In this document: positions 1 through 64,000 of the stretch, one piece after another
Position numbering within the stretch: the first letter of the stretch is position 1
Layout of the letters: each line of letters starts with the position of its first letter
Assembly: GCA_030427505.1 (NCBI GenBank)
Contig: JAUICH010000028.1
Coordinates: 1-64,000 of the forward strand
DNA from: Verrucomicrobiia bacterium
Lineage (GTDB): Bacteria; Verrucomicrobiota; Verrucomicrobiia; Verrucomicrobiales; DEV007
DNA length: 64,000 nt
Direction of reading: 5' to 3'
Position numbers and translations under genes: made by a program
Notes under the pieces: generated by a model
Told to the model about the DNA's origin: nothing
Databases searched by the model: none
What the model saw: the letters and a program-made list of their open reading frames with translations, nothing else

Positions 1-37
1 GTCTTCGTGGCTCTTCAGTCAGTTATGATTCGCATAG

Positions 38-286
38 CCTCCTTCATCGCGCCTTGCCCCCAGCCAAAAATCCTCGCCAATCACCCATCATCTTAAGGCG
101 GTCACTGCACTAGTCTTGGTAAAACTCCCCAAAATGGAGGGAGAGAAGAAATTTGTGCTCGGGCCCAAGCGACGGGTAGTCGAAAGCAGTTTCGCCTGGT
201 CGAACCGATTTCGACGATTGGCCAAGGACTATGAGCGCATGGCCGATCACCTCGCGGGATGCAGTTGGTTAGCCGCCATCTACTAG
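38..286 (+). pseudogene. IS5-family transposase, C-terminal remnant
   Basis: The + strand frame ending at the TAG at 284-286 reads, over its last 60 or so codons, like the C-terminus of an IS5/IS1031-type DDE transposase. It contains KRRVVESSFAW followed by NRFRRLAKDYER, and the family pattern is RWVVERTFAW...RRLSKDYE. The E of VVE would be the catalytic glutamate. The frame has no start codon that gives a full protein, is closed by a stop at 35-37, and does not resemble a transposase before about position 101. The N-terminal and DD-containing parts are absent or lie outside the window. An IS-end-like inverted repeat follows 25 bp after the stop. Identification is by motif reading only. Confidence 0.72.
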
Positions 287-310
287 CTCTGAATTCATTG
301 CTGCGATAAT

Positions 311-328
311 GTTCAGAACAGGCTCTAA
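311..328. repeat. IS-end inverted repeat, left copy
   Basis: Read on the minus strand this is TTAGAGCCTGTTCTGAAC. It lies 25 bp beyond the stop of the transposase remnant, where the right end of an IS5-family element would be. The same 18 bases with one change occur in opposite orientation at 1446-1463. The flanking CTAA fits the YTAR target preference known for part of the IS5 family. Confidence 0.6.
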
Positions 329-396
329 AGTTTGGTAATCTAACTCCAATAAAGACGAGCAAAAAGCTGGTATGATTAATTGGCGTTGTGGTAGTC

Positions 397-429
397 TTAA
401 CCGTGTTAGACTGTTTGCCTATAGTCTAA
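397..429 (+). promoter_or_regulatory. Candidate promoter with overlapping dyad
   Basis: TTAACC (397-402) and TATAGT (420-425) are separated by 17 bp, a reasonable sigma70-type pair 34 bp before the ATG at 459. A perfect 7-bp inverted repeat, TTAGACT (406-412) and AGTCTAA (423-429), spans the spacer and the -10 box and could be an operator. This is inference from sequence only. Confidence 0.35.
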
Positions 430-458
430 TAATTGGGTTAGAAATTCGTGCTATTCTT

Positions 459-1436
459 ATGAAATTTTTCACATCTTTTAAGAATATAATCTTGCTCGTT
501 CTCTTTTTCTCCATTGGGGGAGGGGCGCCGCTCTTGATGGCGGCGGAAGAAAGTGAAGTAGCGCAGCTTTTTTGGGAGCGAGTGACTCGTGTGGAGGGGA
601 TAACGGATATCGAATTTCAAATTATCACGAAGGAGACTCTGACTGAGGAGGCGATTGAGAAGGTTGGTAACGTGGATGGAGTTCGGGAGTTTTCCATGCG
701 CTCAAACGTTATCCTCTTTGGAAACAAGTTTTATGCGAAACAGGACTATGGCGTTGATTCGGTCTATCCAGACGAATTTGAGGTTGCGTGGGATGGAGAG
801 GTCTTTCGAGAGTTGCATACTTCAGGTGACAGCCATGTGTTCGAGTTTTCGAGACATCGTCAATTGCGAACTTCAACGCTCCACGGAATCCCCAATCCGT
901 TTGTAATACTCGAGGTTTTGATTCCTTCCGAACAGCGATCAATGTCTTCGTGGCCGGTTCCAAAGGCTATAGAGTGGGTGTTGACCCCGGAATCGCTCGT
1001 AATAGAGAACTATGAAGCAAACGGAGAACTGCTCGGTGTGAAGGGCGAGCTCTTCGAGTTTGACTGCAAAGATGCAGAAGGGGGAGGGGTAGCTTACAAG
1101 GCGTTGTTTGATCAGAGAGAGGCTGGTTTCCCCGCGGTTTTTGTGAAAGAATTTAAAGAGGGAAACTATAGGCTGGAGATGTTTTTCAGCGAGGGAACTA
1201 ATCCTGACAACTTTGGGAAAGTAGGGTTGCCATCTGAGATCAGGCAGAAATTTTACGTAGATGGGATGCTCTTTTGGACGAGTGAGTCTGAGTTTATGTC
1301 GTTGAAATCCGTGAAAGATTTGCCTCAGGAAAAATTCATTCTCGACCAAGAGCGAGCGACGTTGATCACGGACATCGATAAGGAAATTTCCATTGATGTA
1401 AAAAACAACCGGGTGATTCGCAACCCGTCGCCCTGA
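459..1436 (+). CDS. Secreted hypothetical protein, 325 aa
   Basis: The ATG at 459 is chosen because it begins a normal Sec signal peptide: MKFF, a hydrophobic core of about 18 residues, then LLMAAEE. An upstream in-frame ATG at 372 would place 29 unrelated residues before it. The mature part is beta-rich with many aromatic and charged residues, and no cysteine cluster or catalytic motif stands out. The C-terminal DQERATLITDIDKE resembles the tail of secreted hypothetical proteins common in Planctomycetes and Verrucomicrobia. Base composition is AT-richer than the neighbours. The gene sits alone between two IS-end-like repeats, so acquisition by transfer is plausible. A LolA-like fold is possible but not demonstrated. 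No function is assigned. Confidence 0.75.
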   Translation: MKFFTSFKNIILLVLFFSIGGGAPLLMAAEESEVAQLFWERVTRVEGITDIEFQIITKETLTEEAIEKVGNVDGVREFSMRSNVILFGNKFYAKQDYGVDSVYPDEFEVAWDGEVFRELHTSGDSHVFEFSRHRQLRTSTLHGIPNPFVILEVLIPSEQRSMSSWPVPKAIEWVLTPESLVIENYEANGELLGVKGELFEFDCKDAEGGGVAYKALFDQREAGFPAVFVKEFKEGNYRLEMFFSEGTNPDNFGKVGLPSEIRQKFYVDGMLFWTSESEFMSLKSVKDLPQEKFILDQERATLITDIDKEISIDVKNNRVIRNPSP

Positions 1437-1445
1437 TGATCGGTG

Positions 1446-1463
1446 TTAGAGCCTGTTTTGAAC
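1446..1463. repeat. IS-end inverted repeat, right copy
   Basis: TTAGAGCCTGTTTTGAAC, matching the minus strand of 311-328 at 17 of 18 positions. Its orientation would place an element to its right, but no transposase frame is recognisable between here and ribBA at 1672. The rest of 1464-1671 looks like non-coding debris. It includes a segment at 1618-1641 whose complement has the wording 'accacggatgac', similar to 51590-51614. Confidence 0.5.
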
Positions 1464-1671
1464 TGTTGGAGTGAGGTGCAACGGTACTTGGACCAGAGAA
1501 TCCGCGGATGGACACAGGTGTTAAGGGTCGAAGGACCGCTTCAGGCGAAGAGGGGCTCTGAGGAACTGAACTTTCCGAAATGCCCGTTAAAGAAGCGGTC
1601 ACGGGAAACTATTCGTGACCATCTGCGTCATCCGTGGTCAGTCTCCCGTAGCGCGTGCCGTTCGCCCCGGT

Positions 1672-2889
1672 TCACAACAGGTGCCCCATCTTTTCCTTCT
1701 TAGTCTTCAGGTAGCGCTCGTTGTGTTCGTTGGACTCGGCGCGGATGGCGACTTGTTCGACGATGGTGAGGTTGTAGCCGTCCAGGCCGATGACCTTCTT
1801 GGGGTTGTTGGTCATGAGGCGGATCTTCCGCACGCCCAAGTCATAGAGGATTTGAGCGCCCATGCCGTATTCGCGGAGGTCGGAGGGGTAGCCGAGGCGT
1901 TCGTTGGCCTCCACGGTGTCGAGACCCTGTTCCTGAAGTTTGTAGGCGCGGATCTTGGCCTCCAGGCCGATGCCGCGGCCTTCCTGGCGCATGTAAACGA
2001 GGACGCCGGTGCCGGCGAGTTCGATGTGGCGGAGGGCGTCGTGGAGCTGGTTGCCGCAGTCGCAGCGGCGGGAGCCGAAAACGTCGCCGGTGAGGCACTC
2101 GCTGTGGACGCGGACCAGGGTCGGCACCTCGGGATCGATCTTGCCTTTCAGCAGGGCGACGTGCTGTTCGGCGGGATTGACGGTGGACTGGTATAGGCTG
2201 AGGCCGAAGGTGCCGTAGTCCGTGGGTAACTCGATGTGTTCCAGGCGCTCGACCAGCTTTTCACGCGAACGGCGGTATTGGATGAGGTCCTGGATGGTGC
2301 AGATTTTCAGACCGTGTTCTTTGGCAAACGCGGCCAGTTCCGGCAGGCGGGCCATGCTGCCGTCGTCGTTCAGGATTTCGCAGATGACGCCAGCGGGCTC
2401 CAGGTGGGCCAGGCGGGCCAGGTCCACGGCGGCCTCCGTGTGACCGGCACGGCGCAGGACGCCGCCGGTCTTTGCCTGGAGCGGCAGGATGTGGCCGGGC
2501 TGAACAAGGTCGGCCGGGCTGGACTTGGGGTCGGCCAGGATCTGGACGGTGCGGGCCCGGTCCGCCGCGCTGATCCCGGTGGTGATGCCGTAGGAAGCGT
2601 CCACGGAGACGGTGAAGGCGGTGCCGAAGTGCTCCGTGTTTTTCCGCACCATGGGGGGCAGGCCCAGCCGCTTGGTGGTCTCTTCCGTGATGGGTGTGCA
2701 GATGAGGCCCCGGGCGTGCTTCAGCATGAAATTGATGTCCTGAGGCCGGGCCTTCTCCGCCGCCATGATCAGGTCTCCCTCGTTCTCGCGGTCCGCGTCG
2801 TCGGTGACGATGACCATTTTACCGTCGGCGATGTCCTGGATGACCTCCTCGATGGGGCTGAATTCGAAATCTGGCGGGCTTTGGCTCAT
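1672..2889 (-). CDS. ribBA: Bifunctional DHBP synthase / GTP cyclohydrolase II
   Basis: Two riboflavin-pathway entry enzymes in one 405-aa cytosolic protein. The N-terminal half (about 1-205) is 3,4-dihydroxy-2-butanone-4-phosphate synthase, making DHBP from ribulose 5-phosphate. Its acidic metal and substrate loop [11 protein letters not shown] is at about 30-40, and [15 protein letters not shown] follows. The C-terminal half (about 206-400) is GTP cyclohydrolase II with the zinc motif [19 protein letters not shown] and the GTP-binding RQEGRGIGL. Length is normal for RibBA. No other riboflavin gene is adjacent. The 222-bp upstream gap, shared with the divergent cupin gene, shows no FMN riboswitch core. 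Confidence 0.97.
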
Positions 2890-3111
2890 GAGATCCTTTT
2901 AAACTGGGGGAGCGGGATAGGGGGAGTATGCCCTTTCGAGCAAAACACCCTGGCCGGTAGCATAGCATAACGGTGGCTCCGCGTCGAAAGACGCCCGGCC
3001 GGGGCGGACCTGACAGGAATCGAAGCTGGGGAACAGGTGCCCGGTGTGGCAAGTATGAACCGCTGTAGCGAGACACTGGCAAAGGTGCCGGGCAGTGCTA
3101 TGATAGAAGCC

Positions 3112-3477
3112 ATGTCAGCGGTCGCCACTCAGACAAAGAACTTCCACATTGCCCACCTGGACGAAATCCCCGCCACGCCGTGTCCCTGCGGCGAGTCGAA
3201 GCGGGCCTTCATGATTCCGGAGAACGACGTCGCGTCGCTCCACATCGTGACCATCAAGAAGGACAGCGAGACCCACTACCACAAAAAGATGACGGAGATC
3301 TACTTCGTCCTGGAGGGTGAGGGAACCATCGAGCTGGACGGGGAAAGCTATCCGCTGAAGCCGCACACCTCCGTGATGATCAAGCCTGGCTGCCGCCACC
3401 GCGCGGTGGGCGAGGGGTTGAAGATCCTGAATGTCCCGGTGCCGAAGTTCGATCCCGAGGACGAGTGGTTCGATTGA
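3112..3477 (+). CDS. Single-domain cupin protein
   Basis: Small (121 aa) double-stranded beta-helix protein of the cupin_2 type. The first cupin motif is seen as THYHKKMTEIYFVLEGEG, giving two His and a Glu for metal binding, and the second as PHTSVMIKPGCRHRAVG with the fourth ligand His. The ATG at 3112 is preferred over in-frame ATGs at 3037 and 3100 because homology-like sequence begins with the conserved N-terminal strand. Such proteins bind a divalent metal and act as isomerases, dioxygenases or sugar-binding regulators. The substrate cannot be told from sequence. The gene is divergent from ribBA and has no operon partner. Confidence 0.85.
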   Translation: MSAVATQTKNFHIAHLDEIPATPCPCGESKRAFMIPENDVASLHIVTIKKDSETHYHKKMTEIYFVLEGEGTIELDGESYPLKPHTSVMIKPGCRHRAVGEGLKILNVPVPKFDPEDEWFD

Positions 3478-3620
3478 GCGGGTAGCTGAACCAGTGTCTT
3501 TCCGGCTGAGCCAAATGAGAAATACCGGACGGCACGGTTTTAGCTTTTCTAATTTTTGACTGCCGATTCCATACGGCGAAATACCCGGACGGGAAGAGGC
3601 GAAATCTTCTTTCAGTGGTT

Positions 3621-4142
3621 ATGATGTTTTCCTGCGGTACTTGCGGGGTTCAGCACGATACAGACGATGTCTCGTTCAGTGCGGACGTTCCCTTGCAGTG
3701 GAACCAGTTGGAGCCCGAGGACAAGGCGAAATCCCTGCTGGCGGGCGAGCAATGCGTCATTGAGGCTGGCGAGGAGAAGAGCTACTTCATTCGCGCCTGC
3801 CTGGACATTCCCATCCAAGGGGGCGAGCACACGTTCACTTGGGGCGTGTGGTGTTCCCTGAGCGAGGAAAACTACGCGGAAGTCTCAGAAAGCTGGTATG
3901 ACGTGGACCGGGTGAAGCTGGGCCCCTACTTTGGCTGGCTGTGCACTCAGTTGCCGGAATATGCGGACACGGGCTTTCTCAAGGCGCTGCTCCACCAGCG
4001 GGCGCCGGGCCTGCGGCCCCTGGTGGAACTGGAACCGACGGATCATCCCCTGGCGGTGGACCAGCGGGACGGCATTCCGATGGATCGAATGGCGGAGATC
4101 GCCACGCAGCTATGGCATGGCACGGCAGCCATGCCTGAGTGA
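3621..4142 (+). CDS. DUF2199 family protein
   Basis: 173-aa cytosolic protein beginning with a CGTC zinc-knuckle-like pair (residues 5-8). This is followed by the DUF2199 hallmarks: an acidic segment ending in LAGEQCVIEAGEEKSYFIRACLDIPI, then HTFTWGVWCSLSEENY. The C-terminal part contains RPLVELEPTDHPLAVDQRDGI, the family's usual closing motif. Family members are widespread and uncharacterised. In-frame GTG (3615) and ATG (3621, 3624) are all possible starts. The gene stands alone, tail to tail with the lactonase gene to its right. Confidence 0.85.
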   Translation: MMFSCGTCGVQHDTDDVSFSADVPLQWNQLEPEDKAKSLLAGEQCVIEAGEEKSYFIRACLDIPIQGGEHTFTWGVWCSLSEENYAEVSESWYDVDRVKLGPYFGWLCTQLPEYADTGFLKALLHQRAPGLRPLVELEPTDHPLAVDQRDGIPMDRMAEIATQLWHGTAAMPE

Positions 4143-4218
4143 GGTGGAAGAACGGGGGCGCGGATGACCCGTCAGGTCCATGGCGAGAGAATCTCCCCGC
4201 CGACATGGTCAGCGCTGC

Positions 4219-5385
4219 CTACTTCACCGGCAGGAACTTCACGCACACGGGGGAGGGGACTTCGATCTTCTCTCCGGTTGGTTCCAGGGCCCCGGTCTCA
4301 GCGTCAATGGCGAAGACTTCCACGGTATTGGACTTTTGGCCCGCCGCCAAGAGGTAGCCGCCGGTGGGATCGATCCTAAAATTGCGCGGCACGTTGCCTT
4401 CCATCTTCTGAATCTCCACCAGGAAGAGCTTGCCGGTGGTGGGTTCCACCTGGAAGGCGGCGATGGAATCGTGGCCCCTGTTGGAACCATAGACGAACTT
4501 TCCGTTCGGGTGCGCCTGCACCTCTGCCGTCGAGACGCCTTCGCGATCCGCGTCCGCTGGCACGGTGGAGACGGTCTGGATCTCCGTCAAACGGCCTTCC
4601 TCCGCGTCGTAGCGGAAGGCGGTGATGGTCAGCGCCAGCTCATTGATGACGTAGGCGTATTTGCCGCTTGGGTGAAAGGCGAAGTGCCGGGGACCGGAAC
4701 CGGGCGCGACTTCCGCCGAACCGTGGGAGGTGAGGATAGCTTTGTCCGGGAGCAGTTCGTAGATAAAGATGTCGTCCGTGCCGAGATCGGCGGCAAAGGC
4801 GAAGCGGTTGGCCGCGTCCACATTGATGGAGTGAGCGTGCGGTTCCTTCTGCCGGCGTTCGTTGATGCTGGAGCCTTCGTGCTGAATGAAGGAAGCCACC
4901 GGCCCCAGCGCGCCGCTTTCTTCGATCGGTAGAGACGCCACGCTGCCGCCGCTGTAGTTGGCCACCAAGGCGGCCTTTCCGGAGTGGTCGATGGCCACGA
5001 AGCAGGGCCCCGGCCCTTCGGTGGGCTCCTGGTTCAGGAGTTCCAATTTTCCGGTGGCGGGATCGATCTCAAAAGCGCTCAGTCCGCCAGTCTTCCGGCT
5101 GTCCAGCTCGGGGATTTCGGACACGGCGTAAAGGTGCGCCCCATCCGGATGGATGGCCAGGAAAGACGGGTTCACGACTTCGCCCGCCACTTCGGGCGCT
5201 GAAAGCTTCCCCGTGGCGGTGTCGAACTTGGACAGATAGATGCCCTTGCTGTCGTTGTTCCGGGTGTAGGTGCCGAAGTAAACGAAAAATTCCTCCGCCC
5301 GAGCGCTGGAGAGGGCGAAGGGCAGCGTGAGGGAAAGGGTCAGAAGACTGAAAAGAGACTTACGGAAGCCAGGGGATGTTTTCAT
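4219..5385 (-). CDS. Secreted lactonase-family beta-propeller
   Basis: 388 aa with a Sec signal peptide ending near SSARA/EE, followed by FFVYFGTYTRNNDSKGIYL. That is the opening strand typical of the 6-phosphogluconolactonase-like seven-bladed propeller family (Lactonase, PF10282). Repeated blades contain HPDGAHLYAVSE, HPSGKYAYVINE and HPNGKFVYGSNRGHDSI. Cytosolic Pgl hydrolyses 6-phosphogluconolactone. The export signal argues against that substrate here and suggests hydrolysis of an extracytoplasmic lactone or a binding role. Its ATG overlaps the TGA of the MlrC gene by 4 bp (ATGA), so the two are almost certainly co-transcribed and translationally coupled. Confidence 0.88.
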   Translation of the reverse strand: MKTSPGFRKSLFSLLTLSLTLPFALSSARAEEFFVYFGTYTRNNDSKGIYLSKFDTATGKLSAPEVAGEVVNPSFLAIHPDGAHLYAVSEIPELDSRKTGGLSAFEIDPATGKLELLNQEPTEGPGPCFVAIDHSGKAALVANYSGGSVASLPIEESGALGPVASFIQHEGSSINERRQKEPHAHSINVDAANRFAFAADLGTDDIFIYELLPDKAILTSHGSAEVAPGSGPRHFAFHPSGKYAYVINELALTITAFRYDAEEGRLTEIQTVSTVPADADREGVSTAEVQAHPNGKFVYGSNRGHDSIAAFQVEPTTGKLFLVEIQKMEGNVPRNFRIDPTGGYLLAAGQKSNTVEVFAIDAETGALEPTGEKIEVPSPVCVKFLPVK

Positions 5386-6869
5386 GGGGTATAGACCGTG
5401 TCAGTGCTTTCAAACGGATACATCGGGCGGCGGCGGTGTCGATACTTTAGTTGTTTCATGTCCGCGCAGGTGACTCCAGGGGTGTTTACGTGAAGAAAGG
5501 TCCGGCAGACTTCACGATAGGCGGCTAAGGGAGCAATGACCCCCTTCGCCACCAGGAAGCGAAAGGCCCCAGGCTCCAGGTCAAAGGCGGTCAGCTGAGC
5601 CAGGCTGAAGGGCGCCATGCGCCGGGAAGTGAGCATGAGCGTCAACGCTCCGGTTGCGGTTTCCACAATGGCCGTCGCCCCCTGGTCGAATTCGCCAAAG
5701 CCACCGTGCCGCGCCTGGGGTTCGTGGAATTTTCCTTCGTGCAGAGAGATGACGGTGGCTACCAATTCCAGCGGTTCTCCGTGCAGGGAGTCCGTCTTTC
5801 CTCCCACTTGCAGGGTCAGTCTGCCCCCTGTTCCGGTGGTGTGCGCCTGCCGGACAGCATCGGCATCCTGAAGACAAACGAAAGCCGGACCGTGGCCGCC
5901 TTCATGCAGGGCGCGAGCCAGAAAGGTGCTGTCTCCCGGCGAGCCTCCCCCCACGTTATCGCCCATGTCTAACAGGCATACCGGAGGCTCCGCGGCGAGC
6001 GCCCGGGTAATCGCGCTTTCCACGGAGAGGAACTCCGGTTCAAAGGCGGCGCGGCGTTCCCACATCCGCGCGGCCAGTTCGTTCGCCGCTTTCCGTGCCA
6101 GGCCTTCGTCTCCGTCCGTCACTACCAGGACGGAGGAACCCATCTCCCGGACATCGGCATAGGGAAAACCCAGCACCAGACTCGCGTCCAGCACACCGGG
6201 CCGCGTTTTCACTTCGGATGCCTTCCGGTAGAGGGAGAGGAGAGGTTCGGCGGCAGTGTTCTGACTCTGGATGTTGATCGCCAGGGGCGGAAAGGCGGCG
6301 GCCTGCCGGGGCCGGACCTCGCCGCGCAGGGTGCGGGCCAGGAGCTTCGCCGCCGCTTCACCCCGCGCGCGCTGGTCCAGGTGGGGATTCGTCTCATAGG
6401 CCAGCAGAGCATCCGTGGCCGCGACCATGGCGGGGGAGAGATTGGCGTGCGGGTCCATCGTGCCGATGATGGGAACGTCCAGCCCCACCGCGACCCGCGC
6501 CTGGGTCAGCCAGTAGCCGTCCGCGTCCGGATGGTTCTCCGCCACCGTCGCCCCGTGGGGCGCCACCAGCAGACCGTCCAGGGGAAGGGCCTTTCTCAAC
6601 TCCTCGAGCAGTCTCCGGGTTAGCTCCCTGAACGTCCCGTCCTGGATGGTCCCGAAAGGCAGCGCCCGCGCCGCGATCACCGGCACGGCTTCGATGCCCG
6701 CGGCTTCCAGGCCCGCGATGAAGCCGCCCACCTCATGCTCCTTGTCCCGGAAGTAGTCCAGAACGGCGTCACCGGTCAGGAGAACGTCTGCTTCAAAGTC
6801 GGCCAGGCGAGTCTGTTTGCTAACAAAAGTATTAGACTCTTGAAGGAGGGCTATGATGCCTACACGCAC
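5382..6869 (-). CDS. M81 family metallopeptidase (MlrC-like)
   Basis: 495 aa. The N-terminal two thirds match the DUF1485/M81 domain, with HxEVGGF-type sequence near residue 45, PHGA at about 104, the metal-binding MDPHAN, and TNPHLD. The C-terminal MlrC domain has the characteristic LLDMGDNVGGGSPGDS. MlrC itself is a zinc enzyme cleaving linear microcystin peptides, but the family is broad and most members have unknown substrates. The start codon is GTG (6867-6869), giving MRVGIIALLQESNTF, the conserved N-terminus. It follows the coiled-coil gene by 20 bp and overlaps the lactonase gene by 4 bp. Confidence 0.92.
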   Translation of the reverse strand: MRVGIIALLQESNTFVSKQTRLADFEADVLLTGDAVLDYFRDKEHEVGGFIAGLEAAGIEAVPVIAARALPFGTIQDGTFRELTRRLLEELRKALPLDGLLVAPHGATVAENHPDADGYWLTQARVAVGLDVPIIGTMDPHANLSPAMVAATDALLAYETNPHLDQRARGEAAAKLLARTLRGEVRPRQAAAFPPLAINIQSQNTAAEPLLSLYRKASEVKTRPGVLDASLVLGFPYADVREMGSSVLVVTDGDEGLARKAANELAARMWERRAAFEPEFLSVESAITRALAAEPPVCLLDMGDNVGGGSPGDSTFLARALHEGGHGPAFVCLQDADAVRQAHTTGTGGRLTLQVGGKTDSLHGEPLELVATVISLHEGKFHEPQARHGGFGEFDQGATAIVETATGALTLMLTSRRMAPFSLAQLTAFDLEPGAFRFLVAKGVIAPLAAYREVCRTFLHVNTPGVTCADMKQLKYRHRRRPMYPFESTDTVYTP

Positions 6870-6889
6870 GGGAAAGAAGGGTCCAGCGG

Positions 6890-7963
6890 CTATTCCTTGA
6901 GCCGGAGCAATTGAAGAGCGTCGGGACCGAGGCCGGACTTTGCCACGAGACCCACCACAAACTTCCCTTCGCTGTCGATCTGGCTGCTTTTCTTGGCATC
7001 TTCAAACTCGCCAACCCAGTCGGACTCATAGCTGTCGCGCACATCCAGGCCATTGGGTAGAATCTTCATGAAGGCTACCCGGAAGCGGCGGATCGCCATG
7101 TCGTCAGCTTGGGTTTGCAGCCCTCCCACGGCATAGCCTTCTCTGGCCACCACTTCCACCGTTTCAATCCCTTCTTTCTGGGCCTGATACTGACCCATTG
7201 TCCGGCCTTCCCGGCTGCGATAAATCGGCCGGTAGCCCCGCGCTGGCTTGCCGCTTTTGAATTTCTGAATGATGAATTCAAACCCCACCAGAATGCCGGG
7301 TGGGTTGCTCACGTCCGTGGCTTTGTAACCGCCGCTGGTGGTCCCGGCCACCTGCGTCTCGGTATACTCGTGCCCCACCACGGCCAGCTCCACGTATGCC
7401 CAGTCAGGTTCTTTCGCGAGCGCCTTGGCTTCCAGAACCTCCAGTTCCTCGAGCCGGGTTTCCAGAATCAGCCGTTCGGACTTGGCGGCGGACGCCTGAT
7501 CGTTTTGGCCCGCCTCGGACAGTTTGGTTTCCAGATCCTTGAGCATGCCCAGGTAGCGCGTGGTCAGGGCCCTTTCCCGGGGAGCGCCAGCGAGGCGAAG
7601 GCGGTCCGACTCCTTCAGGTAAATCCGTTGGAGGTGGCTCAACTCTGAAAGCGATTCATGAGGCTTCCAGCCGCTGGTTTGATAGATCTCCAAATGCGTC
7701 TTCAGCGCCGTGAGCCCCTCAGTGTTATCGTTCTTGACGAAGGTCTTTTCGAGGGCTGCCAGGTTTTCCTCGTAGCGGGTGTTCAGGACCTGGAGAGGCC
7801 GCTTCAGCTCCGCCGACTCTACTTCAAACTGAATCCGCAGGGATTCCAGGTTGAGGGGGGGCTCCTCCGCGGCCTGGCCGTCTTGAGCCAAGAGGCGGAG
7901 GGATCCGTGAGAAGAAACCGCAAGGATCAGCAACAGGGTACGGAAAGAGAGAGAGATTTTCAT
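6890..7963 (-). CDS. Secreted coiled-coil protein, unknown function
   Basis: 357 aa. A Sec signal peptide (about 1-26, ending LRLLA/QDG) is followed by a charged, heptad-like helical region at about 35-170 (LRIQFEVESAELKRPLQVL, then ALEKTFVKNDNTEGLTALK). The C-terminal half is Gly- and Tyr-rich and beta-like, with two similar segments containing VGHEYTETQV and VAREGYAVGGLQTQADD. This layout (coiled coil plus C-terminal beta domain) is common in Planctomycetes and Verrucomicrobia secreted hypothetical proteins. No catalytic residues are evident. It lies between the PLP-enzyme gene (62 bp upstream) and MlrC. Confidence 0.75.
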   Translation of the reverse strand: MKISLSFRTLLLILAVSSHGSLRLLAQDGQAAEEPPLNLESLRIQFEVESAELKRPLQVLNTRYEENLAALEKTFVKNDNTEGLTALKTHLEIYQTSGWKPHESLSELSHLQRIYLKESDRLRLAGAPRERALTTRYLGMLKDLETKLSEAGQNDQASAAKSERLILETRLEELEVLEAKALAKEPDWAYVELAVVGHEYTETQVAGTTSGGYKATDVSNPPGILVGFEFIIQKFKSGKPARGYRPIYRSREGRTMGQYQAQKEGIETVEVVAREGYAVGGLQTQADDMAIRRFRVAFMKILPNGLDVRDSYESDWVGEFEDAKKSSQIDSEGKFVVGLVAKSGLGPDALQLLRLKE

Positions 7964-8025
7964 CCGGTTGGGCTCGGAAAAAGGGACACGCTACCCGAGA
8001 CGAAGAGCGATTACCAGTCCAACTC

Positions 8026-9114
8026 TCAGGCCAGACCCATCCGGGCGGAAAATTGGGCCACGCTTTCCACCGTGGGCACGGCAGTCGCGCTTTCCGCCAT
8101 TCGCCGCAGGCTGGCGTGGTCTTTGAAACCGGAACCGGTCACCAGGCAGACGACGGGTTCCGAGGCGGAAAGTTCCCCCCGCTTCACCGCCAGGGCGGCT
8201 CCGGCCAAGGCCACGGCTCCGGCGGGCTCGGTGAGGATGCCTTCCTCGCGGGCCAGACGGGTCTGCCAGGTAAAGACTTCCTGGTCCGGCACCAGGTAAC
8301 CGGTGCCGCCGCTTTCGCGGCAGGCTCGCAGAGTCTCGGTGCCGTCCAGCACCGTGGCCACCTGGAGACCGCTGATGGAGGTCTCGCAGATGCAGGGCCG
8401 CGCCCGGTCCAGACCTTCGCGGAGAGGACCGGCAATGGTGTTGTTCCCCTCGGGCTGCACGCAGTGCACCGCGGGCCCGTCTCCGATTCCTGGCGCCCGG
8501 CGAAAACCCCGCGCCACCGCCAGAGTCAGGCCGCCGCCGCCGGAGGGGGAAAAGACGTGAGCCACCTCACCACCGGTCTGCTCCGCGATCTCGTGGCTGA
8601 TGGTCTCCACCGCGCCCATGGCTTCCGGCGCGAACTGGTAGGCGCTGATCTGGAGGGGTGTGCTTAGCTTGTTAGCTAGTGAGCGCAGGTCTCCGGCTAT
8701 CTCCCGCGTCGTCTCCGCGTCGATGCCGAACCCGCGAATGCGGACCAGTGCCGCGCCGTGAGCGGACATCTGGAGCAGCTTTTCTTCTGGCGCGGTTTCC
8801 ACCAGGGCCAGCACGCAGGCCATTCCAGCCGCCGCCGAGTAGGCCGCCAGAGCCGCGCCGGTGTTTCCTGACGAAGTACCCAGGCAGAGGGGAGAGCCCA
8901 GTTCTCGCAACCGGCCCACGGCGGCGGCGGCGAAGCGGTCCTTGTAGGACCCGGTGGGGTTCAGGGACTCGAGCTTGAAGTAGAGGCGCTTCAGGCCCAG
9001 GGCCGTGCCGATGGCGCGGGAGCGGAGCAGGGGAGTGCCGCCTTCGCCGAGAGTCAGCCGGCACTCTTCCGGCGGGGACCAGGAAAGGCGGTCGCTGAAG
9101 CGCCAGATGCTCAT
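8026..9114 (-). CDS. Threonine synthase-like PLP enzyme
   Basis: 362-aa fold type II PLP enzyme. GEGGTPLLRS (about 23-32) and the Schiff-base lysine in GSYKDRF (K58) are present, and the phosphate-binding glycine-rich loop is seen later as SPSGGGG. TSSGNTGAALAAYSA binds the cofactor and substrate. It most resembles the short (Bacillus-type) threonine synthase, but threonine dehydratase and diaminopropionate- or hydroxyectoine-related lyases share these motifs, so the reaction is left open. The ATG shares one base with the TGA of the SDR gene (TGATG), which argues for one transcript. In this catabolic-looking neighbourhood a lyase or deaminase role is as likely as threonine synthesis. Confidence 0.85.
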   Translation of the reverse strand: MSIWRFSDRLSWSPPEECRLTLGEGGTPLLRSRAIGTALGLKRLYFKLESLNPTGSYKDRFAAAAVGRLRELGSPLCLGTSSGNTGAALAAYSAAAGMACVLALVETAPEEKLLQMSAHGAALVRIRGFGIDAETTREIAGDLRSLANKLSTPLQISAYQFAPEAMGAVETISHEIAEQTGGEVAHVFSPSGGGGLTLAVARGFRRAPGIGDGPAVHCVQPEGNNTIAGPLREGLDRARPCICETSISGLQVATVLDGTETLRACRESGGTGYLVPDQEVFTWQTRLAREEGILTEPAGAVALAGAALAVKRGELSASEPVVCLVTGSGFKDHASLRRMAESATAVPTVESVAQFSARMGLA

Positions 9115-9923
9115 CAGAACTCGTCCGGGTGCATGCGGCGTTTCAGGCTACGGGCCAGGTTGTTATGGGAAAGGCCTCCATCCACCGTGATTTCGGTGCC
9201 GGTAATGTAGGAGGCCTCGTCGCTGGCCAGCCAGCGGATGGTCTTGGCAATCTCGTCCGGTTGAGCCCAGCGCCGTAGCGGAATCAGGTCGTTCGTTAGA
9301 TTGCTTAAGTCTTCCGTCAGGCTCTGGCCGTCCGCGTCCCGGTAGTCCTGGCTGAGGGCGGTATCGACCGCGCCGGGGCTGACGGCCAGGGCCCGGATGT
9401 TGGAGCGGGCCAGCAGGGTGGCCATGTCATAGGTCAGGCTCAGCAGGCCCCCCTTGGCCGCGACGTAGGCTGGGGCGAGGCCCTTGCAGAAATGGGCATC
9501 GATGCTGGTAACGTTGACGATCACCCCGCCGCGGCGCGGCTCCATTTCCCGCGCCGCGTACTGGGCGAGAAAGGCGGGTACCGTGAGGTTCAGGTGGATC
9601 ACGGCGTTCCAGGACAGGGGCGTCATCTGGCGCAGGGTGTGAAAGTCATGGATGGCGGCGTTGTTCACCAGCACGTCCAGGCGGCCCCATTTCTTGATGG
9701 TCTTGGAGATGGCTTCCTCGCAGGCCTCCAGATCGCGAAGGTCCGCCTGCAAGGGGTAAACCAGATCGCCGTCCCGCCGCACCTTATTAGCGGTGGCTTT
9801 CAACTCCGCGTCCTCGATATCCACCAGCGTCACGGCGTGGCCGGTGCGGGCGAATTCATTCGCGATCGCCGCGCCAATGCCCCGCGCGGCGCCGGTGACG
9901 AGGGCCACTTTGTTATCGATCAT
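9114..9923 (-). CDS. SDR-family oxidoreductase
   Basis: 269-aa classical short-chain dehydrogenase. The nucleotide-binding TGAARGIG is at 10-17, the acidic VDIED after beta2 suggests NAD rather than NADP, and NNAA is at about 88. The catalytic Ser is in VNVTSIDAH and the Tyr-Lys pair in YVAAK, with the C-terminal GTEITVDGG. It would oxidise a secondary alcohol or reduce a ketone, with unknown substrate. It overlaps the deacylase gene upstream by 11 bp and the PLP gene downstream by 1 bp, so it belongs to the same operon. Confidence 0.93.
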   Translation of the reverse strand: MIDNKVALVTGAARGIGAAIANEFARTGHAVTLVDIEDAELKATANKVRRDGDLVYPLQADLRDLEACEEAISKTIKKWGRLDVLVNNAAIHDFHTLRQMTPLSWNAVIHLNLTVPAFLAQYAAREMEPRRGGVIVNVTSIDAHFCKGLAPAYVAAKGGLLSLTYDMATLLARSNIRALAVSPGAVDTALSQDYRDADGQSLTEDLSNLTNDLIPLRRWAQPDEIAKTIRWLASDEASYITGTEITVDGGLSHNNLARSLKRRMHPDEF

Positions 9924-10827
9924 AGGGAGGAAACGGGTCCGTGGTTTCCAGGATGACGCCCAGGGAGTCGCCGGGCTCCACCTTGGGAAAGGTGCGCCGC
10001 ACGATGAGCCGCCCGGTCTGGTTGGCGGTAATGGGGACGGTCACGCCTTCCCGGCTCAGGATTTCTCCCAGGCGTTGTCCTTCCTTGACCAAGCCGCCCA
10101 AGTCCGCCTCGGGAATGAAGATGCCGGCGGCGGGGGAGGGGTGGCAGACTTGGAGGTGCCCCGAACCGGGGCGGCTGTCTTCTATCTTCAGAGGTGGCGT
10201 CCGGGCCGGGGGAACCTCATCCGTCATGCCCAGGGCGGCCATCACGCGCAGGCACCCACGAAAGTATGCATCCGTCCCCGCGTGGGAATAGCGGCCACCA
10301 CCCAGGTATTCGCAGTAAATGGCGGGCACTCCGGCATCCCTCGCGGCGGACAGGGAACGGCCCTCCAGCGCCGCGCTGGTGCCCCACACCAGGGGCAGAC
10401 CGAAGGCCACCGCCATGTGGCGCTGAGTATTGCGGATGTCTTCGTCAGGCACCAGCATGTAGCCCGCCAGGGGATAAACCTCCAGAGCGGTTCCGCCGGT
10501 GTGGAGATCGACGTAGTAGTCCGCCGACTGAATCAGCTCCGTCAATTCCGCCGCGATCTGCTGGGTGGGGGCGCCGTTTGGATCGCCAGGGCAGGCGCGG
10601 GCGAGGTCCAGGCCATCCTCTCCACAACGCGCGCCTGCTTCCCAGGCGGGTTCGTTCACGGTGGGGGCCACTGTCACGGTGCCGCGAAAATCTCCGTCCT
10701 CCAAGGCCCAGCGAAAAAGGCTCAGCGCGGCGATGCCCTCGTATTCGTCGCCATGCACCCCGGCCGTCAACAGCAGGTGGGGACCCGGCTGCTTTCCAAT
10801 GTAAGTGTGGCGTTGAATCAGGGGCAT
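9913..10827 (-). CDS. AstE/AspA-family N-acyl amino acid deacylase
   Basis: 304-aa zinc amidohydrolase of the succinylglutamate desuccinylase/aspartoacylase type (M14-related). Zinc ligands are visible as GVHGDEYEG (H25, E28) and DLHTGG (H109). A C-terminal biotinyl-lipoyl-like beta-barrel (EADLGGLVKEGQRLGEIL) is the usual ending of the subfamily that includes DoeB (N-acetyl-diaminobutyrate deacetylase). It probably removes an acyl group from an amino acid or diamine. Its position between the M24 gene (29 bp upstream) and the SDR gene (11-bp overlap) recalls doeA-doeB of ectoine degradation, but substrate assignment is inference. Confidence 0.9.
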   Translation of the reverse strand: MPLIQRHTYIGKQPGPHLLLTAGVHGDEYEGIAALSLFRWALEDGDFRGTVTVAPTVNEPAWEAGARCGEDGLDLARACPGDPNGAPTQQIAAELTELIQSADYYVDLHTGGTALEVYPLAGYMLVPDEDIRNTQRHMAVAFGLPLVWGTSAALEGRSLSAARDAGVPAIYCEYLGGGRYSHAGTDAYFRGCLRVMAALGMTDEVPPARTPPLKIEDSRPGSGHLQVCHPSPAAGIFIPEADLGGLVKEGQRLGEILSREGVTVPITANQTGRLIVRRTFPKVEPGDSLGVILETTDPFPPYDR

Positions 10828-10856
10828 GGGGAGAGGCCTGGACAGAACCGGTCTGG

Positions 10857-11969
10857 TTAAAGCTCCAAAGGATAGTTCGATAGTTTCTCCACTCCGGTTT
10901 CCCCGACCGCGAAGTTCTCTTCCAGCCGGATACCCGCCTTCAGATCCGGACCGTAAAGGCCGGGTTCCACCGCCACCACGTCTCCGGCTTCAAAGACGTC
11001 GTCCCATTCCGGGTTGATGCGCGGGACTTCATGCGCGTCCAGGCCAATGCCGTGGCCGAGGTGGTGGAAGAAGCGGTAGCCCTTCCAGCCTTCCAGCATG
11101 CCGTGAATGGTTTCAAAAACGTCCCGGCAACGCGCGCCGGGCCGGATGAGACGCTCCGCTTCCTTCAAGGCCTCCACCACGCGGGCATGGGCCTCCAGTT
11201 GTGCCTCGCTGGGCGAGCGATCGACGGCGAACGTCCGGCACAGGTCGCTCCGGTAGCCGCGCACGCCCACGCCGATGTCCAGTACCACCAGTTCGCCCGC
11301 CTTCATGGGGCGCGCCCGGGCCGGGCCACCCGGACTGTTGGATTGGAAATCGTTGCCCCAGCCGGAGAGCGGTTCGCCGGCGGCGCGGGCGGCGGCGGAT
11401 TCCATGGTGACGTACAGTTCCCTCTCCGTCAGGCCGGGCGCGACTGCCTCCCTCGCCGCCGTGTAGGCGGCATGGGCGCCCCGGAGGGTGAAGCGCAGGG
11501 CTTCGATTTCGTCCGGGGCTTTCCCGCGGCGCAGTTCCTGATAGGCAGCCGTGAGGTCGATCCAGTCCGTCCCCGGGCTGCTGATCCACGGGCGGGCCAC
11601 ACCATCCGTGCCGATCCTTCTGAAAGGCGCAACGCGGTCCCGCAGGACTTCCGCCGCGGCGGCCTCCAGGTTTTCCACAAGGGTGCAAAGCTTGTGGGGC
11701 GTATAGGCCAGGCATTCGTCAGCGCCGGGCGCCTCCGGCGGATCTCCCGGTGTAACCAAGGTCAGCCGCCCATCCTTATCAATTAAGCATAGCACTGGCG
11801 TTAAAGGTGAGGCATGCCAGTAGCCCGTCAGGGCATACACGTAGTGGCGGTTTGAAAACAATGCCGCGTCCAGATTCAAGAAATCCAGGAGGTCCCGCAG
11901 CCGGTCCTTGCGCCAGGCGCAACCTTCCGCGGTCAGTGGGGGAGAGGTGGTCAGGGCGGGCTCGTTCAT
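10857..11969 (-). CDS. M24 family metallopeptidase (Xaa-Pro peptidase-like)
   Basis: 370-aa pita-bread fold enzyme with a creatinase-type N-terminal domain (1-about 135) and a catalytic domain. All five dinuclear metal ligands of active M24 peptidases can be matched: D in VVLDIG, D in RSDLCR, H in HHLGHGIGLDAHE, E in VAVEPGLYG and E in RLEENFAV. That favours a true metallohydrolase (prolidase or aminopeptidase P-like) over the creatinase or ectoine-hydrolase branches. It overlaps the RraA gene by 4 bp (ATGA) and precedes the deacylase gene by 29 bp. Confidence 0.93.
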   Translation of the reverse strand: MNEPALTTSPPLTAEGCAWRKDRLRDLLDFLNLDAALFSNRHYVYALTGYWHASPLTPVLCLIDKDGRLTLVTPGDPPEAPGADECLAYTPHKLCTLVENLEAAAAEVLRDRVAPFRRIGTDGVARPWISSPGTDWIDLTAAYQELRRGKAPDEIEALRFTLRGAHAAYTAAREAVAPGLTERELYVTMESAAARAAGEPLSGWGNDFQSNSPGGPARARPMKAGELVVLDIGVGVRGYRSDLCRTFAVDRSPSEAQLEAHARVVEALKEAERLIRPGARCRDVFETIHGMLEGWKGYRFFHHLGHGIGLDAHEVPRINPEWDDVFEAGDVVAVEPGLYGPDLKAGIRLEENFAVGETGVEKLSNYPLEL

Positions 11970-12622
11970 AGCACTCCGTATTTCTCGTAGGCCGCCGCGG
12001 CTTTCATCCCGGCGCGGATCGCGTCGCGTGTCACGTTTTCGGCGTGCACTTTTTCCCAGGCGGCGCCCAGGGTTTCGGTCTCCACCCGCTGGGGGACAAC
12101 TACCACGCCATCCTCATCCGCAATCACCAGGTCGCCGCTGGAAATGGTCACGCCGCCTACATTCACCGGGGTATCCAGGGCGATCACGCGCTGCCGGTTC
12201 AGGCTGTCATACACACAGGCGCCCCTGGCAAACACGGGGAAACCCACCGCCCGCATCTTCGCCACGTCCCGCACCGAGCCATCCACCACGGCGCCCACAC
12301 AACCTGCCTGACGCGCGGCGGTGGAAAGCAACTCGCCCCAAATGCCGGAGCGCGCGGACCCCGCCGCGGCACAGATCAGCACGTCGTCCGGCCGGCAGCC
12401 GTCCACCGCCTTCAATTCCAAAGCGTAGGGCTCTGGGTCTTCGAAGTCGATATCCTCCCACAGCGTCGTCCGGCAGCGGCCCAGCAGGACGCCCGTACCC
12501 GTCAGGGGCCGGAGTGGCACGTCCACCGCCTGGCTCCGCAGTCCCAGCGAATCGAGCGCGTCCGCCACCACGGCGCTGTAGAGCTTTTCGCGAAGTTCGG
12601 AGAGTGAGGGGAGATGGGACAT
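11966..12622 (-). CDS. RraA-family aldolase/decarboxylase-like protein
   Basis: 218 aa from the ATG at 12622. The in-frame extension upstream to 12766 is not RraA-like and is AT-rich. The family signature GELLSTAARQAGCVGAVVDG followed by SVRD is present, with the Arg-Asp pair used for substrate and Mg2+ in 4-hydroxy-4-methyl-2-oxoglutarate / oxaloacetate-type aldolases. The same family includes RraA, the RNase E inhibitor. Length and catabolic context favour an enzyme acting on a 2-oxo or hydroxy acid. It is the first gene of the leftward operon, and its promoter should lie in 12623-12760. Confidence 0.88.
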   Translation of the reverse strand: MSHLPSLSELREKLYSAVVADALDSLGLRSQAVDVPLRPLTGTGVLLGRCRTTLWEDIDFEDPEPYALELKAVDGCRPDDVLICAAAGSARSGIWGELLSTAARQAGCVGAVVDGSVRDVAKMRAVGFPVFARGACVYDSLNRQRVIALDTPVNVGGVTISSGDLVIADEDGVVVVPQRVETETLGAAWEKVHAENVTRDAIRAGMKAAAAYEKYGVL

Positions 12623-12932
12623 GGGCGTGATGACAAAAGAGACAAAATTAGACTTCCAAGTTCGTAGTATTATAGCAAGTGAATTGTAGAAGGCTGTAGG
12701 AAGAAAACTTCCTGTGTTGGGGGGTATTACTGAGGATTCGTTTGGGAGTCTGACCGCATCTCTCATTTGAAGGTTGTTCCTAAAGTGACTTTTGAGTGAT
12801 AGAGAGATGGAATCAGTTAGAAATTCCTTGGCTTGTTGTGTCGGGTGTGAAACTCTCGCGTGAATTGATTCCGTTTCCGAAAGAGATGGATTCGGCTGGC
12901 GAGTAAGTAGTGTGATTTTTTGGACTGCTCAT
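12623..12932. other. AT-rich divergent intergenic region
   Basis: 310 bp between the start of the RraA operon and the start of the pentapeptide-repeat gene. It must contain both promoters. I see no convincing -35/-10 pair, repeat or small gene. Composition shifts towards AT at about 12640, in step with the AT-rich gene to the right. Confidence 0.5.
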
Positions 12933-15203
12933 ATGAAAATGGCTTCTGTGTTATTTCGATCTAACTGGGTGAAGATTGTTGGATCCATAGGGTTGGTCAT
13001 TTTAGGGGCTGGAATCGGTGTCTTCACAATGATGCTGGTTCCTTACATAAATGCCGTCCCTTGGGCGATCAGTATCTTTGGAGCGCTGGTGGCGGCAATG
13101 GTTGTTGTCGCTCTGCTGAGAACAGGGGTTGCTCTCAGGAAAAGTATAAAAACTGGCTCCAGTGAAGAAGGGAAGAAGGTTATGTCGCTTTTGCAAGAAG
13201 GGCCTGGCGATAAGAAATGGTCGGAGCATATCTCGCATGTGATTTCAATATCTTGGAAAGACATTATTGCGTGGATCAAGGAGATTGGTGTGATATTTGT
13301 ATTATCGTTTTTCTTGGTTCAGTTTGTAATTCTTTCCATTCAAGTGGTGTCGGTATTTGTGTCTGTTGCTGAAATTCAGGCTACCACGAAGCAAAGTGAA
13401 GTGTTGATGCTAATACAAAATTCTCAGAATGAATTTGAGAGAGCGAATGAAGCGTTCTTGTCGATCGAACGTGTATTAATGGATTCTGACGCTTCTGTTG
13501 ATGCTCAGTTGAATGCGGTCAGAAGAGTGCCGTATGTTATGGGAATGATGGTTACGCAACAACGATTTGATTCGCATAAGAATGAATATGAGACAATTAG
13601 AGTGACCTTTCCTAATGCGGATAGGATAAAGGAGCTATTAAGGATATATATTACGGCAAAGAGGCAGGGAAGTGGTGAGTTTGTTGATGATTTTGAATTT
13701 GATCAAATTTATGACGAGGATGCAGATGCTACAAAGCGGATAAATGAGATTAGTGATCTATCTACAGAGATTTTACATACCTTGCACTGTTTGGGGCCGG
13801 TTTCTGAGAGTGATCTAGAGAACTGCTTGTGGAATCTTGATTCGAATAGGGACTACAAGGGACTGGCTGTTCCTGAGTCGAGAAAAACTTTAAGTGTATT
13901 TGCTCCGAGCCATGTCTTGGATCTACGGCACATCGGCTACGACTTTCTTTATGAAGCGGAGTTGCCATTTGCCTGTTTAAGAACGAGATGGTCAATATTG
14001 TTCAAGCTCCCCGAAGGTGATAGAGGGATGAATCTCAGGGGGATGAATATTTATGGGGGGTACTTTAGATGTGGTGATATTAGAACCTCAATAATAGATA
14101 ATGCTAATTTTAGCTACTGTCGGATTCTTGATGCGGATATCTCGGGTTCAAGAATCCATAAGGTTAATTTTAAAAATGCCAAGTTAAGTGCAGTGAAATT
14201 TAACAGCGCTGACTTCTTTAGATCAAGATTCTTTGAGGCTAGTGTGGAAGAGTGTTCGTTTCGTTCTTCATTGTTTACTAGATGTTTCTTTCAGGGGGCG
14301 TTCGTGAATAGAAGCAATTTCTATGGGTCGGTTCTTTCGGGGGTAACTGCCCAGGCTGCTTCGGTAAAGGGGAATTGGTTTAACGAATGTATATTTGAAG
14401 ATTGCGTTTTGGAGGGGGTTGACTTTGAGGGTGGATCCTTTTTGGAGGCCGAATTCAAACGGTGCAAATCTGGAGGTGCGCGGTTTATTGGTGCGAGGAT
14501 GATTGGTGTAACCTTCTCGGATGGTTGTGATCTATCTGGAGCGCGCTTTCAAAAGGCTGATTTGTGTGGTGCGAGGTTTCAGGGTGTGAAATTGCCGGGA
14601 GTAGATTTCCAGGGTGCGAAGGTGGAAGGGAGGAAAGTGAGGATATTTGGTTATTGGGAGGAAGGCGAACAATGGAGGTATTACATAGGTTCGGAAGGAG
14701 GGGATGATGTTTATATAGAGTCTAAGTATGGGGTAGATGTCGAGAAAGATGTGAGGGAAGTTGACGTTCCTTCAATGTCTCTTTTTGGTGTTGTTGACGG
14801 TGAGATGAACGAATTGCGATTCAAAAGGGATGTTGGCGGAAAAGAAATTTATAGAAAATCGCAAAATATCACTACTCCTGTGGAAGAAGAGCAATTGTTT
14901 CGGCGTCTTTCTTGGTTCAAGTATGTAGATTCTGGTGCTGGTATTAAAAGGCTGCAATGGGAGGAGGGATCGGCTAAGAGATTGGAGTCAAAAGATTTCA
15001 AGTATGTTGTTGATGGTGGTTTGTTGAGAACTAAGATATCGGATAAAGCATTCTACTTGCCGTTGGTTATTGGTGGTGTGGGGAACGTATTGCCGGTGAC
15101 TATCGTTGGAATAAGATCGGATATTCTAGTGTTCGCTTCTTATGGTGTGAGCATTACGGGGGCAGATAAAGAGTTTAGCATTCGACCCGAGGGGAGAAAC
15201 TAG
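12933..15203 (+). CDS. Membrane protein with pentapeptide-repeat domain
   Basis: 756 aa from the ATG at 12933; 12912 and 12939 are alternatives. Two hydrophobic segments lie at about 12-32 and 42-65, and a third, longer one at about 115-145, giving an N-terminal membrane anchor. A charged, helical cytoplasmic region follows to about 360. From about 365 to 568 there is a right-handed quadrilateral beta-helix of pentapeptide repeats (A(D/N)LXX-like, for example ISGSRIHKVNFKNAKLSAVK, then ADFFRSRFFEASVEECSF). A C-terminal region of about 185 residues has no recognised domain. The codon use is clearly AT-richer than in flanking genes, which suggests transfer. It has no operon partner. The function is unknown, and resemblance to channel-like or effector pentapeptide proteins is only architectural. 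Confidence 0.85.
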   Translation: MKMASVLFRSNWVKIVGSIGLVILGAGIGVFTMMLVPYINAVPWAISIFGALVAAMVVVALLRTGVALRKSIKTGSSEEGKKVMSLLQEGPGDKKWSEHISHVISISWKDIIAWIKEIGVIFVLSFFLVQFVILSIQVVSVFVSVAEIQATTKQSEVLMLIQNSQNEFERANEAFLSIERVLMDSDASVDAQLNAVRRVPYVMGMMVTQQRFDSHKNEYETIRVTFPNADRIKELLRIYITAKRQGSGEFVDDFEFDQIYDEDADATKRINEISDLSTEILHTLHCLGPVSESDLENCLWNLDSNRDYKGLAVPESRKTLSVFAPSHVLDLRHIGYDFLYEAELPFACLRTRWSILFKLPEGDRGMNLRGMNIYGGYFRCGDIRTSIIDNANFSYCRILDADISGSRIHKVNFKNAKLSAVKFNSADFFRSRFFEASVEECSFRSSLFTRCFFQGAFVNRSNFYGSVLSGVTAQAASVKGNWFNECIFEDCVLEGVDFEGGSFLEAEFKRCKSGGARFIGARMIGVTFSDGCDLSGARFQKADLCGARFQGVKLPGVDFQGAKVEGRKVRIFGYWEEGEQWRYYIGSEGGDDVYIESKYGVDVEKDVREVDVPSMSLFGVVDGEMNELRFKRDVGGKEIYRKSQNITTPVEEEQLFRRLSWFKYVDSGAGIKRLQWEEGSAKRLESKDFKYVVDGGLLRTKISDKAFYLPLVIGGVGNVLPVTIVGIRSDILVFASYGVSITGADKEFSIRPEGRN

Positions 15204-15295
15204 AAGGCATTCATAGGATTCGAAAGTGGTGTGCGGAAGGTGAAATTTTGTTTTCTTGAACCCTGCTCTTGGGGTAGGAAAGGAGAGAAGCTTGT

Positions 15296-16345
15296 ATGTT
15301 TAGATTTGCTATCAACCGTCCATCTCTTGCCTCTCCACGCCTGCTTTCCCGGCGCCGGTTTCTGAGCCGGACCTCCGCCACGCTGGCGGCCGCCGGGTCC
15401 GGACTGGCGGGTTTCCACCGGGACCGGTGCCTGGCCTCTTCCACTGGCGGCGCGGACGCTCCCCAGCCCGTGGCGCTCGACTTCGATCCCGGGGAGGGCT
15501 TCGTCGACGCGCATTCCCACATCTGGACGCGGGATACGGAGGCTTTCCCTCTGGCCCCGGCGGTATCGGTGGACGACTTGCTGCCGCCCAGCTTCACGGC
15601 GGAAGAACTGCTGGCCGTGGTGCGGCCGGAGGGCGTGACCCGCGTGGTCTTGATCTCGCACTTTCGCTACTACGGTTTCGACAACGGTTACCTGATCGCC
15701 ATGGCCAAAAAGTATCCCGGCGTGTTTGCCGTTGTCGGGGCGCTGGACCACACCCAGCCGGAGATAGAGGCCCGCATGGTGGCCGCGAAAAAAGAAGGCG
15801 TCACCGGTTATCGCATCCGGCCCGACCGCGTTCGCAAGGGCGAAGCGGACCCCGATTGGCTCATGCATCCGGGCATGCGGGAAATGTGGCGGGCGGGAGC
15901 CAAGCACGGCATCGCCATGTGCCCGCTGATCACGCCGGAGTCGCTGCCCACGCTGCCGCCCATGTTCGAAGCGTGCCCGGATACCACGGTGGTGATCGAT
16001 CACTTCGCCAGGGTTCGCAACGGCATGACGGCGGAACTGGATCAATTGGTCGCCATGGCCCGCTTCCCTAACGTTCACATCAAAGTGTCCGCCTTTTACT
16101 CGCATTCTGAAACCGGGCCGCCTTACCTCGACATCGGCCCAAAGATCGAACGGCTCCTCCAGGCCTACGGTCCCGAGCGGCTGCTCTGGGCCAGCGACCT
16201 GCCCTATCAGCTGAAGGAAGGAAACACCTATCACGACTCCATCGCGCTCGTGCGGAGCCGTCTTGAATTCTTGACTGGCACGGACCGGGAGTGGCTTTTG
16301 AAGAAGACTGCGGAAAAGGTCTATTTTTCCGGCCTTAGTCTTTGA
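15296..16345 (+). CDS. Tat-exported amidohydrolase (family 2)
   Basis: 349 aa. A twin-arginine signal (SRRRFLSRTSATLAAAGSG, about 17-35) is followed by a TIM-barrel metal-dependent hydrolase of the amidohydrolase_2 type. The HxH motif is in GFVDAHSHIWT, later metal-site residues are in VVIDHFAR, and the C-terminal catalytic Asp is in LWASDLPYQ. Relatives hydrolyse lactones or decarboxylate aromatic acids. An AGGAG-like ribosome-binding site lies about 11 bp upstream. The downstream gene starts 33 bp after the stop, so co-transcription is possible. The substrate is unknown. Confidence 0.88.
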   Translation: MFRFAINRPSLASPRLLSRRRFLSRTSATLAAAGSGLAGFHRDRCLASSTGGADAPQPVALDFDPGEGFVDAHSHIWTRDTEAFPLAPAVSVDDLLPPSFTAEELLAVVRPEGVTRVVLISHFRYYGFDNGYLIAMAKKYPGVFAVVGALDHTQPEIEARMVAAKKEGVTGYRIRPDRVRKGEADPDWLMHPGMREMWRAGAKHGIAMCPLITPESLPTLPPMFEACPDTTVVIDHFARVRNGMTAELDQLVAMARFPNVHIKVSAFYSHSETGPPYLDIGPKIERLLQAYGPERLLWASDLPYQLKEGNTYHDSIALVRSRLEFLTGTDREWLLKKTAEKVYFSGLSL

Positions 16346-16378
16346 TCTTCTGCTTTGAATTCCGTTTAGTGCCGGCGC

Positions 16379-17032
16379 ATGGATCGCCGTCCTTTATCTG
16401 TCCGTAACGCCGTTTATTCCCAGCGAGTCGGGCGGTGGCTCGCCAACCGGGGCGTGTCGCCGAACTCCATCTCCATTTTCGGGATGGTCTTTGGCGTGCT
16501 GGCGGGCCTGCTGTTCGCGGCCACCAGCCTCACCGAAAGCTACCACTGGGCCCTGTGGGTCGCGGGCGCCATCTGCGTTCAACTCCGGCTACTGGGCAAC
16601 ATGTTCGACGGCATGGTGGCCTACCTGCGGAAGCGGGCCACGGCCCTGGGCGAGCTCTACAACGAAGTGCCCGACCGCATCTCCGACGCGGTCACGATCA
16701 TCGGCTTCGGCTTCGCGGTGGACTCCAGCCCCTGGCTGGGCCTCATCGCCGCCCTCCTGGCCGTGTTCACCGCTTATGTCCGCACCATGGGGAAAGTGGC
16801 CGGAGCGCACCAGGAATTCTGCGGTCCCATGGCCAAGCCGCAGCGTATGTATCTCATCACCCTGGCGGCCCTCCTCATGACCTTCGGCGCCAGCCAGTGG
16901 TTCGTGACGGAAGTGGGCGAAGAACCCACCTATTCCATCGCCGTCATCACCCTCTGGATCCTCATCGCCGGCTGCGCCTTCACCATCGTCCGCCGCCTGA
17001 ACCGCATCATGGCCGTGCTGCGGAGTTTGTAG
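16379..17032 (+). CDS. CDP-alcohol phosphotransferase-like membrane protein
   Basis: 217 aa with about six hydrophobic segments, as in the CDP-alcohol phosphatidyltransferase family that makes phospholipids by displacing CMP from CDP-diacylglycerol. The family motif D-x2-DG-x2-AR-x8-G-x3-D-x3-D aligns with exact spacing to residues 74-99 but reads N74, D77, G78, A81, Y82, G91, N95, D99. Two of the four metal-binding Asp are Asn and the Arg is Tyr. The protein may be a divergent enzyme with altered metal binding or an inactive homologue. It probably shares a transcript with the amidohydrolase upstream. No phospholipid gene is nearby. Confidence 0.85.
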   Translation: MDRRPLSVRNAVYSQRVGRWLANRGVSPNSISIFGMVFGVLAGLLFAATSLTESYHWALWVAGAICVQLRLLGNMFDGMVAYLRKRATALGELYNEVPDRISDAVTIIGFGFAVDSSPWLGLIAALLAVFTAYVRTMGKVAGAHQEFCGPMAKPQRMYLITLAALLMTFGASQWFVTEVGEEPTYSIAVITLWILIAGCAFTIVRRLNRIMAVLRSL

Positions 17033-17068
17033 GAAACAGACAACAAACCAATCTTGCCCGCACTGGCC

Positions 17069-17285
17069 TAGGCAGTGTGGACAAATTGGAGAACGGACCG
17101 GAAATGAAGAAAAGAAAAGAGAACTCAGCGCCGCGAAGCGGCGAATACCCGGAGACGCGGCCCATTTTTTGCCTGGCTTCGTTCCCGCTCACTCTATTGG
17201 GGGTTGGCCCAATGCCGTTCGCGGCGCCTTGCCAGACAAAAAATGGCCTCGCGCCGGTCCGCCCCCAATTTGTCCACACTGCCTA
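17069..17285. mobile_element. MITE-like element, 217 bp, 21-bp perfect TIRs
   Basis: Perfect inverted repeats of 21 bp (TAGGCAGTGTGGACAAATTGG) bound the segment at 17069-17089 and 17265-17285. A second inverted pair lies inside: GCCCATTTTTTGCCTGGC at about 17160-17177 and its near-complement at 17231-17248. The outermost TA at each end could be a TA target duplication, as made by IS630/Tc1-type transposases. No coding capacity is seen. The right end provides the TAG stop (17283-17285) of the DUF1549 gene. Transposase source and family are inference. Confidence 0.62.
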
Positions 17286-19157
17286 ATCCACATAGACGAA
17301 CGCGTTCAGGTTGAATAGAGCCAGGCAGTAGGCGGCGAGGGAGTTTTCCCGGCAGAAGTCCTCCGCGCCGTTGAGGTGAGCGGAATCCGCCCGATGGGAC
17401 AGGACCAGGCGGTAGGCGAGGGCGATCTGGCCGCGCGGGTCTCTCCGTTCGGAGGACACCCGTTCGGCCAGGGTTTGGGCCATGTCCCAGCAGAAGGGAT
17501 CGTTCAGAAGCGTCAGCGACTGCGGCGCCGTGGTGGAAACGTGGCGGCGGGCGCAACTGGCGTTCCCGTCCGGACGGTCGAAGACGTCGAACATCGGGTA
17601 GCGCAGGTTCCGGCGCACAAAGAGGTAGATGCTGCGGCGGCTGTGTTCGCTAAGGTCTTCCGTTACCGGCCACTGATTTTTCAACAGGGTCAGGGTGACT
17701 TCCGGTGGCAGCGGCGGGCGCACGCCGGGGCCGTGGGGCTTTTCGTTCAGCGTGCCGCTGGCGGAAAGCAGGGCGTCACGAAGCGCTTCGCCGCTGAGGC
17801 GGCGGGCGTTCATGCGCCAGAGCAGGGCGTTCTCTGGGTCGGCGGCCTTGGCCGTATTCCAGGCCTTGAGATCGACAGGCTGACTGGCCTGGCGATAGGC
17901 GCGGGAAGTGACCATGAGCCGGTGCATTTCTTTCAGGCTCCAGCCGCGGGCGATGAATTCCGACGCCAGCCAGTCGAGCAGTTCCGGGTGGGTGGGTGTG
18001 GCGCCCAGCTTTCCGAAGTCGTTCGGCGTCGCCACAAGCGGCTGCACGAAGTGGTGCATCCACAACCGGTTCACCATGACGCGGGCGGTCAGCGGATTCT
18101 CCGGGGATGCGATCCAGTCCGCCAGTTCGCGGCGGTAACCGGAGGACACTTTGGTAGGGTGGGGTTTGGCCTGCTGGCCGGAAAGGTTCGCTACCCGGAT
18201 GAAGGCGGGTTTCAACTCCGGCCCAGGCCGGCGGAAGTCTCCACGCACCATGAGGAAACTCTCCGGCTGGTCCGGGCCGTTTTCGACCAGGGACGGCGGC
18301 ATCTGCTTGTCCCGCTCGGGGATGTTTGTGTTGTCGAAAAAGGCGCGCAGCCGGTAGAAGTCCGCCTGGCTGATGGGGTCGGACTTGTGGTCGTGACAAG
18401 TGGCGCAGCCCATGGTCAGGCCGAGGAAGGTGGAGCCCACCGTGGCGGTCATGTCGTTCAAGAGATTGTGGCGGCGCTCCTCAGTCAGGTTGATGTCCGG
18501 CATGTCCGGGCCCGCGACAAGAAAGCCCGTGGCGATGGCGGCGTCTTCGTCGCCAGCCGCAATCTCGTCCCCGGCGATCTGGAGCCGCACGAAGCCGTCA
18601 TACGGTACGTCGCGGTTCAGGGCGTCGATCACCCAGTCGCGGTAGCGCCAAGCTTCGTGGCGCACCTTGTCATGTTCGAAACCGTCGCTCTCCGCGAAGC
18701 GGGCCACATCCAGCCAGTGCTGCGCCCAGCGTTCGCCGTAGTGGGGAGAATTCAGGAGTCGCGCCACCACCCGCTCGTAGGCGCCTTCCTCGCGGTCGGC
18801 CAGGAAGGCATCCACCTCTTCCGGGGTGGGGGGCAGACCGGTGAGGTCGAAACTGAGGCGGCGGAGGAGCGTTTCCCGGTCCGCCTCAGGCGAAAACGTC
18901 AGGCCGGAAGCGTTCAGTTTTTTCAGTAAAAATGAGTCAATTTCGTTAATAATGAGCACGGAAGCGCTTTCAGAGAGAGCGGGAACCTCGGGCCGGGCGA
19001 CCGGCTGGAAAGACCAGTGCTCGCGGTCCCGTTCCGTTACCTCCGGTTCCTCATAGTCTTCGGTGGCGGCGGCGGGAGGTGTGATCATGACAGCACCCAA
19101 AGCCGCCAAGGCCACGGAAAAGACTACTGCCGCGCGACTGTCTGCCCGGAGCCTCAT
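17283..19157 (-). CDS. DUF1549/DUF1553 secreted protein
   Basis: 624 aa with a signal peptide (about 1-31) and the two paired domains typical of Planctomycetes and Verrucomicrobia. DUF1549 (about 70-275) shows RRLSFDLTGLPPTPEEVDAF and HYGERWAQHWLDVARFAESD; DUF1553 follows at about 345-590. A CATCHDHKSDPI motif (CxxCH, near residue 253) could bind c-type heme. The N-terminal planctomycete cytochrome c domain found in many relatives is missing. These proteins are periplasmic and accompany sulfatases and DUF1501 proteins in polysaccharide-degrading loci, but their biochemical role is not established. The last codons run into the terminal repeat of the MITE-like element, so the natural C-terminus may have been altered. 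It overlaps the DUF1501 gene by 1 bp. Confidence 0.92.
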   Translation of the reverse strand: MRLRADSRAAVVFSVALAALGAVMITPPAAATEDYEEPEVTERDREHWSFQPVARPEVPALSESASVLIINEIDSFLLKKLNASGLTFSPEADRETLLRRLSFDLTGLPPTPEEVDAFLADREEGAYERVVARLLNSPHYGERWAQHWLDVARFAESDGFEHDKVRHEAWRYRDWVIDALNRDVPYDGFVRLQIAGDEIAAGDEDAAIATGFLVAGPDMPDINLTEERRHNLLNDMTATVGSTFLGLTMGCATCHDHKSDPISQADFYRLRAFFDNTNIPERDKQMPPSLVENGPDQPESFLMVRGDFRRPGPELKPAFIRVANLSGQQAKPHPTKVSSGYRRELADWIASPENPLTARVMVNRLWMHHFVQPLVATPNDFGKLGATPTHPELLDWLASEFIARGWSLKEMHRLMVTSRAYRQASQPVDLKAWNTAKAADPENALLWRMNARRLSGEALRDALLSASGTLNEKPHGPGVRPPLPPEVTLTLLKNQWPVTEDLSEHSRRSIYLFVRRNLRYPMFDVFDRPDGNASCARRHVSTTAPQSLTLLNDPFCWDMAQTLAERVSSERRDPRGQIALAYRLVLSHRADSAHLNGAEDFCRENSLAAYCLALFNLNAFVYVD

Positions 19158-20602
19158 TATGCCATCACCTCCTTCACCACCGAGCCGAAGACATCCGTGA
19201 GGCGCTCTTCCTTGCCGCCGTGAAAGAAGGTGAGCTGCTCGTGATCGAAACCCAGCAGGTGCAGCAGGGTGGCGTGCAGGTCGTGGACGTGCACCTTGTC
19301 CTTTTCCGCGCGCAGGCCCACCGCGTCAGTCGCGCCGTGGGCGTAGCCGCCCCTCACGCCGGCGCCCGCCAGGACGACGGAGTAGCCCCAGGGGTTGTGG
19401 TCCCGGCCCTTGCCCTTTTCGCTCATGGGCATGCGGCCAAACTCGCCGCCCCAGATGACTAGCGTGTCCTCCAGGAGGCCGCGCTGCTTCAGGTCCGTCA
19501 GCAGTCCGGATACCGGCAGGTCCGTGGCGGCGCAGTACTCGGTGTGGTTGTCGTCCACGTCCTTGTGCGCGTCCCAGCCGTTGGTGTCGCCGGAATACAG
19601 TTGAACGAAGCGCACCCCGCGCTCGATCATGCGCCGGGCCAGCAGACAGCGGGTGCCGAACTCCCGGGTGTGCGGCAGGTCCATGCCGTAGAGCCTTTTC
19701 GTCGCCTCGCTTTCGCCCCGGAAATCCACCAGATCCGGCGCGGCTGACTGCATGCGGTAGGCTAGTTCGTAAGACGCGATGCGGGCCTGAAGCTCGTCCT
19801 GATAATCCCGCTGGGCGAGGTGTTCGCGGTTCTGCTTCTGGATAAAGCCCAGCGTATTCTGCTGAGTGTCCTTCGCCATGCCGGGCGGGGGCGAAAGATT
19901 GAGGATGGGGTTCGCGCCGGGCCGCATGGTGGTGCCCTGGTGCACGGCGGGCAGGTAGCCGGAGCCCCAGGCGGGCGGACCGCCCTTCACGCCACCGCGC
20001 GGGTCGGGCATGACGACAAAGGCGGGCATGTTCTGGTTTTCCGTGCCCAGTCCATAAGACACCCAACTGCCCAGGCTGGGCCGCCCCATAAGGATGGAGC
20101 CCGTGTTCATCTGGTAAACGGACTGCGGGTGGTTCACGCTGTCGCCATGGCAACCGCGGATCACGCAAAGGTCGTCCGCGTGCTTGGCCATCTCCGGCAG
20201 AAAGCCGCTGATCTCCAGACCGGACTCGCCATGCTTCCGGAAGGGACGCAGGGGCGGCAGCAGGGGATTCTTCGCCACGGCGCGGCGGGTCATTACATTC
20301 CCAAAAGATTCGGGCAGCGGCTGGCCCGCGTACTTGATGAGGTCCGGCTTCGGATCGAAAAGATCCACATGGCTGGGTCCGCCGTGCATGAAAAGGTAGA
20401 TCACCCGCTTTGCCCGCGCGGGGAAGTGTGGCTGGCGGGAGCCCAGCGGATTGACCGCGCTGGCGCCGGAAGATGCCTGTAACGTTTCCTGGCCGAGCAG
20501 GGTGGTTAAGGCAATGCCCCCAATGCCGCCGCCGGCTTTCCAGAGAAAGTCACGGCGCGAAGAAAAGGGGGGTTGGCTGCCTGACGGATTGAGCTGAGAC
20601 AT
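19157..20602 (-). CDS. DUF1501 Tat-exported sulfatase-fold protein
   Basis: 481 aa with a twin-arginine signal (SSRRDFLWKAGGGIGGIAL) and the DUF1501 hallmarks: RVIYLFMHGGPSHVDLFDPKP, GSWVSYGLGTENQNMPAFVV, LVIWGGEFGRMPMSEKGKGR with DHNPWG, and the C-terminal HDLHATLLHLLGFDH. The fold belongs to the alkaline phosphatase/sulfatase superfamily. The chemistry is unknown, but these genes are almost always beside DUF1549/DUF1553 genes, as here, with a 1-bp stop/start overlap. Periplasmic location is predicted. Confidence 0.95.
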   Translation of the reverse strand: MSQLNPSGSQPPFSSRRDFLWKAGGGIGGIALTTLLGQETLQASSGASAVNPLGSRQPHFPARAKRVIYLFMHGGPSHVDLFDPKPDLIKYAGQPLPESFGNVMTRRAVAKNPLLPPLRPFRKHGESGLEISGFLPEMAKHADDLCVIRGCHGDSVNHPQSVYQMNTGSILMGRPSLGSWVSYGLGTENQNMPAFVVMPDPRGGVKGGPPAWGSGYLPAVHQGTTMRPGANPILNLSPPPGMAKDTQQNTLGFIQKQNREHLAQRDYQDELQARIASYELAYRMQSAAPDLVDFRGESEATKRLYGMDLPHTREFGTRCLLARRMIERGVRFVQLYSGDTNGWDAHKDVDDNHTEYCAATDLPVSGLLTDLKQRGLLEDTLVIWGGEFGRMPMSEKGKGRDHNPWGYSVVLAGAGVRGGYAHGATDAVGLRAEKDKVHVHDLHATLLHLLGFDHEQLTFFHGGKEERLTDVFGSVVKEVMA

Positions 20603-20681
20603 CGAGGGAGTGACTTGGCTCCCAAGAAGTTAGCGAATCTTAACGGAGCGGGCAAGCCTCGAACCCGCGCCGGTAGAGAAA

Positions 20682-22745
20682 TCAGCGGCCCGTCTTGTTC
20701 CGCAGATATTCCTCGATGGCGAACTGCGCCCGCATCGGCTCCGTGCCCGAGTCTTGTCTGCGGTGGTCGTTCTTCAGGTCCTTGCAGAGGACCCGCGCCT
20801 TCACGTTGTCCCTCCACTGCAGCTCGAAATAGTGCATCAGGTCACCCCGGATCTCCTTGTCGTAAACGGGGAACATCGTCTCCACGCGGGAGTCGAAGTT
20901 CCGCGGCAGCATGTCCGAGGAAGCGAGGAAGACCTTGGGATCGCCTTCGTTGTGGAAGATCATCATCCGGGAATGCTCCAGGTACCTGTCCACGATGCCG
21001 ATGGCTTCAATGTTCTTGCCTGGACCCTCCGGACCGGTGACCAGGGAGAACATGCTGCGAACGATGAGCCGCACCTTCACCCCGCATTCGGCGGCTTCGT
21101 AGAGCAGCTCCACCGTCTCCACGTCGGAAAGGTTGTTCAGCTTCAGTGAAATGGCGGCGTCTTTTCCTTTCTTCGCGTTTTCGATCTCCCGGCGAATCAA
21201 TCCCAGAAAGGTGGAACGCAGGTAGAAAGGCGCCGCGACGAGGTGCTTCAGCTTTGGAATGCGGAAGTTCCGGTCGAAGAACTGGAAGATGCGCGCGACA
21301 TCTTCGCCGACTTCCTGGTGGCTGGTGAGCAGCAGGTGGTCGGCAAACGTGGTGGCGGAATCTTCGTTAAAGTTCCCCGTCCCCAGGCAGGTGTAGTGCT
21401 TCAGGTTGCCGTGTTCCCGGCGCGAAATGAGGACCAGCTTGGAGTGCACCTTCAAACCCGGCACGCCCAGGATGACGCGGATACCGGCGTCCTGGTACTG
21501 CGCCGCCCAGCGGATGTTGGCCCCTTCGTCAAAGCGGGCCTGTGGCTCCACCAGCACGGTCACTTTCTTTCCGTTACAGGCCGCGCTGATGAGGGCGCGC
21601 GCCACGCAGGACTTCTTGGCGATGCGGTACTGGGTGATGGAGATGGACTGAACCAGTGGGTCCATGGAGGCTTCCCGTAGAAAATCCAGGAAGCTGCGAA
21701 AGGTGTGGTAGGGGAAGTGCAGCATCACGTCCTTCTTCCGCAGGATCTGGAAGAAGCCCTTGCTGCGCCGCTTGGTGAGGCGGTGGTGATCGATGGGTTT
21801 GGACTTCTTGTAGAGCAGATCCGTCCGGCCCAGCTTGGGAAAATCGATCAGGTCTTTGCGGTTGTGATAACGGGCTCCGGGGAACAGCGTGTCGGCCTCC
21901 GACAGGTTCAGTTTCCGCAAGAGCAGACGCAGGAAGGGGTGGGGGATGGCCGCGTCGTGATTCAAGCGCACGGCCGCGCCCGCTTCGCGGGCCTTCAGGC
22001 CTTCCGACACTTTCTGGTAGACGCTTTCCGTAAAGTCGTCGTCAAATTCGAAGTCCGCGTCGCGGGTGAATTTTACCGCATAGGACTCGTAGGTGTCGTA
22101 GGGCAGATAGTCGAAAATGTACTTCAGGCCAAAACGGATGATGTCGTCGAGGTACATCACCAGCTCGGTCTTACCGGACTTGGGCAGCACGACAAAACGG
22201 GGAATCTCGGTGACCGGGATCTCCAGCAGGGCGTGCATGGGACGGCCCCGGGAGCCTTTCTTGCTGAGGCGCACCGCCAGGTACATGGGGTGATCTTTCA
22301 GCGTGGGGAGGTCAGCGGTGGCCTTCAGCATGATGGGCATCATGTGAGGGTTCACCTTGTTCATGAAGTAGTCGTAGAGCCACTCCGTGTGTTCGGCGGG
22401 AATCTCCCGGTCGGTGATGACGCGGATGTTATTCTTCGCCAGGTCTTTCATGGCCTGGGCGTAGGCCGCGTTGAAGTCCTCGGTTTCCTTGCCGATGTAG
22501 GCCTTTACCTCTTTTAGGGTTTTGTTAGGATCTGGAATGCCCAGTTCCTTCCACTGAGCTCCCAACATGGTAAGCCGCTTGAGCGTGGCGACGCGGACCC
22601 GGAAGAACTCGTCCAGGTTATTGGAATAGATTCCCAGGAACTTCAGGCGTTCCAATAAGGGAACTTCGGGGTTGGCGCCTTCCTGGAGTACCCTTGAATT
22701 GAAGCTGAGCCAACTGACTTCCTTGCTTCGAAAAGGGATGTGCAT
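20682..22745 (-). CDS. ppk1: Polyphosphate kinase 1
   Basis: 687-aa full-length PPK1, the enzyme that polymerises ATP gamma-phosphate into polyphosphate. The N-terminal domain begins SKEVSWLSFNSRVLQEG, and the two phospholipase-D-like domains follow. TQYRIA (R374) and LKVHSKLVLISRR (H434, the autophosphorylated His, equal to E. coli H435) are present, as is FHNEGDPKVFLASSDMLPRN with the third conserved His. The position matching E. coli H454 is Cys (C453 in HYTCLGTGNFNE), an uncommon substitution. The gene is isolated, with a 518-bp upstream gap. No exopolyphosphatase is nearby. Confidence 0.95.
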   Translation of the reverse strand: MHIPFRSKEVSWLSFNSRVLQEGANPEVPLLERLKFLGIYSNNLDEFFRVRVATLKRLTMLGAQWKELGIPDPNKTLKEVKAYIGKETEDFNAAYAQAMKDLAKNNIRVITDREIPAEHTEWLYDYFMNKVNPHMMPIMLKATADLPTLKDHPMYLAVRLSKKGSRGRPMHALLEIPVTEIPRFVVLPKSGKTELVMYLDDIIRFGLKYIFDYLPYDTYESYAVKFTRDADFEFDDDFTESVYQKVSEGLKAREAGAAVRLNHDAAIPHPFLRLLLRKLNLSEADTLFPGARYHNRKDLIDFPKLGRTDLLYKKSKPIDHHRLTKRRSKGFFQILRKKDVMLHFPYHTFRSFLDFLREASMDPLVQSISITQYRIAKKSCVARALISAACNGKKVTVLVEPQARFDEGANIRWAAQYQDAGIRVILGVPGLKVHSKLVLISRREHGNLKHYTCLGTGNFNEDSATTFADHLLLTSHQEVGEDVARIFQFFDRNFRIPKLKHLVAAPFYLRSTFLGLIRREIENAKKGKDAAISLKLNNLSDVETVELLYEAAECGVKVRLIVRSMFSLVTGPEGPGKNIEAIGIVDRYLEHSRMMIFHNEGDPKVFLASSDMLPRNFDSRVETMFPVYDKEIRGDLMHYFELQWRDNVKARVLCKDLKNDHRRQDSGTEPMRAQFAIEEYLRNKTGR

Positions 22746-23263
22746 GCCGTCTTGTCTTTGTCGCGGGTGAAAAGAGTCAGTTTAGCCCCGCTTTTCGGGG
22801 ATTCGACTGCTTTTTCTGTGAATATTTGAAGCACCGCCCGGGCCAGAGGCGGGAGTGAAAGGTTCCCTTTTGACGAGAGCGGTTTCCTTTTTGGAGGAAC
22901 GCCTGATAAATGGAACCGCGGAAATGGACAGCCAGCAGGTAGCCGGAGTGAAGCAAAGGCAAAACGAAGTGAAGTCAAAGGACACAGCGTGTTTGTGAGA
23001 AAGGTTCGCTCGCTGAAGGTGGTCCTCGACCTCCGGGCGAGGAACGCGCGAACCGGTCCCGCGAATGTGCGCGGCGGATTCTTCATGCAAAAAGCGCGGT
23101 TTCCTCCAGGTCTCGCGAGGTTCGCTGGAGGTCCAAGCCGAGACTTATAGCCGCCCGTGTCTGCTTTCGCGAACGCGCTCGGAGGTCGCTTTCTACCACT
23201 ACGGTGACGGGCGTCGCTTTTTGTATCGAGCAGGAAGTATCGGCGCGAAGCTTTTGTTAAGAA
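22746..23263. other. Intergenic region with REPIN-like element
   Basis: 518 bp between the start of ppk1 and the end of the GNAT gene, with no credible gene on either strand. It should hold the ppk1 promoter in its left part. The right part (23016-23200) is a dispersed repeat listed separately. Confidence 0.6.
23016..23200 (-). repeat. REPIN-like dispersed element, copy A (185 bp)
   Basis: The left end, read on +, has AAGGTGG then a hairpin TCCTCG-ACCTCCGGG-CGAGGA. The right end, read on minus, has a diverged head and a hairpin AAAGCG-ACCTCCGAG-CGCGTT (one mismatch) followed by CGCGAAAGCAG. Both ends share a 9-nt loop of the form A(C/T)CTCCG(A/G)G. Internal landmarks (CTTGGAC, CCGGTTCG) match copies B and D. 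Confidence 0.72.
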
Positions 23264-23752
23264 CTACCCATTCCCCAACACCCACAGCCAGACCAGCCCG
23301 TCCTCCGGATGCTCGATCTCCCCGCCAAACTCAAACCCGCATTTCTTCAACACGGACGTGGAGGGGGACTCTTCGGGCAAGGTGTGCGCGATGATCCGGG
23401 CGGCGCCATGTTCCTTTGCCACTTCGCACAGCGCCCCGGCCATTGCGGTCGCCACGCCTTTCCCTTGTTGGGTGGGAAGCGTGAAGTAAGCAATTTCCAC
23501 CTGGCCTTCCGGCGTGGGGTTCCCCTTGAACGAACAGGTTCCCAGGAGCGGGCCGGTGTTCTTTTCCGCCCGATAAAAGTACCCGGCCCAGGGCGGAACG
23601 GCGCCGGTCTCCCGTTGGTAGTGAAGCGCATTCCGGGCGACTTCCAGGAGGATGGCCTCTTCGTCCGCCGTGTTTTCGCCGGGCGTAAAGAAAGCCTCCG
23701 GCCTGGCGAGCAGGGCTTCCAGAGTCTCGGAACTCAGGGGGATCAGTTCCAT
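23264..23752 (-). CDS. GNAT-family N-acetyltransferase
   Basis: 162 aa from the ATG at 23752. The upstream in-frame extension crosses the fba terminator and is not protein-like. The acetyl-CoA binding region reads YFTLPTQQGKGVATAMAGAL (Q/R-x-x-G-x-G/A), preceded by the beta4 strand GQVEIA and followed by AARIIAHTLPEESPSTSVLKKCGF, the usual motif B. It resembles the RimJ-like acetyltransferases. It lies downstream of fba, separated by a strong terminator, so it needs its own promoter. The substrate is unknown. Confidence 0.87.
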   Translation of the reverse strand: MELIPLSSETLEALLARPEAFFTPGENTADEEAILLEVARNALHYQRETGAVPPWAGYFYRAEKNTGPLLGTCSFKGNPTPEGQVEIAYFTLPTQQGKGVATAMAGALCEVAKEHGAARIIAHTLPEESPSTSVLKKCGFEFGGEIEHPEDGLVWLWVLGNG

Positions 23753-23762
23753 GGCGGGGGAA

Positions 23763-23795
23763 CAAAAAAGAGCCGGCGATTTCCCGCCGGCTCTT
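23763..23795 (-). terminator. Rho-independent terminator of fba
   Basis: A perfect 11-bp stem (AAGAGCCGGCG at 23768-23778 with CGCCGGCTCTT at 23785-23795) and a 6-nt loop. On the minus strand the stem is followed by a T run, the A tract at 23763-23769. It lies 43 bp after the fba stop, in the right orientation. Confidence 0.9.
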
Positions 23796-23837
23796 GATGA
23801 AAAAGGGTTGTCCAGGGACTCCCTGGGAAGGGAAACC

Positions 23838-24872
23838 TTAGACCGAACCGTAGATGGACTTGCCGGAGGCCAGCAGGTCGTCGCAGGCGCGGGCGATGCG
23901 GGCGGCCATGCCGGCTTCACCCAGCTTCAGATAGCCGCGCGGGTCGTAGGCTTTCTTGTTACCCACTTCGCCGTCCACCATCAGGATGCCGTCGTAGTTC
24001 TTGAAGACGTGATCCACGATGGGCCGGGTGAAGGCATACTGGGTGTCCGTATCCACGTTCATTTTCACGACGCCGTAGTCCAGCGTTTCGCGAATCTGCT
24101 CCAGCGGGCTGCCGGAACCGCCATGGAAGACCAGGTCGAACTCCGCGTCGGAACCATGCTTGGCGACCAGCGCGTCCTGGCCCTGCTTCAGGATGTCGGG
24201 GCGCAGCTTCACGGAACCCGGCTTGTAGTGGCCGTGCACGTTGCCGAAGGTGGCGGCGAAGGTGTAGCGGCCGATGCCTTCCAGGGCGTCGTACACCGCC
24301 AGCATATCTTCCGGTGTGGTGTAAAGTTTGTCCTGCGGGGTGTCTTCGGAACCGGCGGCGCCGTCTTCCTCACCACCGACCACGCCGGCTTCCACTTCCA
24401 GCACGATTTCGTTTTCGGCGCACTTCTTCAGGTACTCCTGGGAAATTGCCATGTTCTCTTCCAGCGGCAGGTTGGACGCGTCCAGCATGTGGTTCTGGAA
24501 AAGGTTGTTCTTTCCTTCGGCGCGGCGCTTGGCGGTGGCTTCGATCAGGGGATCGAGGAATTCCGCCGCCACGTGTGGCTGGCAGTGGTCGGTATTCAGC
24601 GCGACCAAAACGTCATACTGTTCCGCCAGCATGTGGGCGGCTTCCGCCAGGATGATGGCGCCTTTGGCGGCGTTCTTGTGGTTCAAACCCGAAGCGAATT
24701 GACCGGCTCCGGTGGAAAACTGGATAATGCCGTCCGACTTCTGGTCAGCAAACGCTTTCAGCGCGGCATTGATCGTGATGATGCTGGTGCAGTTGATGGC
24801 TGGATAGGCATAGCCACCCGCCTGAGCGGCATCCAGCATGGCTGCGAACTGTTTTGGTGTAGCGACGGGCAT
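23838..24872 (-). CDS. fba: Class II fructose-bisphosphate aldolase
   Basis: 344-aa zinc aldolase of glycolysis and gluconeogenesis, splitting fructose 1,6-bisphosphate into DHAP and glyceraldehyde 3-phosphate. Metal and substrate motifs are LNTDHCQPH (near 110), EVEAGVVGGEEDG, FGNVHGHY, FHGGSGS and VVKMNVDTDTQ. The length and the DKLYTTPEDM segment fit the class IIA E. coli type. It is a single gene with its own terminator. Codon use matches the bulk of the window. Confidence 0.97.
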   Translation of the reverse strand: MPVATPKQFAAMLDAAQAGGYAYPAINCTSIITINAALKAFADQKSDGIIQFSTGAGQFASGLNHKNAAKGAIILAEAAHMLAEQYDVLVALNTDHCQPHVAAEFLDPLIEATAKRRAEGKNNLFQNHMLDASNLPLEENMAISQEYLKKCAENEIVLEVEAGVVGGEEDGAAGSEDTPQDKLYTTPEDMLAVYDALEGIGRYTFAATFGNVHGHYKPGSVKLRPDILKQGQDALVAKHGSDAEFDLVFHGGSGSPLEQIRETLDYGVVKMNVDTDTQYAFTRPIVDHVFKNYDGILMVDGEVGNKKAYDPRGYLKLGEAGMAARIARACDDLLASGKSIYGSV

Positions 24873-24945
24873 ATGGCGCGACCCTTAGACTATTCCGGGT
24901 CTATTCGCAAGTGAGGAATTCCCGTGCCAAACGGCCCGGGAAGCG

Positions 24946-26580
24946 TCACATCAGCCGGGCGCCAGCCTCCGCCAGCGGGCTGCGTTCGCCGCGTTCCAGT
25001 GTGACGTGGGCGGTAAAGGAGTGACCCTTAAGCTTTTCCCGGGCATACACCAGCCCATTACTGCGGCTGTCCACATAGGGATTGTCGATCTGCGCCGGGT
25101 CTCCGGTCATGACCAGTTTGGAGCCTTTCGCCATGCGGGTGACGATGGTTTTCGCCTCCAGCGGAGTGAGCTGCTGCGCTTCGTCCAGGATAAAGAAACG
25201 GTTCGGAATGGAGCGGCCGCGGATGTAGCAAAGCGCTTCCACTTCTATCATGCCGGACTCGATCAGTGGCTGGTAGGATTTCTGGCCGGGACCCTGGCCG
25301 GCCGCGGGAACGGGGCTCTGGTTGTTTTTCTTGGCGCGCTTGGTCCGGTCGCCCTTGTTCTCGGGAGAGTGGAGAATGAACTCCAGAGCGTCGAAGATGG
25401 GCTTCAGCCAGGGGTCCAGTTTTTCCTCCAGCGTGCCGGGCAGGAAGCCGAGGGTGTCGCCGAGCGGAACCACCGGACGGCTCACGGTCACACCGTCGTA
25501 GTCTCCCTGCATGACGGAGTGCAGGGCGGAGGCTACCGCCAGCAGCGTCTTACCCGTGCCGGCCTGGCCGTAGCAGGTGACCAGCGAGATGTCCGGATTC
25601 ATCAGCGCGTCCAGGAAGCACTGCTGCCCCAGGTTCAGCGGGCGAATGCACGGTCCGCGCTGCACATGGATGGGGTCCGGCAGGCGGATGCGTTCGAAGG
25701 CGCCGCCGCCGGCGTAGCGGGCCGGGATGGTGCGCTTGTCCCCAGCGGAAAGAATGACGTAGTCGTTCAGCCAGAGTTCCGGCAAGCGGCTGGATACGGT
25801 GAGGCTGCCACTGCTGGCGAAGCGTTGCAGCTCATTGGGCTGGACCTCCACGCGGATCAGTTCGTGCCGGGCGGCGCTGAGCGAGACCTTGTCGTTCTGG
25901 TAGTCCTCGCACTTCAGGCCCAGGGCCAGGCCCTTGAGGAAGAGGTTCAGGTCCTTGGTAATGAGCACCACCGGCGCGGTGTTCGCGTCTTCCACCAGGC
26001 AGGCCGCGATGAGAATGCGGTGATCCGCCGACTTGGTGTCGTGCAGGGTTTCCTCGATGCGGGCGAAGACGTTCCTGGTCCGGTTCGACTGAGGCGTGCT
26101 GTGGATGAGCCGGATGGTGCCGCCTTCCCGGGTGGGCACGCCCACGGTGGCGGCCTTCGGATTCGCGGAGAACAGCTCCGCCAGCATGCGGTGGGCGGAC
26201 CGGGCGTTCGCGCCGCGCTCGGACTGTTCGTTCTTGAAGCGGTCCAGTTCGTTCAACACTTCCAGCGGAATGCAGACGTGGTTGTCCGCGAACTGGTGAA
26301 TGCACTCCGGATCGTGAAGCAGGACGTTCGTGTCCAGGACGAAGTTCTTGCCGACGGGCGAGGGGGCTTTCAGCCCGCCGTTGTCATGGTGGCGGCGTTT
26401 CGGAGTGTGGCCGTTGGCGCCGTGGTGGCCATTTCCGTTTCCGTTTTCATGGCCGCGGCCATGCTTGCCGTTTCCGTTAAAAAAGTCGGTCTGTCTGGGT
26501 GAGGAAGTTTCCGGGGCGGCTGGGACGCTTTCAGGGTTTTGGTTCGGGGCGGAATTGGTTTCGTTTGGAATGATCATCAT
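24946..26580 (-). CDS. PIN-PhoH fusion ATPase (PhoH2-type)
   Basis: 544 aa. Residues about 34-69 are a low-complexity Asn/Gly/His-rich stretch. A PIN nuclease domain follows from about 80 (VLDTNVLLHD, LEVLNELDRFKN, the acidic residues for metal). The PhoH P-loop ATPase is in the C-terminal half, with Walker A GQAGTGKT near 340 and Walker B FFILDEAQQL, ending VTLERGERSPLAE. PIN-PhoH proteins (PhoH2, YlaK) are RNA helicases/RNases. In mycobacteria they pair with an antitoxin, but no small partner gene precedes this one. Starts at 26580 and 26577 (MM) are both possible. Confidence 0.93.
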   Translation of the reverse strand: MMIIPNETNSAPNQNPESVPAAPETSSPRQTDFFNGNGKHGRGHENGNGNGHHGANGHTPKRRHHDNGGLKAPSPVGKNFVLDTNVLLHDPECIHQFADNHVCIPLEVLNELDRFKNEQSERGANARSAHRMLAELFSANPKAATVGVPTREGGTIRLIHSTPQSNRTRNVFARIEETLHDTKSADHRILIAACLVEDANTAPVVLITKDLNLFLKGLALGLKCEDYQNDKVSLSAARHELIRVEVQPNELQRFASSGSLTVSSRLPELWLNDYVILSAGDKRTIPARYAGGGAFERIRLPDPIHVQRGPCIRPLNLGQQCFLDALMNPDISLVTCYGQAGTGKTLLAVASALHSVMQGDYDGVTVSRPVVPLGDTLGFLPGTLEEKLDPWLKPIFDALEFILHSPENKGDRTKRAKKNNQSPVPAAGQGPGQKSYQPLIESGMIEVEALCYIRGRSIPNRFFILDEAQQLTPLEAKTIVTRMAKGSKLVMTGDPAQIDNPYVDSRSNGLVYAREKLKGHSFTAHVTLERGERSPLAEAGARLM

Positions 26581-26639
26581 AAAGGGTTCCGTGGGTGAAC
26601 GCCCCGACTTGGATCAGCAGCGTTCGTTTGCGTCCGGGT

Positions 26640-27116
26640 TCACACCTCGAACAGGAGATTGTCCCGATTGACCATGGCGTGGCCACTGGCCAAAAGTTCC
26701 ACCAAGCCTTGCACCCGGGCTTCGATCTTCGGCAGGGCCAAAGACGCGGGCTCTTCGTCCACGTCGCGGATCCGCCAGAACTCCACCCGGTCTGTCCAAA
26801 AAGGGAAAGATTTTAGAAACATGGGCCGGTGCTCCGGCTCGTTCAGTGCCACGACCAGGCTCGCGTCCATCAGGTCGTTTTCGCAAAGTTTCTCCGGCTT
26901 GGGCGCCGTGAGTTCCACGGGAATGCCGCGTTCTTCCAGGGCGGAAACCGTGTAGTGAGAGAGGTCGCTTTCCGCGAGATGCGGCTTGAAGCCCCGGGAG
27001 AGGGCTTCCCATTCCAGTTCGGCTTTGCGGGCTTCGTGGTTGAAGACCGCCTCCGCGAACCGGCTCCGGTAGAAATTCCCCGAACAAATGAACAACAGAG
27101 TCTGGCGGCTGAACAT
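26640..27116 (-). CDS. Low-molecular-weight phosphotyrosine phosphatase-like protein
   Basis: 158-aa Rossmann-like protein starting LLFICSGNFYRSRFAEA. The P-loop C-x5-R-S (C11, R17, S18) is that of low-molecular-weight protein tyrosine phosphatases and arsenate reductases of that fold. A later acidic segment (RIRDVDEEPASL) may carry the general-acid Asp, although the usual DP pair is not present. The lack of downstream Cys residues argues against a thioredoxin-linked arsenate reductase. It is separated from the PhoH gene by 59 bp and may share its transcript. Likely cytosolic. Confidence 0.85.
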   Translation of the reverse strand: MFSRQTLLFICSGNFYRSRFAEAVFNHEARKAELEWEALSRGFKPHLAESDLSHYTVSALEERGIPVELTAPKPEKLCENDLMDASLVVALNEPEHRPMFLKSFPFWTDRVEFWRIRDVDEEPASLALPKIEARVQGLVELLASGHAMVNRDNLLFEV

Positions 27117-27650
27117 GCTTCATTAAAAAGCGATCAAACCTTACTTCTACAATTTAACCTTCGTTAAAATTCTGATGCAATAAAATTATTGTGGAATCTA
27201 AAATCAGCCGCGACCCAAATGCCGCGTCAGATCAGGCGAAGGTGGGCGATTCCCGCCACTCTGAAAAAGCAGGAAGCGTGACAAGATCTCAACAAATTAA
27301 CCTTTGTTGATTAATTAAAGTGAATTGGGAAAAGGAGCCGGAAGACGTTTCGGCCACGGCGAAGAACGCGGAAGAAGCTCCAGCCACGGGTTAGTGAGAG
27401 AGCCGCAACGACTGAGTCAAAACGCCAATCAAATCCTCTCGGTGACATAACAACAACAACGCCCCGAGCCCTGAAAGGGCGGCAGCGCCTAGCCAGGGGC
27501 GTTAGCCCCTGGAACCCGTCCCTCATGTTCGTTGGGGGCTGAAGGCCCGGTGGCGGGGTTCGCCGCGCGGTCAGGCAATCGCCTAAAGATGGTGCTGGCG
27601 ATGGCGGCGGCCGCCAGTTGGGAATACCTAACCGTTTTGATGGACTCCGG
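27117..27650. other. Intergenic region, AT-rich then repeat-rich
   Basis: 534 bp. The stretch 27120-27320 is AT-rich, with two copies of 'ttaacctt(c/t)gtt' (27155-27166 and 27298-27309), and could hold the promoter of the phosphatase gene. The stretch 27460-27590 contains GC-rich hairpins of a dispersed type, listed separately. No gene is evident. Confidence 0.5.
27461..27560. repeat. GC-rich hairpin cluster (REP-like)
   Basis: Consecutive hairpins: GCCCT-GAA-AGGGC at 27468-27480; CCAGGGGC-GTTA-GCCCCTGG at 27493-27512, a perfect 8-bp stem; then a weaker one around GGGCTGAAGGCCC at 27536-27548. A related core (GCCCTGGAAGGGC) recurs at 58325-58337. Such modules are familiar from planctomycete and verrucomicrobial intergenic regions. 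No coding role is seen. Confidence 0.6.
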
Positions 27651-28868
27651 CTACTCCGCGAACTTCCACAGGTGCCTGTCGCTGCGGATGTAAACCGCGC
27701 CACCGGAAATGGCGGGGGTGCTCAAAATAGTTTCGCCGAGATCCACTTCGCTGACGATTTTTCCTTCCTCGCCGCTGAGGTCGACGCACTGGCCGAGACC
27801 GGCTTCGTTGAAAATGTAGAGATGATTCCCCGCCGCCACGGGCGAACCGCTGAAGGGGCCGGTTAGCCGGGTGCGCCAGACGCGTTCTCCGGTCTCCCGG
27901 CTGGCCGCGGACAAGACACCGGCGCCATTGATGGTATAGACCAGATCTCCCACGATGAGCGGGCTGGCCGTGCCGGGGCCCTGGGCGGATTCCCGCCAGA
28001 GGTAAGCCGTGCCTTCTTCCCCTCCCGTCGCGCCGGGCTTGAAAGCGGTCAGACCGTTGGACGGAATGTAGAGCGTGCCGTCCGCCACCGCGCTAGAGGG
28101 CGTGGGTGACGCTCCATCCCCATAGTTCCAAAGCTCGCTGCCAGTCTTGGGAACGACACCCAGAACGCCCTTGGTGGATTGCAGGGCCACCACCGTGGTA
28201 CCTTCCACTTCCATCACCACGGGCGAGGTCCAGTTGGCGGCTTTGGGCCGGTCCAGTTTCCAGACATTGGTGCCCGTCAGGGGATCGATGCCGGCGGCAA
28301 AGGACTCACTGTCATTCTCAATCTGCACCACCAGCGTTCCATCCACCACGATGGGCGAAGACGCCATACCCAGGCTGTTGGACGCATTCGGATAGTCCAG
28401 CGTCAGGGCCCGGATCCACTGCACGTTTCCGTCCAGGTCCAGGCAGAACAAGTCGTTGGAGGAGAACAAGGCATACACCCGCTCGCCATCCGTGGCGGGC
28501 GAGGGGGCGGCCACGCAGGTTTTGGGATTGCACATGGTCCGGCCCATGGCCCAGAACTGCCGTTCCCAAAGGATGGAGCCGTCCGCCGCGCTGAAACAGA
28601 AGACATGCAGCCGCTTCTGATCTGGCCCGCTGGAGCAGGTCAAGAAGACACGGTCACCCACGATGACGGGGCAGGAAAGGCCGCGCCCTGGCAGTTCCAC
28701 CGACCAGGCGATGGTCTCTTTGCTAAGATTGGTGGTTACCGGTTTTTCGGCATCCACATAACCGTTTCCGTTTGGGCCGCGGAAGTTCCACCAGTCCGCG
28801 TGGGAAGGCGTGGCGGTGGTGAAGAAAAGGCTCAGAATTGAGGCCAGAAAAACGTGGGGGAGTTTCAT
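27651..28868 (-). CDS. Secreted PQQ-like beta-propeller protein
   Basis: 405 aa from the ATG at 28868, which begins a clear signal peptide ending PSHA/DWWNFRGPNGNG. The WxxFRGPxGNG opening and the repeated blades (WSVELPGRGLSCPVIVGDRV, LYWRE-type strands, GSPVAAGNHLYIF) mark a PQQ-binding-like repeat propeller. No quinoprotein catalytic Asp/Ca2+ site can be identified, so it may be a binding or scaffold protein rather than a dehydrogenase. It follows the HEAT-repeat gene by 73 bp on the same strand; such pairs are frequent in Verrucomicrobia. Confidence 0.9.
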   Translation of the reverse strand: MKLPHVFLASILSLFFTTATPSHADWWNFRGPNGNGYVDAEKPVTTNLSKETIAWSVELPGRGLSCPVIVGDRVFLTCSSGPDQKRLHVFCFSAADGSILWERQFWAMGRTMCNPKTCVAAPSPATDGERVYALFSSNDLFCLDLDGNVQWIRALTLDYPNASNSLGMASSPIVVDGTLVVQIENDSESFAAGIDPLTGTNVWKLDRPKAANWTSPVVMEVEGTTVVALQSTKGVLGVVPKTGSELWNYGDGASPTPSSAVADGTLYIPSNGLTAFKPGATGGEEGTAYLWRESAQGPGTASPLIVGDLVYTINGAGVLSAASRETGERVWRTRLTGPFSGSPVAAGNHLYIFNEAGLGQCVDLSGEEGKIVSEVDLGETILSTPAISGGAVYIRSDRHLWKFAE

Positions 28869-28941
28869 GGAATGAAGAAGGGATGGGCGAAGCAAGGCGT
28901 TTCGACTCCAGGAATGGGTGCAGGTGACCTTGGGGGCTCCG

Positions 28942-30132
28942 TCAGTTTTGATTGCGGAGTTCCCGCCGGGATTTGATCTCTTTCTCCGGCGTGGGTGGCC
29001 GGTCCACCGCCAGGATGGCCGTGCCGGTGGCGTCGCAGACGCGTAGTTGAAACTCCCACTGCACCGTCCAGTCCTTAACCTGTTCGTTTTGGCAGAGCTT
29101 CACCAGAATCTCGTTCTTGCCCTCCTTCAGTTGGATGGGAAGGATGTATTGATCGATGCGCGCGCCGCGGTGGTATTCGTCCCGGCCAAAGATAAGTTCG
29201 CCGTTCAGCCAGATTTTCCAGGCGTTCTTGCAACCCAGGCGCAGCTCAGCCGGCTGGGTGCTGGCGGAGTTGAACTCGGTAAAGGCGTAGGCGGTCACCT
29301 CTTTCAGCGGACCGTAGGCCTGGTTGATGTCCACCATGCCGTAGTCGTCCGCGGTGGCGAAGTCCGACCAGGTGACGGGGCCTTCCTTACCGTCGTAGGT
29401 GGCGCTCAGGTCGATTCCCTGCTCAGGCGGGTAAGGCGTGTTGAAGCCTTCCAGCCCCGTGTTGTCAAAGGGGCCGATCACTTTCCAGTGCATCAGAAAG
29501 CCGAAGTGCCGGGGCAGATCGACCGATTGGCCCAAGCCCTCCAGTTGCTTGGTGATCTCCTTGATCTGGTCCACGTCCCGGGCCGCGTTCAGCGCCTGGA
29601 GGTAGATGAGAGTGGCGGCCTGGGCTTCCTTGCCTTCTTTCAGGGACTTGGCTTCCGTAATCAGCCGGGCCACGGCGTCGCGGCGCAGGTCCGTGCTGGG
29701 ATCGTTCAGCATGCCGGGGATGAGACGCTCCGCCGTTTCCGGCTGCACGCGGGCAATTACCTCGTAGGCAAAGCGCCGCGCCTGCGGGTCCTGCCGGGTA
29801 TCCAGAAGGAATTCACCCAGGCTGGCCACGGGCAGTTCGGTGCCTTCCTGAAGTCCTTTGGAGACGATGACCTCCGCCGCGGAGCGGAGGTAATTCTGGG
29901 CCACGGGGCCGGCGTGTTCCATCGCGCCAAGGATCGGCAGCAGGGCGCTGGTGTCCGCCTGGGAAAGGGACTGCCAGGCGCCGGTGGCGGCCTCGTTCCC
30001 CGCGCCTTCGCGGGAGACGGCCTGAAGGGTGGTGATGGCTTGTTCCACCTCGCCGGGAATGGCGGCGGAGGCGGAAAGGTGGGCGGCCCAGAGCAGGCCG
30101 GCGGCAAGGACCGGAGTAATAGGGGGCTTCAT
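28942..30132 (-). CDS. Secreted helical-repeat protein with C-terminal beta-sandwich
   Basis: 396 aa from the ATG at 30132, after which a signal peptide (about 1-24, ending ASA/AIPGE) is clear. Residues about 30-215 form helical repeats of HEAT type (TDLRRDAVARLITEAKSLKE, then paired helices). The C-terminal part from HWKVIGPFDNTGLEGF onward contains a jelly-roll-like sequence (AWKIWLNGELIFGRDEYH, ILVKLCQNEQVKDWTVQWEF) that resembles carbohydrate-binding or PA14-like sandwiches seen in secreted planctomycete proteins. It is probably co-transcribed with the PQQ-like protein downstream. A role in binding or presenting a polymer is inference. Confidence 0.8.
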   Translation of the reverse strand: MKPPITPVLAAGLLWAAHLSASAAIPGEVEQAITTLQAVSREGAGNEAATGAWQSLSQADTSALLPILGAMEHAGPVAQNYLRSAAEVIVSKGLQEGTELPVASLGEFLLDTRQDPQARRFAYEVIARVQPETAERLIPGMLNDPSTDLRRDAVARLITEAKSLKEGKEAQAATLIYLQALNAARDVDQIKEITKQLEGLGQSVDLPRHFGFLMHWKVIGPFDNTGLEGFNTPYPPEQGIDLSATYDGKEGPVTWSDFATADDYGMVDINQAYGPLKEVTAYAFTEFNSASTQPAELRLGCKNAWKIWLNGELIFGRDEYHRGARIDQYILPIQLKEGKNEILVKLCQNEQVKDWTVQWEFQLRVCDATGTAILAVDRPPTPEKEIKSRRELRNQN

Positions 30133-30501
30133 ACCGGCGCTCAACTTAGCGCCATGCCCCGGCGGCGCAACGCCCAAAGCGGGCAGGTTTTGGGTCTTTG
30201 ATCGACTATTTTCCCTCGCTGCCGAGAACCGTTGGGAATCCTCAGTGAAACGACCTTCAGGGCAAAGGTGGAACGCGATCTCCGAGCGCGTTCACGGAAG
30301 CAGTGACAAGGTGCTCCTTACCCCTTCTTGGACATGGATAGAGCGACACGCCCCTTCAGGCTGAAACGTGTGCGCTTTCAGGAAGCCGTCCGCCGCCTTA
30401 TTTCGAAAACCCGGTTCGAAAGTTCCTCGCCCGGAGGTCAAGGACCACCTCCCGCCGCGAAACCGTCTCTGTAAGAGCGGCCGTTTGAGAAAGCGCGACC
30501 C
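30133..30501. other. Intergenic region holding REPIN-like copy B
   Basis: 369 bp between the HEAT-protein start and the end of the transglutaminase-like gene. Apart from the repeat at 30265-30451 nothing is recognised. The promoter for the HEAT/PQQ pair should lie in 30133-30260. Confidence 0.5.
30265..30451 (+). repeat. REPIN-like dispersed element, copy B (187 bp)
   Basis: The left end is AAGGTGG with a hairpin GAACGCG-ATCTCCGAG-CGCGTTC, a perfect 7-bp stem. The right end, read on minus, is a hairpin TCCTTG-ACCTCCGGG-CGAGGA with one G-U pair, headed by GAGGTGG. It shares ends, loops and internal landmarks with copies A and D, and is inserted between two genes. Confidence 0.75.
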
Positions 30502-31695
30502 CTACTTCAGCGCCAGCCGGGTTTTGTCATTCGAAACCGCCGTCCAGATGTCTTCGTTCCAGTAGTCTTCGGCGGCGCCGGGTTTGTCGTCGCAGAAATA
30601 AATCTGTTTCCGGTCAAAGGTCTGCTCGGGCGTGTAATACTGCGCGAGTTCTTCCACGGTTCTCAGAACGGGCGTGTCAGAACGGCGATCGGTCGTTTCG
30701 ATGAGGTATTGCTTTCCATTGAGGCGCACCACGCACCAGGCGTGTTCGCCGCCATACACGTTCCAACCCAGCGCCACCCGGGCATCAAAGCCCTCCGTCA
30801 AAAGAATGTCCGTCATCAGGATGGAGGTGTCTTCGCAGTCTCCCGAGCGGTCGTCCACGGTTTCCCGCGGGGTTTTCCAGGACTCCACCTGTTCCTCCGC
30901 GTCGTCATCCAGTTCATAGTGCGAACCCGTCAGCACCGCGCGCCAGATCTTCAGAAGCAACTCTTCGGACGGCGGCTGGTTCGCGAAAGACAACCGGCTT
31001 TCACCGGTCAGGAAGTAGTTGGCCCGCCGGAACATGCCCTCGGAATCGCAGGCCAGCAGGTCGTAGGCTTTCCGGCAGTCCGGGCAGCGCAGCACAATGG
31101 TGCGCCGCACGTCTTCGAGGGAAACGAGATGGGTACCGCCGCAACGGCCGCACTGGGTCAGCGCGGGTCCTTTTTGTTCCTTGGCGTTGTCCAGATCGAA
31201 AACTGGCAGGCGCTGAGTCAATACCGCCAGACAACCCACCCGCAGTCCGTCGCGGATGATGTAGGTGCTGAGGCACTCCTGCTGGCCGTCGATGACGTCT
31301 TCCCATCTTAACAAGCCTTCCTGGACCGCGTTGCTGTTGGTGTCCCAGCACACCGTGGCCGCCATGGCATGGATGGTGGGCACGGCCTGTTCCAGGTAGC
31401 GGAACACGTGTTGAAGATCCACCTCCGGACTGAAAGGCTTGGTCTGGCACCAGGTCTTGAGCATTTCCTGAACCTCGGGATCGCGCTTCAGGGGGAGCAG
31501 GTTCACCTGGAGGCGGCGCTGGTTCATGTCCGTCAAACACCGCCCCTGGAAGGCCGCCTGGTCGAAGGCCTCGTTGGCCACGCCGGTGACGGACAAGGAG
31601 CTTTTCAGGGCTTCCAACTTTTCGGGTGGTAAAACGAACCCGAATGCCAGACTGCCCACGACAAGAAGTGAGAAGATAACGAGAAAGCGTTTCAA
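30502..31695 (-). CDS. Secreted transglutaminase-like protein with zinc ribbon
   Basis: 397 aa beginning at TTG (31693-31695), the only start that gives the signal peptide MKRFLVIFSLLVVGSLAFGF. The middle contains a four-Cys cluster, CGRCGGTHL...LRCPDCRKAY, like a zinc ribbon. The C-terminal part has a transglutaminase-like triad: DRSGDCEDTSIL (Cys), GGEHAWCVV (His) and LIETTDRRS (Asp). Bacterial members are mostly uncharacterised cysteine proteases or amidases. Apparent export together with a zinc ribbon is unusual, so a membrane-anchored form is possible. The gene stands alone between repeat copy B and the sulfatase. Confidence 0.83.
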   Translation of the reverse strand: MKRFLVIFSLLVVGSLAFGFVLPPEKLEALKSSLSVTGVANEAFDQAAFQGRCLTDMNQRRLQVNLLPLKRDPEVQEMLKTWCQTKPFSPEVDLQHVFRYLEQAVPTIHAMAATVCWDTNSNAVQEGLLRWEDVIDGQQECLSTYIIRDGLRVGCLAVLTQRLPVFDLDNAKEQKGPALTQCGRCGGTHLVSLEDVRRTIVLRCPDCRKAYDLLACDSEGMFRRANYFLTGESRLSFANQPPSEELLLKIWRAVLTGSHYELDDDAEEQVESWKTPRETVDDRSGDCEDTSILMTDILLTEGFDARVALGWNVYGGEHAWCVVRLNGKQYLIETTDRRSDTPVLRTVEELAQYYTPEQTFDRKQIYFCDDKPGAAEDYWNEDIWTAVSNDKTRLALK

Positions 31696-31872
31696 AGCAG
31701 GAAGAAGCGGTAGACTTTAACTAATTATAGTATTTCCGGTAATTAGAAATATCCAGCATTTTCGACGCCATTCTGGCGTTCGATGGCGCCCGAGTCTTTT
31801 CTTCCTGGCTTGTTCCTCCCGTGGCCTCCCTTCTTAGGGAAAGGCTGAGGCGAGAAACCTTGGCCGCCCTCC

Positions 31873-33300
31873 TTACCGGGAATATTCCGTTCCCAGCGCT
31901 GCCGCCTGCTGTTTCAATTCCTGGAATTTCGCTTCGTTTCCTTCGGCCAGGTTCTCCTTTTCGTAGGGGTCCGTCTCGAGGTCGAAGAGAAACTCGCCGT
32001 CATTCGGTGTGGAGACATACTTCCAGCGGCCTTGGCGCAGCGCTTCCCAGGGGCGCCGGCCGAGTTCTTCATGCTTGCCCAGTTGCCAGAAGAATTCTCT
32101 GCCGGTTTCGTCCGTGAGGCCGGTTCCCGCCGGATGCAACAGCACCTGGCTGAGGTCCTGCCCGTCCAGAGTCAATCCAGCGGCATCCGTTCCCGTCAGG
32201 GCGCAGAAGGTGGGAAAAAGGTCGATGGACCAGGCCGGGGACTCCACTGTGCGGCCAGCGGAAATCTTTCCAGGCCAGCGCATCAGGCAGGGCACGCGCA
32301 GGCCGCCGTCAAAGAGGGTGGCCTTGCCCGCGCGGTAGGGCTCGTTGTTCCCACCGTAGACGGGATCGCCGCCGTGGTCGGTCAGGAAAATAACCAGGGT
32401 GTTGTCTGTCAACCCCAGGTGGTCCAAAGCAGTGAGCACTTCGCCGATGCCGTCGTCCAGAGACACCACCATGGCGGCGTATTCCCGGCGAATCTTGTCG
32501 GAAATGCCGGCGACGCGTTTCATCTCCTCCGCCTTGGGCTGCATGAGGTTGACGGGCTTTTGTTCGCCCGGGCTCCAGCCCTTGCCGAAGTGCGGCGCGT
32601 TGTAGGCCAGGTAGAGGAAGAAGGGATTCTCCGCCTCCCGCTGATCTTTCAGGAAGGCCACGGCTTCGTCCGTGATGAGGTCCGTGGCATAGCCATTTTC
32701 GCTGATGTGGGTGGTGTTGTGATACCAGTCCGGCAGGATGCCGTAGGTCATGGTGAAGAAGTCGATGCAGCCGCCGGTGTGGCCCCGGAAACGGTCAAAG
32801 CCGTGGTGGGTGGGGAGGAAGGAACTTTCGCCATGGCCCAGGTGCCATTTGCCGGTCAGGGCGGTGTGGTAGCCGCCCCGGTCCCGCAGCACTTCCGCAA
32901 TGGTGGTTTCCTCGGGATGAATGCCGCGCTGTTTGTCTTCGTCACTCATGAACATGAGCGCGCCCAGCAGGTGATCCCGCGACCGGCTGGGATTCATGCC
33001 CGTCAGCAAGCCAAAACGGGACGGCGTACAGATGGCGGAGGCGGAGTAGAAATTTTCGAAATTCAGTCCCTCGGCAGCCAGGCGGTCGATGTTGGGCGTG
33101 GGAATCTCGCTGCCGTAACAGCCCACGTCGTTGATGCCTTGGTCGTCCGTGAAAATGAGAAGAATGTTAGGGCGGTCCTGTCCTTCCGGCGCGGCAGTGA
33201 GTGGCCGTGCAAAGAAACCGGGACCAAGAAAGACGGCAAGCGTCAGCAGTAGTGGCAGACAGCGGCGAAGGGAGGCGGGAGCGGGGGAGGTGCAATCCAT
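31873..33300 (-). CDS. Secreted sulfatase (arylsulfatase A type)
   Basis: 475 aa with a signal peptide (about 1-37). Metal ligands are in LLIFTDDQG (D52, D53), and the formylglycine site is CTPSRFGLLTG with C91 in the C-x-P-S-R consensus. Downstream are TGKWHLGHGE and IFLTDHGGDPVYGGN. It would release sulfate esters from sulfated polysaccharides in the periplasm or outside, needing a formylglycine-generating or anSME enzyme that is not in the window. The gene is isolated. The 3' side has a 177-bp gap and the 5' side a 521-bp repeat-rich gap. Confidence 0.95.
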   Translation of the reverse strand: MDCTSPAPASLRRCLPLLLTLAVFLGPGFFARPLTAAPEGQDRPNILLIFTDDQGINDVGCYGSEIPTPNIDRLAAEGLNFENFYSASAICTPSRFGLLTGMNPSRSRDHLLGALMFMSDEDKQRGIHPEETTIAEVLRDRGGYHTALTGKWHLGHGESSFLPTHHGFDRFRGHTGGCIDFFTMTYGILPDWYHNTTHISENGYATDLITDEAVAFLKDQREAENPFFLYLAYNAPHFGKGWSPGEQKPVNLMQPKAEEMKRVAGISDKIRREYAAMVVSLDDGIGEVLTALDHLGLTDNTLVIFLTDHGGDPVYGGNNEPYRAGKATLFDGGLRVPCLMRWPGKISAGRTVESPAWSIDLFPTFCALTGTDAAGLTLDGQDLSQVLLHPAGTGLTDETGREFFWQLGKHEELGRRPWEALRQGRWKYVSTPNDGEFLFDLETDPYEKENLAEGNEAKFQELKQQAAALGTEYSR

Positions 33301-33821
33301 GCCGAAGTCCCTAGCACGATCCGCCAGCGTTGTGAAGGGTGCGCTGGGGGACGTAAACGCGGGCTGGGAACTGATCTATGCACCCAACAATTCAACATCG
33401 CGCATGGGGGCAGTTTGAGGCTCGGACAAGATTTCCCCTGAACCCAAGATCTTCCGGGGACGCGCAGCGTCTTTGGAGTGCTCCGATTCTTCGGAGCTTT
33501 GCGGAGGGAGCCGGAGGCGGGGTGGGGGGAACAAGTGTCCGCCTGCTCTGATTTTGGTCCCCTATCACTATCGCCAGAAGGCATGGCCGGACAAAGGAAG
33601 CCATGGGGAGTGGGGAGAAGCTTGCCGGGTCACCGTTCGTTCCATCCGTTCCACCCCGCCTCCGGCTCCTACCCCAAAGCGGTGATTCAGATCACCGCAG
33701 TCCAAGGACGCTACGCGTCCCCGTGGGTCTTGAGATTCCAGGACGCGCTCTGAGAAGCGAACGTGTCTGCATGACTTGTAGGGCAAGTTCTAAGGTCTAG
33801 GCGGGAAATCCACACACCCAC
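33301..33821. other. Repeat-rich intergenic region
   Basis: 521 bp between the sulfatase start and the yaaA stop. It is dominated by the two inverted copies of a hairpin-rich repeat listed separately. The 5' flank of the sulfatase (33301-33440) should hold its promoter. Short open frames across the repeats are judged spurious. Confidence 0.6.
33447..33732. repeat. Inverted pair of two-hairpin repeats (second family)
   Basis: The left arm 33447-33526 and the right arm 33651-33732 are imperfect inverted copies of about 80 bp. Each has GGGGACGCG(C/T)AGCGTC, a 5-bp stem with 3-nt loop, then TTGGA(G/C)TG. A stem of different sequence in each arm follows: GCTCCGA-TTCT-TCGGAGC on the left, GCGGTGAT-CTGA-ATCACCGC on the right. 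Each arm ends with AGCCGGAGGCGGGGTGG. The 124 bp between the arms look unique. A REP/MITE-like origin is likely. Confidence 0.68.
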
Positions 33822-34607
33822 TCACCGCGCGTTTGGCGGAATGTCCCGCGTGAAGACCCAGGTGTTTCCCTGGCTCATGTCTTCGTTGAAGACGTAGCCC
33901 TCGGTGTCGAAGGCTTTCAGGTCCTCCGCTTTTTTGATGCGGTGGCGGATCATGAAATCCGTCATCTGGCCGCGGGCCTTCTTGGCGTAAAAGCTGATGA
34001 ACTTGTACTGGCCGTTTTTGAAGTCCTTGAACTGCGCGGTGATCACCTCCGCGTCCAGCTTGTCTTCGTGCACGGAGTGGTAGTACTCGTTGGAGGCCAG
34101 GTTGATGAGGACTTTGGACTTCGACTCGGCGATGGCGGCGTTCAGGGCGGTGGTGATCTTCTGGTCCCAGAAGGCGTAGAGGTCCGGCTTGCGGCCTACC
34201 TTCAGGTCCGTGCCCATTTCCAGGCGGTAGGGCTGGATCAGATCCAGCGGCCGGAGCAAGCCATAAAGCCCGGAGAGGATGCGGAGGTGCTTTTGCGCGA
34301 AGTCAAAGTCCGCCGCCTTGTAGTCTTCCAGGGTAAAGCCGGTGTAGACGTCGCCCTTGAAGGCCAGGAGGGCTTGCTTGGCGTTGTCCTCGGTGAAGGG
34401 CGGGCTCCAGTCCTGGTAGCGCTGGTAGTTCAGGTCCGCCAGCTTAGGGGAGATGCTCATCAGTTTCGCGAGCTTTGGCCGGGTCAGCTTGCGCAGGCTG
34501 CCGATCAGCACTTCGGATTCCTCCAGGAAGTCCGGCTCAGTGTGCTTGCGGGTCAGGCACTGCTTTTCGAAGTCGAGCGTCTTGGCGGGGGAAATGACGG
34601 CTAGCAT
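33822..34607 (-). CDS. yaaA: Peroxide stress protein YaaA
   Basis: 261-aa full-length DUF328/YaaA protein. It starts MLAVISPAKTLDFE, with the family segments SPKLADLNYQRYQDW, AFKGDVYTGF, LSGLYGLLRPLDLIQPYRLEMGT and NLASNEYYHSV. In E. coli YaaA limits intracellular free iron during peroxide stress and belongs to the OxyR regulon. A hairpin with a following T-rich stretch lies in the apparent 5' leader (34637-34676) and could attenuate transcription. The gene is divergent from the YdeP-type gene. Confidence 0.96.
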   Translation of the reverse strand: MLAVISPAKTLDFEKQCLTRKHTEPDFLEESEVLIGSLRKLTRPKLAKLMSISPKLADLNYQRYQDWSPPFTEDNAKQALLAFKGDVYTGFTLEDYKAADFDFAQKHLRILSGLYGLLRPLDLIQPYRLEMGTDLKVGRKPDLYAFWDQKITTALNAAIAESKSKVLINLASNEYYHSVHEDKLDAEVITAQFKDFKNGQYKFISFYAKKARGQMTDFMIRHRIKKAEDLKAFDTEGYVFNEDMSQGNTWVFTRDIPPNAR

Positions 34608-34636
34608 GGCACTCGGAAAATGGGGATGAACAAAAC

Positions 34637-34676
34637 GGCCCGAAAGGGAAGTTGGCGGGAACCCGCGCTTTCGGCC
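34637..34676 (-). promoter_or_regulatory. Leader hairpin upstream of yaaA, attenuator-like
   Basis: On the minus strand GGCCGAAAG (34668-34676) pairs with CTTTCGGGCC (34637-34646) around an inner GCGGG-TT-CCCGC hairpin (34655-34666), and GTTTTGTT follows. It lies 30 bp before the yaaA ATG, where a conditional terminator would act. Nothing shows what ligand or factor would control it. Confidence 0.4.
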
Positions 34677-34680
34677 TGTC

Positions 34681-34713
34681 TTGATGGGTAATACGGGTTA
34701 AGTTACTGTCAAC
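34681..34713. promoter_or_regulatory. Candidate overlapping divergent promoters
   Basis: On + strand, TTGATG (34681-34686), a 17-bp spacer and TACTGT (34704-34709) lie 29 bp before the YdeP-type ATG. On minus, TTGACA (34713-34708) could be the -35 box for yaaA, with a poor -10 (TACCCA) after 17 bp. The boxes overlap, so the two genes may compete for polymerase. By-eye matches only. Confidence 0.35.
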
Positions 34714-34738
34714 CCTACGCAACCGCCTCGTATCCGCG

Positions 34739-37057
34739 ATGCACGACTTGAAAAACCCATCCCCCGATTCCCAGCCCCCCCGTTCCGTCCAGGCGGAACC
34801 TCCGGAAGAACACACCGGCCTTACGAAGGGCGACGCCAAGAAAGTCGCCGCCGGTTTGCCGGCGGTCACGAACAGCTTGAAAATGGTGTATGGCCAGGCG
34901 GGCCTGGGCCGGGGTACGAAGGCGCTGCTGAAGCTGAACCAGAAGAACGGCTTCGACTGCCCGAGCTGCGCGTGGCCGGACCCGGATGACGAGCGGTCGC
35001 CCACGGAGTTCTGCGAAAACGGCGCCAAGGCCGTGGCCTCGGAAGCGACGGCCCGCCGCATCACGGCGGAATTTTTCACCCAGTATTCCGTGGCGGAACT
35101 TTCCGAGCAGCAGGACTACTGGATGGACCAGCAGGGCCGCCTGACGGAGCCCATGGTGCTGCATGAAGATTCCACTCACTACGTGCCGATTTCCTGGGAC
35201 CGGGCTTTCGACCTGATCGCCCAAGAACTGAACGCGCTGGACTCTCCGGACGAGGCGGTCTTCTACACCTCCGGCCGCGCCAGCAACGAAGCGGCCTTCC
35301 TCTACGGCCTGTTCGCGCGGAAGTTCGGCACGAACAACCTGCCGGACTGCTCCAACATGTGCCACGAATCCAGCGGCGCGGCTTTGAAGGCCTCCCTGGG
35401 CGTGGGGAAGGGCACTGTATCCCTGGACGATTTTTACGACTGCGACACCATCCTCCTGATCGGTCAGAATCCGGGCACGAATCATCCCCGGATGCTGAGC
35501 GCCCTGCAGAAGGCGGAGCGCAACGGGGCCACCATCATCGCGGTGAACCCCTTGAAGGAAGCGGGCCTGCTGGCCTTCGCGCATCCCCAGGAAGTGGTGG
35601 GTCTGTTAGGGGGTAGATCGCCACTCAGTTCGGAATATCTCCAGGTGAATGTGAATGGCGACCTGGCTTTGCTCCAGGGCATTAACAAGGTCCTGCTGGA
35701 GGAATACGAAGAGCGGATCGACCGCGAGTTCATCGAGGCTCACACCACCGGCTTTGAAGCCTTCCGCGAAAACATCCTGGAAGCGGACTGGGAGGAGATC
35801 GAACGGCGCAGCGGCATTCCGCGGAAGCGGATCGAGCACGCCGCGCGGTTGGTTTCACGGGAACGGAAACGTCTGATCACCTGTTGGGCCATGGGCCTGA
35901 CCCAGCACAAGAACGCCGTAGCGACCATCCGCGAGGTGGCGAACCTGCACCTGCTGCTCGGCGCGGTGGGCCGTCCCGGCGCGGGCGTCTGCCCCGTGCG
36001 CGGCCACAGCAATGTGCAGGGGGACCGCACCATGGGCATCTTTGAAGCCATGCCGGACGCCTTTCTGGACGCCATCGGCCAGGAGTTTCGTTTCGAGCCG
36101 CCCCGGCGCCATGGCTGGAACACGGTGCAGGCCATCCAGGCCATGCACGAAGGGCGGGGGAAGGTCTTCTTTGCCCTGGGCGGAAACTTCCTCCAGGCCA
36201 CGCCGGATACCGAGTTTACCGCCGAAGCCCTGCGGAAATGTAACCTGACCGTCCAAGTTTCCACCAAGCTGAACCGCAGCCATTTGGTCACGGGGAAAGT
36301 GGGCCTCATTCTGCCCTGCCTGGGCCGGAGCGACCAGGATATTCAAAGTGGTCACGCGCAGTTCGTAACGGTGGAAAACTCCATGGGCGTGGTTCACCAG
36401 TCCCACGGAAATCTGGAGCCGCCGTCCAGTCAGCTCCTTAGTGAAACGGCCATCGTGGCCCGGCTCGCCGACGCCACCCTGGGGTCCAATGCCGTGCTGG
36501 ACTGGCTGGAACTGGCCGCGAACTACGACCGCATCCGCGACCGCATCGAACGCTGCATTCCCGGCTTCGAAGACTTCAACCAGCGCGTGCGTCAACCGGG
36601 CGGCTTCTACCTGCCCAACAGCGCGAAGGAACGGAAGTGGGACACTCCGGAGGAGAAAGCCGTCTTCTGCCCCAGCGAACTAAGCGGCACGGACTTGGAG
36701 GAAGGCGAACTGCTGCTCATGACGCTGCGCAGCCACGACCAGTTCAACACCACCATCTACGGTCTGGACGACCGTTACCGGGGCATTCACAACGAGCGGC
36801 GTCTGGTCTTCATGAATCCCGCCGACATGCGGGAACGCGGCATCGGAGCGCTCAAACCCGTGGACCTTACCAGCCACTTCAATGGCAAGGAACGCCACGT
36901 CCGCGATTTCCTGGCGATTCCCTATGACATTCCAGCCCGTACCGTGGCGGGCTACTTCCCGGAACTGAACCCGCTGGTGCCGGTGGACAGTTTTGCGGAC
37001 ATCAGCGAAACGCCCACGTCCAAGTCCATCCGGGTCACGATCGTTCCCGCGGAGTGA
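34739..37057 (+). CDS. FdhF/YdeP-family molybdopterin oxidoreductase
   Basis: 772 aa related to formate dehydrogenase alpha subunits, of the YdeP subfamily linked in E. coli to acid resistance. The N-terminal cysteine region is NGFDCPSCAWPDPDDE (C74, C77) with FCENGAKAV (C92). Molybdopterin-domain segments include YTSGRASNEAAFLYGLFAR, NNLPDCSNMCHESSG, LIGQNPGTNHPRML and the C-terminal dinucleotide-binding MTLRSHDQFNTTIYG and VDLTSHF. No signal peptide is seen, so it is probably cytosolic. The physiological substrate is unknown. No fdhD homologue is adjacent. It ends 26 bp from the convergent M23 gene. Confidence 0.93.
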   Translation: MHDLKNPSPDSQPPRSVQAEPPEEHTGLTKGDAKKVAAGLPAVTNSLKMVYGQAGLGRGTKALLKLNQKNGFDCPSCAWPDPDDERSPTEFCENGAKAVASEATARRITAEFFTQYSVAELSEQQDYWMDQQGRLTEPMVLHEDSTHYVPISWDRAFDLIAQELNALDSPDEAVFYTSGRASNEAAFLYGLFARKFGTNNLPDCSNMCHESSGAALKASLGVGKGTVSLDDFYDCDTILLIGQNPGTNHPRMLSALQKAERNGATIIAVNPLKEAGLLAFAHPQEVVGLLGGRSPLSSEYLQVNVNGDLALLQGINKVLLEEYEERIDREFIEAHTTGFEAFRENILEADWEEIERRSGIPRKRIEHAARLVSRERKRLITCWAMGLTQHKNAVATIREVANLHLLLGAVGRPGAGVCPVRGHSNVQGDRTMGIFEAMPDAFLDAIGQEFRFEPPRRHGWNTVQAIQAMHEGRGKVFFALGGNFLQATPDTEFTAEALRKCNLTVQVSTKLNRSHLVTGKVGLILPCLGRSDQDIQSGHAQFVTVENSMGVVHQSHGNLEPPSSQLLSETAIVARLADATLGSNAVLDWLELAANYDRIRDRIERCIPGFEDFNQRVRQPGGFYLPNSAKERKWDTPEEKAVFCPSELSGTDLEEGELLLMTLRSHDQFNTTIYGLDDRYRGIHNERRLVFMNPADMRERGIGALKPVDLTSHFNGKERHVRDFLAIPYDIPARTVAGYFPELNPLVPVDSFADISETPTSKSIRVTIVPAE

Positions 37058-37063
37058 GGGCTC

Positions 37064-37080
37064 GGCCCCGGAACGGGGCC
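37064..37080. terminator. Hairpin between convergent genes
   Basis: GGCCCCG-GAA-CGGGGCC, a perfect 7-bp stem with a 3-nt loop, exactly in the 26 bp between the YdeP-type stop and the M23 stop. No T run follows on either strand, so a factor-independent role is unproven. Confidence 0.5.
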
Positions 37081-37083
37081 CGG

Positions 37084-37995
37084 TCAGTTCTTCTCGTCGC
37101 TGGAGAAGATGGACTTGATGACCTTCCAGAGGCCGCGGGCGCCTTCACCCTGATCGGAATTGGATTCCTCCTGAGGTTTGGGTTGATCCGCTTCTCTGCC
37201 ACCGCCGGTGCCATCGTTACGGCTCATGATCTTGGCAACGGGTTCCGGGACCTGGGGCTTTGCCTCCGCCACGGTTGGCCGGCTGATTTCGATGCGGGTG
37301 CCGGTCACGTAGCTGTAGGAGTCCTTGTAAAAAGTGTTCACCGGAATGTCGATGCGGCGGAACTCCTTCCGCAACCGGCGGTTGGCGTCGATGAAGTGGG
37401 TGGGGCTGTGATAGTTGGAGTAGTCCTGCGCGTAGTTCGACCGCTTCATCCCGATGGAGAGGTTCTTGCGGACTTCGAAGTGCAGGTGGGCGTAGTACAT
37501 GTTGTGCGGGCCGCGGCCGATCGTCCCGAGTTGCTCGCCTCTCTTTACGCGGTCGTAGAGCTTGGCCATCCGTTTGTCCAGATGGCCGTAGAGTGTGTCG
37601 ATGAAGTAAATGCGGCCGTTCCGCTCCCGGTAGGCGTGGCGCACGATGATGACGTTGCCCCAGCCTGCCTTGAAGTCGTCCGAATACACCACGACGCCGT
37701 CTCCCGCGCAGGTAACGGGGTCTCCCAAGTCGGTATTTCCGCCACCGCGCCCGTTCCAGTCTTCCCCCAAGTGGCCATTGGGCCAGAAGCCCCGGGCTTT
37801 GTAGTAGCCCACCGCGTCCGGCCGGCCGACGGGGTAGTCAAAGCCATCCGCCAGGTCGCAGGGAATGGAATTGGGAGCGGCCTTCGCCACGGGCACTGAC
37901 AGCGCTGCCACAAACGGCAGGGCCACCCAAAGGAAAAACGGCCGGCGGAAGAAGCCGGTCGCCGGGGCGAATAGCTGACGAAGGATGGGGCTCAA
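37084..37995 (-). CDS. M23 family peptidase, secreted
   Basis: 303 aa if started at TTG (37993-37995), 41 bp after the uppP stop. An in-frame ATG at 38091 exists but lies inside uppP and would prefix 32 residues. The signal or anchor segment is FFLWVALPFVAALSVPVAKA. The LytM/M23 metallopeptidase core shows GHLGEDWNGRGGGNTDLGDP (HxxxD), IDTLYGHLD and the HxH motif YAHLHFEVR. It probably cleaves peptidoglycan cross-links, and the C-terminal tail is long and charged. It may be co-transcribed with uppP, which would join two cell-wall functions. Confidence 0.88.
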   Translation of the reverse strand: MSPILRQLFAPATGFFRRPFFLWVALPFVAALSVPVAKAAPNSIPCDLADGFDYPVGRPDAVGYYKARGFWPNGHLGEDWNGRGGGNTDLGDPVTCAGDGVVVYSDDFKAGWGNVIIVRHAYRERNGRIYFIDTLYGHLDKRMAKLYDRVKRGEQLGTIGRGPHNMYYAHLHFEVRKNLSIGMKRSNYAQDYSNYHSPTHFIDANRRLRKEFRRIDIPVNTFYKDSYSYVTGTRIEISRPTVAEAKPQVPEPVAKIMSRNDGTGGGREADQPKPQEESNSDQGEGARGLWKVIKSIFSSDEKN

Positions 37996-38036
37996 AACGG
38001 TGGGTCTTGGTTTCTTAGAAGAAAGAGCGAAAGAAA

Positions 38037-38828
38037 TCAACTGGCCCGAAAAGTAAAGAATAGGAGGCCGCCGATGCCGACGGCAATGCAATAGTAGGAA
38101 AAATGCTGGAATTTACCCCGCCGGATGGAGGCGAGTACGATGTAAACGGCGGCGAGGCCAAAGAAAAAGGACACGACGGCGCCCGTCAAGAAAGGACCCA
38201 GATTTCCCTCCTGCCGCGCCATTTCACTGATGTCCTTCAGCTTGAAAACGGCGGCGCCCAGAATAGCTGGGATGGCCATCAGGAACGAAAATTCCGCGGC
38301 CTGACTGGCCTGAACCCCTGAAAGCCGCCCGGAGATGATGGTGGTGCCCGAACGGGAAATGCCCGGCATGAGCGCCAGGGCCTGACCGCAACCCATGGCC
38401 AGGGCGGAGCGAGACTTCAGCTGGCCTTCCTTATGCGGTATCCATTTCGGAAGCAGCAGCAGGAAACCGGTCACGATGAGCATGGAGCAGGCGACGAGAG
38501 GACTGTCGAAGGCTTCTTCAATCTGGTCTTTGAAAAGCAGCGCCGCCACCACGGCGGGCAGGGTGGCGATGAAGAGATAGAGGATGGTCCATCGCTCTTT
38601 CACGGCGTCTTTCTTCAAGGGTGACAGAGCAATCGCCAGGATCCGCTTCCGGAAATAGATCAACACGGAGCAGAGCGTGCCCAGGTGAACCAGCAGTTCG
38701 AAGGTGGCGCCCAGTTCCTTAACCCCCATGAGTTCCTGAACGATAACGAGGTGTCCGCTGGAGGACACGGGAAGGAATTCCGTGAGGCCCTGGACGATAC
38801 CCAGGATGATCGCTTGGAGATAGGACAT
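38037..38828 (-). CDS. uppP: Undecaprenyl-diphosphatase
   Basis: 263-aa polytopic membrane protein (BacA/UppP) that recycles undecaprenyl diphosphate, the lipid carrier for peptidoglycan. Catalytic motif 1 is QGLTEFLPVSSSGHL (E17, S22-S24, H26) and motif 2 is PGISRSGTTI. About eight hydrophobic segments are visible. The ATG at 38828 fits the family N-terminus (MSYLQAIILGIVQG) better than the ATG at 38837. It confers bacitracin tolerance when overproduced in other bacteria. The M23 peptidase gene follows. Confidence 0.96.
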   Translation of the reverse strand: MSYLQAIILGIVQGLTEFLPVSSSGHLVIVQELMGVKELGATFELLVHLGTLCSVLIYFRKRILAIALSPLKKDAVKERWTILYLFIATLPAVVAALLFKDQIEEAFDSPLVACSMLIVTGFLLLLPKWIPHKEGQLKSRSALAMGCGQALALMPGISRSGTTIISGRLSGVQASQAAEFSFLMAIPAILGAAVFKLKDISEMARQEGNLGPFLTGAVVSFFFGLAAVYIVLASIRRGKFQHFSYYCIAVGIGGLLFFTFRAS

Positions 38829-38882
38829 GAAGGCCAAAGAATAGAAGTGAAAGGCCTAAAGGCAACGGGAATGAAGGGGAAA

Positions 38883-39512
38883 TCATTCGCTGGTCTGCAG
38901 CCGCCGAAGACGCCCAAAAACCACCATCAGGACCACAATGGCCAGCAACATGGAGAGAAACAGCACCGTCTCCGGACTGATCCCCGAACTGGGGGCATGG
39001 GCCGCCTGATGAATCTCCTGAAGCTTCTGGCAAAGCAAGGCCGTCATGCGAGCCAACTTTCCGGCGGGGCCGCTGTCTTGGACTTCCTTCCCCTTGATTT
39101 CGGAGGACAGGCTCAACAGTGCGTACTTCGGAACGGTTTCGAAAAGTTTCGAGTTTCCCGTAACGAAGAAGTTCCCGGTATTCCCTTCGTAGCCGATCAC
39201 GGCCATGGGGTCCGTGGGACTCCAGGCTTCGCTCAGGCGCTCGCCGAATACGGAGGCCGAGCTTGCCCAGGAAGGAAGGTCCGGAACCGTTACGGCCCGG
39301 ACCCGGATGCCGCTGCCGTTTTCAAGATCCGCGATGGCGCTACGGATGCGTTCGGCTTCATGGCGGTTTCCGTCCAGAAGCCCCACCTCATCCGCGATTA
39401 CATCCGCTGGGGGTTCCGGCAATGCTGGCGGTTTATTGTCTTCCGCCGCCATCGCCAGAGCGTGCGGCCAGAGGGAAGACCAGACTAAGAGAAGGAGGCG
39501 AACGAGTTTCAA
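38883..39512 (-). CDS. TPM-domain membrane protein
   Basis: 209 aa starting at TTG (39510-39512), which gives the signal peptide MKLVRLLLLVWSSLWPHALA; no upstream ATG is in frame. After it comes a TPM (YgcG-type) domain: DEVGLLDGNRHEAERIRSAI, NGSGIRVRAVTV and PMAVIGYEGNTGNFFVTG. A single transmembrane helix lies near the C-terminus (TVLFLSMLLAIVVLMVVF), and the protein ends RRLQTSE. TPM proteins in plants and bacteria have been linked to thylakoid phosphatase activity or membrane protein turnover. The function here is unknown. It precedes uppP by 54 bp on the same strand. Confidence 0.82.
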   Translation of the reverse strand: MKLVRLLLLVWSSLWPHALAMAAEDNKPPALPEPPADVIADEVGLLDGNRHEAERIRSAIADLENGSGIRVRAVTVPDLPSWASSASVFGERLSEAWSPTDPMAVIGYEGNTGNFFVTGNSKLFETVPKYALLSLSSEIKGKEVQDSGPAGKLARMTALLCQKLQEIHQAAHAPSSGISPETVLFLSMLLAIVVLMVVFGRLRRLQTSE

Positions 39513-40286
39513 CAGGCGTTTAGAGGTACTTCGGGTGAAAGAGGGGGAGTGAGAGGCGGTTGGTTACTTTGTTAGGGTAGGCTAACTCTTACTTATGTCA
39601 ACTTTGTCAAGAAAGCGGCTAACTCACTGAGATTCGCCAAGTTGTCAGGGTTGCTGCTTCTGGGTTGGCGCAAAATTGCCGTTTAAAAACACTTTCAACT
39701 AAAGGGGAAGGGTGTCAAACGCGTCACAGAGCCTGTTTGATCCGAATCCCGCCAGTTATTAGGCAATGCTTGAATATCATGCCCTAACATAGCGACCGAA
39801 TGAGAGCTTGTTGGTGTGTGTGTTAGGAATACAGGCGGGATTTTGGATCGAAGAGTCCTATGGACAACAATTCCAAGAATTCGCAAATCGAGAGAAAAAG
39901 CTTGATAAGAATTTTCAAATATTAGAAAGTAGAGTCATATTTGAAAAAAATGATAATTCCTCTTGCTGTTGAACGGGTAGTGAGGTTGATTGTCTGTTTG
40001 TTTTTATGGTAATTATGACAAATAGTGTTATATTGAATTTTGGAGGGTTTGAATCTTTGCGTCATTTCGAATGATTGCTCTTACCGAAATCTTAGAGAAT
40101 AGAATCATTTTCGAAATTTATGGCAATTTTTCTTGTCAGGAGGGGTGCTTGGCACTGTAATCCTTGATAGCCGGAATTAGTACTGGAAAAATCATAGAAA
40201 TCAGAGGTCAAGAACACGCCAGCTTTTTGATCGTTCTAACTCCGCGAGAGTAGTTTGCTTGCAAACTTGTTCACCCTTAACAGTTG
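39513..40286. other. AT-rich intergenic region, 774 bp
   Basis: No credible gene on either strand. A MITE-like relic lies at 39729-39858. From 39870 to 40200 the sequence is strongly AT-rich with many stops in all frames. It may contain the promoter of the HTH-receiver gene and possibly an upstream regulatory region, but I cannot name a site. Confidence 0.5.
39729..39858. mobile_element. Short inverted-repeat element, MITE-like relic
   Basis: The left end begins GAGCCTGTTTGATCCGAATC and continues CCGCC (to 39753). The right end, 39834-39858, read on minus, begins GGACTCTTCGATCCAAAATC and continues CCGCC. The arms agree at about 18 of 25 positions. Between them are 80 bp without coding capacity. 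The tip GAGCCTGTTT is shared with the IS5-type ends at 311-328 and 1446-1463, which suggests mobilisation by a related transposase. Confidence 0.5.
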
Positions 40287-40856
40287 ATGAGCATGCCCGA
40301 AGAAGACACACCCGAACTCATGACGGTCAAAGAGACTGCGGAGTATCTCCGTATCCCTTTGCCGACCGTTTATTACTTGGTTCAGCGTGGTCAGCTCCCA
40401 GCCATTCAGATTGGTGGCCGGTGGCGGATCAAGCGGAGCCTGTTGGATCGCGACATCCTGAAAACCGATGAAGGCGGTCAGCCGACCGTTCTAGTTGTGG
40501 ATGATGACCCCGCCCTTCAAACGCTGTTCAAGCAGTTCCTGAAGAAAGCCGGATTTGGACGCATCGTGGTTGGAACCGGCGCCGAAGCGCTTAGCTATGC
40601 CGACAAGCAGGAATTCGATCTCGTGTTCCTGGATTTGAAGCTGCCTGACATTCCTGGCGACGAACTCTACGCCAAGCTGAAAGCCGTAAAGCCGGATCTG
40701 CCGATCGTGATTATTACCGGTTATCCGGACAGCGAAATTCTCACCAAGATTCTGGCCAGCGGTCCGGTGACGGTAATCAAGAAGCCGATCGAGTTCGATC
40801 AGCTGAACCGCACCGTCAAGATCCTGGGCCACAAAGGCGCCGACAAGGTGGCCTGA
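40287..40856 (+). CDS. Response regulator with N-terminal excisionase-type HTH
   Basis: 189 aa. Residues about 10-55 are a MerR/excisionase-like helix-turn-helix (LMTVKETAEYLRIPLPTVYY, then GRWRIKRSLLDRDI). From about 67 comes a receiver domain: VLVVDDDPALQ with the acidic pair, phosphoacceptor D116 in LVFLDLKLPD, ITGYP with the switch Thr, and VIKKPIEF with the conserved Lys. HTH before receiver is the reverse of the usual order. No histidine kinase is adjacent. TTG (40284), ATG (40287) and ATG (40293) are alternative starts. It is single-gene, followed by a terminator, so it may answer an unlinked kinase. Confidence 0.93.
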   Translation: MSMPEEDTPELMTVKETAEYLRIPLPTVYYLVQRGQLPAIQIGGRWRIKRSLLDRDILKTDEGGQPTVLVVDDDPALQTLFKQFLKKAGFGRIVVGTGAEALSYADKQEFDLVFLDLKLPDIPGDELYAKLKAVKPDLPIVIITGYPDSEILTKILASGPVTVIKKPIEFDQLNRTVKILGHKGADKVA

Positions 40857-40940
40857 GACTGGGCAAGCTGCTGCATTGACCCAAGAATGTAACTCTCCGT
40901 TCTGTCTTTCCACTCCCGGAAAACGGTTGTAAACGGTACG

Positions 40941-40978
40941 GGCCCGCTCTCTTCGGAGGGCGGGCCTTCTTTCTTGGG
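40941..40978 (+). terminator. Rho-independent terminator after the HTH-receiver gene
   Basis: GGCCCGCTC (40941-40949) pairs with GGGCGGGCC (40958-40966), with one mismatch, across an 8-nt loop, and is followed by TTCTTTCTT. It lies 85 bp after the stop. Confidence 0.75.
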
Positions 40979-41009
40979 GAAGAGGCGCTTCGGTCGTGGG
41001 CAAACCGCT

Positions 41010-42221
41010 TCAATTCCCGCCGGTAAGATCCGGCCAGCCACCCACCTGTTCCGGGGTGTCGATGATCTGTCCCGTGCCCTTCTCGTACTGCTCGACGATG
41101 CGGAGATCCACCGCGTCCCGGCCGGGTAAGGTGGCTCCCGCCTCCGTGAGGACGCGCCGCGCCGCCGTTTCGGCATCCTCTTGGGAAACTGGCGCCTCCA
41201 CCGGGAACGGGGCGCTGGTCACGTAGGGGGAGGGGTCCGTTTCGCGCCCGTTGAGCTTCAGCAGCCGCAGATTGTCCGCCGTGCCTTCGGCGGAGGTGGC
41301 GTGGATGTTGTCCTTCAGGAAGACCTGGAAATCGGGATCGATCGGTTGCAGCACCCGGAGCTGAAACTTTTCCGCCGTGGAGGGGCCTGGCTTCAGGTAG
41401 TTGCCCACGTAGTTCAGCCGCACCGGTCCGTCCCCATAACCGGCCACCGCCGCCCAGTCGTAGATGACGTTATTCCGGAAATCCAGCAGCAGGCCCGGCT
41501 TCCCAGGCTGGCCGCCCGGCCGGGGCATGCGGGTGACGTGGTGGGCAAAGAGGTTGTGGTGCAAGGTCACGCGCCCGTCTTCGAAGTTCGAAATCAGCGC
41601 GGCATACCCGTGTTCGCCTTTGTCGTGGGTGGATTTGTTGAGCGCTTCGGTGATGAAGCACCATTGCACGGTAATGTCTGTGGTGGGGCCGCCCTCATCT
41701 CCCCAGTCACCCAGGTCCAGCACTTCGTCCGTGGACCAGCTCAGGGAACAATGGTCCACCATCACCCGCTGGCAGCGGCTGAAAGTCAGCCCGTCGATCT
41801 GCTTGTTCAGCGCCGCGCCCGGCCGGAAGCGGAGGTGACGCAGGATGATGTCGTGACAGCCAATGAAGAAGAGTCCGCCGTTCTTCAGCGTGATCCCCGG
41901 CGTGGGCGCGCTGCCGCCGTCCACGGTCAGGAAGGGCTCGCGAACTTTGAGGGAATTGCTCAACTCAATGGTGCCGCCCACTTTGAAGACCACGGTGCGC
42001 GGCCCCGGCGTATCCAGAGCGGCCCGTAGCGAACCGGGTCCTTTGTCTGCCAGCGTGGTGACCTCGATCACCGGTCCGCCCCGCCCACCCTGGGCATACT
42101 TTCCAAAGCCCTCCGCGCCCGGAAAGGCGAGTTCCGCTTCGCTCCCTGATGAAAGAGTGAGGGAGGCAAAGAAGACACTACTCAGATAAACCGGGAAGAG
42201 GAGAGGGGAAATGAGGTTCAC
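41010..42221 (-). CDS. Secreted pectate lyase-like beta-helix protein (PL1-like)
   Basis: 403 aa starting at GTG (42219-42221) with a signal peptide to about residue 28. The mature N-terminus AFPGAEGFGKYAQGGRGG is characteristic of bacterial pectate lyase family 1-like secreted proteins. Right-handed beta-helix turns follow (IILRHLRFRPG, VMVDHCSLSWSTDEVLDLG), with HHNLFAHHVTRMPRPGG, where the Arg-rich segment corresponds to the catalytic-Arg region of pectate lyases. It probably cleaves uronic-acid polysaccharides by beta-elimination outside the cell, although some relatives are inactive. It is a single gene, in keeping with a polymer-degrading lifestyle. Confidence 0.88.
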   Translation of the reverse strand: MNLISPLLFPVYLSSVFFASLTLSSGSEAELAFPGAEGFGKYAQGGRGGPVIEVTTLADKGPGSLRAALDTPGPRTVVFKVGGTIELSNSLKVREPFLTVDGGSAPTPGITLKNGGLFFIGCHDIILRHLRFRPGAALNKQIDGLTFSRCQRVMVDHCSLSWSTDEVLDLGDWGDEGGPTTDITVQWCFITEALNKSTHDKGEHGYAALISNFEDGRVTLHHNLFAHHVTRMPRPGGQPGKPGLLLDFRNNVIYDWAAVAGYGDGPVRLNYVGNYLKPGPSTAEKFQLRVLQPIDPDFQVFLKDNIHATSAEGTADNLRLLKLNGRETDPSPYVTSAPFPVEAPVSQEDAETAARRVLTEAGATLPGRDAVDLRIVEQYEKGTGQIIDTPEQVGGWPDLTGGN

Positions 42222-42383
42222 AAGTGGGGCGGGTAGGGGATTTTCCGGAACTGATCCACCAGGGAGAACCGCGATTCAAGCGGGCCCAGTCAAATCGCGG
42301 ATCGGGGAAAAGAAATGTTGGCGAAAAAGATTGCAATATTTAACCTTTAGGTTAAATGAAAGCCGAAACACAAATTCTTCCTT

Positions 42384-42917
42384 ATGAAAAAGCATCTTCT
42401 CTTCGGATTTCTCTTCGCCATAAGCGGCGCTCTGATGGCTGATCAGCCTTCCGCCGAATGTGACTCTTGCAACTCTTACGCCGGGTCGCCGGAGTTCGAG
42501 CGTCTGAAAGCCCTCGCCGGGACTTGGACCGGGGAAACGGACATGGGAGAAGGGCCCGTGAAAATCACCGTGGAATATCGCGTGGTCGCCGGAGGCAGCG
42601 CGGTTCAGGAAACTTTCCTGGCGGGGACGCCGAAGGAAATGATCACCATGTATACCGAGAAAGAGGGAGTGATCTCGCTCACGCACTACTGCATGCTGCA
42701 CAATCAGCCGGCCATGAAGGTGAAGGAAAAGACAGCGGATACGTTGACCTTTGACTTCAATCCCGCCTGCGGCGTGGACCCGGCCACGGAGATGCACATG
42801 CACTCGCTGGATTTCACCTTCCACGGTCCCGATAAGATTGAGCAAGTCTGGACCCTCTACGCGAATGGCGAGGCGCAGGGCGGTCACCCCTTTGTTCTCG
42901 AACGGGTAAAATCATGA
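42384..42917 (+). CDS. Secreted DUF1579-like protein
   Basis: 177 aa with a signal peptide (MKKHLLFGFLFAISGALMA). The mature protein resembles the lipocalin-like DUF1579 family: LKALAGTWTGETDMGEGP, YRVVAGGSAVQETF, and a closing THYCMLHNQPAM and FHGPDKIEQVWTLYANG. Such proteins are often found next to SRPBCC and VOC genes, as here. No enzymatic role is known. It may be expressed together with the three genes downstream, but a hairpin follows it and the gap to the ArsR gene is 71 bp. Confidence 0.8.
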   Translation: MKKHLLFGFLFAISGALMADQPSAECDSCNSYAGSPEFERLKALAGTWTGETDMGEGPVKITVEYRVVAGGSAVQETFLAGTPKEMITMYTEKEGVISLTHYCMLHNQPAMKVKEKTADTLTFDFNPACGVDPATEMHMHSLDFTFHGPDKIEQVWTLYANGEAQGGHPFVLERVKS

Positions 42918-42921
42918 TTCC

Positions 42922-42941
42922 GCTCCGGTGGATTCCGGAGC
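42922..42941 (+). terminator. Hairpin after the DUF1579-like gene
   Basis: GCTCCGG-TGGATT-CCGGAGC, a perfect 7-bp stem with a 6-nt loop, starts 5 bp after the stop. It lacks a T run, so it may be a partial terminator, an mRNA-stability element or both. Confidence 0.4.
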
Positions 42942-42988
42942 CAGCATTCCTTCGTGGCGTCCGGCCTCCGGATCGATGAACTTCCAGA

Positions 42989-43363
42989 ATGCCTGATACC
43001 CGCTCCGCTTCCCTCTCCGCCACCTTCGCGGCGTTGGCCGATCCCACGCGCCGTTCCATTCTGGAACGGCTGAGCCGGGGGGAGGCCACGGTCACCCAGG
43101 TGGCCGAACCGCTGGAGATGTCGCTGCCGGCTGTCTCCAAGCACCTGCGGGTGCTGGAAAGCGCGGGCCTCATGAACCGGCGGCGCATGGGCCGCACCCA
43201 CTACCTCGAACTCAATCCCGAACCCATGCGCAAGGCCAGAGAGTGGATCGACTTCTACCGCCGTTTCTGGGAAGGCAGTCTCGATTCCCTGGCGAACTAT
43301 CTCGAAAACGAAATCGAACCTGAGAATGGAAACAGCGGCTCATCCGGGCCGCCTCAATCCTAA
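42989..43363 (+). CDS. ArsR-family transcriptional regulator
   Basis: 124-aa winged helix protein: LADPTRRSILERLSRGEATV, then EMSLPAVSKHLRVLESAGLM for the recognition helix and RMGRTHYLELNPEP for the wing. It lacks the CxC metal site of ArsR/SmtB, like the subgroup that sits directly upstream of AHSA1/SRPBCC genes. It begins a compact + strand cluster with the SRPBCC gene 24 bp downstream, which it probably controls together with itself. The ligand is unknown. Confidence 0.93.
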   Translation: MPDTRSASLSATFAALADPTRRSILERLSRGEATVTQVAEPLEMSLPAVSKHLRVLESAGLMNRRRMGRTHYLELNPEPMRKAREWIDFYRRFWEGSLDSLANYLENEIEPENGNSGSSGPPQS

Positions 43364-43387
43364 CCAAGAATCACTCCCATTATCGTC

Positions 43388-43843
43388 ATGACACGTCCTG
43401 ATATCCAAAGCGAAAAGCTTACGCTGAATGTTACCCGCGTTATCCGCGCCCCGCGTCCGCGGGTGTTTCAATCCTTTTCCTCGGTCGAAGAAATGAAGCA
43501 CTGGTTCGGCCCCGGTACCTGTCAGGTGACGGGTGGAGAAATGGACTTTTCCATTGGAGGAAGTTACCGCCTACACATGTACACCGAAGGCGGTCCGGTG
43601 GATCTGGTGGGGACCTTTACCGGAATCGTCCCCAACGAAAAACTCGTCTACACCTGGGAGTGGCAAAACAACGAGCACATGAACTGGGGCGAGATGCTGG
43701 TCACGGTGCTTTTCCGCGACGTGGAAGGCGGCACGGAGGTACAATTAATTCACGAAAACTTTATCGATCCTGAGGCGCTGGAAAATCATCGTCAGGGTTG
43801 GGACGGCAGCTTCGACCGGCTGGAAACCGCCCTCGCTGGCTAA
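43388..43843 (+). CDS. SRPBCC (AHSA1-type) domain protein
   Basis: 151-aa START-like hydrophobic-pocket protein. It opens LNVTRVIRAPRPRVFQSFSS with MKHWFGPG, and later FTGIVPNEKLVYTWEWQN and the closing HENFIDPEALENHRQGWDGS, all typical of the activator of Hsp90 ATPase homologue 1 family in bacteria. Partnered ArsR-SRPBCC genes are common, and the small molecule bound is unknown. It follows the ArsR gene by 24 bp. Confidence 0.93.
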   Translation: MTRPDIQSEKLTLNVTRVIRAPRPRVFQSFSSVEEMKHWFGPGTCQVTGGEMDFSIGGSYRLHMYTEGGPVDLVGTFTGIVPNEKLVYTWEWQNNEHMNWGEMLVTVLFRDVEGGTEVQLIHENFIDPEALENHRQGWDGSFDRLETALAG

Positions 43844-43928
43844 CGGCACGCAAATCAAGAAGAGCGAGATCCGGCTTCCCACCGGGCTCGCCATGGCCCA
43901 ATCTATCCATCCTTTACAAACTAATCCC

Positions 43929-44333
43929 ATGAGCGACGAGAAACCCAAAGAAGACAGAACGCCCGGTATCGTGAGCTGGAATGAGCTTATGACTCCGGAC
44001 ACCGAAGCCAGCAAGAACTTCTACGGAGGCCTGTTTGGCTGGACTTCGGAAGACATGCCCATGCCGAAGGGGACGTACTCCTTCTTCAGTCTGGGCGAAC
44101 GGCCCGCGGCCGGCATGATTCAGATCCGTCCCGACATGGGCGAAGTCGCGCCGTCTTGGTTGATGTACGTCACGGTGGAAGATCTGGACGCTTCGCTGGC
44201 CAAGGCCAAAGACCTGGGCGCTCAGGTCTGCGTGGACGCCACGGATCTCCCCATGGGCCGCTTCGCCGTCATTGCCGATCCCCAGGGGGCGATGTTTGGC
44301 CTCTGGCAGTTCGCTGAAAGCGCGGAATGTTGA
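43929..44333 (+). CDS. VOC-family (glyoxalase-like) protein
   Basis: 134 aa from the ATG at 43929. An upstream in-frame ATG at 43893 is less likely because the family begins just before GIVSWNELMTPD. It shows the paired beta-alpha-beta-beta-beta modules of vicinal oxygen chelate proteins: ASKNFYGGLFGWTSED, then YVTVEDLDASLAKAKDLGAQ and a closing GRFAVIADPQGAMFGLWQ. Members include glyoxalases, bleomycin-binding proteins and dioxygenases. Only some metal ligands can be guessed. It ends the ArsR-SRPBCC-VOC cluster and is convergent with the potassium channel gene, 6 bp away. Confidence 0.9.
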   Translation: MSDEKPKEDRTPGIVSWNELMTPDTEASKNFYGGLFGWTSEDMPMPKGTYSFFSLGERPAAGMIQIRPDMGEVAPSWLMYVTVEDLDASLAKAKDLGAQVCVDATDLPMGRFAVIADPQGAMFGLWQFAESAEC

Positions 44334-44339
44334 GAAGGT

Positions 44340-45374
44340 TTATTCCTTCTCACTTGTCCCATACAATTCTTTCATCTTCTCCAGGCCGCCTTCCGGTCCC
44401 ACCAGGATCAGGCGGTCGTCAATCAGAGGGGAAAACAAAGCGGTGGGGTTCATCTCCCGCTTGTTCCCCCGGTCGATGGCCACCACGGTCATGCCCGTGC
44501 GGGTCCGGACGTGATTGTCCGCCAGGGGCCGGTCCACCAGGGCCGGAAATTCGGCGACGGGGACTTCGTGCACTTCGATCTTCGTGTCGATGCTGACTTC
44601 GTCCGCGTGTTCGCCGTGATCGACCACGGGCGTCACCATCATGGCCAGAATCTTACCCGCGCTGAGCACCGGGGGGCAGACCACCCGGTCGGCTCCCGCC
44701 CGGATGAGCTTGGAGTGGGTGTTGATGTCCTCTTCGCGGGCAATGATATTCAGGTCCGCGCTGAAGCCCCGCGCCAGGAGGGTCACGTAGACATTGGCCG
44801 CGTCCGAGGGGAGGCAGGTCGCCAGGCCGCGGGCCTGCACGATGCGGGCGGCTTCATAGGTGGCTTCGTCCATGGCGTCACCCTCGACGTAGAGGTAGCC
44901 AAGGCCGGTGGCCATGGCCAGGCGCTCGGGGTCTTTCTCCACCAGGATGAAGGGTTGTCCCTTTTCATGGAGCGCCGCGCAGAGGGCCCGGCCCATGCGC
45001 CCGAAGCCCACGATGATGTAGTGCTGATTGAGTTTTTCGATTCGGTCCTTCAATTGTTTCTTCCCCAGTATCTTGTTGATTTCGCCGTCGATGATAAACG
45101 CCACCAGGTTCCCGGCGGCATAGATGGTAGTGAAAATACCGCCCACCATCAGGAAGAGCGCCACGACCCGCTCCGGGCCCTCCGCCGCCTCCATTCCCAC
45201 GGTGGTGAGAATGATGATGGTCAGGTAAAAAGCGTGAAACAGGCTGTGCTCCTGGTCCGTCAGGTAGAAGCCCAGGGTCCCGCCGCCAATAAGGATAAAC
45301 AGCAGCCAGCCGCACAGCTTCAGGTGGCGCAGGCTCTGGGCTCCGGGATCTTCTTTCGACGGATGACTGCTCAC
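44340..45374 (-). CDS. RCK-gated potassium channel-like protein
   Basis: 344 aa with a GTG start. Two transmembrane helices (about 20-38 and 70-95) flank a pore loop, and RCK (TrkA-N) follows with YIIVGFGRMGRALCAAL, a Rossmann motif, then TrkA-C from about 255 (EVSIDTKIEVHEVPV). The layout matches MthK-type channels. The selectivity filter reads T58-V59-G60-M61-E62 instead of the TVGYGD consensus, so potassium selectivity cannot be assumed. Homologues with modified filters conduct other cations or are closed. No regulatory gene is adjacent. Confidence 0.88.
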   Translation of the reverse strand: MSSHPSKEDPGAQSLRHLKLCGWLLFILIGGGTLGFYLTDQEHSLFHAFYLTIIILTTVGMEAAEGPERVVALFLMVGGIFTTIYAAGNLVAFIIDGEINKILGKKQLKDRIEKLNQHYIIVGFGRMGRALCAALHEKGQPFILVEKDPERLAMATGLGYLYVEGDAMDEATYEAARIVQARGLATCLPSDAANVYVTLLARGFSADLNIIAREEDINTHSKLIRAGADRVVCPPVLSAGKILAMMVTPVVDHGEHADEVSIDTKIEVHEVPVAEFPALVDRPLADNHVRTRTGMTVVAIDRGNKREMNPTALFSPLIDDRLILVGPEGGLEKMKELYGTSEKE

Positions 45375-45604
45375 GGATGGTCCTGGCGTCTAGCGAGAGG
45401 GTGATGGTCTCTTTGTCTCAGCAAACAGGTGGGTGGTATAGCGGACGGCAGGTTGGCAACGGGCCGGCCGGACCGCTCAGGCCCGGAATTCTTAAGACTC
45501 GTCACCGGAAAAGCCACCACTAAATCCCTTGAAGCGAATGTCTGCCCACGGGCAAGTGACAAAGCTTGCCACATAGCGGCGAAGTACGGCAAAACTGCTG
45601 CCTG

Positions 45605-46633
45605 ATGTTCCCTGGGAAGATGTGGCGGGTGGTTGTGTCTCTGGCGGTTTTGGGAGCCAGTTCCGCGGTCTGGCTTCGAAGTTCTAGCGCCCAGGACGGG
45701 GACGGGGACGGGGAGGGGGATCCGGCAACCGTGGCTGTCAGTCCCCGGCCTCCGGTGTCTGACGAATCCCTTCAGAGCTGGCTGGACAACATGCTGTGGT
45801 ACCATGGGTTTACTCCGGAGGAAGTCATGGCCGCCACGGGACTGTCGCGGGAGGAAGCCGCGGATGCCATCAAGCGCCTAGAATTGCTGAACGGCATGCC
45901 CCCCGCGCCGCAGGAAGGAGATCCGCTTACCCTTCTGCCCTATCCCGGTGGACGTCACCCGCGCATCGGATTCCTGGAAGGAGCCATCGATCCCCAGCGA
46001 GAGACCAAGATCAGCGTTTTCACGCCTTGGGATCAGAACAGCTACGTGGTGGTGGATCTCCCGGAAGCCATCTTTTCCAACCTGGGACTGACTTATCTCG
46101 CCCACACTCATATCCCCACGATCTGGACGGAAAAAGGCATTGAACTACCTCAGCAGGAATGGATTAGAAAAGATGATACGTCCCTGTTTTTGCGCCGGGT
46201 CTTGCCCAATGGCATCGCCTATACCGCCAGCGCCATCCCGGCTCCGGATCATGTCGCCATGAAGCTTACTCTGACCAATGGAACCGCTGAAACCCTCACC
46301 GGCCTACGGGTTCAGAACTGTCTCATGCTGAAGGGCGCACGCGGGTTTACCGCTCAAACCAAGGAAAACAAAGTCTTCTCCGAACCCTTCGCCGCCTGCC
46401 ATGACGAGACTGGGAAACGGTGGGTCGTTACCGCCTGGGAACCCTTTAACAACATCCGGGCCAATTCCGAGGTTCCGTGTCTGCACTCCGATCCCATCAT
46501 CCCGGATTGTCCTCCGGGACAAACCGTCAAAGCGTGGGGCTACCTGTGGTTCTATGAAGGTAAAGACATCCAGGCGGAGTTCGAACGGCTGAAAGCCTGG
46601 ATAGAGGAACGGAGCACGGAAGATCGCGAGTAG
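45605..46633 (+). CDS. Secreted hypothetical protein, 342 aa
   Basis: Start ATGs at 45605 and 45620 both open a signal peptide (WRVVVSLAVLGASSAVW), followed by an acidic Gly-Asp repeat (DGDGDGEGD). A short helical segment (FTPEEVMAATGLSREEAADA) suggests a sequence-specific helix-turn-helix-like fold, and the rest is beta-rich (PYPGGRHPRIGFLEGAIDPQ, TKISVFTPWDQNSYVVVDL). It resembles uncharacterised secreted planctomycete proteins, and no catalytic site is clear. It is convergent with the PQQ-like gene (46 bp). Confidence 0.75.
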   Translation: MFPGKMWRVVVSLAVLGASSAVWLRSSSAQDGDGDGEGDPATVAVSPRPPVSDESLQSWLDNMLWYHGFTPEEVMAATGLSREEAADAIKRLELLNGMPPAPQEGDPLTLLPYPGGRHPRIGFLEGAIDPQRETKISVFTPWDQNSYVVVDLPEAIFSNLGLTYLAHTHIPTIWTEKGIELPQQEWIRKDDTSLFLRRVLPNGIAYTASAIPAPDHVAMKLTLTNGTAETLTGLRVQNCLMLKGARGFTAQTKENKVFSEPFAACHDETGKRWVVTAWEPFNNIRANSEVPCLHSDPIIPDCPPGQTVKAWGYLWFYEGKDIQAEFERLKAWIEERSTEDRE

Positions 46634-46679
46634 GAAGAGTCCCCAGGAGCGGGAACGGCGACACCTGAACCGGGCGGCC

Positions 46680-47972
46680 TCAGTGTTTCCGGGCCGGAGC
46701 CGCCACGCAATACAGCGCCGTCCCGGTTCGCAGCACCAGGTGGGCGTCCACTGCCGCCACTCCGTAGACCGTGGCTTCGGGGCCAATCTCCAACGTGTTC
46801 GTGGCGAGTTTCTCCGCCAGCGCGGAACCGGCGCGGAAAACGGTACAGCCTCCATCCTTGGAAAAGAAATACACCCGGTCTCCCGCGCCCAGAGGCGAGG
46901 CCCAGGTGCTGGCGGAGAGACGTTCTTCCCAGAGCAATTCGCCACTCTCAGCGTCGTGACAGCTGACCACCCCCGAGCTGTTCACAAAGTAGGCCAGGCC
47001 CCGGTAAAGCAGCGGCGACCCAAAGCTGGAGGTCGTGGACCCCGCGGACCATCTCATGGTGGCCTGGCTGTCTTGGCCCACCTCAGGATTCGGCGGAGCG
47101 ATGGCCATGGACTCGCGCGGCTCGGACGAGCCGATCAGGACGGTGCCGTCCTCCGCCACCGTGGGCGAGGCTACGGTGTTTTTCTCGATGCCATCCATTC
47201 GCCAGAGCAGCGTGCCATCCGCCACGCTGTAAGCTTCCGCCACTCCGTTGGAACTGATCAGGATTTCGCCGCCGCCCTTTCCCGTGGGACCCGCCGCCGC
47301 CACGATGGGGGAGGACCAGGACATTCGGGGTTCGCGGTCCACTTTCCACAGGTTCTTGCCCGTGGCCTTGTCTACCTTCAGGAGGTAAGACGGACCGTCG
47401 TGATCCACGAGCACGATCAAGGCATCATCCGTCTGCGCCAGCGACGAGCCGATCCCGTGCCCGCCTTTGAAAGGGCCATACTCCGTCACCAGAGAGCGCT
47501 GCCAGAGCAGTTCTCCCGCGTGGTCCAGCCCCACCAGGTCTCCGCTTTCAAAGAACAGATAAAGGCCGTCCCCATCAATCGCGGGCGTCGGCGCGCCCCG
47601 GGACACCATCTTGGAGCTTTCGATTTTCTGGGTGCCCTCAAACCGTTTCTCCCATAGGACCTTACCGCTTTCCAGGCTGACCGCCGTCACCACCAGCGTC
47701 TCCTTCATTTCGCCTTCCACGGAAGTTACCGCCACCAGGTCTCCCCAGATGACCGGGCTGGACTGGCCGTAGCCGGGCAGGTCCAGCTTCCATTTCAGGT
47801 TCTCCGTGTCCGGCCACTTCAGGGGAAGGTTGCTGGCCCCGGAGATGCTGTTCCCGTTGCCCCGGAAGCCGGGCCAGGCCCGTGAACCGGCGTCCGCCTG
47901 GGCCGGGAGCGGCCCGGCATGGCAGAGACAAAGAGCGAGGGTGAGAAGGAAGGCCGTGACAGTGGTTTTCAA
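46680..47972 (-). CDS. Secreted PQQ-like beta-propeller protein
   Basis: 430 aa starting TTG (47970-47972), which opens MKTTVTAFLLTLALCLCHAG, a signal peptide. AWPGFRGNGNSISG at the mature start and the recurring segments SSPVIWGDLVAV, SSPIVAAAGPTGKGG and GSPLLYRGLAYFVN mark a PQQ-type eight-bladed propeller. It is similar in style to the protein at 27651-28868 but not a close duplicate. No obvious catalytic residues are present, so a quinoprotein activity is not asserted. It is a single gene. Confidence 0.9.
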   Translation of the reverse strand: MKTTVTAFLLTLALCLCHAGPLPAQADAGSRAWPGFRGNGNSISGASNLPLKWPDTENLKWKLDLPGYGQSSPVIWGDLVAVTSVEGEMKETLVVTAVSLESGKVLWEKRFEGTQKIESSKMVSRGAPTPAIDGDGLYLFFESGDLVGLDHAGELLWQRSLVTEYGPFKGGHGIGSSLAQTDDALIVLVDHDGPSYLLKVDKATGKNLWKVDREPRMSWSSPIVAAAGPTGKGGGEILISSNGVAEAYSVADGTLLWRMDGIEKNTVASPTVAEDGTVLIGSSEPRESMAIAPPNPEVGQDSQATMRWSAGSTTSSFGSPLLYRGLAYFVNSSGVVSCHDAESGELLWEERLSASTWASPLGAGDRVYFFSKDGGCTVFRAGSALAEKLATNTLEIGPEATVYGVAAVDAHLVLRTGTALYCVAAPARKH

Positions 47973-48163
47973 GTCCAGGGGGCGGGGAAATAGGGTGCGT
48001 CACTCAGGTTTCGTCATCGGCACTATAGTATAAACCCCAAGACTCACAAAACGCTCGCCAAGTTTCTGCATGGAAAGCGCATGGACACAGCGTCAGTCCA
48101 CACTTCGGCACGAAGGCGCTAATTCCTTGCAAGGCGTCGCGAGCGGACCCCCGGCGCACGGCT

Positions 48164-48940
48164 ATGCTAAGCAGCGTGAAAGCTTTCCTCTTTGCCATTC
48201 CTGGCCAGCCAAACCGTGTGGAAAGAGAAGTGGAGATTTCCTCTGTCTCCACCTCCTTTGCCTCCGCGGCGGCTGGCTTTCTCAACCAATGGTTGCACTT
48301 CGACGCGGTGCGGCTGGTCACTCGCGGCGCGGCCTGCTCCCTGGCCCTCCGCACGCAGTTCGGCATTTTCTTCTCCACCGGGAACGGCCCTTCGCGAACC
48401 TGCCTGTATGATCCGGTCAGTCATCTCCAGGTGGATGCCGGTAGAATCTCCGGCTGCTACGTCCTGGAAGAAGCCGCCGGCAGCCGCGACGCCACCCTGG
48501 AGGTCGCGTTCGCCCGGCAGGGCTTTGCCCTTTCCGTCCAACCGGAGGGAACGAGTGAAAACAGGGAGTGTCTGAGGAAAATCCGTCAGGCCTTTGCCAT
48601 GGAATGCGCCGACGGTCCGCACATGATCTCCCAAGGCGCCGGAGCGTGGCTGGACGAACGGATGGAGCAGCCTTCCGGCGTTTCCGAGAAGATGACCCAC
48701 CACGCCCAGCGCGTGGCCACCGCCCTGGCCAACAGCCAAAGCGTCCGGATTCACTACACCTCTCCCGGCCTGACCGTTCAGGCGGCCTTTCGGGTCTCCT
48801 TCGCCGACCTAGACGGCACCACGCTTCGTCTCGCCGACCGCGGCCAGTCCCACGTCGCTTTCCTCGAGCTCGGCTCCGATGCCATCAACATCGACGCCAC
48901 GGATCCCCGTTGTGTCTGTGTGGACGTCCTGGAATACTAG
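48164..48940 (+). CDS. Hypothetical protein, 258 aa
   Basis: A soluble-looking protein without signal peptide or transmembrane segment. The beta-rich sequence includes repeats of hydrophobic strand patterns (VRLVTRGAACSLALRTQFGI, FRVSFADLDGTTLRLADRGQ). Coding is supported by uniform codon use and by the lack of other features on either strand. No family is recognised. It lies 191 bp after the divergent PQQ gene start and is not obviously in an operon. Confidence 0.6.
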   Translation: MLSSVKAFLFAIPGQPNRVEREVEISSVSTSFASAAAGFLNQWLHFDAVRLVTRGAACSLALRTQFGIFFSTGNGPSRTCLYDPVSHLQVDAGRISGCYVLEEAAGSRDATLEVAFARQGFALSVQPEGTSENRECLRKIRQAFAMECADGPHMISQGAGAWLDERMEQPSGVSEKMTHHAQRVATALANSQSVRIHYTSPGLTVQAAFRVSFADLDGTTLRLADRGQSHVAFLELGSDAINIDATDPRCVCVDVLEY

Positions 48941-49085
48941 GGTGGTGTTTGCGAAATAGGTGGACGAAATCAATTGAGTTTTAGAGCCGGACTGGCAGGA
49001 AGCTCGCGAGCCGGGGAAAATAGCTGTGGCGGCAGTTTACTTAAAGATTGCGTATTCCCATAGGGATAGAAAACGATAGCCCTGC

Positions 49086-50138
49086 ATGAAGCCCCCGTTC
49101 ATTTCCTCGTCCGCCCCCAGATCCGTCTGCCCGTTTCGTCATCCATTCAGCCTCTTCCTCGCCACCGTCCTCCTTGTCGCCCTCCCATTCCAGACCGCCC
49201 GTGCCTGGGGCGTGGGGCACCAGGTCATCACGCGGGCGGCTTTGGAAGCGGTGGAGGCGCGGGCGCCGGAGTTGTTGGCCCGCTGGGCGGCGCGGCACCG
49301 GAATGCTTACCTGGGGAAGGAGGAAACCATTGCCTGGTATGTGGCGCATCACTTCTGCAAACACCCGGACTGGGTGGACGGCCCGAGCCGGACGGGTGGG
49401 GAGGAAATCGAGGAACGGATCCGCGCCACGGCTTTTGTGTATGCGGAAAAGAACGGGACCTTCCTGCCGCCCATTGCCTACACCGCGCCGGAACGACAGG
49501 AAGGGAAGGGGCCCTGGCCGAAGTCCTATCATTACTTCACGTATCAGACCGGGGAACTGAATCGCGCCTTCGCCCGGAAAGGGGCGCGGTGGTATTTCGA
49601 AAGAATCTCCCAGGCCTTCCGCGAGGGCGAAGACGTGATGGCCGCCGAATACTTTGGGGCTTTTGCTCACGCCATGGAGGACCGGGTCTCGCCCTTTCAT
49701 GTGTGGGACGGCTACGGAGGAAAACGGGAGGCGCTGGAAGACCGGCTGGCGGACCAGGGCTTGCAGGCGCCGGACGGCAGCCGCAACGAAAAGCCGGCGA
49801 ATTCGTCGCTGTTCTGGGGGATCGACGGTCCGGACATGGACGCCGCCGTGCCGGGTTACGAGCCAAAGCTCCTGGGGACCACGCTGGACGAGGCGGCGGA
49901 GGTGTTTACGGAGCGGCTCTTCACGAATCGGGACTTTGCCGAAAGAGTCTACACCGATGCGGAGGGCTTCCTGAAAGCGCACTTGGCGGAGAACTGGAGG
50001 AACAAAGCCGCTGGCGCGGAGACTAACAAATATCTCAGCCAGGTGGCGCGGGAGAATGCGCGGCTCGTGGCGGACGTGCTATGGACGGCCTACACGTTTT
50101 CGAAAGAGGCTGAAAGCGGTGACGCGGCGGCTCAGTGA
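49086..50138 (+). CDS. Secreted phospholipase C / P1 nuclease-like zinc protein
   Basis: 350 aa. The signal peptide ends FQTARA/WGVGHQVIT, so the mature enzyme would begin with Trp, the N-terminal zinc ligand seen in zinc phospholipase C and nuclease P1. Further ligands are AWYVAHHFCKHPDW (His) and YFGAFAHAMEDRVSPFHVWD (H-x3-D and a second His). The trinuclear zinc fold hydrolyses phosphodiesters, either phospholipids or nucleic acids, and sequence alone does not decide which. It is 84 bp upstream of the rsmA fusion gene. Confidence 0.88.
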   Translation: MKPPFISSSAPRSVCPFRHPFSLFLATVLLVALPFQTARAWGVGHQVITRAALEAVEARAPELLARWAARHRNAYLGKEETIAWYVAHHFCKHPDWVDGPSRTGGEEIEERIRATAFVYAEKNGTFLPPIAYTAPERQEGKGPWPKSYHYFTYQTGELNRAFARKGARWYFERISQAFREGEDVMAAEYFGAFAHAMEDRVSPFHVWDGYGGKREALEDRLADQGLQAPDGSRNEKPANSSLFWGIDGPDMDAAVPGYEPKLLGTTLDEAAEVFTERLFTNRDFAERVYTDAEGFLKAHLAENWRNKAAGAETNKYLSQVARENARLVADVLWTAYTFSKEAESGDAAAQ

Positions 50139-50222
50139 GGGGCAGCGCCGGAACAGGCGGACGGAGGCGGGCCCCGGAAAATTCCCGTTTGGTTTGGGGC
50201 CGGGGTGGGGTAAGGCTGTGCG

Positions 50223-51587
50223 GTGAACGCCACGGAACTCAGATCGCTGCTGGAGCGGCTCGGCATTTCGCCCAACCGGAAGCTGGGCCAGAGCTTCCTG
50301 GTGGACGAAAACCTGGCGCGCTGGATCGTGGATCAATTGCGGCCGGAGCCGGAAGACGTGGTGATCGAGGTGGGGCCCGGCGCCGGGGCGTTGACGGAAT
50401 GGTTGGCGGGCCAGGTGCGGCGGCTCATCCTGGTGGAGTTCGACCGCGGCCTGGCGGAGAACCTGAGAAACACCCTGGGCCAGCGCCCGGGCGTGGAAGT
50501 GGTGGAGGCGGACGCCGTGGGCTACGACCTGCGGCCCCTCTTCGCGGAAGGGCCGGTGAAGTTCATTGGGAACCTGCCCTACTCCTCCGGCACGGCCATC
50601 CTCCAGACGTTCCTGGATAACCCCAGCCCGGTCGCCGAGGCCGTGGTGATGCTCCAGCAGGAAGTGGCGGACCGCATCGCGGCGGAGCCGAGGACGAAGG
50701 ACTACGGAAAGCTGTCATTGCAGATCCAGAGCCGCTGGACGGTGCGCCGCCTGAAGACCATGGGTCCGGAAGGGTTCTGGCCCCGCCCACAGGTAGACAG
50801 CACGGTCATTCACCTGAAGCCACGCGACCGGCGCGAGCTGCCGGCCTTTGACGAAAAGCTGTTCGGCTCCCTGGTGAAGCGCGGCTTTGCCCAGCGGCGG
50901 AAGCAATTGCGCAAGAACCTGAACGTGGAACACGAATGCTGGGCCACCATAACGCGGGAGTTGGACCTTCCGGAAACGGTCCGCGCGGAGGAGATGAGCC
51001 TGAAGCAGTGGGTGGACCTGGTGATGCGGCTGGACGAACATCCGCTGAGCGCGCATCCGCAGTCGGGCGAAGAACTTTTCGACGTGGTGGACGAGCAGAA
51101 CCAGGTGGTCGAACAACGCCCCCGCGCGGAGGTGCACCGGGACAAGCTGATACACCGCGCGACGCACATCTTTGTATTCAATTCCAAGGGCGAACTGTTT
51201 TTGCAGAAGCGCAGTCAGCTCAAGGATTCCTCTCCCGGCAAATGGGACTCCAGCGCGGCGGGTCACCTGGACGTGGGCGAGCCGTATGAGGCCGCCGCCC
51301 TTCGCGAACTGGAAGAAGAACTAGGTATCTCCGGCGTCCCGGTGGAGAAGCTGGCTCTCCTCACTCCCAGCGCGAACACGGGCTGGGAGTTCGTGGAACT
51401 CTTCCGGGCTGAGTATTCAGGGAAGGTCCGCTGGCCGGGGGCGGAGATTGAGACGGGCGCGTTCTTCCCGGTGGCGGTCCTGGACGACTGGGTGGCAAGA
51501 CGGCCCGGGGACTTTGCGAGTGGGTTCGTGGAATGCTGGAAGGTGTATCGGGGGAACGAAGACAGCGGCGGGAACTTGGGGAGATAG
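50223..51587 (+). CDS. RsmA (KsgA) fused to a NUDIX hydrolase
   Basis: 454 aa with a GTG start. Residues 1-about 270 are the 16S rRNA adenine-1518/1519 dimethyltransferase: GQSFLVDENLARWIVDQL, SAM motif VIEVGPGAGALTEWL, NLPY catalytic tetrad (117-120), and the C-terminal helices with KRGFAQRRKQLRKNL. From about 285 a YfcD/IPP-isomerase-like NUDIX domain follows, with a perfect Nudix box G347-x5-E353-x7-R361-E362-x2-E365-E366-x-G368. No stop or frameshift separates them, and both motif sets look intact. Fusion is unusual, since the two are normally separate genes. Ribosome biogenesis could be coupled to a nucleotide or isoprenoid-diphosphate sanitising step, which is inference. Confidence 0.93.
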   Translation: MNATELRSLLERLGISPNRKLGQSFLVDENLARWIVDQLRPEPEDVVIEVGPGAGALTEWLAGQVRRLILVEFDRGLAENLRNTLGQRPGVEVVEADAVGYDLRPLFAEGPVKFIGNLPYSSGTAILQTFLDNPSPVAEAVVMLQQEVADRIAAEPRTKDYGKLSLQIQSRWTVRRLKTMGPEGFWPRPQVDSTVIHLKPRDRRELPAFDEKLFGSLVKRGFAQRRKQLRKNLNVEHECWATITRELDLPETVRAEEMSLKQWVDLVMRLDEHPLSAHPQSGEELFDVVDEQNQVVEQRPRAEVHRDKLIHRATHIFVFNSKGELFLQKRSQLKDSSPGKWDSSAAGHLDVGEPYEAAALRELEEELGISGVPVEKLALLTPSANTGWEFVELFRAEYSGKVRWPGAEIETGAFFPVAVLDDWVARRPGDFASGFVECWKVYRGNEDSGGNLGR

Positions 51588-52038
51588 ACCACAGATGACA
51601 CGGATGGCACGGATAGTTTTTTTGGCATGACGGTTGGGATAGATCCTAACAGGGCTGCGAAGTATCCTATTTCTGCTTTCGTGAACGGGGATACCGGAGC
51701 GATGGAGTTCGCTTTGTGGATGAAACCACAGAGAACACGGAGGACACAGAGATTAAAGAGAATCGTACGTGGCAGAAGGTGGTCCTCGACCTCCGGGCGA
51801 GGAACTCGCGTGCCGGGCAGAAAACTAGAAACGGAGGCTTCGATACGGATTGGGGAACATTGATAGACCAGAAAGGTTCTAACAAGAGAAGCAACAAAGT
51901 CTTGATATTGCCGGGGTCTCTTCAGACAGCGATGCGGAGTGACGAACGAAGAATTGAAGAGATGAAAAGAATTATGAAATTTAATCTTCCGAAACATATT
52001 CAATTTGAAGGTAAGAATTCGTAGATCATTTTAGTGAT
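51588..52038. other. Repeat debris upstream of a HEPN-like gene
   Basis: 451 bp without a gene. It carries 'accacagatgacacggatgg' (51590-51609), 'gaaccacagagaacac'-type sequence near 51722-51750, and half of a REPIN-like element at 51776-51816. Such CACAGAGAACACAG-like strings are common dispersed repeats in many environmental bacteria. Composition turns AT-rich from about 51890. Confidence 0.5.
51776..51816 (+). repeat. Half REPIN-like element, copy C (41 bp)
   Basis: AAGGTGG followed by a perfect hairpin TCCTCG-ACCTCCGGG-CGAGGA and ACTCGCGTGCCGG. It corresponds to one end only of copies A, B and D. The partner end is not present in the following 150 bp, so this looks like a REP singlet. 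Confidence 0.7.
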
Positions 52039-52650
52039 ATGAAAACCTCGGAAGAAGCAATGTGGCCATCTTCTGATTCATCCTTCTTAGATTATTCTGG
52101 AAGTGATGAGGGATTCGGATTTTTTCAACCAAGTGCGGGTGATTGGGAAAATTACGCGGAAGGTTATCGGTCCGCTGCTTTTCATCTAATGGATCAGCTT
52201 GCCAGTGAAGGCGGTAGGACGTTGGGGGCTGCTATTCGCTATCCTATCGTTTATTTGTTTCGACATTCTATAGAAGTATACCTCAAATCAATTCATCGAG
52301 AAGCGGCGCAACTTTTAGATAATCTTTCGAATCCAGACACTGTGCATGACCTTACAAAACTCTGGACAGAGTTGAGGCCTCTAGTAGAAGAAATTTGGCC
52401 GGACGGAGATCGAAAGGACTTGGACAATGTGGGGCGTTTGATCGCCGAAATTAGCATCCTTGATCCTGCGTCTTACTCATTTAGGTATCCTACGGCAAAG
52501 AATGGGACTCCTTCTCATCATGGAGATCCGTATATCAATTTTTCAAACTTTCGAAAAGCCGCCAAGGAATTGTCGAATTTTTTCGACGGTATATCTCTAG
52601 GAGTTAGTGTTTATTTGGATTGGAAGTCTGAAAGATCTTCAGTCTATTGA
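52039..52650 (+). CDS. HEPN-like hypothetical protein
   Basis: 203 aa with AT-rich codon use unlike its neighbours. Residues about 60-115 are helical and resemble HEPN-type bundles: RYPIVYLFRHSIEVYLKSIH with an Arg-x-His arrangement, then VHDLTKLWTELRPLVEEIWP. Related sequences are found in mobile and defence-associated islands. No partner nucleotidyltransferase (MNT) gene is adjacent. Its 3' end overlaps the 3' end of the HyuAB gene by 12 bp on the opposite strand, consistent with recent insertion here. Function is not assigned, and nuclease activity is unproven. Confidence 0.65.
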   Translation: MKTSEEAMWPSSDSSFLDYSGSDEGFGFFQPSAGDWENYAEGYRSAAFHLMDQLASEGGRTLGAAIRYPIVYLFRHSIEVYLKSIHREAAQLLDNLSNPDTVHDLTKLWTELRPLVEEIWPDGDRKDLDNVGRLIAEISILDPASYSFRYPTAKNGTPSHHGDPYINFSNFRKAAKELSNFFDGISLGVSVYLDWKSERSSVY

Positions 52651-55600
52651 TGCCTCCCCAAACCCGCCACCACCCGGCGTCTCCAGCCTCAAGCGATCAT
52701 AGGTGATGGCGTGGATCTGGGTGACGGCGTCCAGGGTGGTGCCGATGTCTTCGTCTTCGCCAGCGGCTTTGGGTTTTCCTTCGTGTAGGGCGCCCAGGCC
52801 GCCTAACAGGATCTGCTGTCCGGAGGCGCCGGGCTCGCCGCCTTCCAGGCCGTAGGGGCCTTGGGTGCGGTGCTGGGTGAGGAGGGAAATCGTCAGGGAC
52901 TTCAGGAAACGGAATTCCCGGACCAAGCCGTCGCCGCCGCGGTGTTTCCCTTTGCCTCCGCTGCCTTTGCGCAGGGCGAAGGTCTCGAGGCGGACGGGGT
53001 AGCGGTGCTCGAGGATTTCGGGATCGGTGATGGCGGTATTCGTCATGTGGGTGTGCAGACCGCTGGCGCCGCCGTAGCCCGGTCCCGCGCCCGCGCCGCC
53101 GCCGATGGTTTCGTAGTAGCCAAAGGTGTCGTCGCCGAAGATGAGGTTGTTCATGGTGCCCTGGCTACAGGCCTGGATGGCGAAGAGTTTCAGAATCGTG
53201 TCCACCACGCGCTGGCTGGTCTCCACATTACCGCCGACGACCGCCGGGCATTGGTTAGGATCTTCGGGAAACTCGGGGTTCAGGAAGCAGGTGGGCAGGT
53301 GCACGGACACGTCGCGGAGCAGGCCTTCGTTCAGAGGCAGGTCGCTCTGGGTCCAGAGGCGGAAGCAGTAGAGAATGACGCTGCGGACAATGGCGGGCGT
53401 GGCGTTCAGGTTGCCGGGGTGGGCGTGGCTGGTGCCGGTGAAGTCCAGGGACAGGGCGCCGCCGCTTACCTTGGCGGTCAGGCGAATGACCGTGCCGTCG
53501 TCGAGGTGTTCCTCCACTTCGCCGCCCTGGAAGCCAGACTCCTCCAGCTTGCGCCGCAGGGCGGTCTGGGACTGGGCGGCCAGTTCGTCCAGGCGGCGGC
53601 GCACTTCCGTACCGCCGTGGGTCTGGATAAGCTGGGCGAGGGCCTCGGCGCCGCGATGGTTGGAGGCGGCCTGGGCGCGCAGGTCGGACAAGTTGTCCGC
53701 CACGTTGCGCGTGGGGTGGGGAGATTCGAGCAGCAGCGTTTCGAGTTCGTCGAAGCGGTCCTCGCCGCCTTCAATGAGCCGGGTGGGCGCGATGACCACG
53801 CCTTCCTCCGCCAGGCAGGTCGCATTCGCGGGCATGGAGCCGGGGGAGATGCCGCCGAGCTCGGCGTGGTGCGCCCGGTTGGCGACGTAAGCGATGAGCG
53901 TTCCGGCTTCGTCGAAGACCGGCGTGATGAGCGTCACGTCCGGCAGGTGAGAACCTCCGAAGGCCGGGTGATTCGTCACGATGGTGTCGCCGGGCCGCAT
54001 CTCGATCTGGCGAGCCACTTCGCGGACACAGAGACCCAGAGCGCCGAGGTGCACCGGAATGTGCGGGGCGTTCACGACCAGTTCGCCGCGCCCATCGAGC
54101 AGGGCACAGGAGAAGTCTTCGCGCTCTTTAACATTGGTGGAGACGGCGGAACGCTGGAGCATGGCGCCCATTTCCGTGACGATGGACTCGAACCGGTGGC
54201 GGAAGAGTTCGCGCGTGACCGAGCCGGCGGTAGCGACTCCGGCTTCGGCTCCGGCGGGTTCCGCTTCCCTGACAAAATTCCCATCCGGCGGAATGGGGGC
54301 GGTGTCGTCTTCAAAATCGACGTCGTCGCTTTTCGTGAGGATGAGCGAACCGCGCGAGCCGGTCTGAAGGCTCCAGCCTTCCTTGAGAAACAGGGTGCTA
54401 AAAGGGTCCTGCACGATGAGCGGACCCGTCAGGGAACCGCCCGGCTCCAGGGTGTGGCGTTGGAGAAAGCTCGACCGGCCCCTGTTTCCGGCGGAAGAGC
54501 GGGGCGAAGATTCGGCGACACCATGAGGCCCAGTCTCGTCCTGCTTCCAATGCTCAGCCTCAGTCTTGGCGGCCTGGGTGGAGACCACGACGCGCAGGGA
54601 GACCAGCTCGATGGCGCGTTTGCCGGGGGGCAGGAAACCGTAAACTTCGTGGTACTGGTCGCGGAAGAGAGTGGGGAGTGTGTCAGGATCTTCGAAGTCG
54701 ATCGCCAGGGGCGTGTCCTGACCGCGGAAGCGCAGCTCCGCCAGGCGGCGCCGGACTTGGATGGAAAGGCCCGTGCCCGCTTCAGCCTCCAGAGACTGAC
54801 GGGCTTGTTGGGAAAGCGCCTCCAGCCAGGGGCCAACCTCTTCGCGGACCGTTTCCAGATCGCCCAGCACCTGGCGTTCGGCGAAGCGTTCGATGACCGC
54901 CGCGTGCAGGCCGTAGGCGCTGAGCAGCCCCGCCTCCGGCGGCACCAGGAGGGTGCGGACGCCGAGGCGCTCCGCGATGTCGCAGGCGTGCAGCGGACCC
55001 GCGCCGCCAAAGGCCACCAGGGCGTAGTCCGCCGGGTCCACCCCTTCGCGGACGGAGATGGCGCGGATGGCGTCGGCCATCTGCTCCGTGGAAATGGCGG
55101 CCAGGCCGAGAAGAAATTCGCGGCTGACTTCGCTGGTCTCCAGGCCCGCGCGGCCCTGCAACTCCAGCGCCCGTTCGCGGGCCTGGGCCAGGTTTTCTTC
55201 CCCTAACGGAATACCAAAGTTATCCGGGTCGATCCGGCCCAGGAGGAGGTTCACGTCCGTGATGGTGAGCGGGCCGCCGCGTCCGTAGCAAGCCGGGCCG
55301 GGGTCCGCGCCCGCCGATTCCGGACCCACGCGCAGGCCCGCCTCCGTCCACTGGCAAATGGAGCCGCCGCCCGAGGCGACCGTGGCGATCTTCAAGGCCG
55401 GAGCCAGCAAACGGGCCGCGCCGACGCGTTGCTCGAAGCGGTATTGGAAATCGCCATCGTACCGGGCCACGTCCGTGCTGGTGCCGCCCATGTCGAAGGT
55501 GAGCACTTTCTCGAATCCCAGGCTGCGGGCCACCGCCGCCGCGCCGACCACGCCGCCCGCCGGGCCGCTCAGCAGACTGTCCTTGGGACGGAAAGAAGCC

Positions 55601-56640
55601 GTGGTTTCCAGGCCGCCCGCGCTGGTCATGGTGAGCAGTTGCGTGTCCTCGCCCAGGCGGGTGCGGACGTGGTCGATGAAGGCCTGCATGACCGGCGTCA
55701 GGTAGGCGTCCACCACGGCGGTCTCCGCGCGGGGCAGGATCTTGATGAGCGGCGCGAGCTGGGAGGACAGCGAGACGTGCTCGAAGCCCAGCTCCAGCAG
55801 CCAGTCGCGCAGTTGCGTTTCGTGCTCTGGGTTCCGGTAGCCATGGAGCAGGGCCACCGCCGCCATGCGGACGCCGCTGCCGAGGGCGGCCTGGGCGCTA
55901 TCCTTCAAAGCCGGGTCGTCCAGGTGCAGCGGCTGGATGACGGAGCCGTCCGCCGCGAGCCGTTCCGGCACCTCGATGGCGGTCTGGTAGAGCGGCTCGG
56001 GCAGGTGATGTTCCAGGGCAAAGAGGTCCGGCCGCCGCTGGTCGCGGATGCGGAGCAGGTCGCCAAAGCCCCGCGTGATGAAGAAGGCCGCCGGCGCGCC
56101 CTTGCCCTCCAGCAGGGCATTCGTCCCCCGCGTCGTGGCCAGGCGGAGGTCGATGGGCGGAAATGCCTTCGCCAGCCCGGTGCCGGTCAGGAGCCGCGCG
56201 CCCAGGACGGGGGCCTCCTCGCCAGAGGAAAGCTCCAGGCTGGTGGGCGGGCTGGCGGGGTCCAGCTCGAGAACTCCGGCGCCACTGCCAGCGGAAGAAG
56301 TTGAGAAGCTAAGCATTCCACTGGCTGCGTCCCAGCCGGTGACTTCGGCGGTGGCGTCGCCCAGGCGGACGGTGAAGCCTTCGAAAAAGCCATCAGGCGC
56401 GGACCACTGGCGGGGCAGGTCCAGGCGGGCTTCCGCCGGGCTGGGGACGGAATTCACCGTCACCCGCAGCTTACCGGAGGAAAGCACCTTCACGAAGCGG
56501 GCGGACCCGTCGCCGTCGCCGTCCGGCGGCAAGCCGAAGCAATCGGTAAAGGTACCGCCGGTATCCACGCGGATCCGCCAGGCGGGAGAGGAGGAAGAGG
56601 AAGCAGAAACAGCAGCAGGGGACTGGGAATCGGAATTCAC
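52639..56640 (-). CDS. HyuA-HyuB fusion (5-oxoprolinase type)
   Basis: 1333 aa with a GTG start. The N-terminal ATP-dependent HyuA part has RVDTGGTFTDCFG near 25-37, ATTRGTNALLEGKGAPAAFF and the second phosphate loop FDMGGTSTDVA. A HyuB part begins near residue 810 (VTRELFRHRFESIVTEMGAM, then VTNHPAFGGSHLPDV and GGGAGAGPGYGG). The length and order match ATP-dependent 5-oxoprolinases that open pyroglutamate to glutamate, but hydantoinases and acetophenone carboxylases share them. No neighbour suggests the substrate. It is a single gene; the stop overlaps the HEPN-like gene on the other strand. Confidence 0.95.
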   Translation of the reverse strand: MNSDSQSPAAVSASSSSSPAWRIRVDTGGTFTDCFGLPPDGDGDGSARFVKVLSSGKLRVTVNSVPSPAEARLDLPRQWSAPDGFFEGFTVRLGDATAEVTGWDAASGMLSFSTSSAGSGAGVLELDPASPPTSLELSSGEEAPVLGARLLTGTGLAKAFPPIDLRLATTRGTNALLEGKGAPAAFFITRGFGDLLRIRDQRRPDLFALEHHLPEPLYQTAIEVPERLAADGSVIQPLHLDDPALKDSAQAALGSGVRMAAVALLHGYRNPEHETQLRDWLLELGFEHVSLSSQLAPLIKILPRAETAVVDAYLTPVMQAFIDHVRTRLGEDTQLLTMTSAGGLETTASFRPKDSLLSGPAGGVVGAAAVARSLGFEKVLTFDMGGTSTDVARYDGDFQYRFEQRVGAARLLAPALKIATVASGGGSICQWTEAGLRVGPESAGADPGPACYGRGGPLTITDVNLLLGRIDPDNFGIPLGEENLAQARERALELQGRAGLETSEVSREFLLGLAAISTEQMADAIRAISVREGVDPADYALVAFGGAGPLHACDIAERLGVRTLLVPPEAGLLSAYGLHAAVIERFAERQVLGDLETVREEVGPWLEALSQQARQSLEAEAGTGLSIQVRRRLAELRFRGQDTPLAIDFEDPDTLPTLFRDQYHEVYGFLPPGKRAIELVSLRVVVSTQAAKTEAEHWKQDETGPHGVAESSPRSSAGNRGRSSFLQRHTLEPGGSLTGPLIVQDPFSTLFLKEGWSLQTGSRGSLILTKSDDVDFEDDTAPIPPDGNFVREAEPAGAEAGVATAGSVTRELFRHRFESIVTEMGAMLQRSAVSTNVKEREDFSCALLDGRGELVVNAPHIPVHLGALGLCVREVARQIEMRPGDTIVTNHPAFGGSHLPDVTLITPVFDEAGTLIAYVANRAHHAELGGISPGSMPANATCLAEEGVVIAPTRLIEGGEDRFDELETLLLESPHPTRNVADNLSDLRAQAASNHRGAEALAQLIQTHGGTEVRRRLDELAAQSQTALRRKLEESGFQGGEVEEHLDDGTVIRLTAKVSGGALSLDFTGTSHAHPGNLNATPAIVRSVILYCFRLWTQSDLPLNEGLLRDVSVHLPTCFLNPEFPEDPNQCPAVVGGNVETSQRVVDTILKLFAIQACSQGTMNNLIFGDDTFGYYETIGGGAGAGPGYGGASGLHTHMTNTAITDPEILEHRYPVRLETFALRKGSGGKGKHRGGDGLVREFRFLKSLTISLLTQHRTQGPYGLEGGEPGASGQQILLGGLGALHEGKPKAAGEDEDIGTTLDAVTQIHAITYDRLRLETPGGGGFGEASID

Positions 56641-56692
56641 AACACGGAAAAAAGGAGCGGGAAGCGTTCCGGCGCAATGGAAAAGAGGGCCT

Positions 56693-56792
56693 GCGGCCCT
56701 GATCTGGGATACAGGATGCGAATCGGAGCTGGAGATAGCCAGAGCGAAGGCAAATGCGGGGCCCGCGGCCTTGATACGAGATACAGGATGCG
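56693..56792 (+). repeat. Short direct repeat pair
   Basis: GCGGCC(C/T)TGAT followed by GATACAGGATGCG occurs at 56693-56720 and again at 56765-56792, spacing 72 bp, with a few mismatches. It sits within non-coding sequence before HyuAB. Origin and role are unknown. Confidence 0.45.
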
Positions 56793-56867
56793 GGATTGGC
56801 GTTGGGGTGGGCGGTTGGGCCGCGATTCGCGGGGTTCTTGGTTGGGAAATGGCGTTCGCTGGTGGGG

Positions 56868-57023
56868 AAGGTGGAACGCGATCTGCACGCCCGTCCGGCT
56901 CGGACCGCGTTCGCGGGAGCAGAGAAATGGGGCCTCGCGGGTATTCTTGGACATCCGGTGGCCTCCGTTGTGATTCGAAGGCCCGGTTCGCGAGTTCCTA
57001 GCCCGGAGGTCGAGGACCACCTT
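56868..57023 (+). repeat. REPIN-like dispersed element, copy D (156 bp)
   Basis: The left end is AAGGTGG with stem GAACGCG (56874-56880) pairing with CGCGTTC. Its loop is enlarged by an inserted GTCCG-GCT-CGGAC hairpin. The right end, read on minus, is AAGGTGG with TCCTCG-ACCTCCGGG-CTAGGA (one mismatch). Internal landmarks match copies A and B, and about 30 bp are missing from the middle. Confidence 0.72.
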
Positions 57024-57074
57024 TCGCGGCGTTTGCCCACCGGTTTTTCTTCAACGAACCGGTCGATCGAAGGG

Positions 57075-57174
57075 CCGGTCACGCATCGGTCACACTTATG
57101 TCACACTTTTTGTGTGACCAATGCGTGACCGGTGTCGCGTTTCGGTCACACTTTTTTGTGACCAAAGCGTGACC
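57075..57174. repeat. GGTCAC-based nested palindrome array
   Basis: The arms CCGGTCACGCAT-C-GGTCACAC (57075-57095) and their complement (57112-57132) agree at 20 of 21 positions around a 16-nt loop. Inside, GTCACAC-TTTTT-GTGTGAC can pair instead. A second unit follows: GGTCACA (57144-57150) with TGTGACC (57157-57163), flanked by GCG-TTT and AAA-GCG segments, ending GTGACC at 57174. The GGTCAC/GTGACC word occurs seven times in 100 bp. Function is unknown: a binding array, a fold-back element or an mRNA structure are all possible. Confidence 0.65.
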
Positions 57175-57451
57175 AGAGAAGAGAAGAGAAGAATAAGGAA
57201 GAGAGAGCGAGAGAAAGCGCGCTCGCGCGGGTCCGGCCCCTGGCTTGGAGGAGCATGGAACGAAGGCTGGGGAGGGGTGGCGAAGAAAATTCCGGTCAGG
57301 GGATTTTTTTTCGTTGCGTCTTCAGGCGGGATGAGCGAGATTAAGTCAAATCTTCTCGCTTCCGTTTCGCTTTTCTCTGACTCCTTGCCTTTTGCCTGCC
57401 GTTTCTCTCGGCTCCGTAGCCGCCATCCGATCCTCGCCCGGTCTGACCTGC

Positions 57452-58117
57452 TTAACTTTTCTCCGAATCCTGGATCTCGTTGTCAGCCGGTTTGTCTGTT
57501 GCCTCCGTTTCCTCCTCCGGCTGATACAGGCCCTGCTCCAGGACATAAGCCGCGACGGCGCGGGTGATCCACTCTTCCGGGTAGTCGCCATCCCGGATCT
57601 CGGTGGCGGAGGCGGGGTGATCGAAAGGGACGCGGAGCGAGCGCCAGCCGGGACGCCCGGTGTAGCTGCTTGCGCCGCCGTTTCCGTTGCCCTTCGTCTG
57701 GCGGCCCATGACGATGAAGGTCAGATGGTCGCGCAGGTAGTCCGCCCGCGTCCAACGGTCGATCTGGGCCCACTGATCGTCGCCGAGGATCCAGAACAAC
57801 TCCGCGCCCGGGAACTGGTTCTCAAAATGTTCGACCGTCTGCCAGGAATACGAAGGCGGTTCGCGGTCGATTTCGTAGGACGAAGCGCTGGCCCAGTCCC
57901 AGCCTTCTTCTTGGAGAGAAAGCTCGATCATTTCCAGGCGCTGCCGGCTGCGGGCTTCGTTTCCGGCTTCCTTGAAAGGCGAGCGGCGGCAGGGGATGAA
58001 GATGACACGGTCCAGGTCCGCCGCCTCATGCGCGGTCTCGGCCATGGACAGGTGACCCAGGTGAATGGGATCAAAGGTGCCGCCAAAGAGGCCGATTCTT
58101 TCCGGGTCGCCGTTCAA
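57452..58117 (-). CDS. nadD: Nicotinate-nucleotide adenylyltransferase
   Basis: 221 aa, TTG start (58115-58117). GLFGGTFDPIHLGHLSMAET gives the nucleotidyltransferase HxGH motif (H19, H22). FIPCRRSPFKE and SATEIRDGDYPEEWITRAVA fit NadD, which joins nicotinate mononucleotide and ATP to deaminoNAD in the NAD pathway. The final motif reads ASATEIR rather than the usual ISSTxIR, a mild deviation. The C-terminal tail after VAAYVLEQGLY is an extra 20 or so acidic residues. It stands apart from rsfS and obgE, which often accompany nadD. Confidence 0.92.
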   Translation of the reverse strand: MNGDPERIGLFGGTFDPIHLGHLSMAETAHEAADLDRVIFIPCRRSPFKEAGNEARSRQRLEMIELSLQEEGWDWASASSYEIDREPPSYSWQTVEHFENQFPGAELFWILGDDQWAQIDRWTRADYLRDHLTFIVMGRQTKGNGNGGASSYTGRPGWRSLRVPFDHPASATEIRDGDYPEEWITRAVAAYVLEQGLYQPEEETEATDKPADNEIQDSEKS

Positions 58118-58450
58118 GCGGGTTGGTTGAGGAGAGTGGGGTGGAAAAGTCCACCCTGTCCCACCCGGCGGGGAAGTTCAACCGGGAAGCGTGCTGGCGA
58201 GGTTGGCGGCGCGTTGACCGGTCACCGGTCTCAAACGCAAACTCAGTTTCAATCCATGCGGCGAGCATTCCCCCTCCTTGGCGGGGGAAGCGAATTTGCA
58301 ATGAGAGCGCGTCCCGTGAGCCGCGCCCTGGAAGGGCGGCCTTTCAGGGCGCGGTGCGGAAGGGAGGGGCTTTTGGTGGGGTGCCTGTTGCAAAACCCAC
58401 TTTCTGGCCTGCTTCTGGAAAAGAAAAAATCTGCTGAACCATTTGCCTCC
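58118..58450. other. Intergenic region with REP-like hairpin
   Basis: 333 bp. A hairpin at 58321-58354, CCGCGCCCTG and CAGGGCGCGG with an inner stem, matches the GCCCTGGAAGGGC type of repeat also seen near 27470. No gene is supported. The nadD promoter should lie within 58118-58300. Confidence 0.5.
58321..58354. repeat. REP-like GC-rich hairpin
   Basis: CCGCGCCCTG pairs perfectly with CAGGGCGCGG (10 bp) across 14 nt that contain AAGG and CCTT as an inner stem. The GCCCTGGAAGGGC wording recalls the hairpin at 27468-27480. Confidence 0.6.
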
Positions 58451-59641
58451 TCAGGCCCCCAAGGCCTTGCGCAGCACCGGCTCGAACGCGTCCGACTGGC
58501 GCATGAAGCCCAGGTCGTTGGGGTGGGAGCCGTCGGTGGTGGCGTCTCCGTCTTTGCCCAGGAGGTTGTCGCCTTTCAGGTAGTGGAGGTTTTTCACCCC
58601 GGCTTTGGTGAGATTCTCGTAAGCTTTCTGGAAGGCGGCGCGGCTGAGCTGGTGGCGTTCGGCGGCGGAGGGGCGCACCCAGGCGAAGCCGTAGGTCCGG
58701 TCTTCCACCAGGACTATGGGGGTGTCCGGCCGGGCGTCGCGCAGCAGCTTCACCAGGGGCTCGGCGTTTTGCGTGATCATGTCATGCGTCATGTTCGGCA
58801 GACAGTCGATGACATACACGGCGGGATCGATCTCCGCGAGCAGGGCGCCGACTTCGGGTTCCATCTTTCCGTTGCCGGAGAAACCCAAGTTGATGATGGG
58901 CAGGTCGAACCGGCGGCCCAGGATGGCGGGGTGCGTCATGCCGGGGCGGGAGGCGCAGGCGCCATGGGTGATGGAGGTGCCGTAAAAAAGAATGGCCTTG
59001 TCTTTTCGGGGCGCCAGGGACTGAAACTCCGCGTCCACCGGCACGCCGAACTCCAGGGAATCCACCCCATTGTAAAGCGGCAGGTAGGCTTGATAGGTGC
59101 GTGAACCGGGGGCGAGGCCGTCGACCAGCTTACCCTCCTGCTTCAGGGGCGAGCCGGTGGCCCCGGCGCCGGGTTTGAAGACGGAGATCCACCGCATGCC
59201 GCCATGGCCGTCGTCGCCGTAGAGGTCTATGCCGCTGACGCCCGTGGCGGGCATGTGGGCCATTTCCAGGCGGTCCCGGAACAGGGTATAGCGGACGCGA
59301 ATTTCCGGCGCGTCAGAGATAAAGCGGGCGGCCATGCCCGAGCTGTCGCGGCTGAGGCTCCAGACGGGATCGCGGACCACGCCTTCGGCCTTGGCCGGCA
59401 GGCGATCATAGAAGCGGGCCAAGTCATTGGGGCCCCAGCCTTTGCCTTCCACGCCCCACTCCTGGACGTTGAACCAGCGGATGCCGTCCTCCACCTTACC
59501 GGTTTCCTCCGGCATTCGAATATTGTCGCGATGTCCCTCGGCGGAGGCCCGGGAAGGTAGCAGAGAAGAGAAAGCGGTGGCGGCGGACACGGTGCCAGCC
59601 GCCCGCAAGAAACTCCGGCGGGAGGGAGCGGGGGTCGTCAT
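58451..59641 (-). CDS. Tat-exported SGNH/GDSL hydrolase
   Basis: 396 aa with a twin-arginine signal (APSRRSFLRAAGTVSAATAF). An N-terminal beta-sandwich-like half precedes the SGNH domain. Catalytic Ser lies in ILFYGTSITHG, the block III Asn region in LGFSGNGKMEPEV, and the Asp-His pair in DGSHPNDLGFMRQ. Such enzymes deacetylate sugars or cleave esters in polysaccharide breakdown. It follows the sugar-phosphate isomerase-like gene by 53 bp on the same strand, third in a leftward run that starts at 62220. Confidence 0.92.
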   Translation of the reverse strand: MTTPAPSRRSFLRAAGTVSAATAFSSLLPSRASAEGHRDNIRMPEETGKVEDGIRWFNVQEWGVEGKGWGPNDLARFYDRLPAKAEGVVRDPVWSLSRDSSGMAARFISDAPEIRVRYTLFRDRLEMAHMPATGVSGIDLYGDDGHGGMRWISVFKPGAGATGSPLKQEGKLVDGLAPGSRTYQAYLPLYNGVDSLEFGVPVDAEFQSLAPRKDKAILFYGTSITHGACASRPGMTHPAILGRRFDLPIINLGFSGNGKMEPEVGALLAEIDPAVYVIDCLPNMTHDMITQNAEPLVKLLRDARPDTPIVLVEDRTYGFAWVRPSAAERHQLSRAAFQKAYENLTKAGVKNLHYLKGDNLLGKDGDATTDGSHPNDLGFMRQSDAFEPVLRKALGA

Positions 59642-59694
59642 GGGGGAGTTTGGGCTTTTTAGGGTTTTTCAGCGGCGCCGCGCTTACCGCGGCG

Positions 59695-60597
59695 CTAAAG
59701 ATTGGATTGCCATTCCCGCAATGTGTTCAAATCCAAGCGGATGGCTGCCATGCTTTCCTTCAGCAGGCCGGGGTCTTTGTGGCTGATGTACTCCATGTGC
59801 AGGGAGATGGGGCCGGTGTAGCCGCTCTGGTTCAGGAGCTTCAGGAAGCGGGGAAAATCCACCCGGCCGGTTCCGAGCGGGACGTTTTCGGGCTTCTTCT
59901 CGCCCCAGACGAAGTCCTTCAGGTAAACGGCGCCAAAGTGCGGCCGCATCAGGTGATATTCCGTGGGCCAGGACAGGCCGCCTTCCACCGTGGCGTGGCG
60001 GATGTCGAAGGCGACGGCCATCTCCTCCGGCGGGTAGGAGTGGATGACTTCATACAGGTCCCACAGCGGCGCGCCGAAGCGTTCCGCGCCGGAGTGGTTC
60101 TGATACATGGGCAGGATCTTCAACTCCCGGCAGTAGGCGACGAGGGCCGCCACTTCTTTCGCGATCTCTTCGATCTGCTCCGGAATGGGCCGGGCGTAGT
60201 CGTACTTGTGCGCCCCCATGCGGAAGCGTTTCACGCCCAGGGCGGCGGCGGTCTTCAGCACGCGCTGGCTCAGGGGATTCTCCGCGCCGAACACGTCGGT
60301 GGTCATGACCGTCATCTCCAGGCCGCGCTTCTGGAGGGCTTCGATCTGCCGGGGCAGGTCCTCCTCCACGCGCTCGGGCTCCACATGGCCACCCTTCCTG
60401 ACCGTGCCCTCGATCCCCGCGACGCCGAGTTCCTTGATGAAGGCGGCCTGATCGTCATAAGACAAGTGCTGGAGCGGCTTGTTAAAGACGCAGAGGGGAT
60501 TCTCTTGAAGGATGGCGGCAGAGGACTCCTGGAGGGGCAAGAGAGACGCGGACGCGGCGGTCAGCGCCGTGGAACGAAGAAAGTGGCGGCGATTCAT
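59695..60597 (-). CDS. Tat-exported sugar-phosphate isomerase/epimerase-like protein
   Basis: 300 aa starting MNRRHFLRSTALTAASASLL, a twin-arginine signal. The rest is an AP-endonuclease-2-like TIM barrel: VAFDIRHATVEGGLSWP, AAVYLKD-type segment and KFPRFLKLLNQSGYTGPISL, with MYQNHSGAERFG and His/Glu/Asp residues that could bind a divalent metal. Export of an isomerase fold is common in Verrucomicrobia and Planctomycetes, where the substrate is unknown. It lies between the phosphoesterase gene (42 bp upstream) and the SGNH gene. Confidence 0.9.
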   Translation of the reverse strand: MNRRHFLRSTALTAASASLLPLQESSAAILQENPLCVFNKPLQHLSYDDQAAFIKELGVAGIEGTVRKGGHVEPERVEEDLPRQIEALQKRGLEMTVMTTDVFGAENPLSQRVLKTAAALGVKRFRMGAHKYDYARPIPEQIEEIAKEVAALVAYCRELKILPMYQNHSGAERFGAPLWDLYEVIHSYPPEEMAVAFDIRHATVEGGLSWPTEYHLMRPHFGAVYLKDFVWGEKKPENVPLGTGRVDFPRFLKLLNQSGYTGPISLHMEYISHKDPGLLKESMAAIRLDLNTLREWQSNL

Positions 60598-60639
60598 GGG
60601 GGGCGTTGGGGGGATTTTCTGGGAAGAAAGAAAGGAGAC

Positions 60640-62220
60640 TCAGTCCGCGGTGATACGGATCTGGCGGCGCGTTTCAAAGGTGCGCCCGTACATGTCCGTG
60701 GTCTCCGCGTGGATAAAGGTGACGCCGGGGCTTAGTCCGGCGGGTAGGGCGGCCTTCCAGAGATGGTTCGATTCCGTGGGGGAATTCAGGGGCCGCGTGT
60801 TGGTGGGGTCCTGGGCTATTTCGCGATCGCGCACCGCCACGTAGTAGGGGTCCATTTCCAGGGTCTTTTCCATGGAGATCCATTCGCCCTCCTCACCCAC
60901 CTGGAAGCGGACGGTGGAGCGCTCCGACCCGGAAAAGACATTCACATAGATGGTCTGCTCCGGCGCGGTGGATACAGTCACCTCGTCCGGCGCGGAGATG
61001 TTCATCTGGTAGGAAGCGGGCTGGCGGGCGGCCTTGAAGTCGAAGGTCGTCTTGTGCCCGTCGAAGTGGATGATGGAGTAGCCATTCGGCGCGCCGTCGC
61101 GCATCGTGGCGTGGGGAATGCCCAGTTCGTCCTTCTGCCCCTTCCACCAGGTGCCGCAGACGGTCACGTTCACAATATGGTGGTGAGGCTGGTCGCCTTG
61201 CCAGCCGTCTTTTTCGTCCAGGAAGAAGTGACCCTGCCAGTGGGTGTGGCCGGAGATGGAGAGGGAGTAGGGCCGTTTCTCGATGATGCGGTAAAGCTCC
61301 GCGCGGTCTTCGATGCCGTAGATGGGGATGTGCATCATGAGGACCACGAGCTGTTCCTCCGGCACGGTGGCCAGGTCGTTGCGGACGAAGTCGATCTGTT
61401 CCTCGCTCAGGCCGCCGGTGTAGGTCATGGAGCCATTGGGCCGCTTGGTGCCCCACTTCACGTCGTCCAGGGCGATGAAGTGTACGTTGCCGTAGTTGAA
61501 GGCGTAGTAGTTCGGGCCGTAAACGCGCTGGAAGGTTTCGTCGGAATCCTCGTCGTTCTCCGGCTCGAAGTTCAGGTCGTGATTGCCGATCACGTAGTAC
61601 CAGGGAATGCCGACGAGGGCCATCGTGGCGTTGTTGCTTTCGAAGAGCGACAGGTCGTTGTTCATGATGTCGCCCAGCGTCACGCCAAAACGGGCATCCG
61701 TGCCCACCAGTTCGGCGATGGTGTCATTGGCGATGTAGTCGATCTCCGTTTGGTTGGTGGGCTGAGGGTCGCCGAAGAAAATGGCGTGGAACTTCTCAGG
61801 CTCGTCCTGTTCCTGGAGGGGAAAGTCGATGGACTCGGGCAGCGGACCCGTGGGCGCCACGCCGGGGTATTTCAGGTTCGTCGGCGAGCCCTTCGGCTTA
61901 TGACTGTAGTAAAAGCGCGGGACGAGGTGCTCGGAGAACCGGGTTTTCCAGCCGGTGGGCTTGATGACGAAGAAGATCGTGTCGTCATCGTGCGGGAGAG
62001 ACCAGCGGCCATCCTCATCCGTGGCCACGACTTCCCGCTGGTTCGACACGTAGACGCCGGGCAGGCCGGGTTCGCCTTCGTCGCGAACGCCGTTGCCGTT
62101 CAAGTCGTTATAAACCGTGCCGTGTGCCGTGCCGTCTTCCGCCCCCGAGGTGAAGGGCGACGCGGCGAAAATCAGGACGGACAGGTAGGGGAGGATTTGA
62201 GTAGCCTGGAGAGGTTTCAT
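60640..62220 (-). CDS. Secreted calcineurin-like phosphoesterase with N- and C-terminal beta domains
   Basis: 526 aa. The signal peptide ends near SPFTSGAEDG. A SdrD_B-like/MetallophosN domain follows (GTVYNDLNGNGVRDEGEPGL, repeated Asp-rich turns). The metallophosphatase core has FFGDPQPTNQTE, VTLGDIMNND, YVIGNHDLNFEPEND, MMHIPIYG and SGHTHWQGH, covering all metal ligands. The MetallophosC-like region follows from about 375. It hydrolyses a phosphomonoester or diester outside the cytoplasm, and the substrate is unknown. It is first in the leftward run and divergent from the MBL gene. Confidence 0.92.
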   Translation of the reverse strand: MKPLQATQILPYLSVLIFAASPFTSGAEDGTAHGTVYNDLNGNGVRDEGEPGLPGVYVSNQREVVATDEDGRWSLPHDDDTIFFVIKPTGWKTRFSEHLVPRFYYSHKPKGSPTNLKYPGVAPTGPLPESIDFPLQEQDEPEKFHAIFFGDPQPTNQTEIDYIANDTIAELVGTDARFGVTLGDIMNNDLSLFESNNATMALVGIPWYYVIGNHDLNFEPENDEDSDETFQRVYGPNYYAFNYGNVHFIALDDVKWGTKRPNGSMTYTGGLSEEQIDFVRNDLATVPEEQLVVLMMHIPIYGIEDRAELYRIIEKRPYSLSISGHTHWQGHFFLDEKDGWQGDQPHHHIVNVTVCGTWWKGQKDELGIPHATMRDGAPNGYSIIHFDGHKTTFDFKAARQPASYQMNISAPDEVTVSTAPEQTIYVNVFSGSERSTVRFQVGEEGEWISMEKTLEMDPYYVAVRDREIAQDPTNTRPLNSPTESNHLWKAALPAGLSPGVTFIHAETTDMYGRTFETRRQIRITAD

Positions 62221-62245
62221 TTGTATGGTCGGAGGTTACAGGCGC

Positions 62246-63199
62246 ATGGAGATTCACACGATCGATTTAGGCTTTCAAGGCAATCCCGAAGTCATCGCCG
62301 CCTTTCTCCTGGAGAGCGGGGGCGAGCTGGCGTTGATCGAAACCGGGCCCGGCTCGACGCTTCAGGCCCTTCTGGAGGGCCTGCGCGGCCTGGGCGTGGA
62401 GGCGGAGGACGTGCGTAAAGTGTTCGTCACGCACATCCACCTGGACCACGCCGGAGCCGCCGGGTGGTGGGCACAGCAGGGGGCCACGGTCTACGCGCAC
62501 CCGAGAGCGGCGAAGCACTTGATCGACCCCTCGAAGCTGATGGACAGCGCCCGCCGCGTCTATGGGGATCTCCTGGACATCATCTGGGCGGAAATGCTGC
62601 CCGCGCCTTCCGCGAAGGTCACCGAGCTGCTGGACGGCGAACACGTGACGGTGGGCAAGGTGAAGTTCACCGCCTGGGACACGCCGGGACACGCGCGGCA
62701 TCACCACACCTTCCTGGTGGATGGAAAGATCGCCTTCACCGGAGACGTGGCCGGAGCGCGACTGCCGGGGTCCGGCTTTCTTTCGGTGACCAGCGCGCCA
62801 CCGCAGTTCGATCTGGAGGAATACGAGCAATCCATCCAGCGGCTGCAAAAAGCGGGGCTGGAGAAACTGTACCTGACTCACTTCGGCGAAGTGACGGATG
62901 TGGCGGATCACCTGGAGCGTTACCTGGAGACCGTCCGCGAATCGACCGCCTTCGTCCGCGACCGCATGGCGGAGGGCCTGCACGGAGAAGCCCTGGAGGT
63001 CGCCTACCGCGCCTACAACCTGGAGCGGGCCTACCGGGAGGAAGTGCCCCCTCTGGAGTGGCAACGCTACGAAGCCGTGAATGGCTCTGGCATGTGCGCC
63101 AACGGCATCGAGCTTTACCTGAAAAAGCACCATGAAAAGAAACCCCATCACCCCCAACCGGAAAGCCGCGGCGGCGCCGAAAGTCAGCCGAAGGAGTAA
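62246..63199 (+). CDS. MBL-fold metallo-hydrolase
   Basis: 317 aa from the ATG at 62246; GGAGG at 62231-62235 is correctly placed, and the ATG at 62225 lacks a site. The dinuclear metal motif HxHxDH reads THIHLDHAGA (H63, H65, D67, H68). Later ligands are in WDTPGHARHHH (His) and IAFTGDVAGA (Asp). A C-terminal helical part (about 215-290) is longer than in glyoxalase II. Substrate unknown. The last 68 bp overlap the start of the sulfatase gene in another frame, so the two are probably translated from one mRNA. Confidence 0.92.
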   Translation: MEIHTIDLGFQGNPEVIAAFLLESGGELALIETGPGSTLQALLEGLRGLGVEAEDVRKVFVTHIHLDHAGAAGWWAQQGATVYAHPRAAKHLIDPSKLMDSARRVYGDLLDIIWAEMLPAPSAKVTELLDGEHVTVGKVKFTAWDTPGHARHHHTFLVDGKIAFTGDVAGARLPGSGFLSVTSAPPQFDLEEYEQSIQRLQKAGLEKLYLTHFGEVTDVADHLERYLETVRESTAFVRDRMAEGLHGEALEVAYRAYNLERAYREEVPPLEWQRYEAVNGSGMCANGIELYLKKHHEKKPHHPQPESRGGAESQPKE

Positions 63200-64000
63200 G
63201 GCCCTTTCTGGTATTCTGTCAGGATGCGTCCTGCTCCTGATCCTGGGAAGCTTCGCCCAGACCGCGCGGGCTCAGGATAAAGAGCCGAAGTGGAACTTCA
63301 TCCTCCTGCTGGTGGATGACATGGGGTGGACGGACCTGGGCTGCTTCGGCAGCGACCTTTGCGAGACACCCAATATCGACCGGCTGGCGGCGGAGGGCGT
63401 ACGCTTCACCCAGGCCTACTCCGCCTGTACGGTGTGTTCGCCCACCCGCGCGGCGGTGATGACAGGGAAATACCCGGCCCGCCTGCGCGTCACGGATTTC
63501 ATTCCCGGCCACGACATCGGGAACACGCCGCTGCTCATCCCGGACTGGACCCAGCGCCTGGAACTGGAGGAAACGACTCTCGCCGAAGCGCTGAAGCCCG
63601 CCGGCTACCACTCCGCCAGCATCGGCAAGTGGCACCTGACACCGCGCGACCGGGACGACTCGGGCTCCTACCCGGAGTTCTATCCCGACAAACAGGGCTT
63701 CGATCTTAACATCGGGGGCAACGAGCGCGGCGCCCCGGCCGGCTACTTCTGGCCCTACGGCAAAGGAAAGGGCGAAGCGCGGAAGGACAACAATCTCTTC
63801 CGCACCCTGCCACCCGGGGGAGAGGAGGGCGAATTTCTCACCGACCGCCTGACGGAGGAAGCGCTGAAGATCATCGACGGCTGGGCGGGCGACCCCTTCT
63901 TCATCTACTTTCCCTACTACGTGGTGCACCAGCCGCTGATGGCGAAGCAGGAACTGATCGAGGAATACAAAGCCAAGGTAAAGGAGGGCGCGCGGCACAC
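63132..64000 (+). CDS. Secreted sulfatase, N-terminal part (runs off window)
   Basis: At least 289 codons from the ATG at 63132, continuing past 64000. After a signal peptide (LSGILSGCVLLLILGSFAQT, ending ARA/QDKEP) comes the sulfatase core: FILLLVDDMGWTDLGCFG (metal Asp 62 and 63) and the formylglycine site CSPTRAAVMTGKYP with C102 in C-x-P-T-R. SIGKWHLTPRD and YFPYYVVHQP follow. The ATG lies inside the MBL gene, an unusual 68-bp overlap. It is one of two sulfatases in the window. Confidence 0.93.
   Translation, partial: MKRNPITPNRKAAAAPKVSRRSKALSGILSGCVLLLILGSFAQTARAQDKEPKWNFILLLVDDMGWTDLGCFGSDLCETPNIDRLAAEGVRFTQAYSACTVCSPTRAAVMTGKYPARLRVTDFIPGHDIGNTPLLIPDWTQRLELEETTLAEALKPAGYHSASIGKWHLTPRDRDDSGSYPEFYPDKQGFDLNIGGNERGAPAGYFWPYGKGKGEARKDNNLFRTLPPGGEEGEFLTDRLTEEALKIIDGWAGDPFFIYFPYYVVHQPLMAKQELIEEYKAKVKEGARH

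Follow-up and report, generated by a model that had tools for sequence, protein, structure and literature searches.

An RsmA-Nudix fusion protein conserved within one class of Verrucomicrobiota

The window analysed here, a 64,000-nt stretch of contig JAUICH010000028.1 from a Verrucomicrobiia bacterium, encodes on its forward strand a single protein in which an RsmA (KsgA) dimethyltransferase is followed by a Nudix domain (Table 1). The preliminary description had placed one 454-codon frame at this locus, and its coordinates proved exact, with no internal stop codon. Both halves match Pfam families well above the cut-offs (RrnaAD, PF00398, residues 18-270, 178.5 bits against 24; NUDIX, residues 311-420, 64.3 bits against 21.1), and an AlphaFold2 model of the whole protein based on 50 homologues (pLDDT 93.7, pTM 0.90) consists of two domains in confident relative placement. 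The linkers of other fused genes, with domain edges taken from profile searches as in Table 1, are similarly short (0-14 aa).

The gene is preceded by an ORF of 350 aa (49086-50138, forward strand) that matches nothing in Pfam or NCBIfam. Downstream, the intergenic sequence contains several near-copies of CCACAGA(T/G)..ACACGGA(T/G) at 51588-51615 and 51725-51745; the pattern occurs 4 times in the window, where chance would predict 0.1, and looks like a dispersed intergenic repeat. Beyond it lies a 1333-aa ORF on the reverse strand (52639-56640) that by eye resembles a fused 5-oxoprolinase/hydantoinase of the HyuA-HyuB type.

Table 1. Features of the fusion gene, in window positions.
Feature	Position	Strand	Description
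rsmA-nudix fusion gene	50223..51587	+	454 aa; GTG start at 50223, TAG stop at 51585-51587
RsmA/KsgA half	50223..51038	+	residues 1-272; profile matches and fold match to KsgA
SAM motif EVGPGAGALT	50367-50396	+	residues 49-58
NLPY catalytic motif	50571-50582	+	residues 117-120
Short linker EHPLSAHP	51039..51062	+	residues about 273-280; domain edges by profile searches
Nudix half, YfcD/IDI-like subfamily	51063..51560	+	residues about 281-446
Nudix box GHLDVGEPYEAAALRELEEELGI	51261..51329	+	residues 347-369

RsmA/KsgA is the dimethyltransferase of A1518 and A1519 in 16S rRNA and is encoded by a near-universal gene. Few proteins are as widely conserved across life, and to our knowledge it only rarely carries extra catalytic domains. 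The N-terminal half of the fusion scores 230 bits against the NCBIfam ksgA equivalog TIGR00755 (cut-off 171), and the model of the whole protein matches KsgA structures, 6ift with a target-normalised TM-score of 0.85. Residues E49, G51, G53 and N117-Y120 are invariant across 50 fused homologues, and the acidic residues D74 and D97 are likewise invariant. The half resembles standard RsmA/KsgA (TIGR00755; PDB 6ift, 7o5h) in its full domain, SAM and NLPY motifs, D74/D97 and fold, whereas standard RsmA lacks the Nudix domain that the fusion protein carries at its C-terminus. No second RsmA was found in the genome, where the remaining PF00398 matches reach just 21-28 bits.

The Nudix box of the C-terminal half, GHLDVGEPYEAAALRELEEELGI, fits the consensus GX5EX7REUXEEXGU exactly, and its residues G347, R361, E362, E365 and E366 are invariant in the 50 homologues. 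Both Pfam families are matched by all 50 aligned fused homologues, and the catalytic residues of both halves are invariant or nearly so. These results bear out the earlier view of the protein as a complete RsmA joined to an intact Nudix box of YfcD/IPP-isomerase (IDI) type, a joint that is unusual among bacteria at large. The model of the Nudix half (pLDDT 92.9) matches E. coli YfcD (2fkb, TM 0.85/0.92), and the fold matches of this half alone are YfcD, DR_0079 and IPP isomerase. YfcD is its top match in both sequence and fold and shares the intact box; unlike the fusion, however, YfcD is a separate protein, and the Nudix half stays below the cut-off of the YfcD equivalog NF011922 (90.7 against 152).

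We also weighed whether the Nudix half could be a type I IPP isomerase that supplies DMAPP. The isomerase is similar in fold and sequence; in profile searches of the genome no type II isomerase scored above its threshold, and no stand-alone type I enzyme was seen. Against this, the position of the catalytic Cys of IDI (C67 in E. coli) is occupied by Ala (A346 in the fusion protein) or Ser in the aligned homologues; the PDB chains 1hx3 and 1ow2 carry Ala at this same position. Scores also fall far short of the IDI cut-offs (TIGR02150, 53.7 against 105.8; NF002995, 68.7 against 127), and since IspH is present, IPP and DMAPP can both come from the MEP pathway, with no need for an isomerase. Two IspH genes score over the cut-off (G000, C6:129321-130349 and C30:97818-98648). 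With the catalytic Cys absent and the IDI scores low, isomerase identity was dropped as very improbable, so that of the hydrolysis or isomerisation originally proposed only the former remains probable, and the YfcD/IDI-type assignment stands. A separate idi or comparable nudix gene, sought elsewhere in the genome, did not emerge: there are seven further Nudix genes, one of them RppH-like, none of which has an IDI- or YfcD-like match over a cut-off, and no second close relative of the fusion's subfamily was found among the genome's genes.

The positions of IDI His25, His32, His69 and Glu116 correspond to H305, H311, H348 and E389 of the fusion protein and are all invariant. Type I IPP isomerase (PDB 1NFS) thus shares with the Nudix half its fold and these four positions, but the fusion has a canonical hydrolase Nudix box where IDI does not. 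In alignments, YfcD is without counterparts to H25, H69 and E116, and none of the IDI His positions is kept in DR_0079. Because the Cys is replaced by Ala or Ser while the four His/Glu positions are kept, the Nudix half is, on sequence grounds, a hydrolase-type Nudix domain with an IDI-like His/Glu set and not an isomerase.

For the substrate, two enzymes are informative. One is plant NUDX3, a putative relative of the Nudix half. Like the fusion, it joins a Nudix domain of the IDI-like group to an unrelated enzyme, in its case a peptidase (a Nudix-dipeptidyl peptidase III fusion). NUDX3 has been classed with IDI (PMC2707057) and is reported to convert IPP, DMAPP, GPP and FPP to their monophosphates (PMC11062433). 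The other is D. radiodurans DR_0079 (PDB 1Q27/2O5F), a CDP/CTP pyrophosphatase that resembles the Nudix half in fold (TM 0.77-0.83) and subfamily neighbourhood; this close solved and assayed relative prefers cytosine nucleotides (PMC5158307, PMC5389931). It differs in being a separate protein without the His pattern, and the last Gly of its box is replaced by Asn (PMC5389931). By analogy, the assayed relatives suggest two substrate classes, cytosine nucleotides as for DR_0079 or prenyl diphosphates as for NUDX3. A role in converting isoprenoid diphosphates, IPP/DMAPP or longer ones, into monophosphates, which would trim the prenyl diphosphate pool, is consistent with the retention of H305/H311/H348/E389, mostly missing in YfcD and DR_0079, alongside a full Nudix box, and with the activity and IDI grouping of NUDX3. 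However, the kinship to NUDX3 is putative and the nucleotide preference of DR_0079 argues against this role, and we regard it as a tentative, rather unlikely reading, which overlaps with the explanation preferred below as a narrower version of it.

Searched with the whole protein, 55 of the 57 genomes from the window's family and order, its own genome counted among them, show the fusion at full length. The other full-length matches are 46-57% identical to the window protein and several lie in finished one-contig genomes, which does away with the concern that the fusion might be limited to one assembly. Both exceptions are draft assemblies, one with a partial match (G035) and one with a weak match (G014). 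Sequencing or assembly error might have hidden a stop codon separating two neighbouring genes: 4-nt overlaps in some relatives mean that one indel error could fuse the genes on paper, and isolated fusions in two further genomes (G149 and G248) are each known from a single assembly. For the window this reading was discarded as having practically no chance of being right: the same frame is open in the independent genomes just described, and the linker holds no remnant stop. Chance and assembly error are both excluded by the recurrence of this two-domain frame, at 43-57% identity, across dozens of independent genomes. Within one genus (genomes of 2.2-3.5 Mb), median dN/dS is 0.048 for the RsmA half and 0.062 for the Nudix half; judged by these low ratios, both halves are under strong purifying selection and have been kept by it.

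The domain order, which the preliminary description had proposed to trace across Verrucomicrobiota, proved to be clade-wide in one class. This class was surveyed in 141 genomes at least 90% complete, each half being scanned separately and the arrangement then classified. The halves are fused in 51 genomes (about 36%), encoded by adjacent but separate genes in 19 and by genes lying apart in 64, and one half went undetected in 7; 5 of the 141 yielded RsmA but no Nudix gene. The fused set comprises 48 genomes called by script and three (G073, G151, G152) moved from the adjacent category, in which a single frame runs across both halves. Where the genes are apart, they lie on different contigs in 44 genomes and are distant or on opposite strands of one contig in 20. 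From the phylum's other classes, 128 genomes gave no fused match; there the Nudix gene, if present, stands alone and is not beside rsmA at the places listed; named loci with a stand-alone Nudix gene come from one Puniceicoccaceae genome, two Opitutales genomes and Planctomycetes. A scan of contigs for exact peptide patterns with the whole protein gave no fused relative, although this search is insensitive and says nothing on absence.

Where the genes are adjacent, the Nudix gene lies downstream of rsmA on the same strand, and in five genomes (G083, G094, G121, G143, G160) there is a 4-nt ATGA overlap between the rsmA stop and the nearest Nudix start. Such an overlap is the usual sign of translational coupling. 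Because separate neighbours are common in the class (19/141) and several overlap in this way, coupled neighbouring genes are a likely source of the fusion and probably its simplest history; the order from adjacent to fused is favoured because outside the class the two genes are, as a rule, separate, and fission may have occurred in some lineages. In trees of each half, which are not firmly rooted, 38-39 of 44 fused rows fall into one large group. A single origin for every fusion is ruled out on the RsmA tree, which rejects one clade of all fused rows, a group set by domain state before the tree was made (AU test, p = 2e-6). A common origin of the large clade and family f7 is not rejected (p = 0.28), the Nudix tree joins the two weakly, and the f7 fusion may share its origin with the large clade. 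The single-assembly fusions G149 (L105) and G248 (L108), whose nearest relatives G121 and G083 have separate genes with the ATGA overlap, may represent additional genuine fusion events, or else frameshift errors. In family f8, rsmA and nudix are adjacent but separate at four loci (L100, L110, L111, L116) among which the inter-gene frame varies, so that they offer a natural series in which to study how genes fuse. Upstream of the pair, many adjacent-gene genomes have a queE-like gene and the fused clade has different genes; a conserved larger operon was looked for, and the rsmA-nudix pair alone is common to the genomes. Conservation of the pair despite changing upstream neighbours hints at more than co-expression.

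We propose, with a probability of about 0.65, that the fusion is a bifunctional housekeeping protein, combining the sole RsmA of the genome with an active Nudix hydrolase, that arose from a coupled gene pair and fixes 1:1 co-expression. By orthology, the N-terminal half would dimethylate the two adjacent adenines in helix 45 of 16S rRNA. The C-terminal half is predicted to be an active Mg-dependent Nudix diphosphohydrolase, YfcD/IDI-like and non-isomerase, whose substrate would most likely be a small nucleoside or prenyl diphosphate. Present-day intermediates suggest that two neighbouring, translationally coupled genes lost the intervening stop, and the main effect would be the fixed 1:1 co-expression, with neither reaction needing to depend on the other.

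Alternatively, the two activities could be coupled. RsmA docked on the immature 30S subunit would then position the Nudix domain at a diphosphate substrate linked to the ribosome or RNA, candidates being an RNA 5' end, a capped RNA and a stress nucleotide; or the Nudix domain would sense a metabolite and gate rRNA methylation. The pair is fused or neighbouring over much of the class, the linker is very short with confident domain placement in the model, and up to two more fusions occur in lineages whose sisters have adjacent genes. However, the genes are non-adjacent in the other classes searched, the Nudix half resembles RNA pyrophosphohydrolase models only weakly (28.8 bits; cut-off 116), and the genome has a separate RppH-like Nudix. 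Functional coupling is therefore unlikely in our view, and the earlier suggestion that the fusion ties ribosome maturation to hydrolysis is unsupported, given that 64 of 141 class genomes carry the two genes apart and a further 5 yielded RsmA but no Nudix gene. Likewise unlikely is the proposition that in Verrucomicrobiota RsmA and a prenyl- or nucleoside-diphosphate hydrolase are functionally coupled, one protein thereby controlling both 30S assembly and a diphosphate pool of metabolites or RNA ends. A DNA-repair role reported for KsgA in E. coli (PMC10091538) is possibly another link, by analogy, to nucleotide-pool cleaning.

In the literature searched, most of it open access, nothing on an RsmA-Nudix fusion was found beyond one entry in a 2013 fosmid gene table, a 450-aa Akkermansia 'dimethyladenosine transferase' with the domains 'ksgA, NUDIX hydrolase' (PMC3861447, Table 1, gene 34). 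Its two domains and length match the fusion and it very probably belongs to the same protein family, although the entry is uncommented and unstudied there. The fusion is genuine and conserved and has drawn little attention. It amounts to an undescribed variant in which two ordinary enzymes form two domains of one protein, and not to a new kind of system. The present-day series of apart, ATGA-overlapping and fused genes offers a clear example of a coupled pair becoming one protein, and the fusion singles out a Nudix subfamily that keeps the IDI-like His/Glu positions, lacks the isomerase Cys and is open to direct substrate assays. A clade-wide two-enzyme RsmA, gut bacteria such as Akkermansia included, provides a cheap test of a link between rRNA methylation and diphosphate metabolism.
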